The notes under the pieces are model-generated. The model did not search any database, was not told where the DNA came from, and saw only the letters and a list, made by a program, of their open reading frames with translations. Positions 1 to 64,000 of a DNA stretch of 64,000 bases are shown in pieces. Where the stretch lies: assembly GCA_000697055.1 (NCBI GenBank), contig JNDT01001590.1:1-64000 (forward strand). Direction: 5' to 3'. A program made the translations under genes and the position numbers. Within the stretch, counting starts at the first letter, position 1, and the number at the start of each line of letters is the position of its first letter. Source of the DNA: Saksenaea vasiformis B4078 (lineage: Eukaryota; Mucoromycota; Mucoromycetes; Mucorales; Saksenaeaceae).

Positions 1-35
1 TCGTCTGGCAATCTGTCGCGGGAGATGAGCGATAC

Positions 36-39
36 TGTG

Positions 40-71
<32 letters not shown>
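36..71. repeat. (GT)n microsatellite
   Basis: The sequence is a run of GT dinucleotides with a single GC interruption. It is an ordinary simple repeat. Confidence 0.95.
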
Positions 72-279
72 ACAACGTTTACGTACTTTGAGTGTGGGCA
101 TAAAGCACCAACACGGCCAAAACGGTTCGGCACAGCGGTCATGCAGCCTAAACGGCATACAAAAAAATGGGTGATCGTGGATATGTAATAAAGAAGTTGA
201 CATCCGTACCGGGGATGTTTGTACCAACAGAGCCAAAGAAGAAGAAAAAAAAGGAAAAAGAAGTGGTTCCTTTGAATAT

Positions 280-625
280 GCATCATTTTCCGTTATCTGA
301 GACATCCTTTTTGTGTGAGAGAAAAGGAACCTATCTTCAACACACTTTTTGCATGAGACGACAGAATCCTGCTTCTGAGACATCGTTTTTATGAGCCAAG
401 AGAACCCGATCACTGATTCACCCCTTTGCATGACACGATGGTACCCTGTCATCGACACGCCTTTTGTGTGAGATAAAGAACACCGTACCTTTCACACACT
501 CTTTGCATGAAATAAAAAATCCGATCACTGATTGATCGTCTGCACGAGACGATGGTATCCTGTCTCGAACACCAGATAATCGAGCCCTATTTTTATCACG
601 TCATTTGCACGAGACAATGAATTCC
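280..625. repeat. degenerate tandem repeat array
   Basis: Several phrases recur in order with drift. One is a block like TTTGCATGAGACGATGG, seen near 349, 424, 503 and 603. Another is CGATCACTGATT near 409 and 522. A third is a GAGA-AAAGAAC...CACACTCTTTGCATGA phrase near 317 and 470. The spacing is about 75-150 bp and copies are imperfect, so this is an old minisatellite-like array rather than a gene. Confidence 0.6.
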
Positions 626-3600
626 TGTCCCTGCCTTAGATAATGGAAAGCTATCAATGACACAAACGTAACATGGAAGAGTATGATACGAAAATCACAG
701 CATCGGATAAACGTAAAAATACGTGCTCCAAGACGCAGGGTTTATCTGGAAGTAACGTCAAATATCTCCGAATAGACGCAAATGGGTATTCAAAATCCAG
801 CAGTTACTTTGGAATATCTGAAACATGCTTTTGTTATTGATAAGATTGCTAATGGAGTGTCTTCCAAAGAACGCATCCAGCTGAGTTGTTTATAATCATT
901 TACGGAATCCCCCCAAGATCCATTACTGCGCGGGATCAAGAAAGGGAGCATAAGTATCCACATTATTTATGCAATTGATCCGGATGTGTCAGAGCTACAC
1001 TATAATCCTGCGCTGGTCTTGAGCTGTTTGGCGTCAGCTCCGAAACAAACTCTACGTCGGATGTAGTTCTTTTTGCTTGCCGAAGCGTTGAAACTGGTGC
1101 GGGAAGTAGGACCTCATGCAGCAACCCAAAGAGCATTTCCTTGGCGTACTATCTGTTCGTCATTCTAATTTACTGGTTTCAATGTCCAACAACAACGTTT
1201 TTTTAGATAGCAAGGTGTAATTGGTATCTAACAGGACGTGTCAATCCTTCTTTTTCCTTCTGCTCTGTTTCTTTTAACGTCCCGGTATTTCTGCTGGAAT
1301 GCACATCCAGGACTACTCATATCTGTTCTGTCTATCCCTTAGTCTGCAGGGCTTCTGTGCTGAACTGTCTTGGCTGTGGCAATCCTTCCGTTTCGGTTAA
1401 GGACATGTGGTCGCGCATTCAGTATCATGCATATTCTGCAATAGACAGCCAGACGTTGTACCGCTTTCAGTGCTCTAGAGTAAATAGCCTCCACCGCTGG
1501 CCATCACCGCCACGTTGTATGTCTCGGCGGCCTTACCAGGACGGCTACCGCTGTCGGCAACATCACCATCCGTGGGTAAGTAAGGATATCATCCTATATT
1601 TGTTTTGCATACTAGCCATGCATTTTTGTGCCACTATATATGAATTTTGTATCCATCAAAGGACCAGATTGATTTAAGTAGAGTGTGAAACCACCATCAG
1701 CTTATATACAAGTAATCCTATAGTTAATCTTCTCTCAGCTCAAACTTGACTCTTCATAGACGGAAAATTCAAAGATCAGCGTAGAGGTACATTCAATAAC
1801 TAGTAACGCATGATTTCTTATTCAGTACAGAGTGGTGCCAAATATTAGCGTGGAAACAAGCCTTTAAGGATCAGCCTAGATGATGGATCGAAATCGAAAA
1901 TTCATGTACTGATACTGTTAAATATGGTAAGTGCTTTTCATTAATGTACCGCATGTTAGGTTGCGGACCCGTTTTTTCTGAAAGTTCCTTGATTCTTCAG
2001 GAAAATGGTCAGACTTCTCCAAAGCTATCTGAAAGTTGTTCGAAGCTTTTACGCTTGTATCATCTCCTTTGGAAGACTTTTCCTGAATCAGGAATTTGTT
2101 TCCTTTTAAAAACGTCTGCCCTATCTAATAGCAATTGTCATTTCAATCAATTATGTACTTTAGGCGTACCAAAGAGTCGTGAGTTTTTTTTACACATTTA
2201 TTTGCTGCCTTTGATATTGAGGATACCATTTTTTTTTTCAGCTGCAAATCTTCTCACCTTTTGTCGCCGCACATTTGGAGCTCTTTATGGTTTCAAGGCC
2301 GGGGAAGTTGTTCTAAAGCAGGTTTCGCAATATCTATCCATCAATAGTACTTCCTGAAGTTCTATGTGATATTAACGTAATCTCATACATCATGACGACA
2401 TATGTCCTTTACTCGATGGCCATAGCGTATTTGTGAAGTTCCACGATTGACTGTGTCTTGTTACGCATGGTGAGCAAGGCTTGAAGTTAGGGTCATATCA
2501 TCCTCCCATCAGAATGGTACTTATCGGAAGAAACAAGAACCAAAATTAGCATGAAAAGACAACATAGTCATAAGCTATCTAGATGAGTCTTTTCTTCCTA
2601 TAGATACCTCGTGCTTTCCACATTATTCCAAGAAAACGTGAGGTAAGACCTTCTGAAGTTATGCTTGTTACATAATAGAAATACAAATTACTATCAGGAT
2701 CTTGTGCAGTCTCAACACTTTCTGAACAGATGTACTGCTGCTATTGTCACTGTGTAATGGATAAGATCTTTTGCTTGCGTTTGTCCAAGCGATGATAGAA
2801 CATGTTGAGCTGCACCAAAGCTACAACCCCCCAAACGGGCGGGCCTGCGTGGTTGTCGACTACATTGTCTTTCAGCTCAAAACTGGCATGAAGCTAGACT
2901 AAATGGTCTTGATCACAGTCAATATTTTAATGAGGTACAAAACGCTACACTTCATACTCCTCATAGTCTTTCTGTACTGGCCGCGAAATGATGATACGAT
3001 CTCAATGCTCTTCGGGACTCTTATCAGGATCTTGGTTTAAAAACTCAGTTATTATTTTTTTTAAAAAAAGAAAAACGAGGAAAGAAGGTTTCGAAACAAA
3101 TTTCATGACTTCAAACTATTATCATCGGAAGCACAGCTTCTGAAAGAAACAGCTCAGAAAGCTGGTTACATCAGGGTGGTCTCATCAATATCTAGTGCAG
3201 ATGATTTTAAAACCGAATTGAAGAATCCAGTGACTACCCCCAATGGACAATATCTCGCTGCTACAGTTGAAAACAGATTTTATAGCACGTACTCTGTTTA
3301 GATTAACAAGAAGATGGATAAACGATAGTACTCTGAGCTGTTGACTCGATTTTTTCCTTTAGCTAACGTAGAATCAGCGAACCAACCATGTTTTTTCAAA
3401 ATCAACTAATCTTTCCCGAAGTTACTGAGTGATTTATGACAACAGTGTTAAGATAGCGGTCTGATTCGGATGTTCGCCAACCAAACATTCCCTTGGGTTC
3501 TGTGCCGTGTAAGGTCATACAGAAATGATACATATGATTGGTTGATTTCATCAACTCAGTTCCTCAGCTTTGCTTAAGGTGGCCATCTTTTTTCAATCTC

Positions 3601-3660
3601 AACAGAAAAACCAGTAGGGCGTGCATAAGAATTCTACCACCTTCTTGTCAGCCATCAGTC
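626..3660. other. about 3 kb without a recognisable gene
   Basis: ORFs here are short and have no recognisable domain. The longest, 1944-2357 (+), has a Leu/Ser/Phe-rich translation and no domain I can name. There are AT-rich and poly-T stretches around 2160-2250 and 3050-3075. I see no tRNA, repeat unit or conserved motif I can support. Confidence 0.5.
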
Positions 3661-3664
3661 GACC

Positions 3665-6455
3665 ATGAGCCGCAGAGACACAGAAATTCCAAAAGGCACT
3701 ATCCTTGAATCCGACTCGCCCGAGCCTACACTACTGAATGTTAAACGCCTTGAGCCAAGGTAAATACTATTTCTTTGAAACCTCTCCACTAATGACAGGA
3801 TGACAATAGCAATTACGATAAGCAACCCTGGAAGAATGGGCTAGGAACAACTTCAGAAATTAGTATCTATCCACCGGAAAAGGACTATCGAATAGATACC
3901 TTCTTCTGGCGTCTCAGCGTAAACGTCATGGAAGCAGACTGTAATATTTCGGTGTTTCCGGAATATCAATGGTAAGGGCAAACATCATCATTGCATATGT
4001 TCATATCCTTCTCTAGCACCACAGTCATACTACCTAGTGGTGACAACAGAAAACCTACTTTATTGCTCAGCCATCAAGGTGACGAAGTGGCAACAAACAT
4101 TAAGCCGCTTTTTCCCTATTCTTGGAATGGTGAATGGTAAATTGAAACTCCTCAAATGGATTGCATTAACTAAAAAGACAAAAACCCAGGGCTACGAGTT
4201 GCAAGGTTACCAATGCACCAGTGAAGAACTTGCTTTTCATGGTCCACCGTAATCTTGGTACGGCTCAATTCTACGTGGAAAAGATTGGCCAACCTGTGTC
4301 GAACGAAAGCGGCGAGACTGGAAAGAAACTGATTCTTGGTTCGTTTGCTTTGGTCTACGTGGTTGAGGGACACGTTCGAATCGGGTTGGATGAGAATCAT
4401 TTGAATGGACACTCGCAGGTTCTCTCGCAGGGTCAGACACTTTACGTTGAAAGAGATGAAGATGCAAGTCCAACAAGCATGGTTATGCAAGCGACGGATG
4501 CTTACGGAAACATCGGAAATCGTGATGAAGGTTAGTGGATAATGATCATTTTCTCAAAAAGATACTATTCGCTCATTTTCCAAAATCGGATAGATGCAAC
4601 TCTGGTCACAATACAGATTTCAGAAACGAAACCAACTGGTGCACCATCAACTATCACAACGTCCGATTATTTTGGTACTTCAATGGCAAATGCATCCGCA
4701 GCTCAGACACCCTCTGTGCCCAGAACTGGAACGGAATCTGCTGGTTTACCACAAGATACAAACAATGCCCCCAGTCAGCGAAGAGTGCCTCGTCGAAAAG
4801 GATCTTTGGTAATATACGATGATCAGCCATTTTGGAACCTGCCGCAGGATATTGCTCAAACTTTGGCTGCCAAAGAAGCAACAGCCTCTGCAAGCGCAAT
4901 TCCAACGTCGTATGATGAAGTGGGTGGCGAATTAGCCACAACTATTAAACAATTGGAAAAGGATGACCATGGACGCAGGGACAGCTTAGCTATGCTGAGA
5001 GGGAAATTGGATGCAATGCAAGTCTATGATCCACCTACCTTTCCATTGATACCCAAAGATACGGATGTACCACCTCCAGTAGTACGCGACAGGTTGGTGG
5101 TTGAAGATTTTCCCCATCACAGTATCAGTACGGCATGGATAAAGATGGTGAAACAAGGACTGAGTGAATGGGTGCGATTACCTGTCATTGTTTGTCGTGG
5201 GTCGGAAGAGGGGTAAGGAAACCATCGCCTTCCTATTTACGACACTTACTTATTACATCAACGTAGACCGGTTGTGGGCATAACAGCAGCTGTCCACGGA
5301 AATGAACTGAATGGTGTCCCGTGTATCCACCGGTAAGGAGCCATATTTCCGGTTGAATGGGTACGTTTTTTATAGATGAATAGTGTTGTTTCTGAGATCG
5401 ATGTCAAGAAACTACATGGTACGGTTGTCGCTGTTCCTTGCGTCAATGTTTCTGGCTACCTTAAGTTTACACGAGAGTATGCCGATGGACGTGATTTGAA
5501 TCGTCTCTTTCCTGGAAGAGAGGACGGGTTTGCTTCACAGGTCTATTGTTATCAGCTGATGAACAAAATCATATCACAGTTCAACTACCTCATTGATCTA
5601 CACACAGCAAGCTTTGGAAGAGTTAACTCATACTATGTACGAGCCGACATGGTACGTATACCTGCACAATTCAGTGATTCTATCTAAAGGGTAGTAATAG
5701 AACGATCCCATGGCAGCTGTGATGGCACACTTGCAGCAGCCTCAGATTGTGTTGCACAATTCTGGACAGGACGGTACGCCGCGTAATATTCGATATTGAC
5801 TTAAAGGACCATTTATTTTCTCTTTAGGAACATTGAGATCGGCTGCATCTGCTCGTGGAATTAAGGCGATTACCGTGGAAATAGGAAATCCACAGTTGTT
5901 TCAGACACAATACGTACAGGCACGTTGTGAAACGCTCTCACACATCAAATGCTTATCCCGTGTAGTGGTCCTATGTCGGTGTAATGCGCATACTAGACCA
6001 TTTGGACATGTTTCCTTTGGAAGTTTTCGATGGGAATGGTGAGCAGATTCCATTACCTGGTCCACCTACCACCATCCTGTGCTCCAAAGGATTCTGGGTA
6101 AAGCCTGCAAAATCAACTGGAGGTGGATATTTATATTTTCTCATAGATTTATACAAAGACTGGAGGAGTTCTAGAAGTGTATCCAGCCGTCAACACAAGC
6201 ATTCGCAAGGGTGATCTTGTTGCACGTATCAAGAACATCTTTGGAAACGTTGTGGACGAATACTTTGCTCCTTGTACTGGTATTGTGCGTGAGGAAATGT
6301 TTACATGTGTAAGTATATTTGCTTACGTCGATCATCAATAGGTCATCGGACGCAGTTCGAATCCTGTCGCTATGTCTGGTGATCGCATCATTCATCTGGG
6401 CGTTATCAAAAAGAAAGGTGAAACCTTACCTAAAGAGGCTAAAGAAAATTACTAG
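3665..6455 (+). CDS. HutD-domain / AstE-AspA-type deacylase fusion protein
   Basis: Twelve exons: 3665-3759, 3810-3971, 4017-4136, 4190-4530, 4594-5212, 5267-5332, 5384-5651, 5701-5773, 5828-5913, 5966-6122, 6166-6308, 6342-6455. They sum to 2244 nt (747 aa). Residues ~32-245 resemble the HutD/Ves cupin family: PWKNGLGTTSEI, then FFWRLSVNV and the C-terminal VTNAPVKNLLFMVHR segment. Residues ~250-415 are a Ser/Thr/Ala/Pro-rich linker. Residues ~420-747 are a zinc deacylase of the succinylglutamate desuccinylase/aspartoacylase (M14-like) family. Visible there are the HGNE zinc motif (H456, E459), DLNRLFPG (~505-512), DLHTASFGR (zinc His ~541) and TVEIG (catalytic Glu ~599). All catalytic signatures are present, so the enzyme half should be active; the substrate cannot be read from sequence. 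HutD proteins are associated with histidine utilisation in bacteria, but a role in that pathway here is inference. The exon 9 donor (5914) and the exon 2 and exon 7 acceptors were chosen to keep phase. Confidence 0.85.
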
Positions 6456-8140
6456 GAATTGAATAAACGTTTTGCAATAAATTTTGCGCTGGAAAATGAT
6501 GCGCGTTTACGCTGGGAAGTAGATCATCTTGCATTAATGCTAGTAGTCTGCACCTGGATGACCACAAACACTTCCCAAAACGATAGAGATAAACGATGAA
6601 CCGGAGAAGCTTAAAACAGATATTGAATGACATGAGGATGAAAAATGGCAGAAATGGGAAACGCGAGCGAGCATTCGGCTGGTGCCAGCAAGTGCAATAG
6701 ATTTTGCAGCTTCTATGTCTTGTTTGCTTGTATTCTATCCATTTTGATATCAGGGACATTTTGCACTCGTAGAAACGGAACTTCCGTTGATAGACGCCGT
6801 TTTCAATTTTTCCTTCACCTCCTTCTGCCCTCTCGGGCGGAGAGCGCGGGAGAAGCGCGTGGCACAGGTCTGGGTCCGGGAAGTACTATGTTCATTTGTA
6901 ATGGCCACTGTCGAATATATTCTGTGTGTGTCTCTCCTTCTCTCATCTTTTTCCTCCTCTTCTTGTATTCCCTCTTATACGTGAATCCAGTCTGACACCT
7001 CCTACACTTATACACATTACTAATCGACTTTTTCTGTTTGCTGACTTTTCGCCATAAGTTCCAGTAAACTTTCTTTCTGCACTCGCTATTCGAGCATACG
7101 ACGGAGTAGTGCAAATACATTGAGCGCGTCTTTTCTTTTTACACCTATTCGAGTGGTAAAAGGACTGTAACATCTCCCTTTTCTCTGTGGCAATCTAAAT
7201 CAATAGGATTAAGTTAAATGTGCGGTAAATCAACAAAGAGAGTAACGCATTACTTTATGGCTTTCAAATACTTCTCTCGCGCTTTTGGCCGTCTTCACAG
7301 AAGTTTCGGCCAAGGCCTTCTCTGAGTTTCTGACAGCAGCGTTTCTCCTCTGGTGTAATAGGAAGTTAGAGCAGAATCAGAGAAGTTCGTTGGCCTTACT
7401 TCTTTTGCGCATGTGCCTCCTGTTTAGCGAGTTCTGGTTCAACTCTCCAGCTGTGGTCCGAAGATACTTCTTCCTCTGAACCCCATTTTCCACGCATAGC
7501 TGAGTAGATGCGAGAAGATGATGGTTTTAATACTTAAATTCACGCATAAATAGCAGATTTACCTTTACTTCTTTGGGTAAACACGCCCATAAAACAGTGG
7601 CAAATTCATGTCATAGCGTACAGCTGGTGCATACATAGGTGAACCAAACGATGCTGACTCATCAATTGTGTTTAAGCGCACTCAGTGCCCAGCTCGTTTG
7701 GCTTTTGTCACAATGACCAACGAAGCTCAAGTCCAGACATTTGATTATGTAGGCTTATATCTCTGATGCGATGTGCTTACATGCTGTCTTCTTTACGTAG
7801 CGATGTCACGCGTGCGAGTTCCCTCATCTATCAAAGTTTTAATTGATATGAGTTCTTTGAATTGTTTGATACAGGATCAATCAATCGACTACGTGAGATT
7901 TGATCAGAGTGACATCCTTTATCAAAGCATAAATGTCACAATGAAATCAATAACTGTCTGATTTAATCTCTTCCTTTTTTTTAACATCCTTTAACCGTCT
8001 ATCATGAAAAGAAAACGCAGCGCCGTTTTGAAAAATAAAAAAAGAAGCAACCAATAAAACTGAAAGACGAGGCACGATGCGTGCAAGACCAAGAAATAAT
8101 GATAGGTAAGCTGGACTCTGCCTAAATCCATCTCACATGG
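6456..8140. other. intergenic, no gene recognised
   Basis: 6475-6545 holds a fragment of the dispersed repeat described at 39598-39802. The rest has pyrimidine-rich ORFs of 60-116 codons with no recognisable domain. No RNA gene seen. Confidence 0.45.
6475..6545 (-). repeat. fragment of dispersed repeat R1
   Basis: TTTTGCGCTGGAAAATGATG and the following bases match the end of the repeat at 62845-63005 (TTTTGCGCTGGAAAGTGATA) and, in reverse orientation, the Rs at 54255-54490. Only the last ~60-70 bp of the repeat are present, just after the stop codon of the deacylase gene. Confidence 0.6.
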
Positions 8141-8143
8141 TAT

Positions 8144-8353
8144 ATGAGCGTGTGCATTAGCTGTAATGGACTAGGACACAACGATACACGAAGTCGTATG
8201 TGTAACAACAATCGAAGAGACAAACAAGATATCATTTTACATATCATCCTTACAAGGAGCCCTTGTAATCCTAACTTGGTGGTCAGGTACCGCAGGTGTG
8301 ACTCGTCCGAGGCCGCCTGCAGTGTCGAAAAAGTATTCAGTGCAAAAGACTGA
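8144..8353 (+). pseudogene. zinc-knuckle-like fragment
   Basis: The plus-strand reading from 8153 gives CISCNGLGHNDTRSRMC, a C-x2-C-x4-H-x7-C arrangement followed by basic residues. Similar single zinc knuckles occur in repeated, transposon-associated proteins of early-diverging fungi (family knowledge, not searched). The ORF has no plausible start exon and no other domain, so I read it as a fragment of a mobile-element protein. Confidence 0.35.
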
Positions 8354-8831
8354 TGTAGAAATGGCAGGCGAGAAAGCCCCGAAGATGTTCCTGGCCTGCA
8401 TTGCAGACCCATACTCTAAGCGCGGTTGACTGAAAGTCAGACCAACGCGTAAGGTATTGGATACATGGATATTTGAGAATGTATACATTAGAATATTGTT
8501 GCGGATATCTGCAATAACGATAGACTCACCGCATGTAGTAGTAAACTAAGGCGACACCTTGTGTCGAACGAATATGGTCCATAAATAGTACGGTCTACTA
8601 TCATTCGTATGGAAGGATGGTTAAAACTTTGGGGCAGTTAACGCAGACTTTACCGGTTAAGTCAAGAACCGAAGACGATAGAAAGAAAAGGGCCTTAGCG
8701 CAAGCTGATGTTGAACGGCTCAGATTATGCAAAGTGGGATCCATGACGAATTGTGACTGATTGGTTACATACGTACTGGTTCCATCTTGTCATTTGGACG
8801 TATATCTTTGTATCACATGTGACGCTGTGCC

Positions 8832-9030
8832 GGAAATTACTACGTACACTCCAACTGAACGCTCCAGACCCCCAAATTCTGAGCGGATAGCAAAATAGAA
8901 GTGTCGCCGGTTGTCATATTCAGGCGTAGTGTAGTACGGAAATCGCGAGGTATCTCACAGTGGAGTGCACCATAATGGAATGTCTTGTAGTGAAGCATAC
9001 CGTAGTGAAGCGCCCTGCAACAGAATCAGA
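8832..9030 (+). repeat. MULE-type left terminal repeat with subterminal tandem repeats
   Basis: GGAAATTACTACGTACACTCC, continuing into CTCCAGACCCCCAAA, lines up with the terminus of the MULE at 18702-22242 (inverted right end: GGGAATTACTACGGACACCCC, then CTCCAGTCCCCCAAAA). At 8955-9020 there are 3-4 degenerate ~17-bp repeats of the type AGTGGAGTGxxCCATA, exactly as just inside the MULE ends at 18850-18930. A Fanzor relic starts ~115 bp inside. No matching right end was found downstream. Confidence 0.7.
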
Positions 9031-9144
9031 CACAACTACAGCAAACACTCTATGTAAGGATATTTGATAAAAGTAAGATAAAAATTTTTTTACGGAACAA
9101 CTTTGATAGGCAATATCTGATAAGTCCTACTAGCACGAAAGGGA

Positions 9145-10420
9145 ATGACTTTGGATCCAATGCAAGTCTCTTTTATAAGGCATTCCGACTTGGATAACTC
9201 GGATTTAAAAGGCGATACAACAGCTGTTACGAGCGTGGATTTTGATTTCTTATGCGGTACTCCGGACCGGAAGATCTCCTTCAGTGAAGGAACGGTCAGT
9301 GTCTTTTTACCAATGCAATCATGTCTGATGGCTATTCAGTCGATGTTATTTTTGCAAGGAAGAAGCTTCCTCCGCATCACACAGTCAATTTGGATCTTGA
9401 TGATTTCACAGCTGCAGAAATCTACCACTTTTTTTATCCTTGCGATTGTGATCCTGGTCTCACTAATGTTTACGCTTCTGCGTACGGTGGATCAACAGAT
9501 CGACCTCATGCTGTCCGCCGATTCACATCGTCAGGATATTACGCAATGTTACAAAGCAACAAATGTAGCAAAGTTCTTGGTGCGAAAAAGAAATGCGCTT
9601 GTATTGATGCCATTGAAGAAAATATACCGACTCCGAAGTCAGCGGATTCAATATAAGTATAACGCTATTTGGATGTCTAGAAGCACGGGAAAATTTCTAC
9701 GATTTGAGCACAGTACAATGCTGATTCCAAGGTTACCAACTACGGCAACGTGCAAGGAATGAAATAGCCAGTATACTGATCCTAAAGTGTAACCAAGCGA
9801 AGAGAAAGAAAGAAAAAGCAAAAACAGAGGTGAGACAAAAATAAGCAATTTATGTTCTCAGTTAATGCTGTATAGTAGGAAATCATTGTCCAGTAACGAC
9901 ATCGAAATACAAAGGCAAAAATCGCGCATACAAAACTGCAAAACTCGCACCCACTTGGTATAACCATCCAGCCTATTATACAGATTCTCACGAACGTAAT
10001 GTTAGGGCAACGAAGTGTGTCCGCGCGAAGAACGACTCAGTGGCGCCCTCTACGTCAACACGATCCTGGTGGCAGAATGCCAGTAATACTTTTTGGCAAT
10101 ACAATGTTTTCGAATATCAAGGGGAAAAAGCAAGGGCTTGCGAAAACTTGTCGCGCAATGCTAAAAAGATACGAACAGTCGGTGAAATGTTGATGCTTGA
10201 GATCGATGAATGTAATACATCAAAAGTGTGGCAAGGCTTGTTTCCATGACCGATACTAATTATACCTTTTAGGTTTGTTGTAAGTGCAACAGAAAGAATA
10301 TGGAAGACACAAGGACGGCGGAAGGTCAGCGTCTCTAAGGTGTCCAGTCGTGCAAAAACTGCAAGATACTTTGGCAGCGCGATCTAAACGCGGCGAAGAA
10401 TATGTTCTTGATTAGCGACT
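9145..10420 (+). pseudogene. decayed Fanzor (eukaryotic TnpB-like RNA-guided nuclease)
   Basis: Fanzor/TnpB signatures occur in the correct order but in different frames. The RuvC-I Asp is in CDCDPGLTNVYASAYG (Asp codon 9450-9452), preceded by MSDGYSVDVIFARKK. A bridge-like YQLRQRARNEIASILI starts at 9734. The RuvC-II neighbourhood PVILFGNTMFSNIKGKK starts at 10080, and EIDECNTSKV with the acidic residues at 10199-10210. The zinc-finger half SCKNCKILWQ and the RuvC-III motif RDLNAAKNM follow, with the Asp codon at 10381-10383. Frames run 1-3-2-3-2-1 and a stop lies at 10336-10338, so the gene is dead. All three catalytic acidic positions remain visible. Splicing could explain one or two frame changes, not all. 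It lies just inside a MULE-type terminal repeat (8832-9030). Confidence 0.85.
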
Positions 10421-11740
10421 CGGTGTGGATCGGAAATGGACGCCCACAAATATATCAACGGTCACAACAAGATCGTTAACATATCACCGCAACGAATGCG
10501 GGTTGGATTTTTACGGTGAAAGCATCGGTAAGATTCTTGTCACGGAATACGGAAAATACTCACCATTAAACGCTTGTGATGCTTGAAACGTTCTCTTGCA
10601 TCGACACAGAACCAAGTTGAGGTCTGAATAAGGCAAATCGAAGAGGTAGGTATGTGAACAATATGTGTGCACCTGCAAACCCTTTATTGAACTACGTAGA
10701 TTTGATTTTTCATTAGCGCAGACTTGGTTTTCAGTCGATGCAAGTTGACTTTTCAGGCAACGCAACCGTTGTTTTTTTTTTAAAAAAAAAACAGTTGTTC
10801 TTGGCTGTAAATAGGAATGTGTAAACAGCAACACACAGCATGCCCCCTAATTCAGCTTCTGTTCTACAAGCAAGAGCATCTGATCTTAGATCGCTCATTT
10901 GATCACATAGGAGCAGGTCCTCTGGCTAATGAGGGGGCTGTTGACGTCCTAACTATCCCTTGTACGTGTGCGAAGGAAACATAAAAAGTTGTTCTTTTTA
11001 ATATCACTAGCGAGGAAACGAATGGTGTCGCAATTTCTGGCTTTGCAGTTACTATGTGTGTTACTCTTAAAACCTAACTAGTCTGGGAGTATTGATTTTG
11101 AGCGTTTGCACCGTTTAAGGAATCAGAACTAGCTAACAAGGGGCGATCCCTCAGAAAGGTAATACTCTAGGATTCCCAACCGTTTCATTATTGCTGAAAG
11201 ATGCGAGATGTAGGAGTAACGCGAATGCGTTATGTGTTTCTGTGTACGTGGGAAAAAGCAGTGCATTTATACCGACGGAATATGAAAAAAGAGATGTTTT
11301 CATTCAGCAACGTCATGTCGGCTGTTCAGGGGTTACATTGGGAGACATAGCGTTTACACTTGATTCTCACTTTCTACACCTGTGACATGATTGTGCTTTT
11401 TACTTGTTTTGGTGTATGACCATTTGGGGGTAGGCTGATAAACTCTCGTATCATCCACCATCTGTGCATGTGGTCCTTATTAAGGTGGCGCGATTTCCAT
11501 AAACTCAATTTCACTGCGGAATACGGATTCAGGGGTTCGGATGACTTTTACGATACGACCGATAGCTCGTTCCCTTTATTTTTTTATTGCTTTCTGCTAA
11601 ATATAACGAAGTCTATATACATATGGATAATCAAAAATAGGAAGATGGGTGTGTTTCTGTATTTGTGTTTTTTTTGTTTCTCGGAAAAAAAATCGGACGA
11701 TTGGCAGACAGGAAAAGCCGTGCGATTATATGGGATACAC
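10421..11740. other. intergenic, no gene recognised
   Basis: Low-complexity runs (poly-T/poly-A at 10771-10792) and short ORFs without domains. I looked for the missing right terminal repeat of the Fanzor-bearing element here and did not find it. Confidence 0.45.
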
Positions 11741-11747
11741 AAAAATG

Positions 11748-12317
11748 CTAAGAATGGAGAGCGATGTTGTTGTTGTTTGTTGGATATGTGGCGTAGGAAT
11801 AGGCCGTGGAGTTGTACTCAGGGTAACAGTGCAGCTCACCACGCTGACGGGTGTTGTTGCCCATGTAATAGGGCGATTGCCAATCGTTGTCATGATGGAA
11901 GTCAGTGTGATGAAGGGATGAAGATGCAGAAGAGACGCCAGAGCGTGAGTAATCCAGCGACGGGGTTGCAGACAGATGGATATGCTGTTTTCTTGTCTTG
12001 TTCCGTTCCTCAAGCAGTTGTTTGGCTTCTGCTTCGTAGTCTCGCGTTGGATCGATCGGTTCAGGTTCCTCCGTAAAGTAGCCCAATTCCTCAAAGAATA
12101 CCTTGACGTTATTACATTGGATATGGTTTTCTTCGTCCACGATCGATTCTTCGGGGGTTAGAGGCAGGATCTGGAAAAGGTTTTCTTGGGTTTCACAGTC
12201 ATTGACCCAGCAGCACATATCTTCATCGTCTTGACAGTAATTATTGTTGTCTTCGTCGTCGGGTGTGAGTTGGATGAGTTCCAGACCGGGAATAAAAAGC
12301 TCGTTGTGGGTTGTCAT
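11748..12317 (-). CDS. acidic hypothetical protein, 189 aa
   Basis: A single uninterrupted reading frame from a true ATG (12315-12317) to a stop. The N-terminal ~100 residues are rich in Asp/Glu/Asn with scattered Cys (CCWVNDC). A central EELGYFTEEPEPIDPTRDYE segment leads into a short charged stretch, EAEAKQLLEERNKTRKQH, that could be helical. The C-terminal 90 residues are Ser/His/Tyr/Asn-rich and look disordered. There is no membrane segment, signal peptide or domain that I recognise. Length and biased composition suggest a real single-exon gene, perhaps a regulatory or scaffold protein, but no function is claimed. The antisense strand is also partly open. Confidence 0.55.
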   Translation of the reverse strand: MTTHNELFIPGLELIQLTPDDEDNNNYCQDDEDMCCWVNDCETQENLFQILPLTPEESIVDEENHIQCNNVKVFFEELGYFTEEPEPIDPTRDYEAEAKQLLEERNKTRKQHIHLSATPSLDYSRSGVSSASSSLHHTDFHHDNDWQSPYYMGNNTRQRGELHCYPEYNSTAYSYATYPTNNNNIALHS

Positions 12318-13690
12318 GGTACAAGGGTATCGCTAGGTGGTCAGATCGCATCCAAATGTTCCAAGGCGAATAAAGAAAAAAAAAAAGCCGCAATTTTTCG
12401 CTCCTAATATTGTTTTGAAAAACATCGTCGGAGGTTCAAATCGGGAAATCAAGGAATCACTTACCAAATCAAAAGCAGTTACTCATTAAAGCACATCCAA
12501 TCATATTCCAGTTACGGATCTTATCTATAAGGAGCACCAAAAGGCTATAGATATGGCATAGATAATGGAAGTTTACTATTCAAAATTCCCCACGATTCCC
12601 ACCCTCAAAAAAAAACGGTCATCACACAGAAGAATGAGTGAAAAGACTAATACCAGCCTACTAAACTCTTAGATGTGAACCTGTTTGTAAAGACGGAACG
12701 AAAGGTCCTTTGCCTGACCGGAACGAACGTCTTTCATTAGTTTCAAAAAGCTTTCTGTGTCACACGCTGAAAAACCTCAAACTATCTGAGATCGAATTGA
12801 ACCATGGCGACTTTAAAAGTCGGAATCTTACCATACCAGGACGTCGTCAGTTCCCTCGTGTTTGGAAGTAGCTCTTCTTATGTTAATGCGATGCTAAGGG
12901 CTTATGTATGCAAAATTTACTCGGGGTAGTGTAAAATCCATCCAATAAGCGGTGTGTTATAGTATGTAGGAGCACATCAACATTCGGAGTTCTCCTGCCG
13001 ACATTAAAAATGAGATCATAACCGAAGCTCAACATGTATGGACAAAAACAGACAATTTCATCGTATCATGAGCATTGAAAAAGGTGTCGGTCAGCCGGAG
13101 CTGAGGTAAAAAAATCAAATATATTCGAAGTTGCATCTGGGGGTGTTTATTAAAGTTTTGTTTGTTGTACTGTTACAAAACTATCAATGCAGGCGGCTAT
13201 GAGGCATTTTACAAGCCGTTAAAAGTCTTAGGATGAAACTACTGATTTTATTGAGGCCGATGAACGCTGCGCCATTTGGCGTATTCGCTCTAGCAGTATC
13301 GGTAGTGAACGGTGACGGAAACTAGAAAAGCCTTTTGGGCGAAAGGGGAAAAAAAGTTGAAGGCGAGGAGGAGATTCTATGTGGAAAGGAACGTGAGAGA
13401 AGAAGAGGGGGCCTTGGAGAGACAGCGATCAACCAGTTATGAGACACATTAAAAGCATTTAGGGCTCCTGCCAATTATCCGCTCCTCGTCATCTGCTAGC
13501 TTTCGGTTCTTGGATACAATCACTGTCTGTTTCCTCACGGAGAGGGTAACCACAACCACTGCGATGGCACCATAGCCGAAATGCTCACTATACAAATGTT
13601 GGGAATTATTATCTTGGCAGAAGTACCCCTTCTGGACCATCCAAAGATTCGCCTGATATGCATATTGATGCCTGCGTCGTCAAGGAAAAC
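12318..13690. other. intergenic, no gene recognised
   Basis: AT-rich sequence with short ORFs. A purine-rich stretch lies at 13340-13440. No recognisable domain or RNA. Confidence 0.45.
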
Positions 13691-13703
13691 ATAAGAAAAA
13701 AAA

Positions 13704-14105
13704 CATGTGACCAATCAAAATTGCATCAATGTGGTTCTTTCATCTTCTGAACTTACCAAGAGAATATAGCAGAAGGTACGTAATCGGCATTCGACTTGTT
13801 TGGTAACGTATGCTGTCAAAAAGGCTTGCGTACAAGACGTGGGAGAGCGTACCCAACCCACACACCTTTTCCAATCCACGGTGCCAGGAGCTGATGGACA
13901 CAACGAGTGTCAAATACCAATATGAATCGCACCCGATTTTCCATTTTTCAGCGTAAGCACTGAATAGGAATCGTCAATTATAGTCCGGTTACCAAGACTA
14001 CCGAGCTGCCGTAACAGATTGTGGTCGAGCGTACCCTTGCACATCCCTCGCTCGACTACGGGTTTGAAATGCACATTGGCGTCATCAGTCCTTACGACAG
14101 CAATA
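13704..14105 (-). repeat. tandem duplication, copy 1 (482-bp period)
   Basis: This block is almost identical to 14186-14590, with an offset of 482 bp and only scattered single-base differences. Read on the minus strand it encodes VVRTDDANVHFKPVVERGM and KTLTLKNGK-like peptides, then a second short frame (VDWKRCVGWVRS) beyond a stop. The two frames could be exons joined across a short GT-AG intron, or gene debris. I do not recognise the protein. Confidence 0.8.
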
Positions 14106-14185
14106 CCGACCGCACATGTTCTATGCAGCAATCACGCACTTTCTGCTTTCCGAGGAGCAATAACTAGAGCGATAAAAAAAAACAA

Positions 14186-14694
14186 CGTGTGACCAATCAA
14201 AGTTGCATCAATGTGGTCCTTTCATCTTCTGAACTTACCAAGAGAATATAGCAGAAGGTACGTAATCGACATTCGACTTGTTTGGTAACGTATGCTGTCA
14301 AAAAGGCTTGCGTACAAGACGTGGAAGAGCGTACCCAACCCACACACCTTTTCCAATCCACGGTGCCAGGAGCTGATGGACACAACGAGTGTCAAATACC
14401 AATATGAATCGCACCCGATTTTCCATTTTTCAGCGTAAGCACTGAATAGGAATCGTCAATTATAGTCCGGTTACCAAGACTACCGAGCTGCCGTAACAGA
14501 GTGTGGTCGAGCGTACCCTTGCACATCCCTCGCTCGACTACGGGTTTGAAATGCACATTGGCGTCATCAGTCCTTACGACAGCAATACTGACCGCACAAA
14601 TTCTTCCGAGATAAATTGCACACGCTTTTTTGGTTTCTTGGCAAGCAGCATCCAACTTGCATCCTGCGCAAGCATTCCTTGTTTCACCCAATAA
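14186..14694 (-). repeat. tandem duplication, copy 2, with longer ORF
   Basis: Second copy of the 482-bp unit. On the minus strand the frame extends further upstream than in copy 1, giving a 99-codon open stretch (14392-14691) that begins with a Cys-containing segment (ACAGCKLDAACQETKKAC). It has a stop before the second frame (14197-14385). Possibly the more complete copy of a two-exon gene fragment; no family recognised. Confidence 0.7.
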
Positions 14695-14989
14695 CAGATG
14701 ACGTCATTGGGTGAAATACAGTATGCAAATGTGAAAATTCATTGGTTTTTCCCGACATTACTGGGACCGCCTGATACCGGGTTGTTATATGACTCCATAT
14801 AGAATTAAACAAAAAAAGGCAAGAAAATAACAAAGAAATGATGTAGAGGAAAGAAGCAGCTAATTACGTACGAGATGGAGGTAGATAAATGAAGAGTGAG
14901 GAACAGAGAAATAATTTAGTGACCACTCCTATATGAGGCGGAGTTTGATCAGTCCACTCACGGGGTTCTTGCAAGTACTGTATATGTAT

Positions 14990-15128
14990 CATGATTACAT
15001 GGAAACTATGGATATGGTGGAGCGATTACCTTAATTTAGAAGGGTTTACTTGGTCATGGACAACGCGACAAGGCAAAGGAGACCGAAACAGCAATTGTAG
15101 AACCTGGCTATTGCTATGTGTACCTAGA
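14990..15128 (+). pseudogene. mariner/Tc1-like transposase fragment
   Basis: The translation YMETMDMVERLP, a stop, then FRRVYLVMDNAT aligns with the transposase at 17083-17307 on the opposite strand (LLETVDVMDRFPEFRSFYLVMDNAT). LVMDNA contains the second catalytic Asp of the DDE/D core. Stops interrupt it and it ends abruptly near 15128, where ATCCG-rich sequence starts. This is a dead second copy of the same transposase family. Confidence 0.75.
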
Positions 15129-15663
15129 GATCGTCATTAATCCGTAATCCGTCTATCTGATCCAATCCGATTTGTATCCCTTTAAAGCGGATTCGGATCA
15201 TGATTTGTCAAACTGGTTAATAAGCGGTTCAAAATCGTACAATTCGATTCCATCCGTTAATACGTTTAGAAAGTAGCATAGGTTTTTTTTATATGAAACG
15301 TCCTGAGAAGTAAGAATGCATTCCTTATTGTAGATGACAAAAGAATATATAACAACTAGCTTTCCTCTATTTGCAGCATACAGGTCGATAATAGTACCAC
15401 TTGTCAAATGTTCGTATTGAGATGTAGTTATAAAAACCAGTGTCACCGATCAGATGTCCAAGTCGAAATGTGATTGTCTAATAGCATGGTCATTTCAAGT
15501 CGGTAAATAGGAAGTGAACGCGGTGAGAAAATTTATGAAAAAATAAAGCAACACTATTATAGAATATTTTAGACTATCTAGATGTAGAATGGCTCACTAA
15601 AAAATAGATTCAATAGTAATATAAAAGCTTAAGATGAAGTTCGGATGCTGATGGCAGCTTGCA

Positions 15664-15840
15664 ATGGACAGTAAAAAGATCTCGGGTGATTCAACCTTTA
15701 AAAAGGCTAGTTTTGCACTAGATGTAAAGCTTCTGCAGAAAATGGATGAAAGTAAAAAGTCGTCGCAGCAAATGAGTGGTAATGAGGTCATTCAATCAAG
15801 TGGCGGCAAAAAAAAAAGAAGCTATCATAACAAAGGGTAG
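15664..15840 (+). CDS. small Lys/Ser-rich ORF, 58 aa, inside TE relic
   Basis: An ATG-to-stop frame with many Lys and Ser and a basic tail (GGKKKRSYHNKG). It lies 280 bp upstream of the BED-finger fragment on the same strand and may be the N-terminal exon of the same transposon protein. No domain recognised, so it may also be chance. Confidence 0.25.
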   Translation: MDSKKISGDSTFKKASFALDVKLLQKMDESKKSSQQMSGNEVIQSSGGKKKRSYHNKG

Positions 15841-16119
15841 GTCTTGCATCAGCTGATACACATAATATTCATGTTTGCCGTAATCATATCATGTTCTGTA
15901 GCAGCAGCAGCAAGGTATATAAGGCACATTGACCAGAGTTCAAGAATATTTTATTGGATTTTTCTACCCTCTTCTTGCAACTCACGTTTCCGTTTTATTA
16001 CCTATTCTGCTGCCCAAAGACGATTGTCTCAATCTATCGATGTAAGATAACATTAATCATAGCCATGTCTGAGCCTATCGTAGCATGTATCATCTGTAGC
16101 CATATCTGATACTGAGAAT

Positions 16120-16440
16120 ATGAAATTTTGTAGCGACCCTTCAAGAGATGAACCGTTCATATCAGTTGTAACCGAAGCCAGTAATAATGAGCAATCACAA
16201 GGTCGTCCATTGTCTGACTTTTCTTTACGAAAGAAAAAAAGAGTTGCTAACAACTGGATGTTCATCAACGGTTGAGCATCTCGTGAACAAGTGGGCAACA
16301 TGAAGAAGATGATCTGCAATTTCATTGATCCCAGAGGCGCAAGATGTCAGCAAAGTTACACAAGTACCACTGAATCTATTGGTAACATTACCAAGCATCT
16401 TGCTCTGTTCCACCTGAACGATGTTTTTCACATGGTAAGT
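16120..16440 (+). pseudogene. BED zinc-finger fragment of a transposase
   Basis: From 16120 the plus frame reads MKFCSDPSRDE..., then LRKKKRVANNW. After an in-frame stop at 16273 it continues MKKMICNFIDPRGARCQQSY and SIGNITKHLALFH. The Cys-x8-Cys ... His-x4-His spacing with a basic/Trp lead-in matches the BED finger that opens hAT transposases. The stop and the missing downstream RNase-H-like core mark it as a relic. Confidence 0.5.
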
Positions 16441-17074
16441 TCATTCCATTCGAGCGTAACCATTTGCTGCCAAACTTTTTGAAGCAATTAGTTTTGATGC
16501 GTCCTTCTGTGAATAAATCACTTACACTACAGGAATTTAATGTCAGCATAATAACCCTTACAGCTTCTGCCATCTGCGCTGTCACAGTGATGTAGCTCCT
16601 TCATTACATTCCGTTCAAATCTCGTCATGAGCATAGTAGCTTATATAGCTTTTCGCCAATCTTAAAATGACTTCAAGTATTTTAATCTAGTTTTTTTGAA
16701 CTTTACTTTTGCTTTCATACTCTTCATTATCACTTCGAAAATTTGAAGTCGTTAGCATTCTGAACTTGTCGATCGCAATAACGTCGCTATTTCGTTTTAG
16801 AAACTCTTACAATACTATACTATTCTGACTCAATAAATAAGTCGATACACACCTAAACCTCAACTCTCTACTTTTGCTTATTCAGTCCCTTCACTGTATT
16901 ACTAGTACTTTTTGAGTCAGTCCATCAATACGATCCATCAATCAGTAAAAAATAAACGGATTGGATATGGATCATCGCTTTTTGGGTTCTGATTGACCAC
17001 TAATCCGATCCGATCTGATCCGTGGGTATCTTAGTCATAGTAGTTTCCTGTTGCGTTAGTAGTTGTCAATTGAT

Positions 17075-18180
17075 TGAATACTTTATCTTTGACCAAAATT
17101 GTCGATAGGATTCGGTTCAGGGGAATAAGAACGAAGGTACGCACAAAAACAGCCACGTTCTGCAATTACCATTTCAGTTTCCTTCCCGTTGTGAATTGTT
17201 GCGTTGTCCATGACCAGGTAAAAGCTTCTAAATTCGGGGAATCGATCCATCACATCTACAGTTTCCAGCAAATAGTCCATATAGTGCCCGTCCATTGTTT
17301 CTGTCATCTTTCATGTATTTGCAACACGTTTCCTCTTTCTTCATTGAGTGTTCAGTTTTCGGATGCTGATATTCACAATCCCAGTGACAGATATGGCACC
17401 CAGAATCGTATGAGACGCTGCACTTGTTGCAGCCACCTTGACAATACGCGTGGTACCCTTTTCCAGCCACCCAATTGATTGACGATGGTTGATACAGAAG
17501 GCAGTTGCATCTATAAAAACGCAGTTTGTAGTGAAGTCCATATCACTGTTCATCCATTGGGGCACCCGTTCTACCTTTAATTGATTGTTTCTTCGCTGTT
17601 TCTTGTCAAAGGATGGAAATGAGCCTTTATGAAAAATATGTTGCCTTCAGTTTTCATGAAGTAATGTACCACATTTTTCTTGATAACCAGTCCTTCGAAT
17701 TGCTTGATAAGACTATTGACAGCTTGATCGACGATTGCTGTTGGATTGCTGTCAATGAATTCAATATGCCGTTTGTGTTCGTTCGGTAATCTTGGCTTTG
17801 GCCCAGGCTTATTTTTCTTGTTTCCAACTTCATTTTGCTGTCCAGACTGTTTGTATGCTTTCATCCATCCTTGCGCCGCTCGTACATTTACCCGCATTCC
17901 TTTCCCGCATTTGCTGCTGACACAAGTTTTCAAGATGATATGCGATAACAAGGGATTTGAGGCCTTCTGAGTGAGTGTTGTATCCACGCTTTTTCAGTTT
18001 CCTCCTGTTTCGTCATGATGTCGTTGCGTCATAGCTTCGCCTTGCTGTTCATCTTGCTGACAGTGTTTTCTGCCACTTCGTATAGATTCCATGTTCTTCG
18101 AGCAATTCAAATTCTTTGTCCAGTTCAAGTTCATCCACAAACGCCATGGGATCGTTTCCATCTTCGGCAATGTCTATTGT
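17075..18180 (-). pseudogene. mariner/Tc1-like (DDE_3) transposase, broken
   Basis: Read on the minus strand from 17987 downward: a helix-turn-helix-like region (QGWMKAYKQSGQQNEV, then KPGPKPRLPNEHKRHIEFID), NCVFIDATAFCINHR with the first catalytic Asp, TTRIVKVAATSAASHTILGA, then LVMDNATIHN with the second Asp, and YSPEPNPIDNF with the third acidic position. This is the Tc1/mariner-IS630 DDE layout. At least two stops or frameshifts break it (near 17580 and 17340). Related N-terminal sequence continues to about 18180. No terminal inverted repeats were delimited. Confidence 0.8.
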
Positions 18181-18701
18181 GAATAGAAATTAAGGGGATG
18201 GTAATAAAAAAAAACAAAAAATGCAACATCCTATTTCAGCAAGATCAGTTTTTCATTAGCATGTCGAATACGACAAAGGCTTATATTCTCGTTTTTGATT
18301 TTTGTTCAATAAAAAAAGGTAGTCTTCCCATGAAAGAAAAGACTAAACATTCCATGAAAGAGAATGTTTCCCATAAAAGAGAAAGCTTAAAGTAAAGTAC
18401 AAAAAACTTTCAAAAGCTGATCGTATTTATCGTTTTTTCTAAGTTAAGTGACTTGCATCCCTAAAACGTGTTGAAGCGTGATGGCGCTCTACTGTCTTTC
18501 GCGCGCCAGCTGGTAATGAATTAGTGCACCGGTCTTTTCCCTCTTTATTTTTGTCTCCGCTTCTTTTTTCGTTATCGTCATCTACTGGAACACCGTGTGT
18601 TTCTTCTTTGCGTCTTTCTTTCCTATTAACTCAGCTATCGTGTCGGGTGCTCGACCATCGTTTTTAAACTTTGACGCTCTCGATTTTGGTTTCCTTTTGT
18701 A

Positions 18702-18935
18702 GGGAAGTGCTAGGGACACTCCAATGGGACGCTCCAGTCCCCCCAAAAAATGATGTGTTCAAATATTTGTTACATTTTATTTCAAAAAAGGATGGAGTGT
18801 GGTACTTACTTCGAAAAAGCGTGGAGTGTGGTACTAATGCTTAACTGAGTTAGTGTGGAGTGTCCTTTTGTGGAGAGTCCCATAGTGGAGAGTACCGTAG
18901 TGGAATACTCCAGTAGTTGGAGCACCTTCGCGACA
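18702..18935 (+). repeat. left terminal inverted repeat of the MULE
   Basis: Pairs with 22088-22242. It includes three or four 17-bp subterminal repeats at 18855-18930. The same outer sequence recurs at 8832 (in front of the Fanzor relic) and as a short end at 50967-50985. Confidence 0.85.
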
Positions 18936-19380
18936 ATACCTTAGAAAGCTTTTTATGCTACACGTCTACGAGCGTCATACAGGCCCTTTGACCGATCGTT
19001 TCAACAAGAGTGTTTCCACTTTGGTCGTGTCGGTTTTATTTTGTTTTGGGTTTGGCCAGATATTTAAAGAAATACAGAACTCAATCGCGACTACCTTTCG
19101 AAAAGGAAAACCATCCTCTACTCTGCAGTTGTCCAAAAAGATTCCCAAGTCCAGAGGATGCTCAGCATCTGTAACTTACTATTTCTTACTTCAATCCAGT
19201 TTCCGCTTGTACTCCAATAGCAAAGTAACTGTATGATTTAGTTGTAGCAAGAAACATATAAATTGGGTCGATAAAAAACACTTTTTTTCCTTACCATTTA
19301 TCAATTGCTCAATTACTCTCTATCACTGCTATCACATTAACGCAATGCACAATCTATTGAACACAACATACGACTCCAAG

Positions 19381-21887
19381 GAACGAAGTAGTTCAGACGG
19401 TCCAGGCCGAGGCTAAGGAGCTGAATTTTGCGGTCGGTACGAAGCGTAGCAATGACCGCAACATTTACTTGCAATGCGTTCATGGCGGAAAATACTGCAA
19501 TACCCATGGAGTCACCTCTAACAAGCGCCAACGCGTTCAAACAACGAAGGAAGTAGATTGCAACTGGTATACGCGGGGAGCATTCAAAGCAGAAACAAGG
19601 AAGTGGACGATTGTACACGTTGCCCCTTTGGATGCACACAATGACCAGCTTGACAAGGATCCGATTTTCTACCACCAGCACCGCAAGTCAACCACGGATA
19701 TGGTCGAACGTGTGACATCCATGACCAGCAACAGGAACAAACCATCCAAGATTCATGAGGAGATAAGAAGCAACGCTGGCAATGAAATTATTACGAGAAA
19801 AGATTTGTACAATCTCATGCAAATCTTGCGAGATCAACGTAAAAGGAACTTTGTGGATCTTATCGAATCTCTGAACAAGCGTGATTATGAGATTGCCTAT
19901 AAAATCAGCGACAACAACCAGCTCGATGCGTTCTTCTTTAGCCATGAAGCAGCGATTGATAAGGCCCGGAGATTCCATGAGGTGGTCGTAATGGATGCAA
20001 CGTACAGTACCAAAGAAAGCATCGAATGAAAAAGCTGTAGCAGCCAAAATGGAAGCAAAAATCCTTGAATACTTTGATAGGTAATATTAATATGATTATT
20101 TCAATTGATACACTAAAATCTTTGGAAGCGTGCTAGAATATAAAGAAAAATGGGCGGGACCATACGCTGGTAACCACCTTACGCTTGGTGTACGCTCTAC
20201 GCAACGAGTTGAACAGACACACTGGCAAATTAAGGACACCATGCAATCTACGGGCAGCTTCATGAGAATGATAAACTCCATTGATGATGTAATCCGACGT
20301 ACAGTAAATCGATCTTCGGCGAGTTTAGTGCACAGGAATTATGCTAACAGCGTTCAAATAATACGAAGTCGAACGAAAAGGCTTTCTGAATGAGAAATAC
20401 AAGCGGCCAATTTTCGATGACGACGAATACAGTGCCATGGCTGAGATTTTCGGCAAAGTATCATTTTTTGCGATCAACATGATTAGGACTGAGTTGAAGA
20501 GCGCCTGGAAGAACATCACCAGTGGTGTTGAAACAGAAACCGGTAGTTGTGATTGTGAGGCTAAGATCTGCTTTGCCCTCCCTTGTCAACATATGTTACC
20601 ACTCGCTGGAGCTGGCGCTATTGGGGTTGATATGATTCCCCGACGTTGGCATCTCGAGTATTCAGAAGGTACGCAAGTAAAATTTATCCTGCGATTTCAA
20701 TTAATATCACGTACTATGTAATTTGTGGATCATTTTCCATTAACAAGGGTGACACTTGCAGAAGAAACTCAAAAGAGTGCAACAACACTTTTGAACGGAT
20801 ACAAAGTGTACTAGACGAATCTGAAACTAATCATTAAAAGATTGAGGTAATCCAAGCTATTAATTCGAAATTGGATACCCTGAAGAGTGCAGCCATGGAT
20901 AAAGTGAATGTTTCCAGCATAGTTAAAACGAAGGGTCGTCCTGAATCAACGAGTGGAAAGCGGATCGAATCTCAGTTTGTGTCTGAAGAAAAGAAAACCA
21001 CGAAGGAATCTAAAGTGAAGAAGGCAGACATCATTGAAGGCGAGTTGGAGGATACAATTTCTGCAAGTAGTGAGTGCGTTTTGCCAGGAAAGAGAGATCT
21101 TGAAGACAAATATCTGGAGAACATTAAATCCAAACGGTAAGAGAAAATCATGAATCGCTACGGTGTATTAAGTTCTGTTTTAGAGCTAAAGTTGCACCAA
21201 ACGACGTTGCTGCTTTCCGAGTAAATACTCATATCCCACGCAATTCTTATTCGAGCAGTGTCAACATCAAGGCTGATGGATGGTGTGGATTCTGTACACT
21301 GACACACCTCTTAAAAGATAATCAAAACAACTTTGTACAAGTCAAACGTGATATGCTTGCCTGCCTGATCGAAAATGCCGACATGTATCAAAGCCATTTC
21401 CCTTCTATCGGCGAAGTTGCGCAGTTAAGGGATCTTGTCAGCTATGGCATAGATCTATCTCCATCAGCAGAAGGCCACTATCTACCATGCGCAGATACTC
21501 GATACTGGTTTACAGCGCCAGAATGCGTTCAGTTAGCGGCAGATACATACCGCATTCCCTTTGCCGTGTACTCTGATAATGAAGAAACCAATCCTGGCGG
21601 AGATCTCGTATATCCTCCTCTGTTATACCCTCCGTTCTGTGGTCCATTGCCTCGTCAGCAACCGCTCCCAAATAGTGTTGCATCACATTGACGGGAATCA
21701 TTGGGCGACTTTGAACATGAAACTCGATATCAAGGTGAAATGGCCACAAATTGATTATTATGTGAAACAGGCATGCGATAAGTTGGGATATGTCGACAAT
21801 ATCCGCAAAAGTACGTGGAGGTATCTGGACATTGAAAAGGGTACAATCAAAGAAGGTGAAAGTGTCATCACAATTGATCATCTGTAA
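19381..21887 (+). pseudogene. MULE transposase (FAR1/SWIM) fused to OTU-like cysteine protease, disrupted
   Basis: From 19381 the frame gives a FAR1-type N-terminus (CVHGGKYCNTHG, then DCNWYTRGAFKAET). HEVVVMDATYSTK at ~19978-20016 supplies the first catalytic Asp of the MULE DDE core. The remaining core is missing: after a stop (20027) the sequence resumes at 20130 with LGVRSTQRVEQTHWQIKD. The zinc finger CDCEAKICFALPCQHM (20551-20600) is a SWIM finger, and KTKGRPESTSGKR (~20928) is a basic AT-hook-like linker. After an intron (21139-21182) an OTU-like protease follows: ADGWCGFCTL (nucleophile Cys), AADTYRIPFAVYSD and HHIDGNHWATL (catalytic His). A one-base insertion in a C run near 21666 breaks the frame between the last two. 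Other stops lie at 20390 and 20835. The original protein was probably one polyprotein. Confidence 0.8.
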
Positions 21888-22087
21888 TTATTTGTAGTTT
21901 TATATAACTTACCATTGAAATTTTCATACATATAACATATAGTAATAATATTCATAAAAGTGAAGCTGCAGTTTTACAATGATCGTTTTGACCTTCAATT
22001 CGTTACAGCTTTTCTTTTTCTGTAACTGCGTAATATATTTGTCACTAAATGAGAAAACATTAATGTATATGAGTATAACTTGCTGGA

Positions 22088-22242
22088 ATACGGCAATAAG
22101 GACTCCACTATGGGACACTCCACTACAGGACATTCCATACTAGCTCAATTAAGCATTGAAATAAAATGTAACAAATATCTGAACACCTGATCATTTTTTT
22201 GGGGGACTGGAGTGTCCCGTTGGGGTGTCCGTAGTAATTCCC
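22088..22242 (-). repeat. right terminal inverted repeat of the MULE
   Basis: Inverted match to the left end, including ACTCCACTATGGGACACTCC subterminal repeats and the terminal GTGTCCGTAGTAATTCCC. The lineage-specific gene at 22463 begins ~220 bp outside this end. Confidence 0.85.
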
Positions 22243-22462
22243 TTGGAAACTGGTGTTCGACGATGTTTCCTTCTTAGCTGACGCCACTCAGACTGTGGCC
22301 CACACGTTGCTCACCCGCTGCATCCGGATGATCAGATTGCATAATTTACCTGTTGTCCACACCACTCATTGTGACGTGCACGACAAATAAAATTCAGAGA
22401 TTCTCCAATACAAAAAACGAACATGCGCGATAAGAATGGGCCGCCCCCATTGAAATCCCAAT

Positions 22463-24395
22463 ATGAGCCCTCAAATTGATCTGTTGATCGCCCAATATTT
22501 TCTTCAAACCAAGTGCTCCTTGTGGAATCCCGTCGCTCTTGCATCCAAAGTCATTGAATACGATTCCACGATAAGTAGTGACGTTTACATTGGCAAATTG
22601 CATCAATTCTTGACAAATGGGACAAGGTGAATCGCTGTCTATTGTAGTGCTTATTATAATAAAAAAGCCGTAATACTTATTTTAAGGATTTGCAACGATC
22701 AATTCATTCCGAGTTCAAAGGCAAAGAGAAAAATAATAGCACCGAGCATCCGCAACAAGTGCACACAAGGGAATCTGATAAGCTCTCAATCCATGCAAAG
22801 AACATCAAGGACTCCACCTTCGTGGCTGGCGACTTGATTCAGCAAAACAAAAATATCACGAACTCCAGCGACAAGAGTTTTTCAACCGACGTCACCGATC
22901 AAGGAAGTCCTAAGAGTCTTGGAGATAAGCGTACGTTAGACGATGTGAATGCTACGGAAGACCATTTCTGGAACCCCAAGCATGGTCGGCGGTCTGTCCC
23001 CGAACCCAATCCGATGGCCGACTTTTTACGAGACCATTTGTATGAGGAGGACGATGCAGTACACGAAAAGGTACCAAGCAAGACAACAAAAAAAGGTCCC
23101 AATTAGAGCACGACTCATCTCGTCTCTTGTCTCTTCTTCTGTTTTAGGATCATGTAATGATTATAGAAGACGGGAAAACGTATCGCATCTACTGCCCTGG
23201 CAAGCTTGTTGACAGCCCCCACAAACCGAAAATCCAACAAGCCGATCTTACGTCCATAATGGAATATGTCACAATGGCTGGTAGCGGTATTACTTGCTTG
23301 AATCCGGTTGTACAGCGTGTGTACAACGCAAATGTCCAGGATCAGGAAGATAATTGCTCGCTCAATTCGTTGCCTGGCACCAAGGAGTTCGTCCGAACTG
23401 TACTCAAGCTACCTTTCGAAGATTTTCCCAAGTTACTGTGGAACTTAAATCTCGATATCGCCAACGAACAATCGAAAATGATGATGAAAATCATTCAATA
23501 TACCATGACAAGCTTTCACTTACATTGTCTGCAAAAGAATCAAGAGACGGGACACGAACGAACTTATTTCATTAATCTGATCATTCCTGTGTTCCGTGCG
23601 CTTGGAAAGATAACCGGTATCGTCGATTACCACTGGTGGGTTTGACCGGATGACTCTTTTCAATGCTACTTACACTGCTAAACAGTTTTCGCCATGACTG
23701 AACATGGAAATAGGTGTGAAAAGCAGCTTTTAGCAAACAAGCTCGTGTACTTGCAAGTCAATGATACTGGCCGCACCGGTCAGAGATTCATGGACGGTCT
23801 TGGTTATACAGCAAATTCCCACAGCGACATGGAGTCCGTACTAATGGAGGCCTCAAGGTAGGACACCTGATGGAGCTGAAAGTATTTGTTCATGAAGAAG
23901 ATGTGCCTTCTCTCTTTAGCGGCAATATCGTTGAACATATGCAACATACTTTAGGTGACACTATAAAGCTGCTTGAATGCTCGACAAACTCTTTGCGCAT
24001 GCAATCAACGTATTACAAAGGCGCGTCGTATAGCACGTTTAAGACACTCAAAGTCAATACGGTCCATTGCGTAAAGGACGTGATCACATTGCACGAAGTA
24101 TCAATTCTTGATACCGCTCGATGGCAATCGATCGAAAAGCGGAGCTGTCAAGTTCCAAATAACTGGGAGCAGCGAATTCGGTGGGTCAAGTTTCTTGAAT
24201 TGATTGCGACTCTGATTGTAAGCAACAATATTAGAGGAATGTGCTATGAGGTGTGCTGTTATCCATTCAACAAGTTGTTTTTTGTAGGTTTCTTTATTTG
24301 AATCGAAAAGGACGATGGATTTGCTTGATGGCGAAGTATCCGGAATTGAGGATTTCAGTGGCCCCTCTGTGATGCGAGTCCTTTCACCCTCATAA
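22463..24395 (+). CDS. lineage-specific family protein A (possible nuclease-like fold)
   Basis: Exons 22687-23070, 23148-23635, 23714-23857, 23920-24217 and 24288-24395 join in phase to 474 codons. A likely first exon (22463-22626, true ATG, 54 codons plus 2 nt) encodes a helical domain resembling the start of the 48.4-50.6 kb gene, but its junction with 22687 is off by one base. Either a small exon or a frameshift is present. After a Ser/Thr/Asn-rich linker come ERTYFINLIIPVFRALGK and MESVLMEASSGNIVEHMQ. These correspond to SEAAYCHHVLWPML and LLLLEASG in the 48.4-50.6 kb protein. A Glu-bearing helix followed by a strand ending E-x-S is compatible with, but does not prove, a PD-(D/E)XK-type nuclease fold. 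No catalytic role is claimed. It abuts the MULE's right end. Confidence 0.55.
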
Positions 24396-25937
24396 ACATT
24401 TAGCAAAAACCTGTACACCTCTCGTTCTGAATGTAGATCTTCCATAAGCTCTTGCAGTTCATCATCTTCAACCTACTCCTTGTGAGCTAAGTTGTAACGG
24501 CAAACATGATATGTCCCTTAACGTACCTTGAAAGTTGACCTCTAGTTTGTCCAGAAGACAATGGTCTCTTAGATACTTCTCCTTAAGAAATGTTAACTTT
24601 TGTATCGTTTACCTAGTGGTTTGAACAGGAAGAAGCAGCTGACACAGAAGCATGGGGGTGTTTGGTGCTTGCTCAATTTTTCAACTTCTTAATCCATATG
24701 ATAATTCTATGAGTGACATAAGGACGCACTTTTACTCTGCAGCTGTCGTACAGAGAAAGCTTCTCGACACAACACCATCTATGGTCTTGCTGAAGTACGA
24801 AGGGAGAACCTGACAGTGCAGACCATAGGCTCCTGATCGTTGGCGTCCTCAATCAATACATCAGTCATTATCTTAATATTTCCACGGTCTTCAACTGGAG
24901 TATCTATGTGCATGTGGTGAAAGCCTGATAAATCACGGGTTCTTTCTATGATGACAATGGGTAATAAGCAAGACTGGTGCTTACTAAGGGAGGCGCTGTC
25001 ATTAGTTTAAGATGAATGTTGAACTTGATGGCTGTCGGAGCAGAGGTGTGCTATGCTTTGCGGCCGTCGCTTTTTCCCGTTCATCGAAAAAGAAAAGTGC
25101 CAGCTATCACCATGAGATTGTACGTGTACGTATGGTCATAAATAGGTCGGGTCTGGCACAAGTCCTACTTTTAGTCTTTTTTCAACTTTTTTTTTGGATG
25201 TGCAGCTTCCAATTTGTCTCATGAGATAGCGCTACAGTAAGTAATAACGAATACAGGATATCAGTGGTAGTTATCACCACGCTAGACATGGTAGGTCATA
25301 AAGTTCCATAACATGTAACATCAGTACCAAACCTTACTGTAAATGAGGTAAATTTTCGATAATCTATCAACAAGCGAGGTTTAAACTGAGAACGTCATTG
25401 TCGCTAAAGGTTGTCCTTGGTTTTGTCGACTATGGGGCCCTTCATTATGCTATCTCTTTCGTATGTCTCGCTAGATAAGAAGAACAATTTTAAAAAATGA
25501 CTACCTTGTCACTCTGACTGGGAGGCTTGCTTGTGCAGTGGCGCAAAACTGGTTATGTTAAGCCATGTTGGCAATACTCTTCTATGATAGACTACTCGTT
25601 CTATCGCACAATCTCTTCACTAATAAGTGTACATCGTCTGCAGCATGCAGTATTTTGTTGCCAAGAAGGGATTCGGCACCGTCGCCAGCCGCATTTTCTT
25701 TGCCAAAATCAAGGAGACGGTTTGATTGGAAATTAGACAACACAAGAACACCTTATGCGGGTTGCGCTATGCACACAGTTTATTAATAATTTTTTTTTTT
25801 TGGCTGGATGCAGGATCATAGTTTCAACTGATGCCAATGGAGCCAACATTAATATAAAAACCGGTGCTCTCTTCTTCTCCTTTTCGAAGAAAGCAGGAGA
25901 TAACGGGTAGCCTCTTTTTCTATTTGCAATATGCACA
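24396..25937. other. intergenic, no gene recognised
   Basis: Short ORFs without domains; poly-T at 25790-25802. Nothing else seen. Confidence 0.45.
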
Positions 25938-27096
25938 CTATGTGACACAAACAGACAATGTGTTGAGCTGATAATGTCGAACGTCCGCTGCTTGTTCGCA
26001 GATGATTTGGCGTACGCGATCACGTTTTTCCTTGTCGAATCCTACGACGTCCAGATATGCTTCCACAGAACCGTACTGCTCCTTCAAGTAATCCAGCAGC
26101 TCTTTTATGTTCTACATGACAGCTTCATTAAGAGGTGTACACTTTGCATGATTGTTTACCTGAGGAGAGGCCTCGGAAAATGACCCTGACAATCCTACTT
26201 CTTTCATCTCTTCCAGTATTTCAGTGCGAATGGGCGCTAGACCAAGCTGGGTCTTCGCATAGTCGCGTACAATGATATCTTCTGGGACACCTGCAATAAT
26301 CATAAGAAAGCAGACCAAGACACCTGTACGATCTTTGCCGTGTGTGCAATGAACTTGGATAGGGTAGTTTTCTGGGTATAAAAAGATAGACAGCGCCTCC
26401 AAAATTTCGGCATGACAGTGGGTAACAAAGCCTTGGTACATTTTCGAAATACCCATTGGCGTCAGGACTTTCCGTCCTACAATATAGGTCGCCCGCTTTT
26501 TCTGACGAGTCAGCAATAAAAAGAGAAGCACGCTGAACGCGATGTTAGTACAACATACATGCACAATGGCAAAGAAAGTGGCGTCAACTCACATTTTGAG
26601 GTACCACGCACAGGTCATAAACACGCAGTACCATTGAAAATTTCGTCCAGCAAAATCAATTCGATACTTCTGGCGTCCCACTTTCAACTGACGATTATCT
26701 GTATGCTTGATCTTCCTTCTGACAGGAAATTGCTCATCCACAGGTTGACAAAGTGTGTGCCCTTCAATACTGGGACAAACAGAAGGTCAAAAGGACTATT
26801 GCACTATGCGTTTGAGGTTACCTGCTTCGCAAGTCAATGATAGTGCGAATGTCATGGGATGCAACCAAACGATCAATGTCCTGATTCGACATGTGGTCCA
26901 TGCTTGCCGATCGGAAGATCAGGCCCTCCTTAATGTACCTTCATTGTTATAAGCCAGACGAAGAGAAAGTGGCTGTACATTACTTTTTGCCATAAACATT
27001 GTCTGCTGAAGAAACACCGAGGTCACGAAAGTTATGTATTGAATATAAAGGCATAATAGCGAAAAGAAGATGTTCCTGTCTGTTTAAATCGAACAT
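25938..27096 (-). CDS. tyrosine-protein phosphatase, KDRTG (Y_phosphatase3-like) family
   Basis: Five exons on the minus strand: 27096-26984, 26938-26822, 26769-26632, 26532-26160, 26111-25938; 915 nt, 304 aa. The start region NFRDLGVSSADNVYG, then GLIFRSASM and TIIDLRSS, is the conserved N-terminus of this family. The P-loop VHCTHGKDRTG contains the catalytic Cys (~185) and Arg (~191) of the CX5R signature. KDRTG, rather than a bare CX5R loop, is typical of the lipid/tyrosine phosphatases related to bacterial secreted PTPs and fungal relatives. The C-terminal ~60 residues (LLDYLKEQYGSVEAYLDVVGF) match the usual tail. All key residues are present, so it is probably active. Substrate (phosphotyrosine or phosphoinositide) unknown. 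Confidence 0.88.
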
Positions 27097-29453
27097 TTTA
27101 CGAGATGCGTCGGAGTTTCAGGAACTTAACATAGTTTGCTCTTCTTCTTGCTTTCTCCGCAATTAATTCTGCGCCGTAGTCCCTGCACCTAGTTGCGCAG
27201 TTTTGCGCTGTAGGTTGCGTTATTTTTCCCCTTTTTAATTAGAAAAGGATGAATGAATCGTACTGCTCCTATGTCTTTTTACATTTGACATTTTAATTGT
27301 TGGTTACACCCGACGTGCCACCTTTTTTTTTTTTACGCAGTCTACATATAATGGCAGCTACCAGAGGATGGCATTCACATTGAGAGCGGACGGACCATAT
27401 ATGAACTATGTTCCATCAAGTGAGACCGGAGTTGTCTCGATCACAGCTGCCTTTGTCGCATTTTAATCGGGGCCTGGACATTGAACATGGTAACACTGCA
27501 ACATTACTAAGAGCTCACAAAGTGATACATGCTTTAAAACCATCAGAATTGACTAATCGTTCGGGTTGTTAAGCAACCAACACTTATTTCTGGCTGCTGA
27601 TATTGGAGAACGATGACTAGCGTGGCCTATATGGAGTGAAGGAGGAAAATCGATGGCCTATCGATACTTTCTTATTGTAGCTTCCATGCTCCACATCGAC
27701 TATAGTATTCCTGGTCCTACAGAGATATTCCGTTTAGATTTGTGTCATGCAGGGACTCATGCCTTATCGGGAATGAAATAATTCTGCCATAGCTGTCTTT
27801 GGAGGCCGTAATATTTTATGAAGGATTGAGTAAAACGTTTGTACATCGATTAAATTATTTGGCGTCAGCCCCAGACGAACCTTAACGCTGAGACATACTT
27901 TTTCTTTTTTCAACGACAGTCTGATACCAGCATTTGCGTATTATAGACTTCTATGTGCTCGCACCGGTGTTACCGTTCGCTATCTGACAGGTAACAGGAT
28001 GCGATGGACACCTAAAGAGACTCATAAATCATTGTCTATCCTTTGCCTCCGTTTCCTTAAAATATTATGTGGATGTATGGGACTGACTAACACAGCATCG
28101 CTTGTGCCCGTTGATATATCATCTAGACCACATGGTCATTGACATTCAGCTGGCTTCGTGTATATCCCACATCCTCTCCCGCCCCGCCCATCATGACGCG
28201 AGATGTGTATCCACAAAAACGCGAGGCAAGTAAAGATGACATGCAAGTACTATTTGCTTACTGGCAGCAACGCAAAAAAGAAAATAACACCAAAAAACCT
28301 GTTGGACTGTCTTTCCCTATCGGGTACATTTAGAGCCTCGAACTTTCCCAATATCTCTGTAACGATGTAAGTGGTGTCTATCCTATTTGTGCAGGAATTT
28401 GTCACACGCAGCAGAAATGTCTGACGAACTTCTGGAAGACGCTATAAGAAATTCAAGCAACAAAAGCTGTACGACTCCATCAAGTGTCAAATCACACTAG
28501 CTGTATAGACAGCCTAGTCGCCTAGCCTTTTCCCCTCTCTTTCTCGCCTTTCTCCGTCCTCTGTCCTTTACACTGGGTGAGAGCGGACAGTCTGAAATGT
28601 GTAACGTTCACCGTCATTCAATAGAAAGGAGCTGTCTTCAACCCTGCGCAACTCACGATCGTCCATTCGTGTCACATCCGTCACACCTCTGTTACACCGA
28701 GCTTTGACATCTCATAATTATCCAGCCTTGAAATTTCACGTTCACCTACCCTTGATACATCTGGAGCCTCCAATCCTTCGTCCTATTTTTGCAAGTCTTC
28801 AATCTTGATTGGTGGCTTCAACCTCACCAAATCGTTTGGATGAACTAAAACACTGGAGATGCACATATCACAATATATGCACGATCGCACATAGATTCAC
28901 ATCTAAAGTTTGGCGTAATATCCAAAGCCAAGCGATAACCTTTTGTGAAAGCGACTTTAGCAGCTATGCTGTGCGACACAACGTGCATGGGTCTTCTCAG
29001 AATGCTGTTTTCGTAACGATCTTGCGTTTGCAGGTGAAAGAAGTTGTATAGGTGAATTGACCTTATCTGTACTGTGAAGAACTTGTTGCCGTTTGAAGTG
29101 CTGCCCGGTTGCAGTGATAATCGTTCCATATGGATATGCTACCATGCTATCGTTAGATGATATATTTCCGATGCTACCAATCAGACACTCTCAGCACAAC
29201 GACGAGCTCTGTTACTTCTTTAATGTAAGTTAACCAACTTTAAAGAGCCAAGTGCTATCCCGAATCCTCCACATTCTGTACTCACTGATAGTACCTTCGC
29301 TTGCCCACATACAGCTCTTTCATCACATACTTGGCCTGGATACCATGTTTCATATTTTTCACAAAAAATAGCTCTTTAATAATAACAACGAGAAAAAAAA
29401 AAGAAGGATGAGTTATCTACAAAGGAAAAAGTATTCTAACCAGTCTAATTGGT
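27097..29453. other. long intergenic region with possible gene debris
   Basis: No gene I can model. On the minus strand 29130-28845 reads RRPMHVVSHSIAAKVAFTKG and then YRLALDITPNFRCESMC without a stop. It looks protein-like and may be a relic exon of a family I do not recognise. 28139-28333 (+) is an open frame without a domain. 28500-28560 is pyrimidine-rich. Confidence 0.4.
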
Positions 29454-30207
29454 CTAATGACGTTGGAGGCTGAGCCAGACACCGAGGCCACCAGCGAGAG
29501 CACCGACAATAACGGGTAAGATAGGAAGGGAGGTCCAGGAGGGGGGATCAGAGGCAGTGATGCGTTTATTGGGAGGAGCGTAGTACTTGGCGAAGTAATC
29601 GTTCTGGATCCATAAGACCTTGTTAAATGCGGCCAAAGCAGCGGCTTCTGTCTCACGATCCAAATTCAAAGACAAAAGACCACCGACCAAAGCGGTTTCG
29701 ACATAACCCAACAAGATGGCCATATGGATATAGTCCACATTGATTTTACTCTTCTTTTCGGGAGTGTCCGTATGGAACTTGGCGACGAAGTCCAAATAGC
29801 GCAAGAATCTGGAATAAAAGATTTCAATGTCAGCGGATTCAATTCAGAACCAATTAAATGTCACTTTACCTGTCATCATAAGGGCCGTTCAAGATCTTGT
29901 TCAAGTACTTTGTCAAGAAATCTTTACGGAACTTGATTTGAGGATGATCCAAGGTCAATTCCTCCAAAGTGGTAGCGACTTCACCGTTGAAACCTTCATT
30001 CTTTGGCAAAAAGTGCTTCTTGGTAATATCGAAAGAGAAGAGCTTGACGTAGACAGCATCGACAACCACAGGGACAAGAGGACGGACCTTATCAGCAACA
30101 GATTCAATAGCCTTGATATCAGCTTCACCAAAGTCCATAAACTTGGCAACATAATCGAAACGGTATTGACCGTCAGCGTAGATCTGATCAGAATCAATGT
30201 GCATCAT
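29454..30207 (-). CDS. protoglobin-type (globin-sensor fold) heme protein with C-terminal membrane anchor
   Basis: Two exons: 30207-29870 and 29808-29454; 693 nt, 230 aa. The core follows the globin-coupled-sensor/protoglobin layout: an N-terminal pre-helix, FMDFGEADIKAIESVADKV, LTLDHPQIKFRKDFLTKYL, then FLRYLDFVAKFHTDT with the probable proximal heme His at 125, and VDYIHMAILLGYVETALVGG. After a short linker the last ~24 residues (LPILPVIVGALAGGLGVWLS + LQRH) form one hydrophobic helix with a tiny basic tail, the signature of a tail-anchored protein. Heme/oxygen or NO sensing at a membrane (ER or mitochondrial outer membrane) is an inference. The gene lies 449 bp downstream of, and in the same direction as, the flippase. 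Confidence 0.85.
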
Positions 30208-30655
30208 CTTGGGAGTTGGGAGTAAGAAGAGATAGAAGAAAAATATAAAGTGAAAATTATGATTTGTTGGTTATCTGCAAAACTTTCGGCATTATTTATA
30301 TCTATTCATTTGTCAGCCCACAATCATGTCATTTCCGTATAGGGTAACAAACAAACGAAAAAAAAAAGGGGTGATACCGGCAAGCGGCGTTCGCGGATTC
30401 TCGGGCTTTTCCTCAGAATTTTCCAACCGTAACTCCTTGGACATACCATTCATACTCCGAAATGGTTTGACCCTGAAATCATTCGATCCGCAAAACTGGT
30501 TTAACACAACGCGAATTGTTTTTTTTAAAAGACATTGTTACATCATTGGTTGAAGAAAAGAGGTTAAAATTGTGAAAGGGGTTTGTATATATGTATATAT
30601 AGAAAAGAAAAAGAAAGAAAGAGAGAATACGAAAGAAGTATCTATTTATCCTTGA

Positions 30656-33600
30656 GGTTTCTGAACAGTTGTATCATACACACGGATGATTTTGGTCTGA
30701 TCACTGTCATTTTGGGAGAATGCGTAACCTCGATTTCGTTTGAGACGCTGTATTCGTCGGACTTTGTTGACCGCTTGTCTAAACCTGTCCATCCGAGGAC
30801 GATAATCCGGCAAATTGTATTTCTGGATTTCTTGTACAAAATGATACGGTAATGGCCGATACATACGTTTGGTACTGCGCAGATTTTCAGATATTAGTTT
30901 CCGTATAACTACATAATCGTTGTACTTACTACTTCCAGATGAAATCACGTAAATTACAAATAAATGGTACCAAGATGATGAAAAACCAAAAATTGGCATT
31001 TCCCCAGAGCATGGGCACCATACCATAATATTCCGGAAACACGGTGATCGAGATCGCTGGTCCAATATACGCCACAACCGGTAAATAAATGAACCATACA
31101 GCCATTGATCCAAATATGGCGATAAACGTGTACTTTGTCCAAATGCTACACAAAAGACACGTCATGATCGGATCAAATTAATAGAAATTCCGCTCTTACT
31201 CTGTAATCAGCGCTGCTTTCCACAAAATACATCCCAACACCGCAGTAAACACTGCTGATCCTGCCCACCATTGACCACCTGTTAAACCACTTGCAAATAC
31301 ACCGTCATATCGGAAAGCACCTACACCGAGGAAAAACAAAAGCTAAACCATTTCCCATCATCAATACCTAACATTCAATAGGAAATCTCTTTTCTTTTCT
31401 TTTTTTTTTTTTTTTTGCCTTACCAGCGAATGATAACAAGCGTTACCAAACCATCCCCAAAACTTCTTTTGGTTAAAGAATTCATTGCTTTGACCAAGCA
31501 TATACATTTGAGGATACTTGTCCAACATCCGAGCAGAAACAAACTGGTCAAAAATACCAATCACCAGTGGCGGCAAAAAGGTAAAGATCACGTTAAAGCA
31601 AGACATGGTCCAAGACTCGTACAGTGTGGAACCAGAGAACCCGTTATAAAATGCATACTAAAAAGTAAAAAAATAAAAAATAAACAATCAGAGTTTTCTT
31701 CTACCTCCTTTTCTTTTAACTTACCCAGAACTGTGTCAAGTAAAGTGCAACGTTCTTGTAAAAATAATAAAAGATCATTTTACTGAGACGCTGATATGCC
31801 CATGCACCATGAACAAGCAAGAGCTTCTTGAGAAATCGGAACTGTGAAATGGCAAAATCGGCGCTACGTGCTGCTTGAAGACCTTCCACACCACTGATAC
31901 CAATACCGACATGGGCTGCTTGAATCATAGAAACGTCGTTGGCTCCATCACCAATGGCTAATAGAATAGCCTCGTCATACTTTTTAACCAACTTCACAAC
32001 CAGTGCCTTTTGCAAAGGTGACACACGACAGCAAACCACCGCTTTGCACAGAACTGCCAAATCGAACAAGATCTTCTCGATATCTTTTTCCAATGCAAAC
32101 GTCAATGCCTTGCCATCAATGATCAATGCCAGAGGCTACAACAACATAATAATTGCATGAGTGGACTTCCTTTTTTTTTTTCGTTCATTTTATGATTTAC
32201 CTCCATGTCCTCGCCTTTGTTCATCACATCGGTGATTTCCTTGAGTTTCTTCTCCAAAAAGTTCTTGGTTGCCCAATGATTATCTTCATTACAGACAATA
32301 AGACTCATTTCCTCGTTTAGCAGTCTGCAGGAATAACCGATATTGATAGCTGTTTCTTGACGATCACCCGTCAAGACCCACACCCTGATACCGGCCTCCT
32401 GAAGTGTATGAATAGTATCTGGTACACCATCCTGAAGTCGATCTTCAATAGCTGTAGCACCGAGAAGGAAAAGGTTTTGCTCAATCATCTCAGCCGCCTT
32501 GTCGAGTTCATCAGCACGATTCACAAGCGTCGTTGCTGCCCGATCATAAATTTGTGACCACCGTGTATACTCTTCCTCCGGAATCTCACGCATGGCAATA
32601 CACAATGTTCGCAAACCTTCCGAGGCAAAGTCCTACAATAATAACCTACTATCAGCTGCTGTTTCCTTTCTTTCCCTTCTAATTCTCCACGCACTTCCAA
32701 ATGAATAAGGGTAGATTCAACAAACGGGTTATTGTCAGCCAAGCGTTCCAAAATGACAGTATCTGCTCCTTTGCAGTATAACTTGATCTTCCCATCCGGT
32801 CCTCGAACAACAGCAGACATACGCTTACGCGTTGAATTGAACTCACAAACATTGAGAACTTGGAATTCCATATCACGTCCATGAATGGAACATGTGATTG
32901 AATTAGGTCGACGGGTCTGTGCGAATCATGTGAGTCATCTAAAATCGGCAGCAAATCACTACAACTTACATGGAACTTGTATCCCAAATCACTAGCACCT
33001 TTGACCAAAGCACCCTCGTCAGGTGAGGATGCTTGGTAAACAATATCGTCACTACCTTCTTGGGATTCTGGAATCACTGTGTGACAACAAGCAAGTAAGA
33101 TTAAAAACTCATTGATGACATTGGCTGTAGGGTGTGTCTTGAGATGTTCCTGAAGTTGTGTAAAGGTGTACTGCAACGATGGATCGTTGTCTCCATCGCG
33201 TGCCTGCTTGTCCGAATCCACTTTATCCGCGTACGAAAGTCCAGCAATAGAAGACTGACGGAATTGCATCTCGTTACACGTCAAGGTACCAGTTTTGTCC
33301 GAGAAAACATATTTGACCTGATAGATATAATGAGATAAATTGTCACTCACTAAACCCACATCTTACCTGGCCTAGTTCCTCAATCAAACTACTACTTCGT
33401 GCAACAGCAGGTGTATCTGTCAGCTCATAGTACATATCCAGATCCGATTCGATCAGGTAGGACTGCACAAACTTGACAATTTCCATGGTCACCATCAAAC
33501 TAACCACCAGCTTATCAGTTCTTCGTCCGTAATTTCTTTTTTTTTTATCACGAGATTTACCTGATGGGAATGAAACTGTTGAACAGAATCAAAAAGGTCA

Positions 33601-35529
33601 AGATATCATAACCAAATTCTTGCGCTCGGCTTTGTTCGTTTAAGGGAAGGTAACTCACTTGCGCACCCTTGTAGATCTACAATAACCACACGTCAATAAA
33701 TAACCTCTTCCTTTTCCCGCGTGCGCATGGGTAGGACATAAAAACTTACCGTAAATACCAGTCCACCAATTGCTCCACCGATACTCATGCAAACCAAAAT
33801 AGCAAATAAATACAAAATATTGCGATTGGTGATACGTGTGACATTGGAAACTTTAGATGGCTTCTTACTGCAGGTACACAAGCCCTATTAACACATCTTC
33901 CAACACGTTTCTTCTGCTTTTTCTTTACCTCGAGTTGAGCATGAGTTTCGTTTCATGACCCGTAAACACGACGATGCCATAGATCCAATCGGTGTTTCGC
34001 AACTGTGCACCTCGCAGAAGAATCTGTGTTGGGTCCAACGGATGATCGCGGTTTTTACCGGTCTCATCTCCAGATGTAATCGCAAGGACACCGTCATAGT
34101 TGTACAATCTGTTATTTGGTTGCTCAGATCGAATCGTGCCTTGTAACTGGCTGACATCGAGCGGATTTAACAGTGTAGCCGTCTGGGGTAACGCCTGCTT
34201 GATTTTCAAATTCACCTCACTAGAAGAAAGCAAACCCATGATTACTACTATACTTTTCCCTTCCATATATATATATTTACCCATCAAGATTGCTTGTCTC
34301 AATATAGCAAAGACCTTCTGGCTCGGAGCTGCTGAGCAAGATCAGATCGGCAGGGAAATTCTCTCCGCCTTCGATTCTCAGAATATCGCCGACTTGAACA
34401 TCACGCCAGCTCTTTTCCACAAACTGCGTCCCCACCAACACTTTACACTTCTTTGCGTTCAGTTCAGCATCGGAACGATGAACACCCTATAACAAATGCT
34501 TCTGTTTCAGCCCCTTCCGTCACGTGTCCACATGTCTCACTTACCCAGTCCTCAACAATCTCTTTGACAGCCGTGATGAACAACACAATTAACAAGGGTA
34601 CCAACGTGGTGTAGCGCGATGTAGGGGAAATACCGGGAATTTGCTACAGAAAAAGAAAAAGGTATTGGGTTAGTCATTCCTCGTCGACAAGCCCCCTCCG
34701 TTGACCACTTTACCTGGATACCGGAAATGAACAAGAAAAATAAATTGGCATACTTTGAGAACTCTTCGTATAAAAACTTTGGTAAAAAGGTGATCATCGT
34801 ATACTTTGCGGTGAACACCCGATTATGGAGGAATTGTTGTGGGGTATTCAGTTCGGGATTGTTCACGTAAATAATGCGTTCACCGCCTTCGCCTGCAGTG
34901 CCTGATGCCGAGCCTGGACGGCCCAAAGCTCGTTCAATAATGTTCTTGAAAGCACTACCCCACGGTCGTTTCCGCGACGCAGCGGGAGGATGTGTGTGCA
35001 TGGCACCAGTAGAACTTCGTAATGGTATGCCCGCAGCTGCATCGGCTGCCGTTGCCGGTGACGACCGTGCACCAGCAATAGGTCCTTGATGCGACAGAAG
35101 CTGTAAATCATCTTCATCCTCAAATGGTGTAGTGTCTTCGTACATTGAACCTAAAAAATAGAAAATAAAAGTTAATGGAGTGATCTGCCGTGGGTGTTTC
35201 CGCTTACCAGTCTCGATCGTGTCAGCTCGCTTTATCTGTCCCGTGTGTGCAGCCATAACGATAGACCTTTGACGGACAGGAGCAGCGGTATGACCCGGTG
35301 TCTGCGGTTGCTGTCCATGCTGCAAGTCAATCAAGTCTGCTGATGGGGTCTGTTGAGCTGCAGCAGGCTGCATGTTTAAGATGGGCGATGGAGTTGCAAA
35401 AGGGTTGTCTGTTGCAGCAATACTGTCAGCGTGCCAAGGATTAGACGGTTGCTGTTGTTGCGATGGATGGTGTCCGTCGAGGTCCTCCGGCGAATCGCCA
35501 AAGGGATTATGCGGATTAGAAGAAGCCAC
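30656..35529 (-). CDS. P4-type phospholipid flippase (Drs2/ATP8A-like)
   Basis: Sixteen exons, minus strand: 35529-35208, 35150-34714, 34643-34545, 34486-34281, 34219-33929, 33867-33750, 33676-33561, 33499-33367, 33317-32970, 32916-32695, 32632-32201, 32135-31735, 31657-31434, 31342-31200, 31145-30930, 30874-30656. They total 3927 nt, ~1308 aa, all phases consistent. It flips aminophospholipids to the cytosolic leaflet in late secretory membranes. Motifs: FIPIS|L (P4-specific PISL), phosphorylation site [12 protein letters not shown] (Asp ~581), nucleotide-binding [18 protein letters not shown], and [11 protein letters not shown] (~970). The C-terminal GYAFSQND matches the GFAFS autoregulatory motif of Drs2/ATP8A. 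Two NPF motifs sit in the N-terminal tail. Oddities: the dephosphorylation motif reads DGEV rather than DGET. The first codon of the open frame is GTG; the next in-frame ATG is at 35373. A split start codon across an intron is possible. Confidence 0.93.
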
Positions 35530-38285
35530 TTTGAAAGGTTATGGAGGGAAGAAAAAACAAAAGGAAACTTTGCCAAGCGAAGGTTAGATTTGGGTTCGTA
35601 TGCTTTGCGTCGGGGCTTTTTTTAGCAAAGTGCGGTTGAGATTTGGTCGGAGTTGGGGAATAATACATTGGGAACAAGCAAACCCAAGTGAATATCACGT
35701 TCTGACACTCTGCGAACAAGGGCATATGCCTGAGCTCTAGTATAGATGGGTTGATGGTTACCTTTAATGTCGTTCCAGCAGACAGCATACATGTTTCAGG
35801 ATGCATCAGTGTCACACAGCAGTACCCCACGATAGTTACTCCATGTTAGGTACAGTGCACATGATTCAATGGCGCGAGGGAATCCTGATGACTCTGGCTA
35901 CATGTTAAGAATCTCTGCTTCAAACGGGAGTCGCAACCTTACGAGAACCCGAGCCTGATATATATTGTTGACGAGGGACTACATGCCTTTGAAAGGATCC
36001 ATTCTCATACTCAGTTGCTGCAAAAAGCGCCTGCAGCGAGGTATTCTCGGCAAGCAGATAAACCTGTAAACGAGGATTTCCGTATAAGATATGCGACATA
36101 AAAAACGCGCTTATACTTTCTACAACTTGAGAATCATAGGAACGCTTCTCGCAAACTTAGACCATTGGTTATTGACGTCCGCACATCCTGGAGATGGGTC
36201 AACCAGTGTGGGGAATGACTTGATAGCACTTGCTGAGAACGGTGAAAAGAATGTTCTTAAATATGTACAGACTGAAGAACTCATCAAAGGAATTCGGGGA
36301 CCTCTACCGGCAAGAGGATACTACTCATCACTTCTTTTTTTTGTAGGGCGAGGGGTTTAACGTGCCATCCGTTTGCATCGCTATGCCTTTTGTCACCATC
36401 AAGTATGCTGTTGATCACCTTGCTATCTTGTCGATGTTGGTTGTCAATTCCTTTGTCAATGACGGATCTTGTCTGCACCGGAGAGAATGTGTTGGTGGAC
36501 AATCAAAAAACAATGGATAGATATACTTCTCAGCATCCATCTGATAAGGTGGTGACCACTGGAGACCATCTGAAAGCGCTGAGACCAGTTCCTACTGTTC
36601 ATAGCCATGATCCTGAGTGATATCTTAATTGCTTTTATTATCGCTAGAAAACCACATTGACCCAACAGAAGGTCGAATAATCATCAATGAGGAAAGAAAA
36701 TGAGAATTACCCGATGATGATGAAACTTTGTAACAATGTGGTTTGAGTGGAATACTAGCATCGGAACAAAAAGGAGAAAGCATATTCGTTGTAGCATGAA
36801 ATGTCTCAAGGTTGGAGCTGAATGATGAAGGTTGCAGATTGCATAAGAGTATCCACGACTGTCAAAAATTGGCTCGCAAGTTCTTCCTGGTTAATCGAAA
36901 ATGAAATACTTAAATGGTAGGTTCCTCAGCTCAGACAACTGTGACTAGTATACGTTGATTGGTATGCCTCCATAGATTCATGCTAAATATCGTACAATGC
37001 TGGTATACTCGATCTTTGTTTGAATAACTAGATGTTATCTGCTGCATTCAATTCTATGCCGATATTAAATATCCGACATTTCTAGCGCGATCGTTGCAAC
37101 TGAAAAGATGGCAATAAGGTGAGCGATAATGGAAAAAGCGCGTGTGATGGCCAAAATAGAGTTGCTTGAAAATAGAGCGCACGTTCATACTATGGTAAAA
37201 TAGGAGATAGAACGAGAACTGACAGTTAGCTGAATGAATAGTGCCACTCGTTAAGTAGCATCGCGAAAACCTTGTCATATATCTTACGATAGTCCAGTTA
37301 AGAATGTAGAGATGTACAGGTTGTAAGCGCTGCTACGAGTTGAAAGATCTTGAGGCGAGTCGTTGTGCCTTCTTTATATATGCAAAGGAGGGCTCGTAAA
37401 TAGTGTGGATATATTTTACAAGTACATCTCTCTGCAGGTACGTTGTGGTTGTGTTATACACAATTGCGCCACTGCAGATAGTCCACACCCAATCCTGCCC
37501 TCGCGTCAGAGCGCAAAACTGTTCTATGCACTACGAGAGGTGATTTGTTACATTAATTTTTGATGGCCGTTGTCAAAGATATCCGACCGTTTGTCGACAC
37601 GTCGTCATGATCATTGATTTAAAACGATTCACATCAAAGGATAACTCGTCTGTGTCGACGTTATTAGCTAGGAGGTACGATTTTATACCAACGATATCGT
37701 TTTGGATGAATTTCTGGAGGAATAAACAGATACAATAGAAGAAGTTACAGACCATTAAGATTACGTTAGATGGAAGAGGATTATATACAACCTATGCGCA
37801 GCCAGCAACCGCAAAAATGGCATTTTCCCTGGGTGAGCCCCATCAAGTTAGTTTGGACCCATTTTCGAAAGTAAAAGCTCGCAAACAGATGGTTTTAAAA
37901 GACTTCGTGATCCGTTGGCCACACCATTAAATTGTCTTGCGACTACCTGTTCCTCTTACTAAAAGCGCCAATCGGGCTTTTAAACCATTTTACCATCAAT
38001 TAGATTAATTACGGCCGTTTACAATTTCCCATAGGTGTAGATTGGACACTTTGCAGCCTAATACGCACTGTAACTCAAATTCCGCGACATAAGTACGAAG
38101 CATGTAAAGTAAACGATTTTCTTAGGGGACACAGCGTTATACAATTGTGTATCACTGTAAAACAAAATTTTCTTACAAGCTATCGTTGTATATCCCTATC
38201 ATGCACTATGACAAAGGTTTAGCCAGATATTACCATGAAATTTTTAGTAAAACTGAGTCTAGGGTAAAGTTTAGGGTAGGTTCTA
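35530..38285. other. about 2.7 kb without a recognisable gene
   Basis: Upstream region of the flippase and beyond. Short ORFs (36091-36360 +, 36390-36620 +) have no domain and no clear splice partners. I see no repeat unit or RNA gene. Confidence 0.45.
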
Positions 38286-38289
38286 AGAT

Positions 38290-38787
38290 AATCTGCTCTG
38301 TGCAACACCTATGGTCCCTAAGAGAATCGATTGGAAAATGGGAGCCAGGTAATGATGAGCGTACGAATCCTCGATGTTGCATGGGGAAGGCTGGGCTTGG
38401 AACCGTGGTAGGTACTGGACCAATACATGGGTTACATGTAAGTCGACTTCATTCTCGTTGTTGAGAACGGCTCCCATAACCTTGTGTGCAAAAACTATTG
38501 CCGCAACGAAGTCAGTAGATGGTTGCTGTGCAATATGAAAGCACCAGCGTTGAGATTCTTCAGGGGGAGATGAGCAGTTCCATGTCCAAATCGATCGATG
38601 CAACGGCAGCATGATGTAATTTTTGTCCGAGATACTCGGTGATAGCATTGTCAAGATTGTTCCCAACCAAATACATGTCGTCCAAAGATAATAGCAGCAA
38701 GTCGCCCATGTTCGTGGCCTTAAATTGTAACTGGATGGACGGTGACTTAGATAGCATAACATTGTCGAGATATATTTTGATCTGCAA
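38290..38787 (-). pseudogene. relic of lineage-specific family (domain like 22.5 and 48.4 kb genes)
   Basis: On the minus strand two frames are split near 38560: MQIKIYLDNVMLSKSP... with AITEYLGQKLHHAA, then FVAAIVFAHKVMGAVLN... with NIEDSYAHHYLAPIFQSIL. The E-x-x-Y-x-H-x-L-x-P helix resembles SEAAYCHHVLWPML in the 560-aa gene at 48454-50649. The following LLEASG part was not found. Frameshift and truncation mark it as a pseudogene. Confidence 0.45.
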
Positions 38788-38986
38788 TTATCCAGGCGCT
38801 TTCGTCAGGTGGTTGCTCGTTCATGGGTAGGTTTTCAAGACGAAAATCACCTGTTCCTTGATCATGCTACTCGATCGTGATATCCCAGGGATTTGGTGGT
38901 CCTCCTGGCCGTAAATGATAATAGTGATAGATCAGACGACGCTCCAATATCAACACCCATGTCCTTATATTCTCTTTAGCATATAG

Positions 38987-39600
38987 TTACTTCTCCTCCT
39001 CATCCACTAGTTCTAATTCACCCTGTTCCTCTTCAGCATCCACGGGAGCGTCACTACGAAGGTAGAAAAAATGTTGTAATTTCATCCCTTTCTTCCCTAT
39101 TACTCGAAGCAAATCATCTTTCTTTTTATCCTTACCATTCTTCCAGCCGTCTTTTTTCGAGGAGTGATCTTTAAAGGGACCCAGATGAGAAAATATAAAA
39201 GACCTTACATTATTCTCACTTACCACTTCACCGGTTTGATGTGTATACACAGCGAGGAGGAACGTGTGCATGCAGATGAACAAACCCCGCAATCTATAGC
39301 TTAATATCTCAGAAACTTTGTATCTTTTTTCTATTATTATAAGAGTTTTCTGTGCAGCTTACATATATTTCGAACATGACACGCAAACCTAATACGGAAT
39401 AAGAGAAACTGCTGTTCTGGGCAAAGGGGACACGTCCATTAGACAAAGGGATCAATGGGACAACGTAATCTGGTCTGACAAGTCCAGATCCCTTGTCATC
39501 GGTAATGATAGCGATGAACAGATCCTTCGTAAGGATGGAGAGGGAATCATGGCATAACAAACCAAAGTAACAGCGAAATGCTGGATTTTTCATGTAACTT
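38987..39600 (-). CDS. hypothetical spliced ORFs, uncertain
   Basis: Minus strand. One open stretch covers about 39589-39365, with CYFGLLCHDSLSILTKDLF and ending ...GLRVMFEIY at a GTAAGC donor. A second covers 39291-38987: MHTFLLAVYTHQTGEV, a GTAAGT donor at 39228, and an acceptor near 39177. Its acidic end is VDAEEEQGELELVDEEEK. The frames do not join cleanly in my hands, and the 5' side runs into dispersed repeat R1. I do not recognise a domain. This could be one small gene with an unmodelled exon or two fragments. Confidence 0.3.
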
Positions 39601-39802
39601 TGCGCCGATTGGGTGACTCTTTGCCATGAGAAATATTCATTTTGCGTTAATCCGAGTAATATTTCTCGCCTGGATGACCTGAGCTTTGCCTTGGGCGCTC
39701 CAGTGATGGATTTCCGGTATCCCATGGGAAAGCAGTAAAAATGTCTCACTGTAAGGACAAGCTCCACCCAAAATGATCCGTATTGAAGGGACGCATGAAA
39801 TT
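39598..39802 (-). repeat. dispersed repeat R1
   Basis: Its reverse complement (CATGCGTCCCTTCAATACGG, ATCATTTTGGGTGGAGC, CATTTTTACTGCTTTC, ATCACTGGAG, ATCCAGGCGA, GATTAACGCAAAA) aligns along ~200 bp with 54255-54480. Parts also align with 62845-63005 and 63042-63105. Ordered similarity with substitutions shows a dispersed, non-coding repeat, probably part of a transposable element whose full length is not in this window. Confidence 0.75.
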
Positions 39803-40482
39803 TTTTCTTTTTTTGCCTCTGTCTTTTCACAAAAATATCCCGGTGAGGTTGTTGATTCTTCATCATGTATACAAGATTATTATTCATGCCTTTTTATCAG
39901 ATATCTTAGGAACCACACCTAATTCGAGACGCATTTTGGAGCCATATCTTGCACAGTCGCACACCCACCGAAACTATCCCAAACCCGATTGATCTCAGGG
40001 ACGGAATTTGGTATGGCTCCTAAGAAAAAGAAAACTAAGATACGGCAGCTTGATTGCAAGGAATTGGAGGAAGTCTGCTTGGTCGCTTTTTCTTGCCCCT
40101 CTATTGATATAAATCGGTCAGGTGCCGCTTACAAGGAGTTCAGCCGCAATCAGTCTGAGGAAGCAGAAAACCAAGGCTTGAATTAATGGTGGGTTTTCTT
40201 TTTGTAAGAACTCCAATGTTAACAGAGTCCCGAGAGTCAGACATCTACATCATCCGTAAAGGCTCGTCGTTTCTCGCGGCAAGGTCGCCATGACGAGAAA
40301 GGCCAGTTGCAACATGCTGTCTTCCCAACCACCTCCTCGGTAATTCACGCAACGTAGGATGAAAGTGTATTTGCAACAAGAGCTTTCTTTGTTATCCTTA
40401 GCAATAGATAAAATAATATAAACGTAGTCTTTTTTCTTTCAGCGTATCAGCTGCATATAGGACGATAGCATACAGCGAGTTA

Positions 40483-41573
40483 TCAAGGTAATTGCAGGCC
40501 GCCGTCAATGCATAAGACCTAGTTGTGTTGCTCCAGATCAATTTCATATGAAGACAAAAAGCTCAATCTCTTACCTGGCCATGAAGGTACTTTGCCTGCG
40601 CTACAAACATAGCAGCTTCGGCTACCTCATCGACCGTTCCAATCCTTCGTAGAGAAATGGATTGCAGCAGTGCTTCTCTTTTTTGAGATGGGATACCTGG
40701 AAAAGACAGGATCAGTCGGGTCAAAGCCAGAAACATCGTCATCTTACCGGCTGTCATATCCGTTTCAATGAAACCAGGCGCAATAGCATTGACTCGGATT
40801 TGTGATGGCCCGAGCTCCTTAGCAAGTGATTTTGTAAAACCTATCTCGCCAAAAAAAAAAAAAAGAATGAATGATTCACTGACTCCTCTCTTTTCTTTGC
40901 CTGTACCGATCACGCCTGCTTTCGATGCACTATAAGCTGCCTGGCCAGCATTGCCGTGAATCCCTATAACACTAGAAATATTGATGATACAGCCACCTAT
41001 ACACTCAGCTATGCATGAGTAACAAGCAAAGTCTTTACATGTTTTATTACCTTGACGTTTACGGAGCATAGCTTTTGATACATGTTGACACATTCTCATT
41101 GTACCCAGTAAATTTGTATTTATTGTGTCTTCCAGATCATTGTTTTTGAGCTGTATCAAAAGACTATCGCGTGAGACACCTAACGTAGTACCAGCGTCAA
41201 TCGACGTTTAAAAATGCAGTTATTCTTTTTTTTTTTTTACCCGCTGCATTGACCAGGTAATCAATCGATCTCGTCTTTAATAATTCCTTTTTTTTTTGAT
41301 TCATTAGATAGTGTGGAAGATGTATCAATTACTTACTTTGAGTTTTAAATCTATCTCTTCGCGTTTAGAGACATCTAAAACGAGACCTGTGTGGCCTTCT
41401 CCATGAAGTTTCGCAAAGTTGTCTTGCACAGCACGGACACGTTCGGGATCTCGACCAATCAAGATGGTTTGAACACCTTGACGAGCAAATGCATTGGCAA
41501 TGCCGAAACCAATACCACGTGTTGCACCAGTAATGATAGCTGTCTTTTGAGCCAAACGTGTACCAGCACTCAT
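40483..41573 (-). CDS. 3-oxoacyl-[ACP] reductase-like SDR (Oar1/FabG family)
   Basis: Seven exons, minus: 41573-41337, 41274-41241, 41179-41051, 40996-40907, 40840-40748, 40696-40575, 40518-40483; 741 nt, 246 aa, the usual classical SDR length. The cofactor loop is TGATRGIG (~15-22), the structural motif is NAAG, and the catalytic triad is Ser142 (NISSVIG), Tyr155 and Lys159 (YSASKAG). The NAIAPGFIETDM segment is FabG-type. The 3-oxoacyl-ACP to 3-hydroxyacyl-ACP step of mitochondrial (type II) fatty acid synthesis is the best match; other SDR activities are possible. There is no obvious mitochondrial presequence: the Rossmann fold starts at residue 10. It is divergent from the GPATCH8-like gene, with 126 bp between start codons. 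Confidence 0.9.
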
Positions 41574-41699
41574 GAAGAAACGTCACGGCATGCTTTGGGG
41601 GGAGCTAGCTGGTTTGACCCGACATTTTTTCGTTTTCTCATCCCGACTGTTGATTCTCTCTTTTTCTTCCAACAAGCTTTTACGTAACCTTCTTTAAGC
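41574..41699. promoter_or_regulatory. short divergent intergenic region (shared promoter)
   Basis: Only 126 bp separate the ATG of the reductase (minus, 41571-41573) from that of the GPATCH8-like gene (plus, 41700-41702). The interval has a pyrimidine-rich stretch (TTCTCTCTTTTTCTTCC region) and no clear TATA box. Both transcripts must start here or further inside, so a bidirectional promoter is likely. Confidence 0.6.
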
Positions 41700-43096
41700 A
41701 TGAATTCGTCATCCAAAAAGGTAGGTGAATAGCCAACGTTTTTGCTGAGCAAACAAAAGAAAAAAAAGTTTTGCTTTGTGAAAGCGTTTTGTTATCACCA
41801 AGTTTAGCATCGAATCTACCCGTCGTCTCTATTTTCTTTTTTTTCTATGCTCTTTCCATCCTCTTTCTACTTTCTTTCCCTATTTTTGCCATCTGACCAT
41901 AGCAAGAAGAAGAACAACAACAATACTTGGACGACGATGCAAGTCAGCTGAATTATGGTGAATTGACCTTTGATTCAGAATTGGATGATGAGGAAACACA
42001 CCGAGCCAATATGGAGACGCATATTCCAGAAACAAATATTGGCTATCGTTTACTGCAACGTATGGGTTGGAAAGTAGGTCAAGGTTTAGGTTCAACCGGT
42101 CAGGGTAAGTCTCCTCTTTTTTATTATCTTTGAATCAAACCTACACGGCTGCGGGTTATAGGTCGCACCGATCCAATCCCCATCGATCTCAAGTTGGATT
42201 CTTTGGGTGTTGGTAAAGCCGACCAAGAAAACGCATACCATGTATCATCCACAGCAAAACGCAAGGCATTAGACAGCGAAAAACAACTGGAAGAGACAAA
42301 TGAAGAAAAACAGCAACGAGAAGTCAAAGTAGTCAAGCAAGAAGCCATTGCACGCGAACTGAAAGTAGTCAAACGTGCATTTTATTGTGAACTATGTGAC
42401 AAACAGTATCGCAAGATCAGTGAATACGAACAACATTTACAGAGCTATGACCATCATCATCGAAAGGTAAAAAAGGAAAACAGAGATTCCGTAGTTATTA
42501 AAAAGTGAGTATTGTAGCGATTCAAAGATATGAAAGAACAGACAAGAAAATCGACATTTGTGCAATCGGATAAGGAAAAGAAGAGGGAACGAGAACGAAA
42601 ACGTGAAGAACGTGAATTGAAACGGATGCAGGAAGCCATGCGCAAGCCAGCCTCGGGTGTTTCGAAAACGACGACTTCGCAAGAGAGCGTAGCACGGAAC
42701 ACACCCACCACTGGCAGTAGTAGCAGTAACAGTGGCGGAGGAGGAGGGGGTTGGACAACGGTGGCGGAACCAAACCAGCCAGCTGCATCAGGACGTAGCG
42801 GAGGAGGTTGGACAACCGTGACAGAACCGAGTCAGTCAACCGCTCCGCCATCATCAGGACGAGGCGGAGGGTGGGTGACTATGCCAGCAGCATCACCATC
42901 ACCATCACCGTCGAAAGCTGTCCAGCCGACCATAACCACACCCACACCCACACCACAGATGCAGGTAAAACAAGAAGAAAAACAACCAGCACCTGTGACA
43001 TCCGCCACATCTGTTGCTGCTCCGCCAGTCAAGCTTTCTTTCGGACTTCCGCAAAAGAAGCCGGGAGGGTTCCAATTTGGTTTGAAGAAAAAGTAG
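41700..43096 (+). CDS. G-patch and C2H2 zinc-finger protein (GPATCH8-like)
   Basis: Four exons: 41700-41720, 41903-42104, 42162-42466, 42518-43096; 1107 nt, 368 aa. The G-patch (NIGYRLLQRMGWKVGQGLG) lies at ~50-75 and is typical of RNA-processing factors that activate DEAH helicases. A basic coiled-coil-like segment leads to a C2H2 finger (FYCELCDKQYRKISEYEQHL, then SYDHHHRK) of the type shared by GPATCH8 and ZNF804 proteins. The C-terminal half is a Lys/Arg/Glu stretch (EKKRERERKREERELKR), then Gly/Ser/Thr/Pro-rich low complexity containing GGGWTTVxEP repeats three times. It ends SFGLPQKKPGGFQFGLKKK. A nuclear role in pre-mRNA splicing is the likely one. The first exon is only 7 codons. Confidence 0.88.
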
Positions 43097-43830
43097 AAAA
43101 TAAAAAGAAATATTATTTGTAGAAGGAGAGAAGAAAAAGTGATGGCTTTGAAAAACGCATGGTGAATGCGTATGATTCACTAGGGAATATCAAAATGAAT
43201 CAAAGAGCTCCTTTAGATTGGGGATGACCAGGAAATATTGTTATGACATGGATGCCGATCAGTTCATTACTCTGAATAAAGCAATGCACCGAACTAATCG
43301 CCGTTCAATGCAATTATTCGAAGCAGACAAGACAGACAACGTACAAGCTCCTCTCGACAATAGAAACGATGATAACAGAAGTATATAGGAAAACGTGTTC
43401 TGCAGGACTAACATTTCTTCTGCAAGTTCTGATGTCTGGGAGGTAGACAGACTTATCGACGCACTTTCTGTTGTAGTTAAGCATTCTCTGATAAAAATCA
43501 ATCAACTATCTTCCGTTCAAAAAGACAGCAGCAGCCCATAAAGCCTCCTAAAACTCTTTGAGTAGATATTTCCTCATCCGTAGTCATCCGCGCATCGTAA
43601 GGTATATTTTCTATTCCTCATGAGTTGCTTACCCATGATCAATGGATTGATGGCAGAAAGAATAACTGAAAGAAAAGCAGACCCTATAAAAGTTGCGTGG
43701 CGTCTCGAGGAAAAATCGCTGTTAGCGCAAAAACTTGTATGTTTTCAAGCGGCGGCGAATTCCAAAAAAGAGAGCGGGAGTGGGTGAAGATTTTCCAACT
43801 TTTGCTATTGTTTGCATACACTGACGAGTC
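43097..43830. other. intergenic, no gene recognised
   Basis: Short ORFs only. Serves as 3' region of the GPATCH8-like gene and 5' region of DENR. Confidence 0.5.
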
Positions 43831-44772
43831 ATGGAACCAAGGCAACTTTTGTATTGTGGCAGTAAGTCGAAGCTTCCATAGTAAGATCAACGAAACTTAA
43901 CGGTACTGATTTTCTGTTTAGTTTGCACTATGCCTCTGGAGGTAAATGAAAGAAAAAGAGCAGGAAGCGTCACGCGTGCATCGGTCAACTCTTGCACGTA
44001 CGATGGACAGGATCGACTAATCAACGCGACCTCCATGGATAGTACTGCGAATTCAGTGGTACACAAGAGAAGTGCAAGCAATGGCTTAAAGACAATCACG
44101 AAGAATTGTACGAAAAGATGTACGATGTTGGAGGTAACGCTCATCCGCTTTCTACTTGCTTCATGTTTCTTATGTCCTTTGACTGCTTTTTTTCTTTGCA
44201 GAGATTACCGAAGGTGTTAAGAATGTAGCTGTGGATGATACGGCCGCTGAGGGTAAGTCTGACAGAACGGTTGTCAGAGACAAGTCGGCACGACTGGAAG
44301 CCAAACTGGAACGTGAGATCAAGAAGAAGATGGTACATACATCCACAACATGCCAGTACTGACAAAATCCTTGACTTAGTCTACACGTGTTACGATTAAA
44401 CGTGTTGAAAGAACCAGGAGGAAATGTGTGACAACCATCCACGGTCTGGATGTCTTTGGTAAGAACCCTACACATCCTTGTGCGGATTTACTGATGACGA
44501 TGGCTCGATAAAGACGTGGATCTGAAGAAGGCAGCCAAGATGTTTGCCAACAAATTTGCTTGCGGCTCATCCGTGGCAAAGAACAACCAAAACCAAGATG
44601 AAATTGTGGTGCAAGGAGACTTTTCTGACGAATTGCATGACCTCATTCTAGCAAACTGGCCACATGTAAGAGTAAAATAAGCTGTGTGATATTTTTATTT
44701 ACTTCTCTATAGGTGCCCGAGGATAACATTGATATCGTTGAAGAAGCAAAGAAAAAGAAGGGTGGAAACTAA
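43831..44772 (+). CDS. density-regulated protein DENR / Tma22
   Basis: Seven exons: 43831-43861, 43922-43941, 44043-44133, 44202-44332, 44380-44458, 44514-44665, 44713-44772; 564 nt, 187 aa, the family length. The N-terminus MEPRQLLYCGICTMPLEYCE supplies the zinc-binding Cys set (9, 12, 19 and 28). The C-terminal SUI1/eIF1-like domain begins STRVTIKRVERTRRKCVTTI (~118) and runs through ANKFACGSSV and IVVQGDFSDELHDLI. With MCT-1/Tma20 it recycles 40S subunits and promotes re-initiation. Exon 2 is only 20 nt; its inclusion is required for the Cys motif to be read in phase. Confidence 0.93.
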
Positions 44773-46825
44773 AATAAATAAGATCATTGCGTGAATGAAT
44801 CTTTCAGTCTTGTGGTATTCCAACAATATACGTATTTTACCAGCAGAATCCACTGGAGAAGGATGCAGTCGTTTTGCATCTCAGTATCTTTATTGTTTCC
44901 CACATAGCTGCTTATTACAACACCAGACACGCCTCGCTTTATTTCCATGTGCCAGTGCTGGCTGTATCTTTCAACAGACAGCGACGCTCACTAAGACATG
45001 ATTGCACGATAAAAGACAGTATATATCCAAATGTTGTGGATGAATATGGAGGGCGAAGTGTCGCATACTGAGAAAGAACAGACATGATGCCGGAGGCGAA
45101 GACGAACCTGTAAACTGCTGACATGTCTGCGACATGTACACATTGCTATCCTTAGTTCCGAGTCTGGCTTGTACCTGAATAAGATGCTCTACGTTCTTTC
45201 TGCACCTCGTTAATTTCTCAATATGATAGCACGCCACCGAAAGAAAGCAGCATTTATCTGATTTGACAGGTCTCTCATGCGACAACACTATTATCTACAG
45301 CAGCGTTAGCAGCACAACGGCAGCTCTGATGAAGTTACTTCTCGATAATATGCTTTGTATAGCATCTTTTATGCAAGTTACATCTAGTAGCTGCCCTTTT
45401 ACATAGTAACGGCTAACTTATGATTGACAGCTTGTTCTTTGTCCCCTTCACGTCCGCAACGCCAGTAACGCCAGTAACGCCGTATTCTTCAGGATGAGAA
45501 TCAGAATCAGCAACAACATGGAGTGCAGCTGACCAGAACTCGCATAATAAAGGAAGAAGTCTTCGTCTGAACTCGCTTTGTACTTGTTTGCCTGCGAACT
45601 TCGATTTGATATATTGGATATTAAGGTCAAGTGTCCGGGACACAGAAGTAGACAGCGGTAGAGCAAAAATGAATGGGAAAATCCTCAAGATTGAAAAGCG
45701 TGTCTTCTGTTCCATCTGGATCGATGATAACGAAGGGGAGAGAAAGACTTTCCCTGCCATGCTCGTCTGCATGCATAAACCTTATTTCTCTTGTTTCCAG
45801 CCCACGTTTTGAACATTGTACATATGACATGTACTTAATGTATGATATTTACATCTTGGTCGAGTTAGATACATTTGCTTCTATAGATGCTTTTATGATA
45901 TGAAACGAAGCATAACGTGAGGCGGTTAGCGGCTGCTTATTTCTCGAAAGAAGATTCCTGTTCTATGGAATCATTACTGGCAGTCTAAAAGAAAAAGAAA
46001 TCGAGTCATCTTGCGGAAGTCCATCGCGAATTGAATATGCGATATTATTGCTGTCTTTCAATTGAAGACCCTGATGGTCTTCTCGTCGTTCTTATCTGTG
46101 ACAACTTTCCGCAATCAGCACATATGCAGACCAACAAAACGACTTCCTTTTCTCCCCTGTTTTTATTATCACAGTGCACAATGACTCTGACAAAAACCAT
46201 GAACGACGCTGAGCCCATTCGCAAAGAGCCTTCCTATATGAGGATTTCGTCGAGCACTTCCCTCGTGCAACGACAGTAGACAAACCGGGCGCACGAAGAG
46301 TCAGAGTACATGACTATGTGAGTATTTGACATTGTAGGGGCCAGAAAAGTGTGACTGTTTGAACAACCAAACGCTCAAGAGAGCATAGGCTAGATTAGAA
46401 AACTGCAGCACCAACAATATAAAGCTGTTGAAAAAACATGATAATATCAGCTCTTCAACACATATATCCAGATAAGGATGTCTTGGTCTTCAGTGACCCA
46501 ATTATAGGGCACTTCTAGTTTGGGTAACGTTGTTACGCGACATTCATACATGTAACACTACGGCGGGTATTGGGATGGTTTTTAGGTGGTGGTTTTTGGA
46601 CGTGTCTCCCTGCGGGAGATAACTTTGTGCAAAATACTTCATTGGGAAAAGTCCATTCTAACTCGATTAAGCAGCCACCATTGTTTTAAAGAGCCGAAAT
46701 TTTCTTCTGACACTTTTTTTTTTTAGGTTGGTTCAGCCAATGCTACACAAAAATGAGAATAAAAAGTTTAAATTCATCGACCCTTTCCGAAAACGGAACT
46801 TCATCTTTCTCTCTTGTTGTTGACA
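44773..46825. other. intergenic with uncertain ORFs
   Basis: 45413-45830 (minus) contains two overlapping frames. One has VIIDPDGTEDTLFNLEDF and the other SVSRTLDLNIQYIKSKF, possibly one frameshifted or spliced gene; no domain recognised. CGCCAGTAA is repeated three times at 45458-45482. 46700-46725 has a poly-T tract. Confidence 0.4.
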
Positions 46826-47107
46826 ATGTATTCTCGTGATGAAACCCTGTTGCCCTATTTCCAAGATGCCGAAGTGCTTTACACAACGCAGGTGTGGTCG
46901 ACCGTACCCTCCCATCTACAGATAATGTCGGATTGGAGCAGCGACCAAACAGTTCATCATCCCCAAGAACATACGTACCCTACGACACCGCCATGTGGCC
47001 TCCTATATGAATTGCAAAGACTGTTTACAACACGCACCCTATTTGCAATCTCAGTTTCCGTCATCAGCATAACCCTGGGGGTTGTTATCTGCACCCAAAG
47101 ATCCTGA
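46826..47107 (+). CDS. small tail-anchored protein family, member 1
   Basis: From the first in-frame ATG the protein is 93 aa. MYSRDETLLPYFQDAEVLYT and TQVWSTVPSHL align with LYPRDVPLLP...EEIIDSTRVWRGM in the 57 and 60 kb members. The C-terminus RTLFAISVSVISITLGVVIC + TQRS is one transmembrane helix plus a short tail, as in the others. It lacks the ~20-residue N-terminal segment of the long members. It may start in an unseen exon or be truncated. The copy at 47.6 kb is its closest relative. Confidence 0.6.
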   Translation: MYSRDETLLPYFQDAEVLYTTQVWSTVPSHLQIMSDWSSDQTVHHPQEHTYPTTPPCGLLYELQRLFTTRTLFAISVSVISITLGVVICTQRS

Positions 47108-47572
47108 CTACATCAGGAACCGAATGCTCTGGTGAATACAAGAAGATTCCCGGAAGATAAACCTATACCCTGCTCCGCTATTAAGTTATACCTCCATCAA
47201 TACCTGTTAAATAAACGGCAACCTTTAGATAACCTATTGATACATGCCTCAGTACTGTGGTAGTGTGCACTCTCTTTCATACCTCTTTATGCTGTATAGT
47301 CTTTTTAAAAGCCATTTATATCCTACTGGATTGAGATCTTTACAAATCTAAAGGGCTTTTCCCCATCTTCAGTTGTAGAATAAATGAAAACAAAACCTCT
47401 GAATATGATATTTGAATTGCTGGCCACTGCGATCATCAAATGTCATTTCCCCATTTGGTAGGTGTGACTTTGTGTTCGAATCCTACTGCTGCGTGGGGGG
47501 ATATCTAAAATGGGGAAACCGTCGTCCACCTGACCAATAAAACGCAGTATATCTCCGCCAGAGATTCTTTAA

Positions 47573-47931
47573 ATGGGAGCAACTTATCCCGAAAACGAAA
47601 CGTTACTATCTCTTTCTTTCTTTCAATTGATAATGTATTCTCGTGAAAACACAATGTTGCCCTGTTTCCAAGAAGCCGAAGAGCTTTATACAACGCAAGT
47701 ATGGGTGAATATGCTCTCCCAGCTACAAGTACTGTCGGATTCGAGCAGCGAGGGAACGATAGATCTTCAAGAGCGTACGCAGGCCACTAAGACAACAACG
47801 TAGCTTCCGATATTAATTGCGAAGATTATTTCCAACGAGGAGATTATTTGCAGCATCCGTTTCCGCCTTCAGTATAACTATGGGGATCATTATCTGTACC
47901 CAAGGATCCTGACTACATCAGAATGCACAGA
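47573..47931 (+). pseudogene. small tail-anchored protein family, member 2 (frameshifted)
   Basis: The open frame MYSRENTMLPCFQEAEELYT then TQVWVNMLSQLQ matches member 1 but stops at 47801-47803. The transmembrane tail persists in another frame at ~47848-47911 (RLFAASVSAFSITMGIIIC + TQGS), matching member 1 to the last residue. So the gene has been broken by at least one frameshift and a deletion. Confidence 0.65.
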
Positions 47932-48453
47932 CCCCGATGCGCAAAAAATACAAGAAGGTCCCTAGAAGATAGAACTATACCTGATATACATATACTGCGA
48001 GATTCTCCGTCCATCAAAACTCTCTAAATAGACGATAAACTTGAGACAGCCTATTGATCAGCGCCTCGGTACTGTACATGCGCACCCTCTTTTTCAGGCA
48101 CCTCGGTGTTGCGTAATCTTTTTCAAAGTTACCTATAGTCTGCTGCGTCAATATTTTAAAAACTCTGGAGGACTTCTGGGATTATGTTCATTTGTAAAAC
48201 GATTGAGAAGGATCTCTGAATGCCACCTGATATGGAATATGCTGTCAATTGTCTATAGTCAAGGGCTTTCTTTTTCACGGATAGGCCGGGTTTACAATTC
48301 TAGTATTCTTTGTTCTCCGATTACACTGGCGTCTATGACTACGTTGTACCAACAAATCAAATGCCGTGCGTATTGATAATGCATTCTGTTTGACCTTCCT
48401 ATCTATACCTTATTGCAGCGATGGATATAACGTTTAATGAAAAAAAAAATAGC

Positions 48454-50649
48454 TTATAAAAGCGAAACGGGATCCAAGTTCGTGATGCTACTGCATGACC
48501 GGTATTTCTTGTCTGGTTTCACAGGCTTCGGCTTCAGCATTTCGTCCAGAGGAAGAGCTCCATCTTCTTGGAACATTTGTTCTTCATCAGATGCCTTTAA
48601 CTTGTCTATCGCACCGCAGGCACGCTCAAGGATAGTCTATTAATTGTTAGCGTTCTGGGGCGGAAATATTTCTAGGCGTACAGTACCTTAATCTCCCAGC
48701 AAAACCCAAGCATATTCATTATGCCTCTCGTGTCAGTGGCAACATTGGTGAGTGTTATCTTTGAGAATCGTTCAAAAACAAGACAGTTCCCTCCAGCACG
48801 CGGTCTCATGACCCAGAGGCGCAAGCAATCGTCTATACAGTATTAGTGGCTCGATAACAGCTAGTAGCAAACATTAACATTTACCCTTGGCGCTTGCATG
48901 CAAGAAAAGAACGCGCACGTCTTCGAGAAGAGACGGATCAGCATACCGATACTTATGCAAGATAGCCTTGATCATCGAGTAGCATCCAAATCCAGCCTTT
49001 ACATGATCAAATGAATGTCGGCTCCGATCTCGATTGCCATATGGACCAGACGCCTCCAAGAGTAGTAGCTCCAAGCCCGAGTCATCAAGGTGGATAGTTG
49101 CATCGGCATTGTACCTTTGCGTTCCACTTACCGCCCTTAATATGGTCTCGCCTACCTTAAACTCACAACTGAGCTTTCCTACTGCATGCGCGACAACCTT
49201 GAGCATTGGCCACAGTACATGATGACAGTATGCTGCTTCAGATTCCTGAATGTCACAGGGTCGCTTCTTATTATGGACATGCTCAGAACTGTCGAAAAGA
49301 GCCCTTTAGGTCAGACCATATAGCCAGTATAGGACGCAACCTTACAATTCATATAATGTTCTGGACAAGAACATATGAGTGCTCTCATTTGCTTCTTTGG
49401 GGAGCAATCTTGTCGAAAAAATTGCCTCCGGGCATTTGGGCGTTCCCTATGGTAAACCAATTCATCAAATAGAACCTTCTAATACTTGCTTACGTAAATA
49501 TCTGGCGCAAGGACAGATTTGATGTACTCCCTGAACAGACCTAGAGGAAGAAGTGAAACACGTTCTTCGAGGTCTATAGCATCGTATACCGACTCTGGTA
49601 TATCCTCGCTTCTTTCAATGTTAGAACCGCATTGTATTATACCATAACGCTCGAGCCTCAAAATACGTCAGGAGGTTATTTAATTTTACAATGCGGTTTT
49701 TCTATGTCACGTACCTGTACTTGTGCGATTGTGAGAAGTCAGCTTCACGGCTGAAGGCCTCCCACGCTTCTTCGAGATCAGCACTTCTAAACAAAGAGTT
49801 CGTTATTGTGAAGAAATAGTTATATACTCTATGGCTGGTTAAGAGCTACCTTTGCGCTCGGTTAATCTTGTTGGCCTTCTTGTCGGTAATGACCTCTTCA
49901 TCTGTCACCAAAGATGAACCTGCAACAGTACCTCTATGCACATATACATACCTACATCAGGACAGCGCCTCTTGCTACCAGTAGTTAATTCCTGTGTCTA
50001 AAATGGAGTTTAAAGGGGGCCACGTAAAAGACCTTGCTGTAGACCAACCTCTGGTGTGCTTGCACTAGTCAAGTTTACCGTGAAGCTGCTATCGCTGTTT
50101 CCTGAGATTGAAATGACGTTGGTGGCATTCTTAAAATGCACAGTTAGCTGGGATCATATATATGAAGGTTTATTTATACCTTGTTAACTACTTTCTGTGC
50201 AGCTGCGGTAGAGCTCGATGCGGCAGGGGTAGTAGTGGCAGACTCATCAGAGCTAGAGGTAGAGACTTGCGAATTGAATTTGTATAGATCAGCCTTCATA
50301 GCAATCACTCTTAGCAACAAATGCCTTGCAATAGTTGAAGGCTTACCTTAAAACTTTTCCAATTCTTCAAATTCTTTTTTGCAATGTTGATTTTAACAGT
50401 ATACTCGTCAATCAACGCTTTAAAATCCTTGCTCAGGAAGTCCATGAGCTGTCCCATGGAGCTGCCCGGGTGAGATTCCCTGTACGCTTCTAGGAGTCGA
50501 CTAGCTGTGCAGTCTTCGGGGGCTGCATTTTTTAGGTACTCCATGACGAAGTAGAAGGTGAGTAAGTTGCCACAGTAACGTGATATGCGGACCGCGAAAA
50601 TTTCCTGGCATAAAATTGATGTACCTTCAAGGGGAATTGCTATGGACAT
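48454..50649 (-). CDS. lineage-specific family protein B, 560 aa (possible nuclease-like fold)
   Basis: Eleven exons, minus: 50649-50347, 50293-50180, 50129-50049, 49997-49952, 49919-49850, 49786-49715, 49656-49494, 49446-49346, 49288-48885, 48832-48687, 48636-48454; 1683 nt, 560 aa, every junction in phase. Residues 1-100: helical domain (LKNAAPEDCTASRLLEAYRE, then GQLMDFLSKDFKALI), LisH-like in feel. Residues ~105-180: Ser/Thr/Ala linker. Residues ~320-560: QESEAAYCHHVLWPMLKVVA, ATIHLDDSGLELLLLEASG, DHVKAGFGCYSMIKAIL, RLWVMRPRAGGNCLVFERF. The order Glu-helix, Asp-strand, then E-x-S strand resembles PD-(D/E)XK enzymes, but I would not assign activity. Homologous to the 22.5 kb gene and the 38.3 kb relic. 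No disruption seen; likely an expressed, family-expanded gene. Confidence 0.7.
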
Positions 50650-51670
50650 TCAGCGTTTGACTCTTAAGGCCCTTCATGTAACATAATTTAGAGAACTTTT
50701 AGATAGATAACTTAGAATCCTCTAATAATGTCTCATTGTATGTAGATACTAATGAGTCCTTGGGTGTTCGTAGGTTGGTAGTTTAGGCTTAGATAGACGG
50801 GGGTTTAATTATGGATGCTCAGATGATAACGGCTCGTCTTGTGGACGCTAGGTTCACAGATGCCCACGATTGAGTATAGTCAAACTTGCGTTAAAATTCC
50901 ATTAAGATGTCTGTCCAGCCGCCGGCGAAAACGCGTTAACTGGGTGCCCTAAGCAGTAGATTCTGAGTGTCCGTAGTAATTTCCCATTAATGGACGCTTA
51001 TTTACTTGATGCTGGTCCAATGCTGTGGTTTGCTCTTCGTGCCTGAATTTGCGTAAACTATCCAGCACCGTACTGTGGGAAAAACGAATCAACGATTACC
51101 AAGAAATACCACGAATATATCAATTTTCCACGACCAGGAAAATATCAAAAATTTGCTAAAATCGGTTTTTTTCATCGTAGTCGTGCACCTGGGATCTATT
51201 TGAAAAGACCTCGTGGCACGTTTGGAAGGTAATCCAAAAAACCAACCAAATAGCAAATGAAGGGCGAAACGGGCCCATTACTTGGCTGATGCCTCCTGCA
51301 ACATCCGCGTCCACATGCACAGCATCGTGTAAAGAATATATTTATAACGGCCTTTGAAGTGCTTGGGAGATAATCGCAAAAGGCACCCAAATATTAGATG
51401 AAGGGGGTGGAACCCTGGTCCATCGCATGATTTGTACCTCGTGCAACGTCTGTCGTCACTGCGAAACAATAAAAAAAATCTCGAATCTATAGTCGCTTTT
51501 TGCTTCGGTGGCTTGCTACATAAACAAGATATGCAGAAAGAGAAGGATGTACATGTGCATTTAATCAATGATTGGTCAATTTCAAATACGTCACAGAAAG
51601 TCTCGTGCTATGTTAGTTCCAATAATTTCCTGGTTCTTTTGAATACGCTTTCATACTGCGTTCTGTGCGT
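50650..51670. other. intergenic with imperfect short duplications
   Basis: Two related ~100-bp blocks at about 51205-51305 and 51345-51460 share an order of phrases: GGAAGGTAATCC.AAAA / GGGAGATAATCGCAAAA, AAATGAAGGGCGAAACGGGCCCAT / AGATGAAGGGGGTGGAACCCTGGTCCAT, and CCTCxxGCAACxTCxG. No gene recognised. A short MULE-type terminus lies at 50967-50985. Confidence 0.45.
50967..50985. repeat. isolated MULE-type terminus
   Basis: GTGTCCGTAGTAATTTCCC equals the outermost 18 bp of the MULE right end (22225-22242) plus one extra T. The polarity places the lost element to its left, that is, over the 48.4-50.6 kb gene. Only the outermost bases are preserved. Confidence 0.45.
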
Positions 51671-51679
51671 CTGTAGGAT

Positions 51680-52755
51680 ACCCTCATTTACGGCTTAAAT
51701 GGTGTATCTTGTTTCCCTTTCGAATATAATCGAAGTGCCGCCTTGTTTTGGAATCATCCTGCTGTGGATGTGACGACTGAATGGAAGGTTCTCTTCTCCC
51801 GTCTGCTTGATTGGGGGTAGATCTGTCTCTTCGACAGCTTCTTGGTCGTCCTGGCTGATGCCTGTCGCACGCAGTGTTGCTCTTCCTACCAGGGTTTAGA
51901 AGGGTCCTTCTCCGTCTCCTCGACTGGGGTAGATCTGTCTCTTTGACAGCCTTCTAGGCATTGTTTGGTTATATCGAAGGATTCAAGAAATTGGAGTAAA
52001 GGTACGTCGTTGACCATCTTCTGCATGTGAGACCTCGTTTACAGCTTAAATAGTGTATCTTGTTTCCCTTTCGAATATAATCGAAGTGCCGCCTTGTTTT
52101 GGAATCATCCTGCTGTGGATGTGACGACTGAATGGAAGGTTCTCTTCTCCCGTCTGCTTGATTGGGGGTAGATCTGTCTCTTCGACAGCTTCTTGGTCGT
52201 CCTGGCTGATGCCTGTCGCACGCAGTGTTGCTCTTCCTACCAGGGTTTAGAAGGGTCCTTCTCCGTCTCCTCGACTGGGGTAGATCTGTCTCTTTGACAG
52301 CCTTCTAGGCATTGTTTGGTTATATCGAAGGATTCAAGAAATTGGAGTAAAGGTACGTCGTTGACCATCTTCTGCATGTGAGACCTCGTTTACAGCTTAA
52401 ATAGTGTATCTTGTTTCCCTTTCGAATATAATCGAAGTGCCGCCTTGTTTTGGAATCATCCTGCTGTGGATGTGACGACTGAATGGAAGGTTCTCTTCTC
52501 CCGTCTGCTTGACTGGGGGTAGATCTGTCTCTTCGACAGCTTCTTGGTCGTCCTGGCTGATACCTGTCGCATGCAGTGTTGCTCTTCCTACCAGGGTTTA
52601 GAAGGGTCCTTCTCCGTCTCTTCGACTGGGGTAGATCTGTCTCTTTGACAGCCTTCTAGGCATTGTTGGTTATATCGAAGGATTCAAGAAATTGGGGTAA
52701 AGGCATGGTGTTGACCATCTTCTGCATGTGAGACCTCGTTTGCAGCTCAGATTGT
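51680..52755. repeat. three-copy 351-bp tandem satellite with internal hairpin sub-repeats
   Basis: The phrase TGTATCTTGTTTCCCTTTCG starts at 51703, 52054 and 52405, a 351-bp period. The last unit is 3 bp shorter and decays near 52755. Copies are almost identical. Each unit contains two related ~45-bp boxes 112 bp apart, around TAGATCTGTCTCTTCGACAG and TAGATCTGTCTCTTTGACAG (starts 51818, 51930, 52169, 52281, 52520, 52632). In both versions CTGTC and GACAG can pair as a 5-bp stem over a 5-nt loop. No ORF spans a unit. Confidence 0.92.
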
Positions 52756-52759
52756 ATAG

Positions 52760-53930
52760 CTTATGTTAATTTATTGAACAATTTTTTTTACGCTCTTCCT
52801 TTCTATCATCTTCTCCCCTTCCCTGCTCTCCATCTATAGATTCTATACGAACTGCCCTCATCTTTTCCTTCCCCTTTGTTACAAAGGTTTCCTTTCTCTA
52901 TCCCTACCCTTACAGACCAGGCTAGAGTGGGCATGCTAATTGGCGGCGCGCTCGCTATCATTTAAAAGATCAAATAAAAAAAATTTGATTAATCTTTTTA
53001 TGCTGCTCTAAACGAATGCGTTCATGAACAGTCAAGTTTGCGCTGAGAGAGAATAAATAAAATAGGGTTATTAGTTAATGAATTGGCAACAAAACATGTC
53101 TATTTAGACCAGCGGAATTTCTCGCTTCACTTCACATCCCTGCTTTTTCTACGGGAAAAGAAGAGATTACACGATGAAGAGAGAACTGCGGGAAGTAGGT
53201 TGAAAGATCTATGAGAAAGGAGATAAAGAGGGCTATGGGAAATAAGATGAGAATCTATGGAGAAGGGAGACAAAAAGGTTACGAAAGAGGAAAATGACGG
53301 TTCTATAATAAAAAGGGGAGATGAAGAGGCTATGAGAAAGAGAATGAAAGGCTGTGGAAAAGGCAAGATGGAGATGCTATGGAAAAGAAAGGTGCGGAAG
53401 CTATGACGGAGAAGTAGAAAATCCTAGGAGATCATTCACAACCTTATGTTCACCGATCAACAACTGAGGTGTTGTGTTCGTTGTCGGCTAACTGGCGTCT
53501 TTTAAAAGCTTTGTCCTGTACGACAAATGATCACTATTCAAGATCGATTGACCTCTAAGACATCGATGACATCCTAACCTTGAATCGTCATCTCGGACTT
53601 CTTTTGCTGGTTAGAATGCATATCTCTTTCAGAATACCATGGGATATCCGGCGAATAAGAGTATACCTAAGATCATGGCAGTCTTGTGTGTCCTCTCTAT
53701 GGGAAAGGATATCAAGACCCTATGCGATGAAGAAAAGACACTTCCGTTGCAATAATGGCAAGCGTGTGAGATGATGAAACTGAAGCTGGAGTAAGCTTTT
53801 AGGATAGCTATGTTCAGTACTGTTTATTGAATGGCAGTTTACGCTATTCTAAACAAATTATGCGTCCATGGAGAGCCAAATTTGCACTGAGAGAAAAATA
53901 AAATGTACGGTCATTGGTTAACCATACGTT
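52760..53930. other. intergenic, includes purine-rich minisatellite
   Basis: 53155-53405 is a G/A-rich strand with drifting ~30-bp units like GAxGCTATGxGAAAxG (for example AGAGGGCTATGGGAAA, GAAGAGGCTATGAGAAAG, GGAGATGCTATGGAAAAG). 52820-52915 is pyrimidine-rich. No gene. Confidence 0.55.
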
Positions 53931-53939
53931 TACTTACAT

Positions 53940-54165
53940 CAACATGGCCCCCGGTGGACGCATAACTTATTGGAGCAGCATAAAATGGCATTCACGGTTA
54001 GTAAAAGAAAGATGTTTTGATGTCAGTTTACTTACCCCCGAAGGGCACTTTTGCCCGTCGACAGGGACCAGCCCCGCACCGTAGCGGGTGGGGGCGGCGA
54101 GATGGGATCGGCACGGCTTTGTGGCCGGCTTTGGGAGTTTAACGACCATGAGTCTGAACAATAAA
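53940..54165 (+). repeat. repeat R2 copy 1: AT-rich arm plus GC-rich hairpin block
   Basis: ATTGGAGCAGCATAAAA, then TTTGATGTCAGTTTACTTAC and CCCCGAAGG precede a GC-rich block at 54041-54130. It contains obvious stems: GGGCA/TGCCC (54043-54056), CCCGC/GCGGG (54073-54087), and a CGGCACGG...GGCCGG segment. A diverged second copy lies at 54655-54850. It looks like a structured non-coding repeat; class unknown. Confidence 0.55.
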
Positions 54166-54254
54166 CAAAAAAGACATGAGGAATCCCGTATGTATAGTCA
54201 ATCCCAGTACGTACCGGGGATGTAATAAAGAAAACAGGTCCAAAGAAAAAAAAA

Positions 54255-54490
54255 GGATTCATGCGTCCCTCTAAATACGGATCATTTTGGGTGGAACCTG
54301 TCCTTATCGTAAGACATTTTTACTGCTTCCGGTGGGATCCTGGGAATACATCACTGGAGTACCCACAATGCAAGACTCTGGTTATCCAGGCGCAAACAAC
54401 TCCTTGGATTAACGCAAAACGGCTTACTCCTCAGCGCAAAGACGCATCACTTTCCAGTGCAAAAAATATTCGGCTTGAACGCAATGTAAT
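54255..54490 (+). repeat. dispersed repeat R1, plus orientation
   Basis: The most complete R1 copy in the window. See 39598-39802 for the aligned phrases. It lies between the two R2 copies. The upstream phrase GTACCGGGGATG...AATAAAGAAAACAGGTCCAAAG also resembles 189-240 at the window start. Confidence 0.75.
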
Positions 54491-54654
54491 ATTTATTTGA
54501 TGCAAAGGCTCACTCAAAATCCAGTAATTCAAAAAATTCAGGCGCGAAGAAAAGTTCACTCCGAGCTCGTGTTCCAAACTCCATGTTAGTCGGACAACGA
54601 CAGTGCATAAATCCACTCTTCCATTTCCATAACATAGTTCTTAAGATCCAAAGA

Positions 54655-54850
54655 TCAATTTGGCCCGAGATGGAAGAATAATTTATTGGAACAGCATAAA
54701 AAACCATTCCTGTTTGGTAAATGGAAGGTACTTTGATGTCAATTTACCCACCCCGAAGGTAATCCCACATAGTTGTGGAGTTCTACCCCGCAGCCTGGCC
54801 AGGTGGGATCGACGTCGGGAGAGGATCTGGTGAAGCCTGCCAGTAATCAA
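54655..54850 (+). repeat. repeat R2 copy 2
   Basis: ATTGGAACAGCATAAAA, TTTGATGTCAATTTACCCAC and CCCCGAAGG repeat the order of copy 1. The following block differs in sequence but again offers stems: CCACA/TGTGG (54765-54778) and CCTGG/CCAGG (54794-54803). Confidence 0.55.
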
Positions 54851-54959
54851 AGCACTGCAGAGCACATGACATGATGCAGCGTCTGGCGACGTCTATCGTA
54901 GAAATTAAGCGACGCTGCGAGAGACAACAACTATTTAACTGTTAGCTCTTTTAGAGCAT

Positions 54960-55530
54960 TTGTTTGCCCATATCTCTACAGAAGTACTACGTGTTATCTA
55001 ACGCTATCTCTCGCCCCTTCTACCCAATCACTAGCGTTTTACGGGTCTCAGTCCTCTTCAGCTCCTTATGCTAGTTACATTAATGACCTTCCCCCACTCT
55101 CTCTGTCTCTCCTCCTACAGGCGCGGACACTCTGCGTCATGCAGCAACATAGCCTCTTGACCTGGTTGCTAGTCTGAACTACCTCCTATATTCCGATGAC
55201 GTTGCCCCGATCGGCACATAGGAAATAATGTCACTACTACTTCAGACGTGCGAAGCTCACAGCTATCGTCTCGGCTACCGATGGCGTCCGAGTAAATGTG
55301 TGGTACTGCACAACAGCGCACCAAGCCAGTCCCCACCGCTGCAATTGTATAATATTGATATCCAACCTGAGGATCAATTTACATACACGTACGATATCAC
55401 CATTTCAACGTTCTCGAACTTCGGAGGTTCGCTTTGCGGTCCTTATATACTACGACACCTTCCATGGATCTATTCATTGAAATATTCCAGATCGTTCGAC
55501 ATGAACCAGTAATTTCCTACAGCGGAAGAA
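54960..55530 (+). pseudogene. LINE-type reverse transcriptase relic
   Basis: In shifting frames: a GSQSSSAP...YASYINDLPPL block (55043 on), typical of the QGSVLSPLLY-INDLP motif of non-LTR reverse transcriptases; YSDDVAPIG at 55189-55215, the YxDD catalytic box; then LLQTCEAHSYRLGYRWRPSK at 55231-55290, the conserved stretch after the catalytic centre. Stops and frame changes separate them. The 5' part of the element and the endonuclease were not identified. Confidence 0.75.
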
Positions 55531-57027
55531 CGGGGATCGCGCTGTGGCAAAAACAAATCGAAATGATCGTCTACCTTTGGGAGTTCGCTCGATACTAGCT
55601 GTCCATCGATTGACACGCTCTAACTGCTTCAGATACATCTGCAACACATGTGATCCATCGTTTCATGTGTTTAAGTTGCGGCAATTTTATTTTCGGGTTG
55701 TCCACTGCCTTGGAAAGAACTCGGAAAAAGCGGCTGCTCTGAACATTTACGTCGAATGCTCTGAACATTTAAGTCGAAGAAGGCAAGATTATAGCCAATA
55801 CCGCAAACAACAAATATCACGATATCAGGGAATGCGTTACTAAATATCGCGACCGAACGTGCCAAATGGCGTCATTATGGATCTATTTCGTGTGGCCTTG
55901 CCTATCTCTTCGCTACTGAGCGTTACCGCTAAATGCTGCGGATGTGAATATATATCCCACTCTTAGCTTGGAGTTTACAGGTGTGATTTCCATTCCACCT
56001 TCTAAATGGTTCGTTGTCAAAAGCTTATGTGATCCACGCGCGCCAGATTTTATTTATCGGTAACCACCGTGTTCAATCCTTTGGTAACTGGTTTTCGAGA
56101 TAGTTCTCGGTGTACAGTCTACAAAATAATATAATTTGAGATGATCATCCCCTCATCGGCTTTGACATGCAAAAGCCACTAGTTCTCAATTTTATCGTTT
56201 CTGAAAGAAAAAGGAGGACGACAGAGGGATGATAAACTACGACAGTAGCGTACACTTTATGGACTTTTGCGCGGGTCGGGGAAACAAAGATGCGTATTTG
56301 TTTACTATCTTATCTATTATTGGACTACATGCTCAGGAGTATCAAGTGACCTGATAATCGGGTGATCTTCTTCTGTGCTAAAATTGTTATTGGGCGCGAG
56401 CGGGGAAATTGTAGTGATGCCGCCATCCAGAAAACGGGATTTGTCCTCTTGGAACCAACGTCTTGGCGAATAACTGGTAACCACCTTATAAAATAAGTTA
56501 GACTGCTTCTTACGTCCCTCCGATACTATTATAAGATTTAAAGGCTAGAATAAGTAGCTGCTGCAGCTATTGGAAGGAGTTTTCCTGATAGCTAAGCCGA
56601 CTGGGGAGATCACACTTGTGGACCCGGTCGCGTAGGCCTCCCGATAGTTGATGAATGCACAATTTGCTTAAGTGTCCTTAATGAAGTAATCGTATGCACA
56701 AGTCCTCAACAGTGCGATGACAAATACCAGGTTACACTTGATATTCCTTTTTCCAGTTCCAAATCAGGTGCTCTTTTTAGTAACACCCCGCGGCATAAAG
56801 TAGCCCACGTGTCTAATTTCCTTGCTTCCAAGGTGCTGGTAGAATACGGCCCAAGGAAGGCAGATCTCTGGGCCAAACTGATTCGGAAAAGAAACATGGG
56901 AAAAGAGAAAAAAAATGAAGCTTTTTTACTCTCATAATGGTAGAAACTGTTTTTGGGAAATCAGAAGAAAGGAAGTTATAATAGGGAGTTGGTTAATTTC
57001 CAATTGTCACATCGTCAATACCAACGA

Positions 57028-57040
57028 GTATATATAATAA
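57028..57040 (+). promoter_or_regulatory. TATA box of tail-anchored member 3
   Basis: GTATATATAATA lies 41-53 bp before the ATG at 57081 and is kept, with its flank ACGAG-TATATATAATAACT, in the duplicate gene at 60448-60460. Confidence 0.6.
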
Positions 57041-57080
57041 CTCTTTCAATAGAAGAATAATCTTTCTTTAACCATTCATT

Positions 57081-57434
57081 ATGTCAAAAGTAATGATCAA
57101 CGTTGCAAAGACCTCTCGATCTTCTTTATTCTGTCTCGGAACCGACCTCTATCCTCGTGATGTTCCTTTATTACCTTCTTACCATCGACCAGAAGATGAA
57201 GAAATAATTGACAGCACTCGAGTGTGGAGAGGTATGCGATCTCTATCACAAGCTACGGTGAAATCGAGCAGCGAACATATGAATACCATTCAACAGAATG
57301 CGCAGGAGTTTGAAGACCGAAACAGCATTCAATCCATGTTCAACAAATTCATCTCAAGCAAGCTATTATTTGCAATATCCATTTCGACCATCAGTGTCAT
57401 CCTAGGAATCGTCGTTCATCGTCAAACAGCATAA
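57081..57434 (+). CDS. small tail-anchored protein family, member 3, 117 aa
   Basis: A single exon with a true ATG. Layout: N-terminal segment MSKVMINVAKTSRSS, a conserved middle (LYPRDVPLLPSYHRPEDEE, then IIDSTRVWRGM), a Ser/Gln/Glu-rich variable part, NSIQSMFNKFISSKL, and one C-terminal transmembrane helix (LLFAISISTISVILGIVVH) ending in RQTA. This is the design of a tail-anchored protein, cytosolic with the helix in the ER or mitochondrial outer membrane. The short tail with few charges suggests, but does not prove, mitochondria. No known domain. About 87 of 117 residues match member 4. Confidence 0.8.
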   Translation: MSKVMINVAKTSRSSLFCLGTDLYPRDVPLLPSYHRPEDEEIIDSTRVWRGMRSLSQATVKSSSEHMNTIQQNAQEFEDRNSIQSMFNKFISSKLLFAISISTISVILGIVVHRQTA

Positions 57435-58936
57435 TCGCAGGACCATGTCAATTTATTTCTACATTACCTATGTCATTATTTCTATGCTTACACATATGCA
57501 TTATCTTTTTTATTCTTCATTTGACAAAAAATTCATTGTAAGCTGGTATCCATTTTGTTGTACATCTTTTCATGGGTCAAAAAGTAGCAAGTATGTAAAA
57601 AAGAAAACGAGTAAACAGTATGAAGTCAATAATCAACTATGAAAAATCTGACTTATGGTGTATTCAAGTGTTTGATAGTAACGCATGAACTTCTCAACGT
57701 TATCACAGCGAAATGAACTACATATTCGCCGGAGTCTATGAAAAAAAATATCTGTCACATCCTTCACCCTTCTATGAACACGATAATGTAGCATGTTTTA
57801 TTACGTAGGTTGAGGTAGGGTTTTTTTACAGAAGAAGCTAGACTTGTTACAATGATAACAGTTACGGTTATTTTTAGCCAAGGAATTCAGCAATTGAATG
57901 AAAATCCCTTGCCGTGGCAAGTTTTTGCAAACATCGTCTGAAACATGGAATGATATATCTGTACCGTAACGTCAGGTATGGTGGACAGTTTCATCAACAA
58001 CGATAGTACTGATAAATCTTTCCAGAGGATACGACATTAGGTGTGGCACTGTGTGACACGAATTGGGGGTTGCCCCGTACCAGTGTGCAATATACAACCG
58101 TAGCTCAGCCTATCAAATATGCTGTGGCTATTGGTGCATCTAAAATTGCTGCCAACCCCTTTCTTATTGGAGGAAGATACCAGCGGATGAAAAGAATTCC
58201 CACAGATTCAATTATATATGAGATGATAGAAGAAAAGTTACACTCTTACTTGCTACAATGACAGTGACAAAAGTAGGCACGCATTGTCACCGACGCGGCC
58301 GATACTCGATCAACTTAGATTCACGACACTAAAGCTCCATGATCGGTAACAAATGCGGTCCACAAAATTAGCAACACTATCGGGCTCTTTGCCCAAGTCC
58401 TATATTAGGGGCTTCTGCGTTGCTGTAAAGGACTTTAGATCTGCATCACAGGCAAGTAAGTTTGATCTCTTCAGAAACCGTGGAAATTTCTGTCTTCAAG
58501 GTTCCAGTCATTTATTAATGAATTACCATTTTGCACCTAGGTTATCTATTGTCTTCAGTGCATTTATTCATGCAACAGTCCAGACACTCAAATTGCTGAG
58601 ACTGGTACATTTTGGCTACTGTGCGCCATTATTGTCGGAGTCTAATAGCTCCTTGCACTGGTCAAACACAGCAAAACGATAAAAACGTTGTATGCACGTG
58701 AGAACCAAGTTCACCAAATTCTTAAGGTTTGTCCGTAACAAAATAGCAAAAAACATGATGACGGATGCATGGATGAAGTTGACCGTATGAGAAATGGTCC
58801 CTTCCACTTGAATCAGATAAGCATTGATCATTCGGCTTTTCGGGATCTGCCCCGCGAAACTGGATTAGATATTAGCTTGTAGGTTACATCGAAATTCTGG
58901 CGACACTTGAATTTCAACAGCTGTTGATATCAAACG
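57435..58936. other. 3' part of duplicated segment A, decaying
   Basis: 58043-58261 (+) is open (LCDTNWGLPRTSVQYTTVAQ ...), but the equivalent stretch in copy B (61515-61740) carries stops, so it is probably not a gene. 58616-58831 (minus) has a hydrophobic frame that is not conserved in copy B either. Nothing else seen. Confidence 0.5.
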
Positions 58937-60447
58937 TGTGATTTCGTCCACACAAGGATCGCTATGGGCAGAACCTATGCACAAACACACCGAGGATGAT
59001 GTAGACAGATACAAGCTCCATTACAGGACCTCTACTTCAAATTCGGGCATGTCACACATACAATCCGGACACAACATATGCTTAATCCGTGCATATCCCA
59101 TGCTCAATTCGTGCTTCTTATACGATACGAAGCCCAAGATACTGTACATATATAAATCATCAAATTTACGCCGAGGAAGGCAAGGTTATAACAATACCGT
59201 AAATATCAAGCGCCAAGGTATTAGAGAATGCGTTACTAGATATTGCGATTGAAACTGTCAAATGGTGATATTATGAGTATATCTCCTGCGGACTTGTCTA
59301 TCCCTTCACTATCGAGTGCCACCGCTAAACGCCACGCATGTGAATACGCATGTCACTCTCAGCTTGGAATTTGCGGCTGTATTTTCCATTTCCGCCCTCT
59401 AATGATTTGTTGTCAAAAGCTTATCTAATCCACGCGAGCTCAATTTCATCGATCGGTAACCGCTGCGTTCAACCTTTTAGCACCTGTTTTCCGAGATGGT
59501 ACTCGGTGTAAAGATCACAAAGTGATATACTTTGAGATTGTCATCCCCGTTGTCAAGTCTGATATGCAAAAGTTGCTAGTTGTCAATTTTATCGTTTCCG
59601 AAACAAAAAGGAGGGCGACAGAGGGGATGACAGACTAGTTTCTCGGTGTACTTTTTGTGGGGTTTTTGCGCGGGTAGTGGCTGGAATTTTGCAACACAGA
59701 AACAAGATGCATATTTGTTTACTATGTTTATCTATAATTGGAATACGTGCTCAGGGGTATCAATTGATTTGATAATAGGGTGATTTCCTGTGCTAAAATT
59801 AATATCGAATGCGGTCTATGGAAATCATGGGGACGGAGGTACCATCCAGAATACAGGGTCTATTCTGTTGGAACCAACGTTTTGGCGATCAATTCGTATC
59901 GCCATACCTAATAAGTAAGTCTGATCCTGAACTGCCTACGATACTATTATAGGATTTGAACACTAGAACAAGAAGTAACTGCAACTGTCGAAAGGAGTTT
60001 TCCTGATAGCTAAGCCGACAGGGGAAATCGCACTCATGGATTCAGTCGTGGATGTCTCCCGATAGTTGATGAATGCACAGTTTGCTCAAGTTTCCATAGG
60101 CAAGTAATCGTATGCACAGATCCTCAACAGTTCTGTGAGAAGTTCCAGGTTACACCTAGTCTTTCCATTCTCCAGTTCTAAAGTCAAGTGTCATTTTGGT
60201 AATACCCGCAGTATAAAGCAGTTCACGTGTCTAATATCCTCGTTTCCAAAGCATTAATAGAACGTGAAACAAGAAAGAAAGGCAGGTCTCTAGGCCAATA
60301 TGCTTCGGAAAAGAAACACGGGAAGGAAAACAGAAGAAGAAACTTTTACCCTAGTAATGGCAGAAGACGCTTTGAGAAGCCAGAAGAAAGGAAGATTTTG
60401 ATAGGCAGTTGGTTGATTTCCGATTGTCAAATTGTCCATGCCGACGA

Positions 60448-60460
60448 GTATATATAATAA
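60448..60460 (+). promoter_or_regulatory. TATA box of tail-anchored member 4
   Basis: GTATATATAATA, 45-57 bp before the ATG at 60505, and conserved with the paralogous promoter at 57028-57040 while surrounding bases have diverged. Confidence 0.6.
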
Positions 60461-60504
60461 CTTTTTCAATGGAAACATACTCTTCGCTTCTTTGACCATC
60501 CATC

Positions 60505-60858
60505 ATGTCAAAAGCGCTGATCAACATTGCGCAAGCCTCTCGATCTCCTCTATTCAGTCTCGGAACCAATCTGTATCCTCGTGGTGTTCCTTTGTTACCT
60601 TCTTACCACCGACCGGAAGACGAAGAAGTGATCGACAGCACTCGCGTATGGAGAGGCATGCAATCTCTGTCACAAGTTACTATGAAATCGGGCGGCGACC
60701 AGTTGGATGCCACTCAACAGAGTGCGCAGGAACAAGAAGATCAAAGCAATATTCAGTCCATGTTCAACAAATTCATCTCAAGCAAGCTAGTTTTTGCGAT
60801 ATCCGTTTCCGCGATCAGTGTCATCCTAGGAATCGTCGTTCATCGTCACACAGCATAA
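60505..60858 (+). CDS. small tail-anchored protein family, member 4, 117 aa
   Basis: Same length and layout as member 3, with no indels. MSKALINIAQASRSPLFSLG, LYPRGVPLLPSYHRPEDEE, VIDSTRVWRGM and IQSMFNKFISSKL are nearly unchanged. Residues ~58-82 between the tryptophan motif and IQSM differ strongly. The helix LVFAISVSAISVILGIVVH and tail RHTA are kept. Conservation of length and reading frame inside ot otherwise ~20% diverged, stop-ridden duplicated DNA argues that both copies are under selection. A Trp-containing conserved motif (RVWRGM) may be a binding site; function unknown. Confidence 0.8.
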   Translation: MSKALINIAQASRSPLFSLGTNLYPRGVPLLPSYHRPEDEEVIDSTRVWRGMQSLSQVTMKSGGDQLDATQQSAQEQEDQSNIQSMFNKFISSKLVFAISVSAISVILGIVVHRHTA

Positions 60859-62580
60859 TCAAGATACCGTGTCAATTTATTTCCATATCATATATGTTAT
60901 CATTTCTATGCCTGCACATATGTATTATTCTTTATTATTATTCATGTGAAAAACCAATCCATTGTAACGTAGCATCTTTTTTTTGTACATCTTTTCATGT
61001 ATCACTAAGTAGCAAATATGTAAAAACGAGTAAAATAGTATGAGATTAACAATTAACTACGGAGTATGTCCTCTTAGGCTTATGGTGTCATTTGAGCATT
61101 TTGACAGTAGCGCATGATGTTTTCAAATCTTCTGACAAAGAAATTAACTACATATGTTCCAGTAAAAAGAAGCTAAATATTCTGACATTCTTATGAACAC
61201 GATAGTGTAGGATGTTTTGCTACATAGGTCGAGGTATGTTTCTATCACGGAAGAAGCTAGACTTGTTACACTGACCACTACATGGAATCTTCTCCACAAG
61301 TCTCCGTAAAATCTCCAAAAACATCTAAATAGCCGCGAATTCTTCAAGAAATCTCTATAAAGCGGTAATTTTTAGCGGAAGTTTCTAGGCGACGAGTGAG
61401 AAGCTTCTAAGCATGAGAGTCTTTGCAAACATCAGTGGAAACATGGAATGATATCACTGCACTATAGCATCGGGTCTATTGCGAGCCATACCAGTATATG
61501 TTGATACCAATAAATATTTTCAGAGTATATGGCAGTATGTGGCACAAATCGGATATCGCCCCATACTAATGTCCAATACACGACCACAACTCAGCCGATC
61601 AAGTCTGCTCAGATTGTTGGTGCATCTAAGATCGTAACCGACTCCTTGTTTATTAGTGGCGCATAATATCAGTGGGTGAAAAAAGCCTATCTATTTCCTT
61701 CAGACACATGTATTTATGATGTGATAAAGGGAAGTTACACGTTATTGGCTACAATGACAGTGACGACAGAAGACTCACATTACCATCATCGTGACTGATA
61801 CACGATCAATTTGAATTCATAGTATGGACGCTACATGATCGTTAACTAAGGCGGTCTATAAGCAGTAGCAACTTTGTGTCCAATATTGTCGGACTGTTCG
61901 ACCAAGTTCTGTACTCATTAGGGACTACTGTGTGTTGCAAACAATCTACTAGTCCTACATAACAGAAAGTAAACTTGGCCTCTTCAGAAATCGTGGAAAC
62001 TTCTGTCTGAAAGGTCCCAGCCATCTACTAAATGAATTGCCATTTTGCGCCTAGGTTGCCTATTGTCTTCAGCTCAGTCACCTATGATTCTCAAACTGCT
62101 GAGGCTGGTAAATTTTGGGTTTATTCTCGGTCATCATCGTCCGTGTTCCACCGTTCTTCGCGCCGAACAACCACAGTAAAACAAGCCTTCTTGTGCACGT
62201 GCGAATAAACTTCACAATACCATGTGTTTTATCAAACTATTGAGTAACATTTCTTTAATAAAGTAGAAAAGCACAATGACGCATGGCATGTAAAAATAAC
62301 CGTATGAGAAATAGCCTCTTTCAGCCAGAATTGGATAAACATCGATCATTCGGCTTTCCCGGGTCTGCTCCCGAAAAAGGGATTATGTATAGCTCGTAGA
62401 TTGTATCGGCGATTACTGACACTCTAAATTTAGACAGCCGCTGAGATGAATGGTACTATTTTGTTCACAAAGGGAGCTGATGCCAGCAAAAACCGTATGC
62501 GCAAATCCTACGAGGACTGTCCGAGTAGGTGTAGATCGATTCCTGATGTGTACTCGGATTTGAAATGCTAGTTTTCTGTA

Positions 62581-64000
62581 TTCTATCACCTACATAATCA
62601 CCGGAGGGGTTTGCTTTCTGGAGGTTTTAATTCTCATCGCGATGTCCTTGGCACCGCTCAGATGTAAGTAAGAAAAGAAGAGCTATCATAGGCCGCAGCA
62701 TTTAGTACACTTGACGATGAAGTATGCATATGTCTGCCTGGTAATAGCCATCTAGCCGAGTTGCTTCATTCTTGTAAAAAGAGATACTGGATTTGGAATC
62801 AACGTTTGCGCCAGCTATATGTCCTTTTCACGTTCAAGTTAAATAAGTTTTGCGCTGGAAAGTGATACGTCTTTACGGTGAGAAGTGGCTTATTTTGCGT
62901 CAATCCTAGGAATAGTTCGTGTCTGGATAACTTCCTTTTTCCATTGAGGTGCTTCAGTGATGGTTTTTCGATATCCTTTCAGGAAGCAGTAAAATGTCTC
63001 AAGGAAATGTCCTATTGAAACAAGAAATCGTTTTTTTTTTGGCATTGTGGGTACTCCAGTGATGGATTCCCAGTATCCCATAGGAAAGCAGTAAAAATGT
63101 CAATCCTTTCGCTTTGAATCAGGGATTACACCGAAATTTCCATGGTTTAAAGTGCGCCACAACCTATATATGACAGTGATCTACACGACAACGTGCTTAA
63201 TTTGTCATCTTTCTGATCGAGTGATAATTTCATATCTACAAACTTCTGGCCTCCAATTTTCTGTATCTGGAACGAATGACCAAGTAAGCAACCAATGCAC
63301 GGCCTCCTAGACACCACACAATTAGCGTTTATGCATGTTTCAAAGTCATTGTGATACGCATATGCCGCTATATTTGATTGCGGTCATGAACAGATCAATA
63401 ATGGTCGCAAGAAGAGAAAAAACTCTAATAATTACTTCTGATGACATCGAGTAGTACTGTTCCATTTTTACTTTGTTGATTTTTTTGCTTAATGTCAAAT
63501 CCGGAACCATACACATTTTTGATATCTGAGGCTTACTGCGAGAATACAATAGATTCCATTGAGCAAGTCAGCTGGAAATCACTTGCATGTCAAGTTGTCT
63601 TTTGTAATTGACGATGAGATAGGGTGATGTTAATACTGCCAAGAATACATCTGTGTCACAAAAGAAAATTGGGATGCGCATGACATACTGGAGACCATCA
63701 TCTGGTTTCTTACATTGGTTAAATTGACGCAATGCGTGATCTAACGTGCTAGTAAAGTTTTCTATCTGTTTTCGATGTATGCCGTCGGTATCCATCATCA
63801 CTTATAGGAAGGAGAATGACATACCAAAAGTTCAGTTGTTATCTACGCATAAGGCTGAGGGTAGGACATCAAGATAGCTATGTCTGCAAATGCGAAAGAT
63901 CGATCGGAAATGCTGTCAATGACGTATGAGTTAAAAATAAAGAAAGAGAGAAACTGTGGTTTTCTTACAACAGCCAGTTTCCGCCCCAGTTGGATAACGT
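62581..64000. other. intergenic, repeat fragments only
   Basis: 62845-63005 and 63042-63105 are R1 fragments in the same orientation. The ORFs 63346-63549 and 63568-63801 (both minus) show no domain; the former includes a hydrophobic stretch. No gene supported. Confidence 0.45.
62845..63105 (-). repeat. two partial copies of dispersed repeat R1
   Basis: Inverted relative to 54255-54490. 62845-63005 carries the downstream two thirds (GACATTTTACTGCTTCC to ACTTTCCAGCGCAAAA). 63042-63105 carries the central part again (GACATTTTTACTGCTTTCC, ATCACTGGAGTACCCACAAT). This is two nested or successive insertions or a local duplication. Confidence 0.65.

Follow-up and report, generated by a model that had tools for sequence, protein, structure and literature searches.

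The window, by which we mean the whole stretch of 64,000 nucleotides analysed (contig C287 of a 38.7-Mb genome in 666 contigs), carries on its plus strand a truncated Fanzor-like gene followed by the right end of a transposable element (Table 1). The initial annotation had recognised here a decayed Fanzor by six hallmark motifs, all of which were found in the proposed order on the plus strand; its limits of 9145-10420 were too narrow, the homologous stretch being 9128-10793. A genome search with window positions 8400-11200 found the Fanzor stretch at three further places, on contigs C424, C47 and C500, with 89-91% identity over the main aligned pieces. By blastn, the C424 copy was 89.6% identical to the window across 9128-10775 and the C47 copy 89.1% identical across 9132-10787; the C500 copy aligned in three pieces (9931-10775, 91.0%; 9132-9468, 86.9%; 9840-9881, 88.1%). 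The repeat bordering the truncated 5′ end stops where the Fanzor remnant starts and is itself adjoined by a second repeat (8242-8829) with at least 23 other places in the genome (40 of 88 candidates scored).

Table 1 Features of the Fanzor remnant and its surroundings (window positions; exons and introns as predicted from comparison of the copies)
Feature	Position	Strand	Evidence
Different repeat adjoining the truncated 5′ end	8832..9135		13 other places, 12 ending at window 9135 (40 of 88 candidates scored)
Remnant of Fanzor1 transposon: 5′-truncated gene and right end of the element	9128..10793	+	blastn to C424, C47 and C500
Tail of upstream exon, frame 3; in-frame TAA 9195	9128..9211	+	four-copy alignment, translations
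Intron 1, 78 nt; donor GC in window, GT in C424, C47 and C500	9212..9289	+	four-copy alignment
Exon 2: RuvC-I DPG 9450-9458 (frame 3), RQRA helix 9743-9754 (frame 2), TGA 9722	9290..9829	+	copy alignment, translations
Intron 2, 46 nt, GT...AG	9830..9875	+	same intron in C424 and C47
Exon 3: FGNTMFSNIKGKK 10092-10130 (frame 3); repositioned RuvC-II glutamate in IDECNTSK 10202-10225 (frame 2)	9876..10225	+	copy alignment
Intron 3, 47 nt, GT...AG, with TACTAAT	10226..10272	+	also present in C424 and C47, at 48 nt
Exon 4: C4 zinc finger, both halves present (CCKC 10276-10287 and CKNC); RuvC-III RDLNAAKN 10378-10401 (CCKC and RDLNAAKN in frame 1)	10273..10479	+	PF07282
Long right-end hairpin, candidate guide-RNA region	10569..10770	+	RNA fold of 10560-10793
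A+T-rich right terminus, expanded T/A run	10771..10793	+	C424, C47 and C500 end ...AAAACAGTA

Removal of three GT...AG stretches (78, 46 and 48 nt) from C424 and C47 left one open frame of 373 residues, and in a homologue with 43% protein identity (L026) the reading breaks at the site of intron 1 (...GFQR/NSKRYMFTNQ...) and resumes at the matching residue. Judged by comparison of the copies, the three introns appear to be conserved between them and would therefore account for part of the apparent frame changes. In the frame series 1-3-2-3-2-1 given in the initial annotation, the leading frame 1 lacks support, since the coding frame of 9129-9211 is 3. Its reading of the frame changes as decay was right in part: the last (2 to 1) probably reflects intron 3, and the change near 9830-9875 combines the predicted intron 2 with nearby indels. 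Upstream of this catalytic half, the fuller copies extend into an N-terminal part that contains two knuckles of the CxxCGxxGH type and is missing from the window; in C424 this part matched zf-CCHC with 19.5 bits, just short of the cut-off of 20.8. C424 and C47 were considered as intact copies and rejected: their catalytic halves are open after splicing, but the knuckle region and the next domain lie in different frames in both, with more frame changes in C47, and C424 has a stop just past 5107 in a frame that is open in C47. An unrecognised intron may be present in this upstream region. In the 5′-only copy C467 (L050:3934-4581, minus strand), the knuckle region and the next domain share one open frame.

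The C424 and C47 copies share 3.69 kb at 93.7% identity between unrelated flanks, start with TACTGTTTATTG and end with AAAACAGTA. TA stands at each end, and the ends share TACTG...CAGTA, as expected of putative short inverted repeats with TA target duplication. These 3.7-kb repeats at unrelated sites support carriage of the gene by a eukaryotic transposable element, apparently non-autonomous and with no transposase frame noticed in it, whose ends suggest a TA-targeting transposase. At least 157 DDE_3 matches were obtained in the genome (150 of 237 candidates scored), none linked to the ends of the Fanzor element, DDE_3 being the sole transposase family searched. A search with the joined 220+220-bp flanks of C424 and of C47 returned no place spanning the junction among the 40 of 91 candidates scored. 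Four short places without an ORF (C370, C513, C542 and C602) retain remnants of both ends. The rightmost 361 bp of the element occur at eight places in all, known copies included; its first ~120 bp are common to many other elements, mostly at 76-81% identity (40 of 272 candidates scored), and the left-end pattern was found at 651 genome sites with up to two mismatches. The window holds another dead transposon gene, a DDE_3 match (PF13358, Tc1/mariner-type) at 17095-17523 on the minus strand, with 41.4 bits and two TGA codons inside.

The right end of the window (10560-10793) folded at -82.4 kcal/mol (z -7.1, with none of 200 shuffles as good), the lowest energy of the four copies, the other three ranging from -62.1 to -72.5 kcal/mol (C424, -64.6 kcal/mol, z -3.7); the fold of the C424 left end was unremarkable (z +1.8). 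The hairpin, of ~200 nt, suggests a guide-RNA candidate. The initial annotation had called for a search for a conserved 3′ guide-RNA region; a strong right-end hairpin is thus present, and compensatory changes are not, no two-sided change having been found in 89 pairs across the four copies. Rfam returned no match in the window at gathering scores. From a dead protein gene, the right end might still yield a guide RNA used in trans by other Fanzors, as its fold energy and its identity to the other copies (91.8-93.8%) would allow; exons 2 and 3 are 89.6-91.1% and exon 4 is 93.1-94.1% identical (window against C424 and C47). Yet part of that energy comes from the expanded T/A run, the pairs show no two-sided compensation, in none of the three sequences tested did the last 75 nt alone fold better than their shuffles (with a simple segment-swapping routine, cruder than the fold tool's own), and the closest genes found carry frame damage of their own. 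We consider such use in trans unlikely.

The signs of decay in the predicted exons are manifold. The initial annotation had reported one stop codon, at 10336, which was confirmed as a TAA, premature relative to the normal stop of exon 4 at 10477-10479; it is not the sole exonic stop, as two more lie at 9195 (TAA) and 9722 (TGA), and the donor site of intron 1, at 9212, is GC. Exon 2 has gained 1 nt at two places, one of them directly beside a loss of 14 nt, and has lost another 9 nt in frame; exon 3 bears two 1-nt losses. With the N-terminal part gone, three exonic stops and the frameshifts, the window copy has no open reading frame containing both lobes. It diverges by ~10% from C424 and C47, which differ from each other by 6%. 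Lineage-specific changes in exons 2-4, counted at codons where the remaining two of C424, C47 and the window agree, comprised 44 nonsynonymous, 13 synonymous and 2 stop changes in the window, as against 12 nonsynonymous and 7 synonymous in C424 and 13 of each in C47. The window copy has been freed from constraint for a long time.

The locus could alternatively be a still-working Fanzor gene with extra unrecognised introns, given that three of its apparent interruptions are best read as introns and that further ones might conceal others. This is highly improbable. The stops at 9195 and 10336 are sense codons in all three paralogues, and that at 9722 is a sense codon in C424 and C47, C500 being without that stretch. 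Likewise, the frameshifting indels do not occur in C424 or C47, nor in C500 at the one position where it can be compared. The missing N-terminal part and the excess of nonsynonymous changes, accompanied by two stops, also favour a pseudogene.

The profile search that had been suggested for the locus returned a TnpB/Cas12f-type match: window positions 10117-10407, translated in frame 1 with X at stops, matched PF07282 (Cas12f1-like TNB) with 28.1 bits (E 2.4e-6), above the curated cut-off of 26.3 bits. The other two frames of the same stretch matched no family, and the scores of exon 4 alone (20.8 bits) and of a read-through of 9145-10410 (24.8 bits) were below the cut-off. The RuvC-I stretch alone gave nothing relevant against Pfam (best 0.093, unrelated) and no match against the PDB, and the C-terminal stretch alone ranked Cas12m (E 0.019) above SpuFz1 (E 0.19) in the PDB, neither of them significantly. 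The window pieces are too damaged for significance against the PDB, so that DNA homology to C424, together with PF07282, carries the assignment. For the 373-residue half of C424, the first PDB match was SpuFz1 (8gkh, E 8.6e-7), followed by Cas12g (0.045-0.048) and a TnpB-like protein (0.33). The match to NF040570 (guided_TnpB) reached 30.3 bits against a cut-off of 100 (E 2.6e-7). In a large protein collection, no relative was found at E 0.01 for the 454-aa ORF of C424 or for the 772-aa ORF of C419.

In C424, the DPG, the repositioned glutamate, the C4 finger and the RD follow the published Fanzor order (D...E...C4...D). The Fanzor1 signature, as given in the available part of PMC3627910, is D-X(125,275)-[TS][TS]-X-X-[C4 finger]-X(5,50)-RD, and C424 conforms to it with D55, T303-S304 (247 between), C307/C310, C332/C335 and RD 341-342 (5 between), spacings counted by hand; in the window all signature residues are present, split by frame breaks. 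Fanzor1 proteins are further characterised by a DPG in RuvC-I and by a RuvC-II glutamate six residues ahead of the first finger cysteine (PMC10711439, available part). Both features occur in C424 (DPG and EYNTSKICCRC) and in the window (CDPG, and ECNTSK/VCC across intron 3); the RuvC-I of C47 reads DPD instead. The search expression in the same part of PMC10711439 allows 120-160 residues from DPG to E and 12-18 from CxxC to CxxC, and the spacings of C424 (242 and 21) both lie outside it, although 242 fits the 125-275 range of PMC3627910. The description as a decayed Fanzor was thus borne out by the PF07282 score, by SpuFz1 as the best PDB match of C424, and by the truncation, exonic stops and frameshifts of the window copy. 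Very probably, 9128-10793 is a dead, 5′-truncated Fanzor1 gene copy that was once carried by a TA-flanked 3.7-kb DNA transposon.

Another family with RuvC and zinc-finger domains, whether Cas12-like or a contaminating prokaryotic TnpB, might be suspected from Cas12g and Cas12m among the weak PDB matches, and is very unlikely: SpuFz1 is by far the best match of the complete catalytic half, three intron-like interruptions are conserved between copies, and contig C500, which bears one copy of the family, also bears a eukaryotic-type uL2 gene. The introns and this uL2 gene argue for a eukaryotic host; a gene on contig C536 matches SCS7, and the host is fungus-like. That the motifs are chance matches in non-coding DNA, being short and spread over several frames, is practically negligible given ~89% DNA identity to C424 and C47 along 1.6 kb and the single open frame that holds the motifs in both once spliced.

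The left flanks of the Fanzor element were compared where its left end could be read, leaving out C542, which has lost its first bases, as well as C500 and the window copy, whose left ends are gone. AC preceded the left TA in five of six insertions (C424, C47, C467, C370 and C513; GC in C602), with a chance probability of ~5e-6, or 8e-5 over 16 dinucleotides (a hand calculation taking A as 0.29 and C as 0.21). On the right, five flanks were readable and showed no conservation (gt, ta, at, aa, gt). Related elements with terminal TACTGTTTATTGAA fall into subfamilies that differ in the base before TA, as seen in the 100 sites listed of 651. Among these, TGAAT-type sites had A in 48 of 49 cases and one TGAAC-type subgroup, defined by hand after viewing the list, had T in 15 of 17; the remaining 27 TGAAC sites were mixed (14 A, 12 C, 1 T), as were seven other sites. 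The left-end pattern is itself biased against A at -2 and against G at -1. Out of 155 distinct left ends (88 from one search plus the new ones among the 100 listed sites), only one was followed within 9 kb by a PF07282 match on its own strand, ~2.5 being expected by chance (hand estimate), and the expected right end was not found in the 601 bases beyond this match. The preferences of these subfamilies may stem from the transposase or from a lost Fanzor. Since related elements that are unlinked to any Fanzor show comparable preferences, the transposase may also be responsible for the preferred flank of the Fanzor element, and AC as a putative Fanzor target motif is a lead rather than proof.

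As a possibility well short of an even chance, we tentatively propose that the family was a Fanzor1 whose N-terminal extension carried zinc knuckles, whose hairpin guide RNA was unusually long at ~200 nt and whose target motif was ACTA, and that this motif can be read from the flanks of insertions and of ORF-less ghosts despite the broken state of the closest genes. For the working form of the gene, the model is SpuFz1 of Spizellomyces punctatus and its SPu-1 element, the closest solved structure to the C424 half. Homology, exon-intron structure by comparison, element ends, paralogues and decay were observed here, whereas nuclease activity, the guide RNA and the target motif, like any biological role, are putative. 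The gene was a passenger of the 3.7-kb DNA transposon, whose short inverted ends are flanked by TA. By analogy with SpuFz1, its spliced protein would be guided by an RNA made from the right end of the element that carries it; it would find the empty target site by a short motif on the left flank and cleave there through its RuvC domain, whereupon repair would restore the element. In the parts of PMC10432273 available, the guide RNA of SpuFz1 is a 75-nt right-end scaffold and its motif is CATA, with CA in front of the left repeat; the window family has AC on that flank in place of CA, and guide RNA and cutting, proven for SpuFz1, are here a candidate and a supposition. The family resembles SPu-1 in having TIRs and putative TA duplications, in the two conserved nucleotides that precede its left end, and in its ORF-less relatives ("ghosts") that share both ends and part of the 3′ region (PMC10432273 and PMC3627910, available parts). 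According to the same parts, SPu-1 is ~2.1 kb long with a single ORF, whereas the window family measures 3.7 kb and has at least three introns and a two-knuckle N-terminal stretch.

Further Fanzors share some features with the family. As described in the accessible text of PMC3627910, the Fanzor1 of Mucor, Rhizopus and Phycomyces (MCi, ROr and PBl) are likewise fungal and are found in transposons of several types; no transposase is encoded by MCi-4, ROr-4 or PBl-3, which, compared by description, have MuDR-like ends with 9-bp duplications in contrast to the TA found here. CMe-1A of Cyanidioschyzon merolae shares its 5′ end with an abundant element of its own, much as the first ~120 bp here are shared, but is described there as being without TIRs, and its shared-end identity is 95% as against mostly 76-81%. 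PpFz1 of Parasitella parasitica, a mycoparasite of fungi including Mucorales, is also a Fanzor1, with the TAM ATN and a cyclophilin-binding domain (PMC11423790, accessible part), and was absent from the named PDB matches of the C424 half. The window copy is ordinary in kind, a pseudogene of the already known Fanzor family, and its group is one more fungal Fanzor family. If the flanks have been read correctly, dead copies and ghosts could reveal target motifs without a working enzyme.

Throughout the genome, at least 137 matches to PF07282 reached E 0.001 (with 150 of 388 candidates scored), and 114 of the 137 listed had no stop inside the matched stretch, which is short (hand count). The initial annotation had predicted intact relatives elsewhere: relatives are numerous by this count, whereas an end-to-end intact gene was not found in C424 or C47, both damaged upstream. 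An exon of C424 as query gave at least 100 matches (93 of 353 candidates scored). This abundance of PF07282 falls within the published range, CMe-1A having ~150 copies in its red alga (PMC3627910) and Fanzors "up to hundreds of copies" (PMC10711439) in the available parts of these papers. C424 and C47 were not among the 137 listed matches, yet their catalytic halves are open once spliced, a lesson for gene models in that intron-split Fanzors can evade single-frame reading. Within one 38.7-Mb fungus-like genome, Fanzor-type genes are thus abundant and diversified passengers of transposons, and in part dead.

A second Fanzor-like family was observed at L077:1662-3115, L078:3358-4230, L076:2081-3121 and L079:3348-3860. 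Its signature is mixed, with a TnpB-type DFG/DLG in RuvC-I (L077, L078) and a Fanzor-type glutamate (DEYQTSKVCC, DEYNTSKICC); L077 and L078 matched PF07282 with 28-30 bits, and L078 had no PDB match at E 1. L073:2899-5214 (minus strand) is a single open frame of 772 residues with a PF07282 score of 32.5 bits and DPR in RuvC-I, as opposed to DPG in its paralogue L074; a PDB sequence search with it returned no relevant match. An abundant repeat of ~870 bp, with a left end similar to the one found in the Fanzor element, has a copy at window positions 53818-54527 and pieces at 39618-39885, 62785-63101, 54654-54765 and 116-248; its right part gave 628 first-look candidates, of which 40 were scored.
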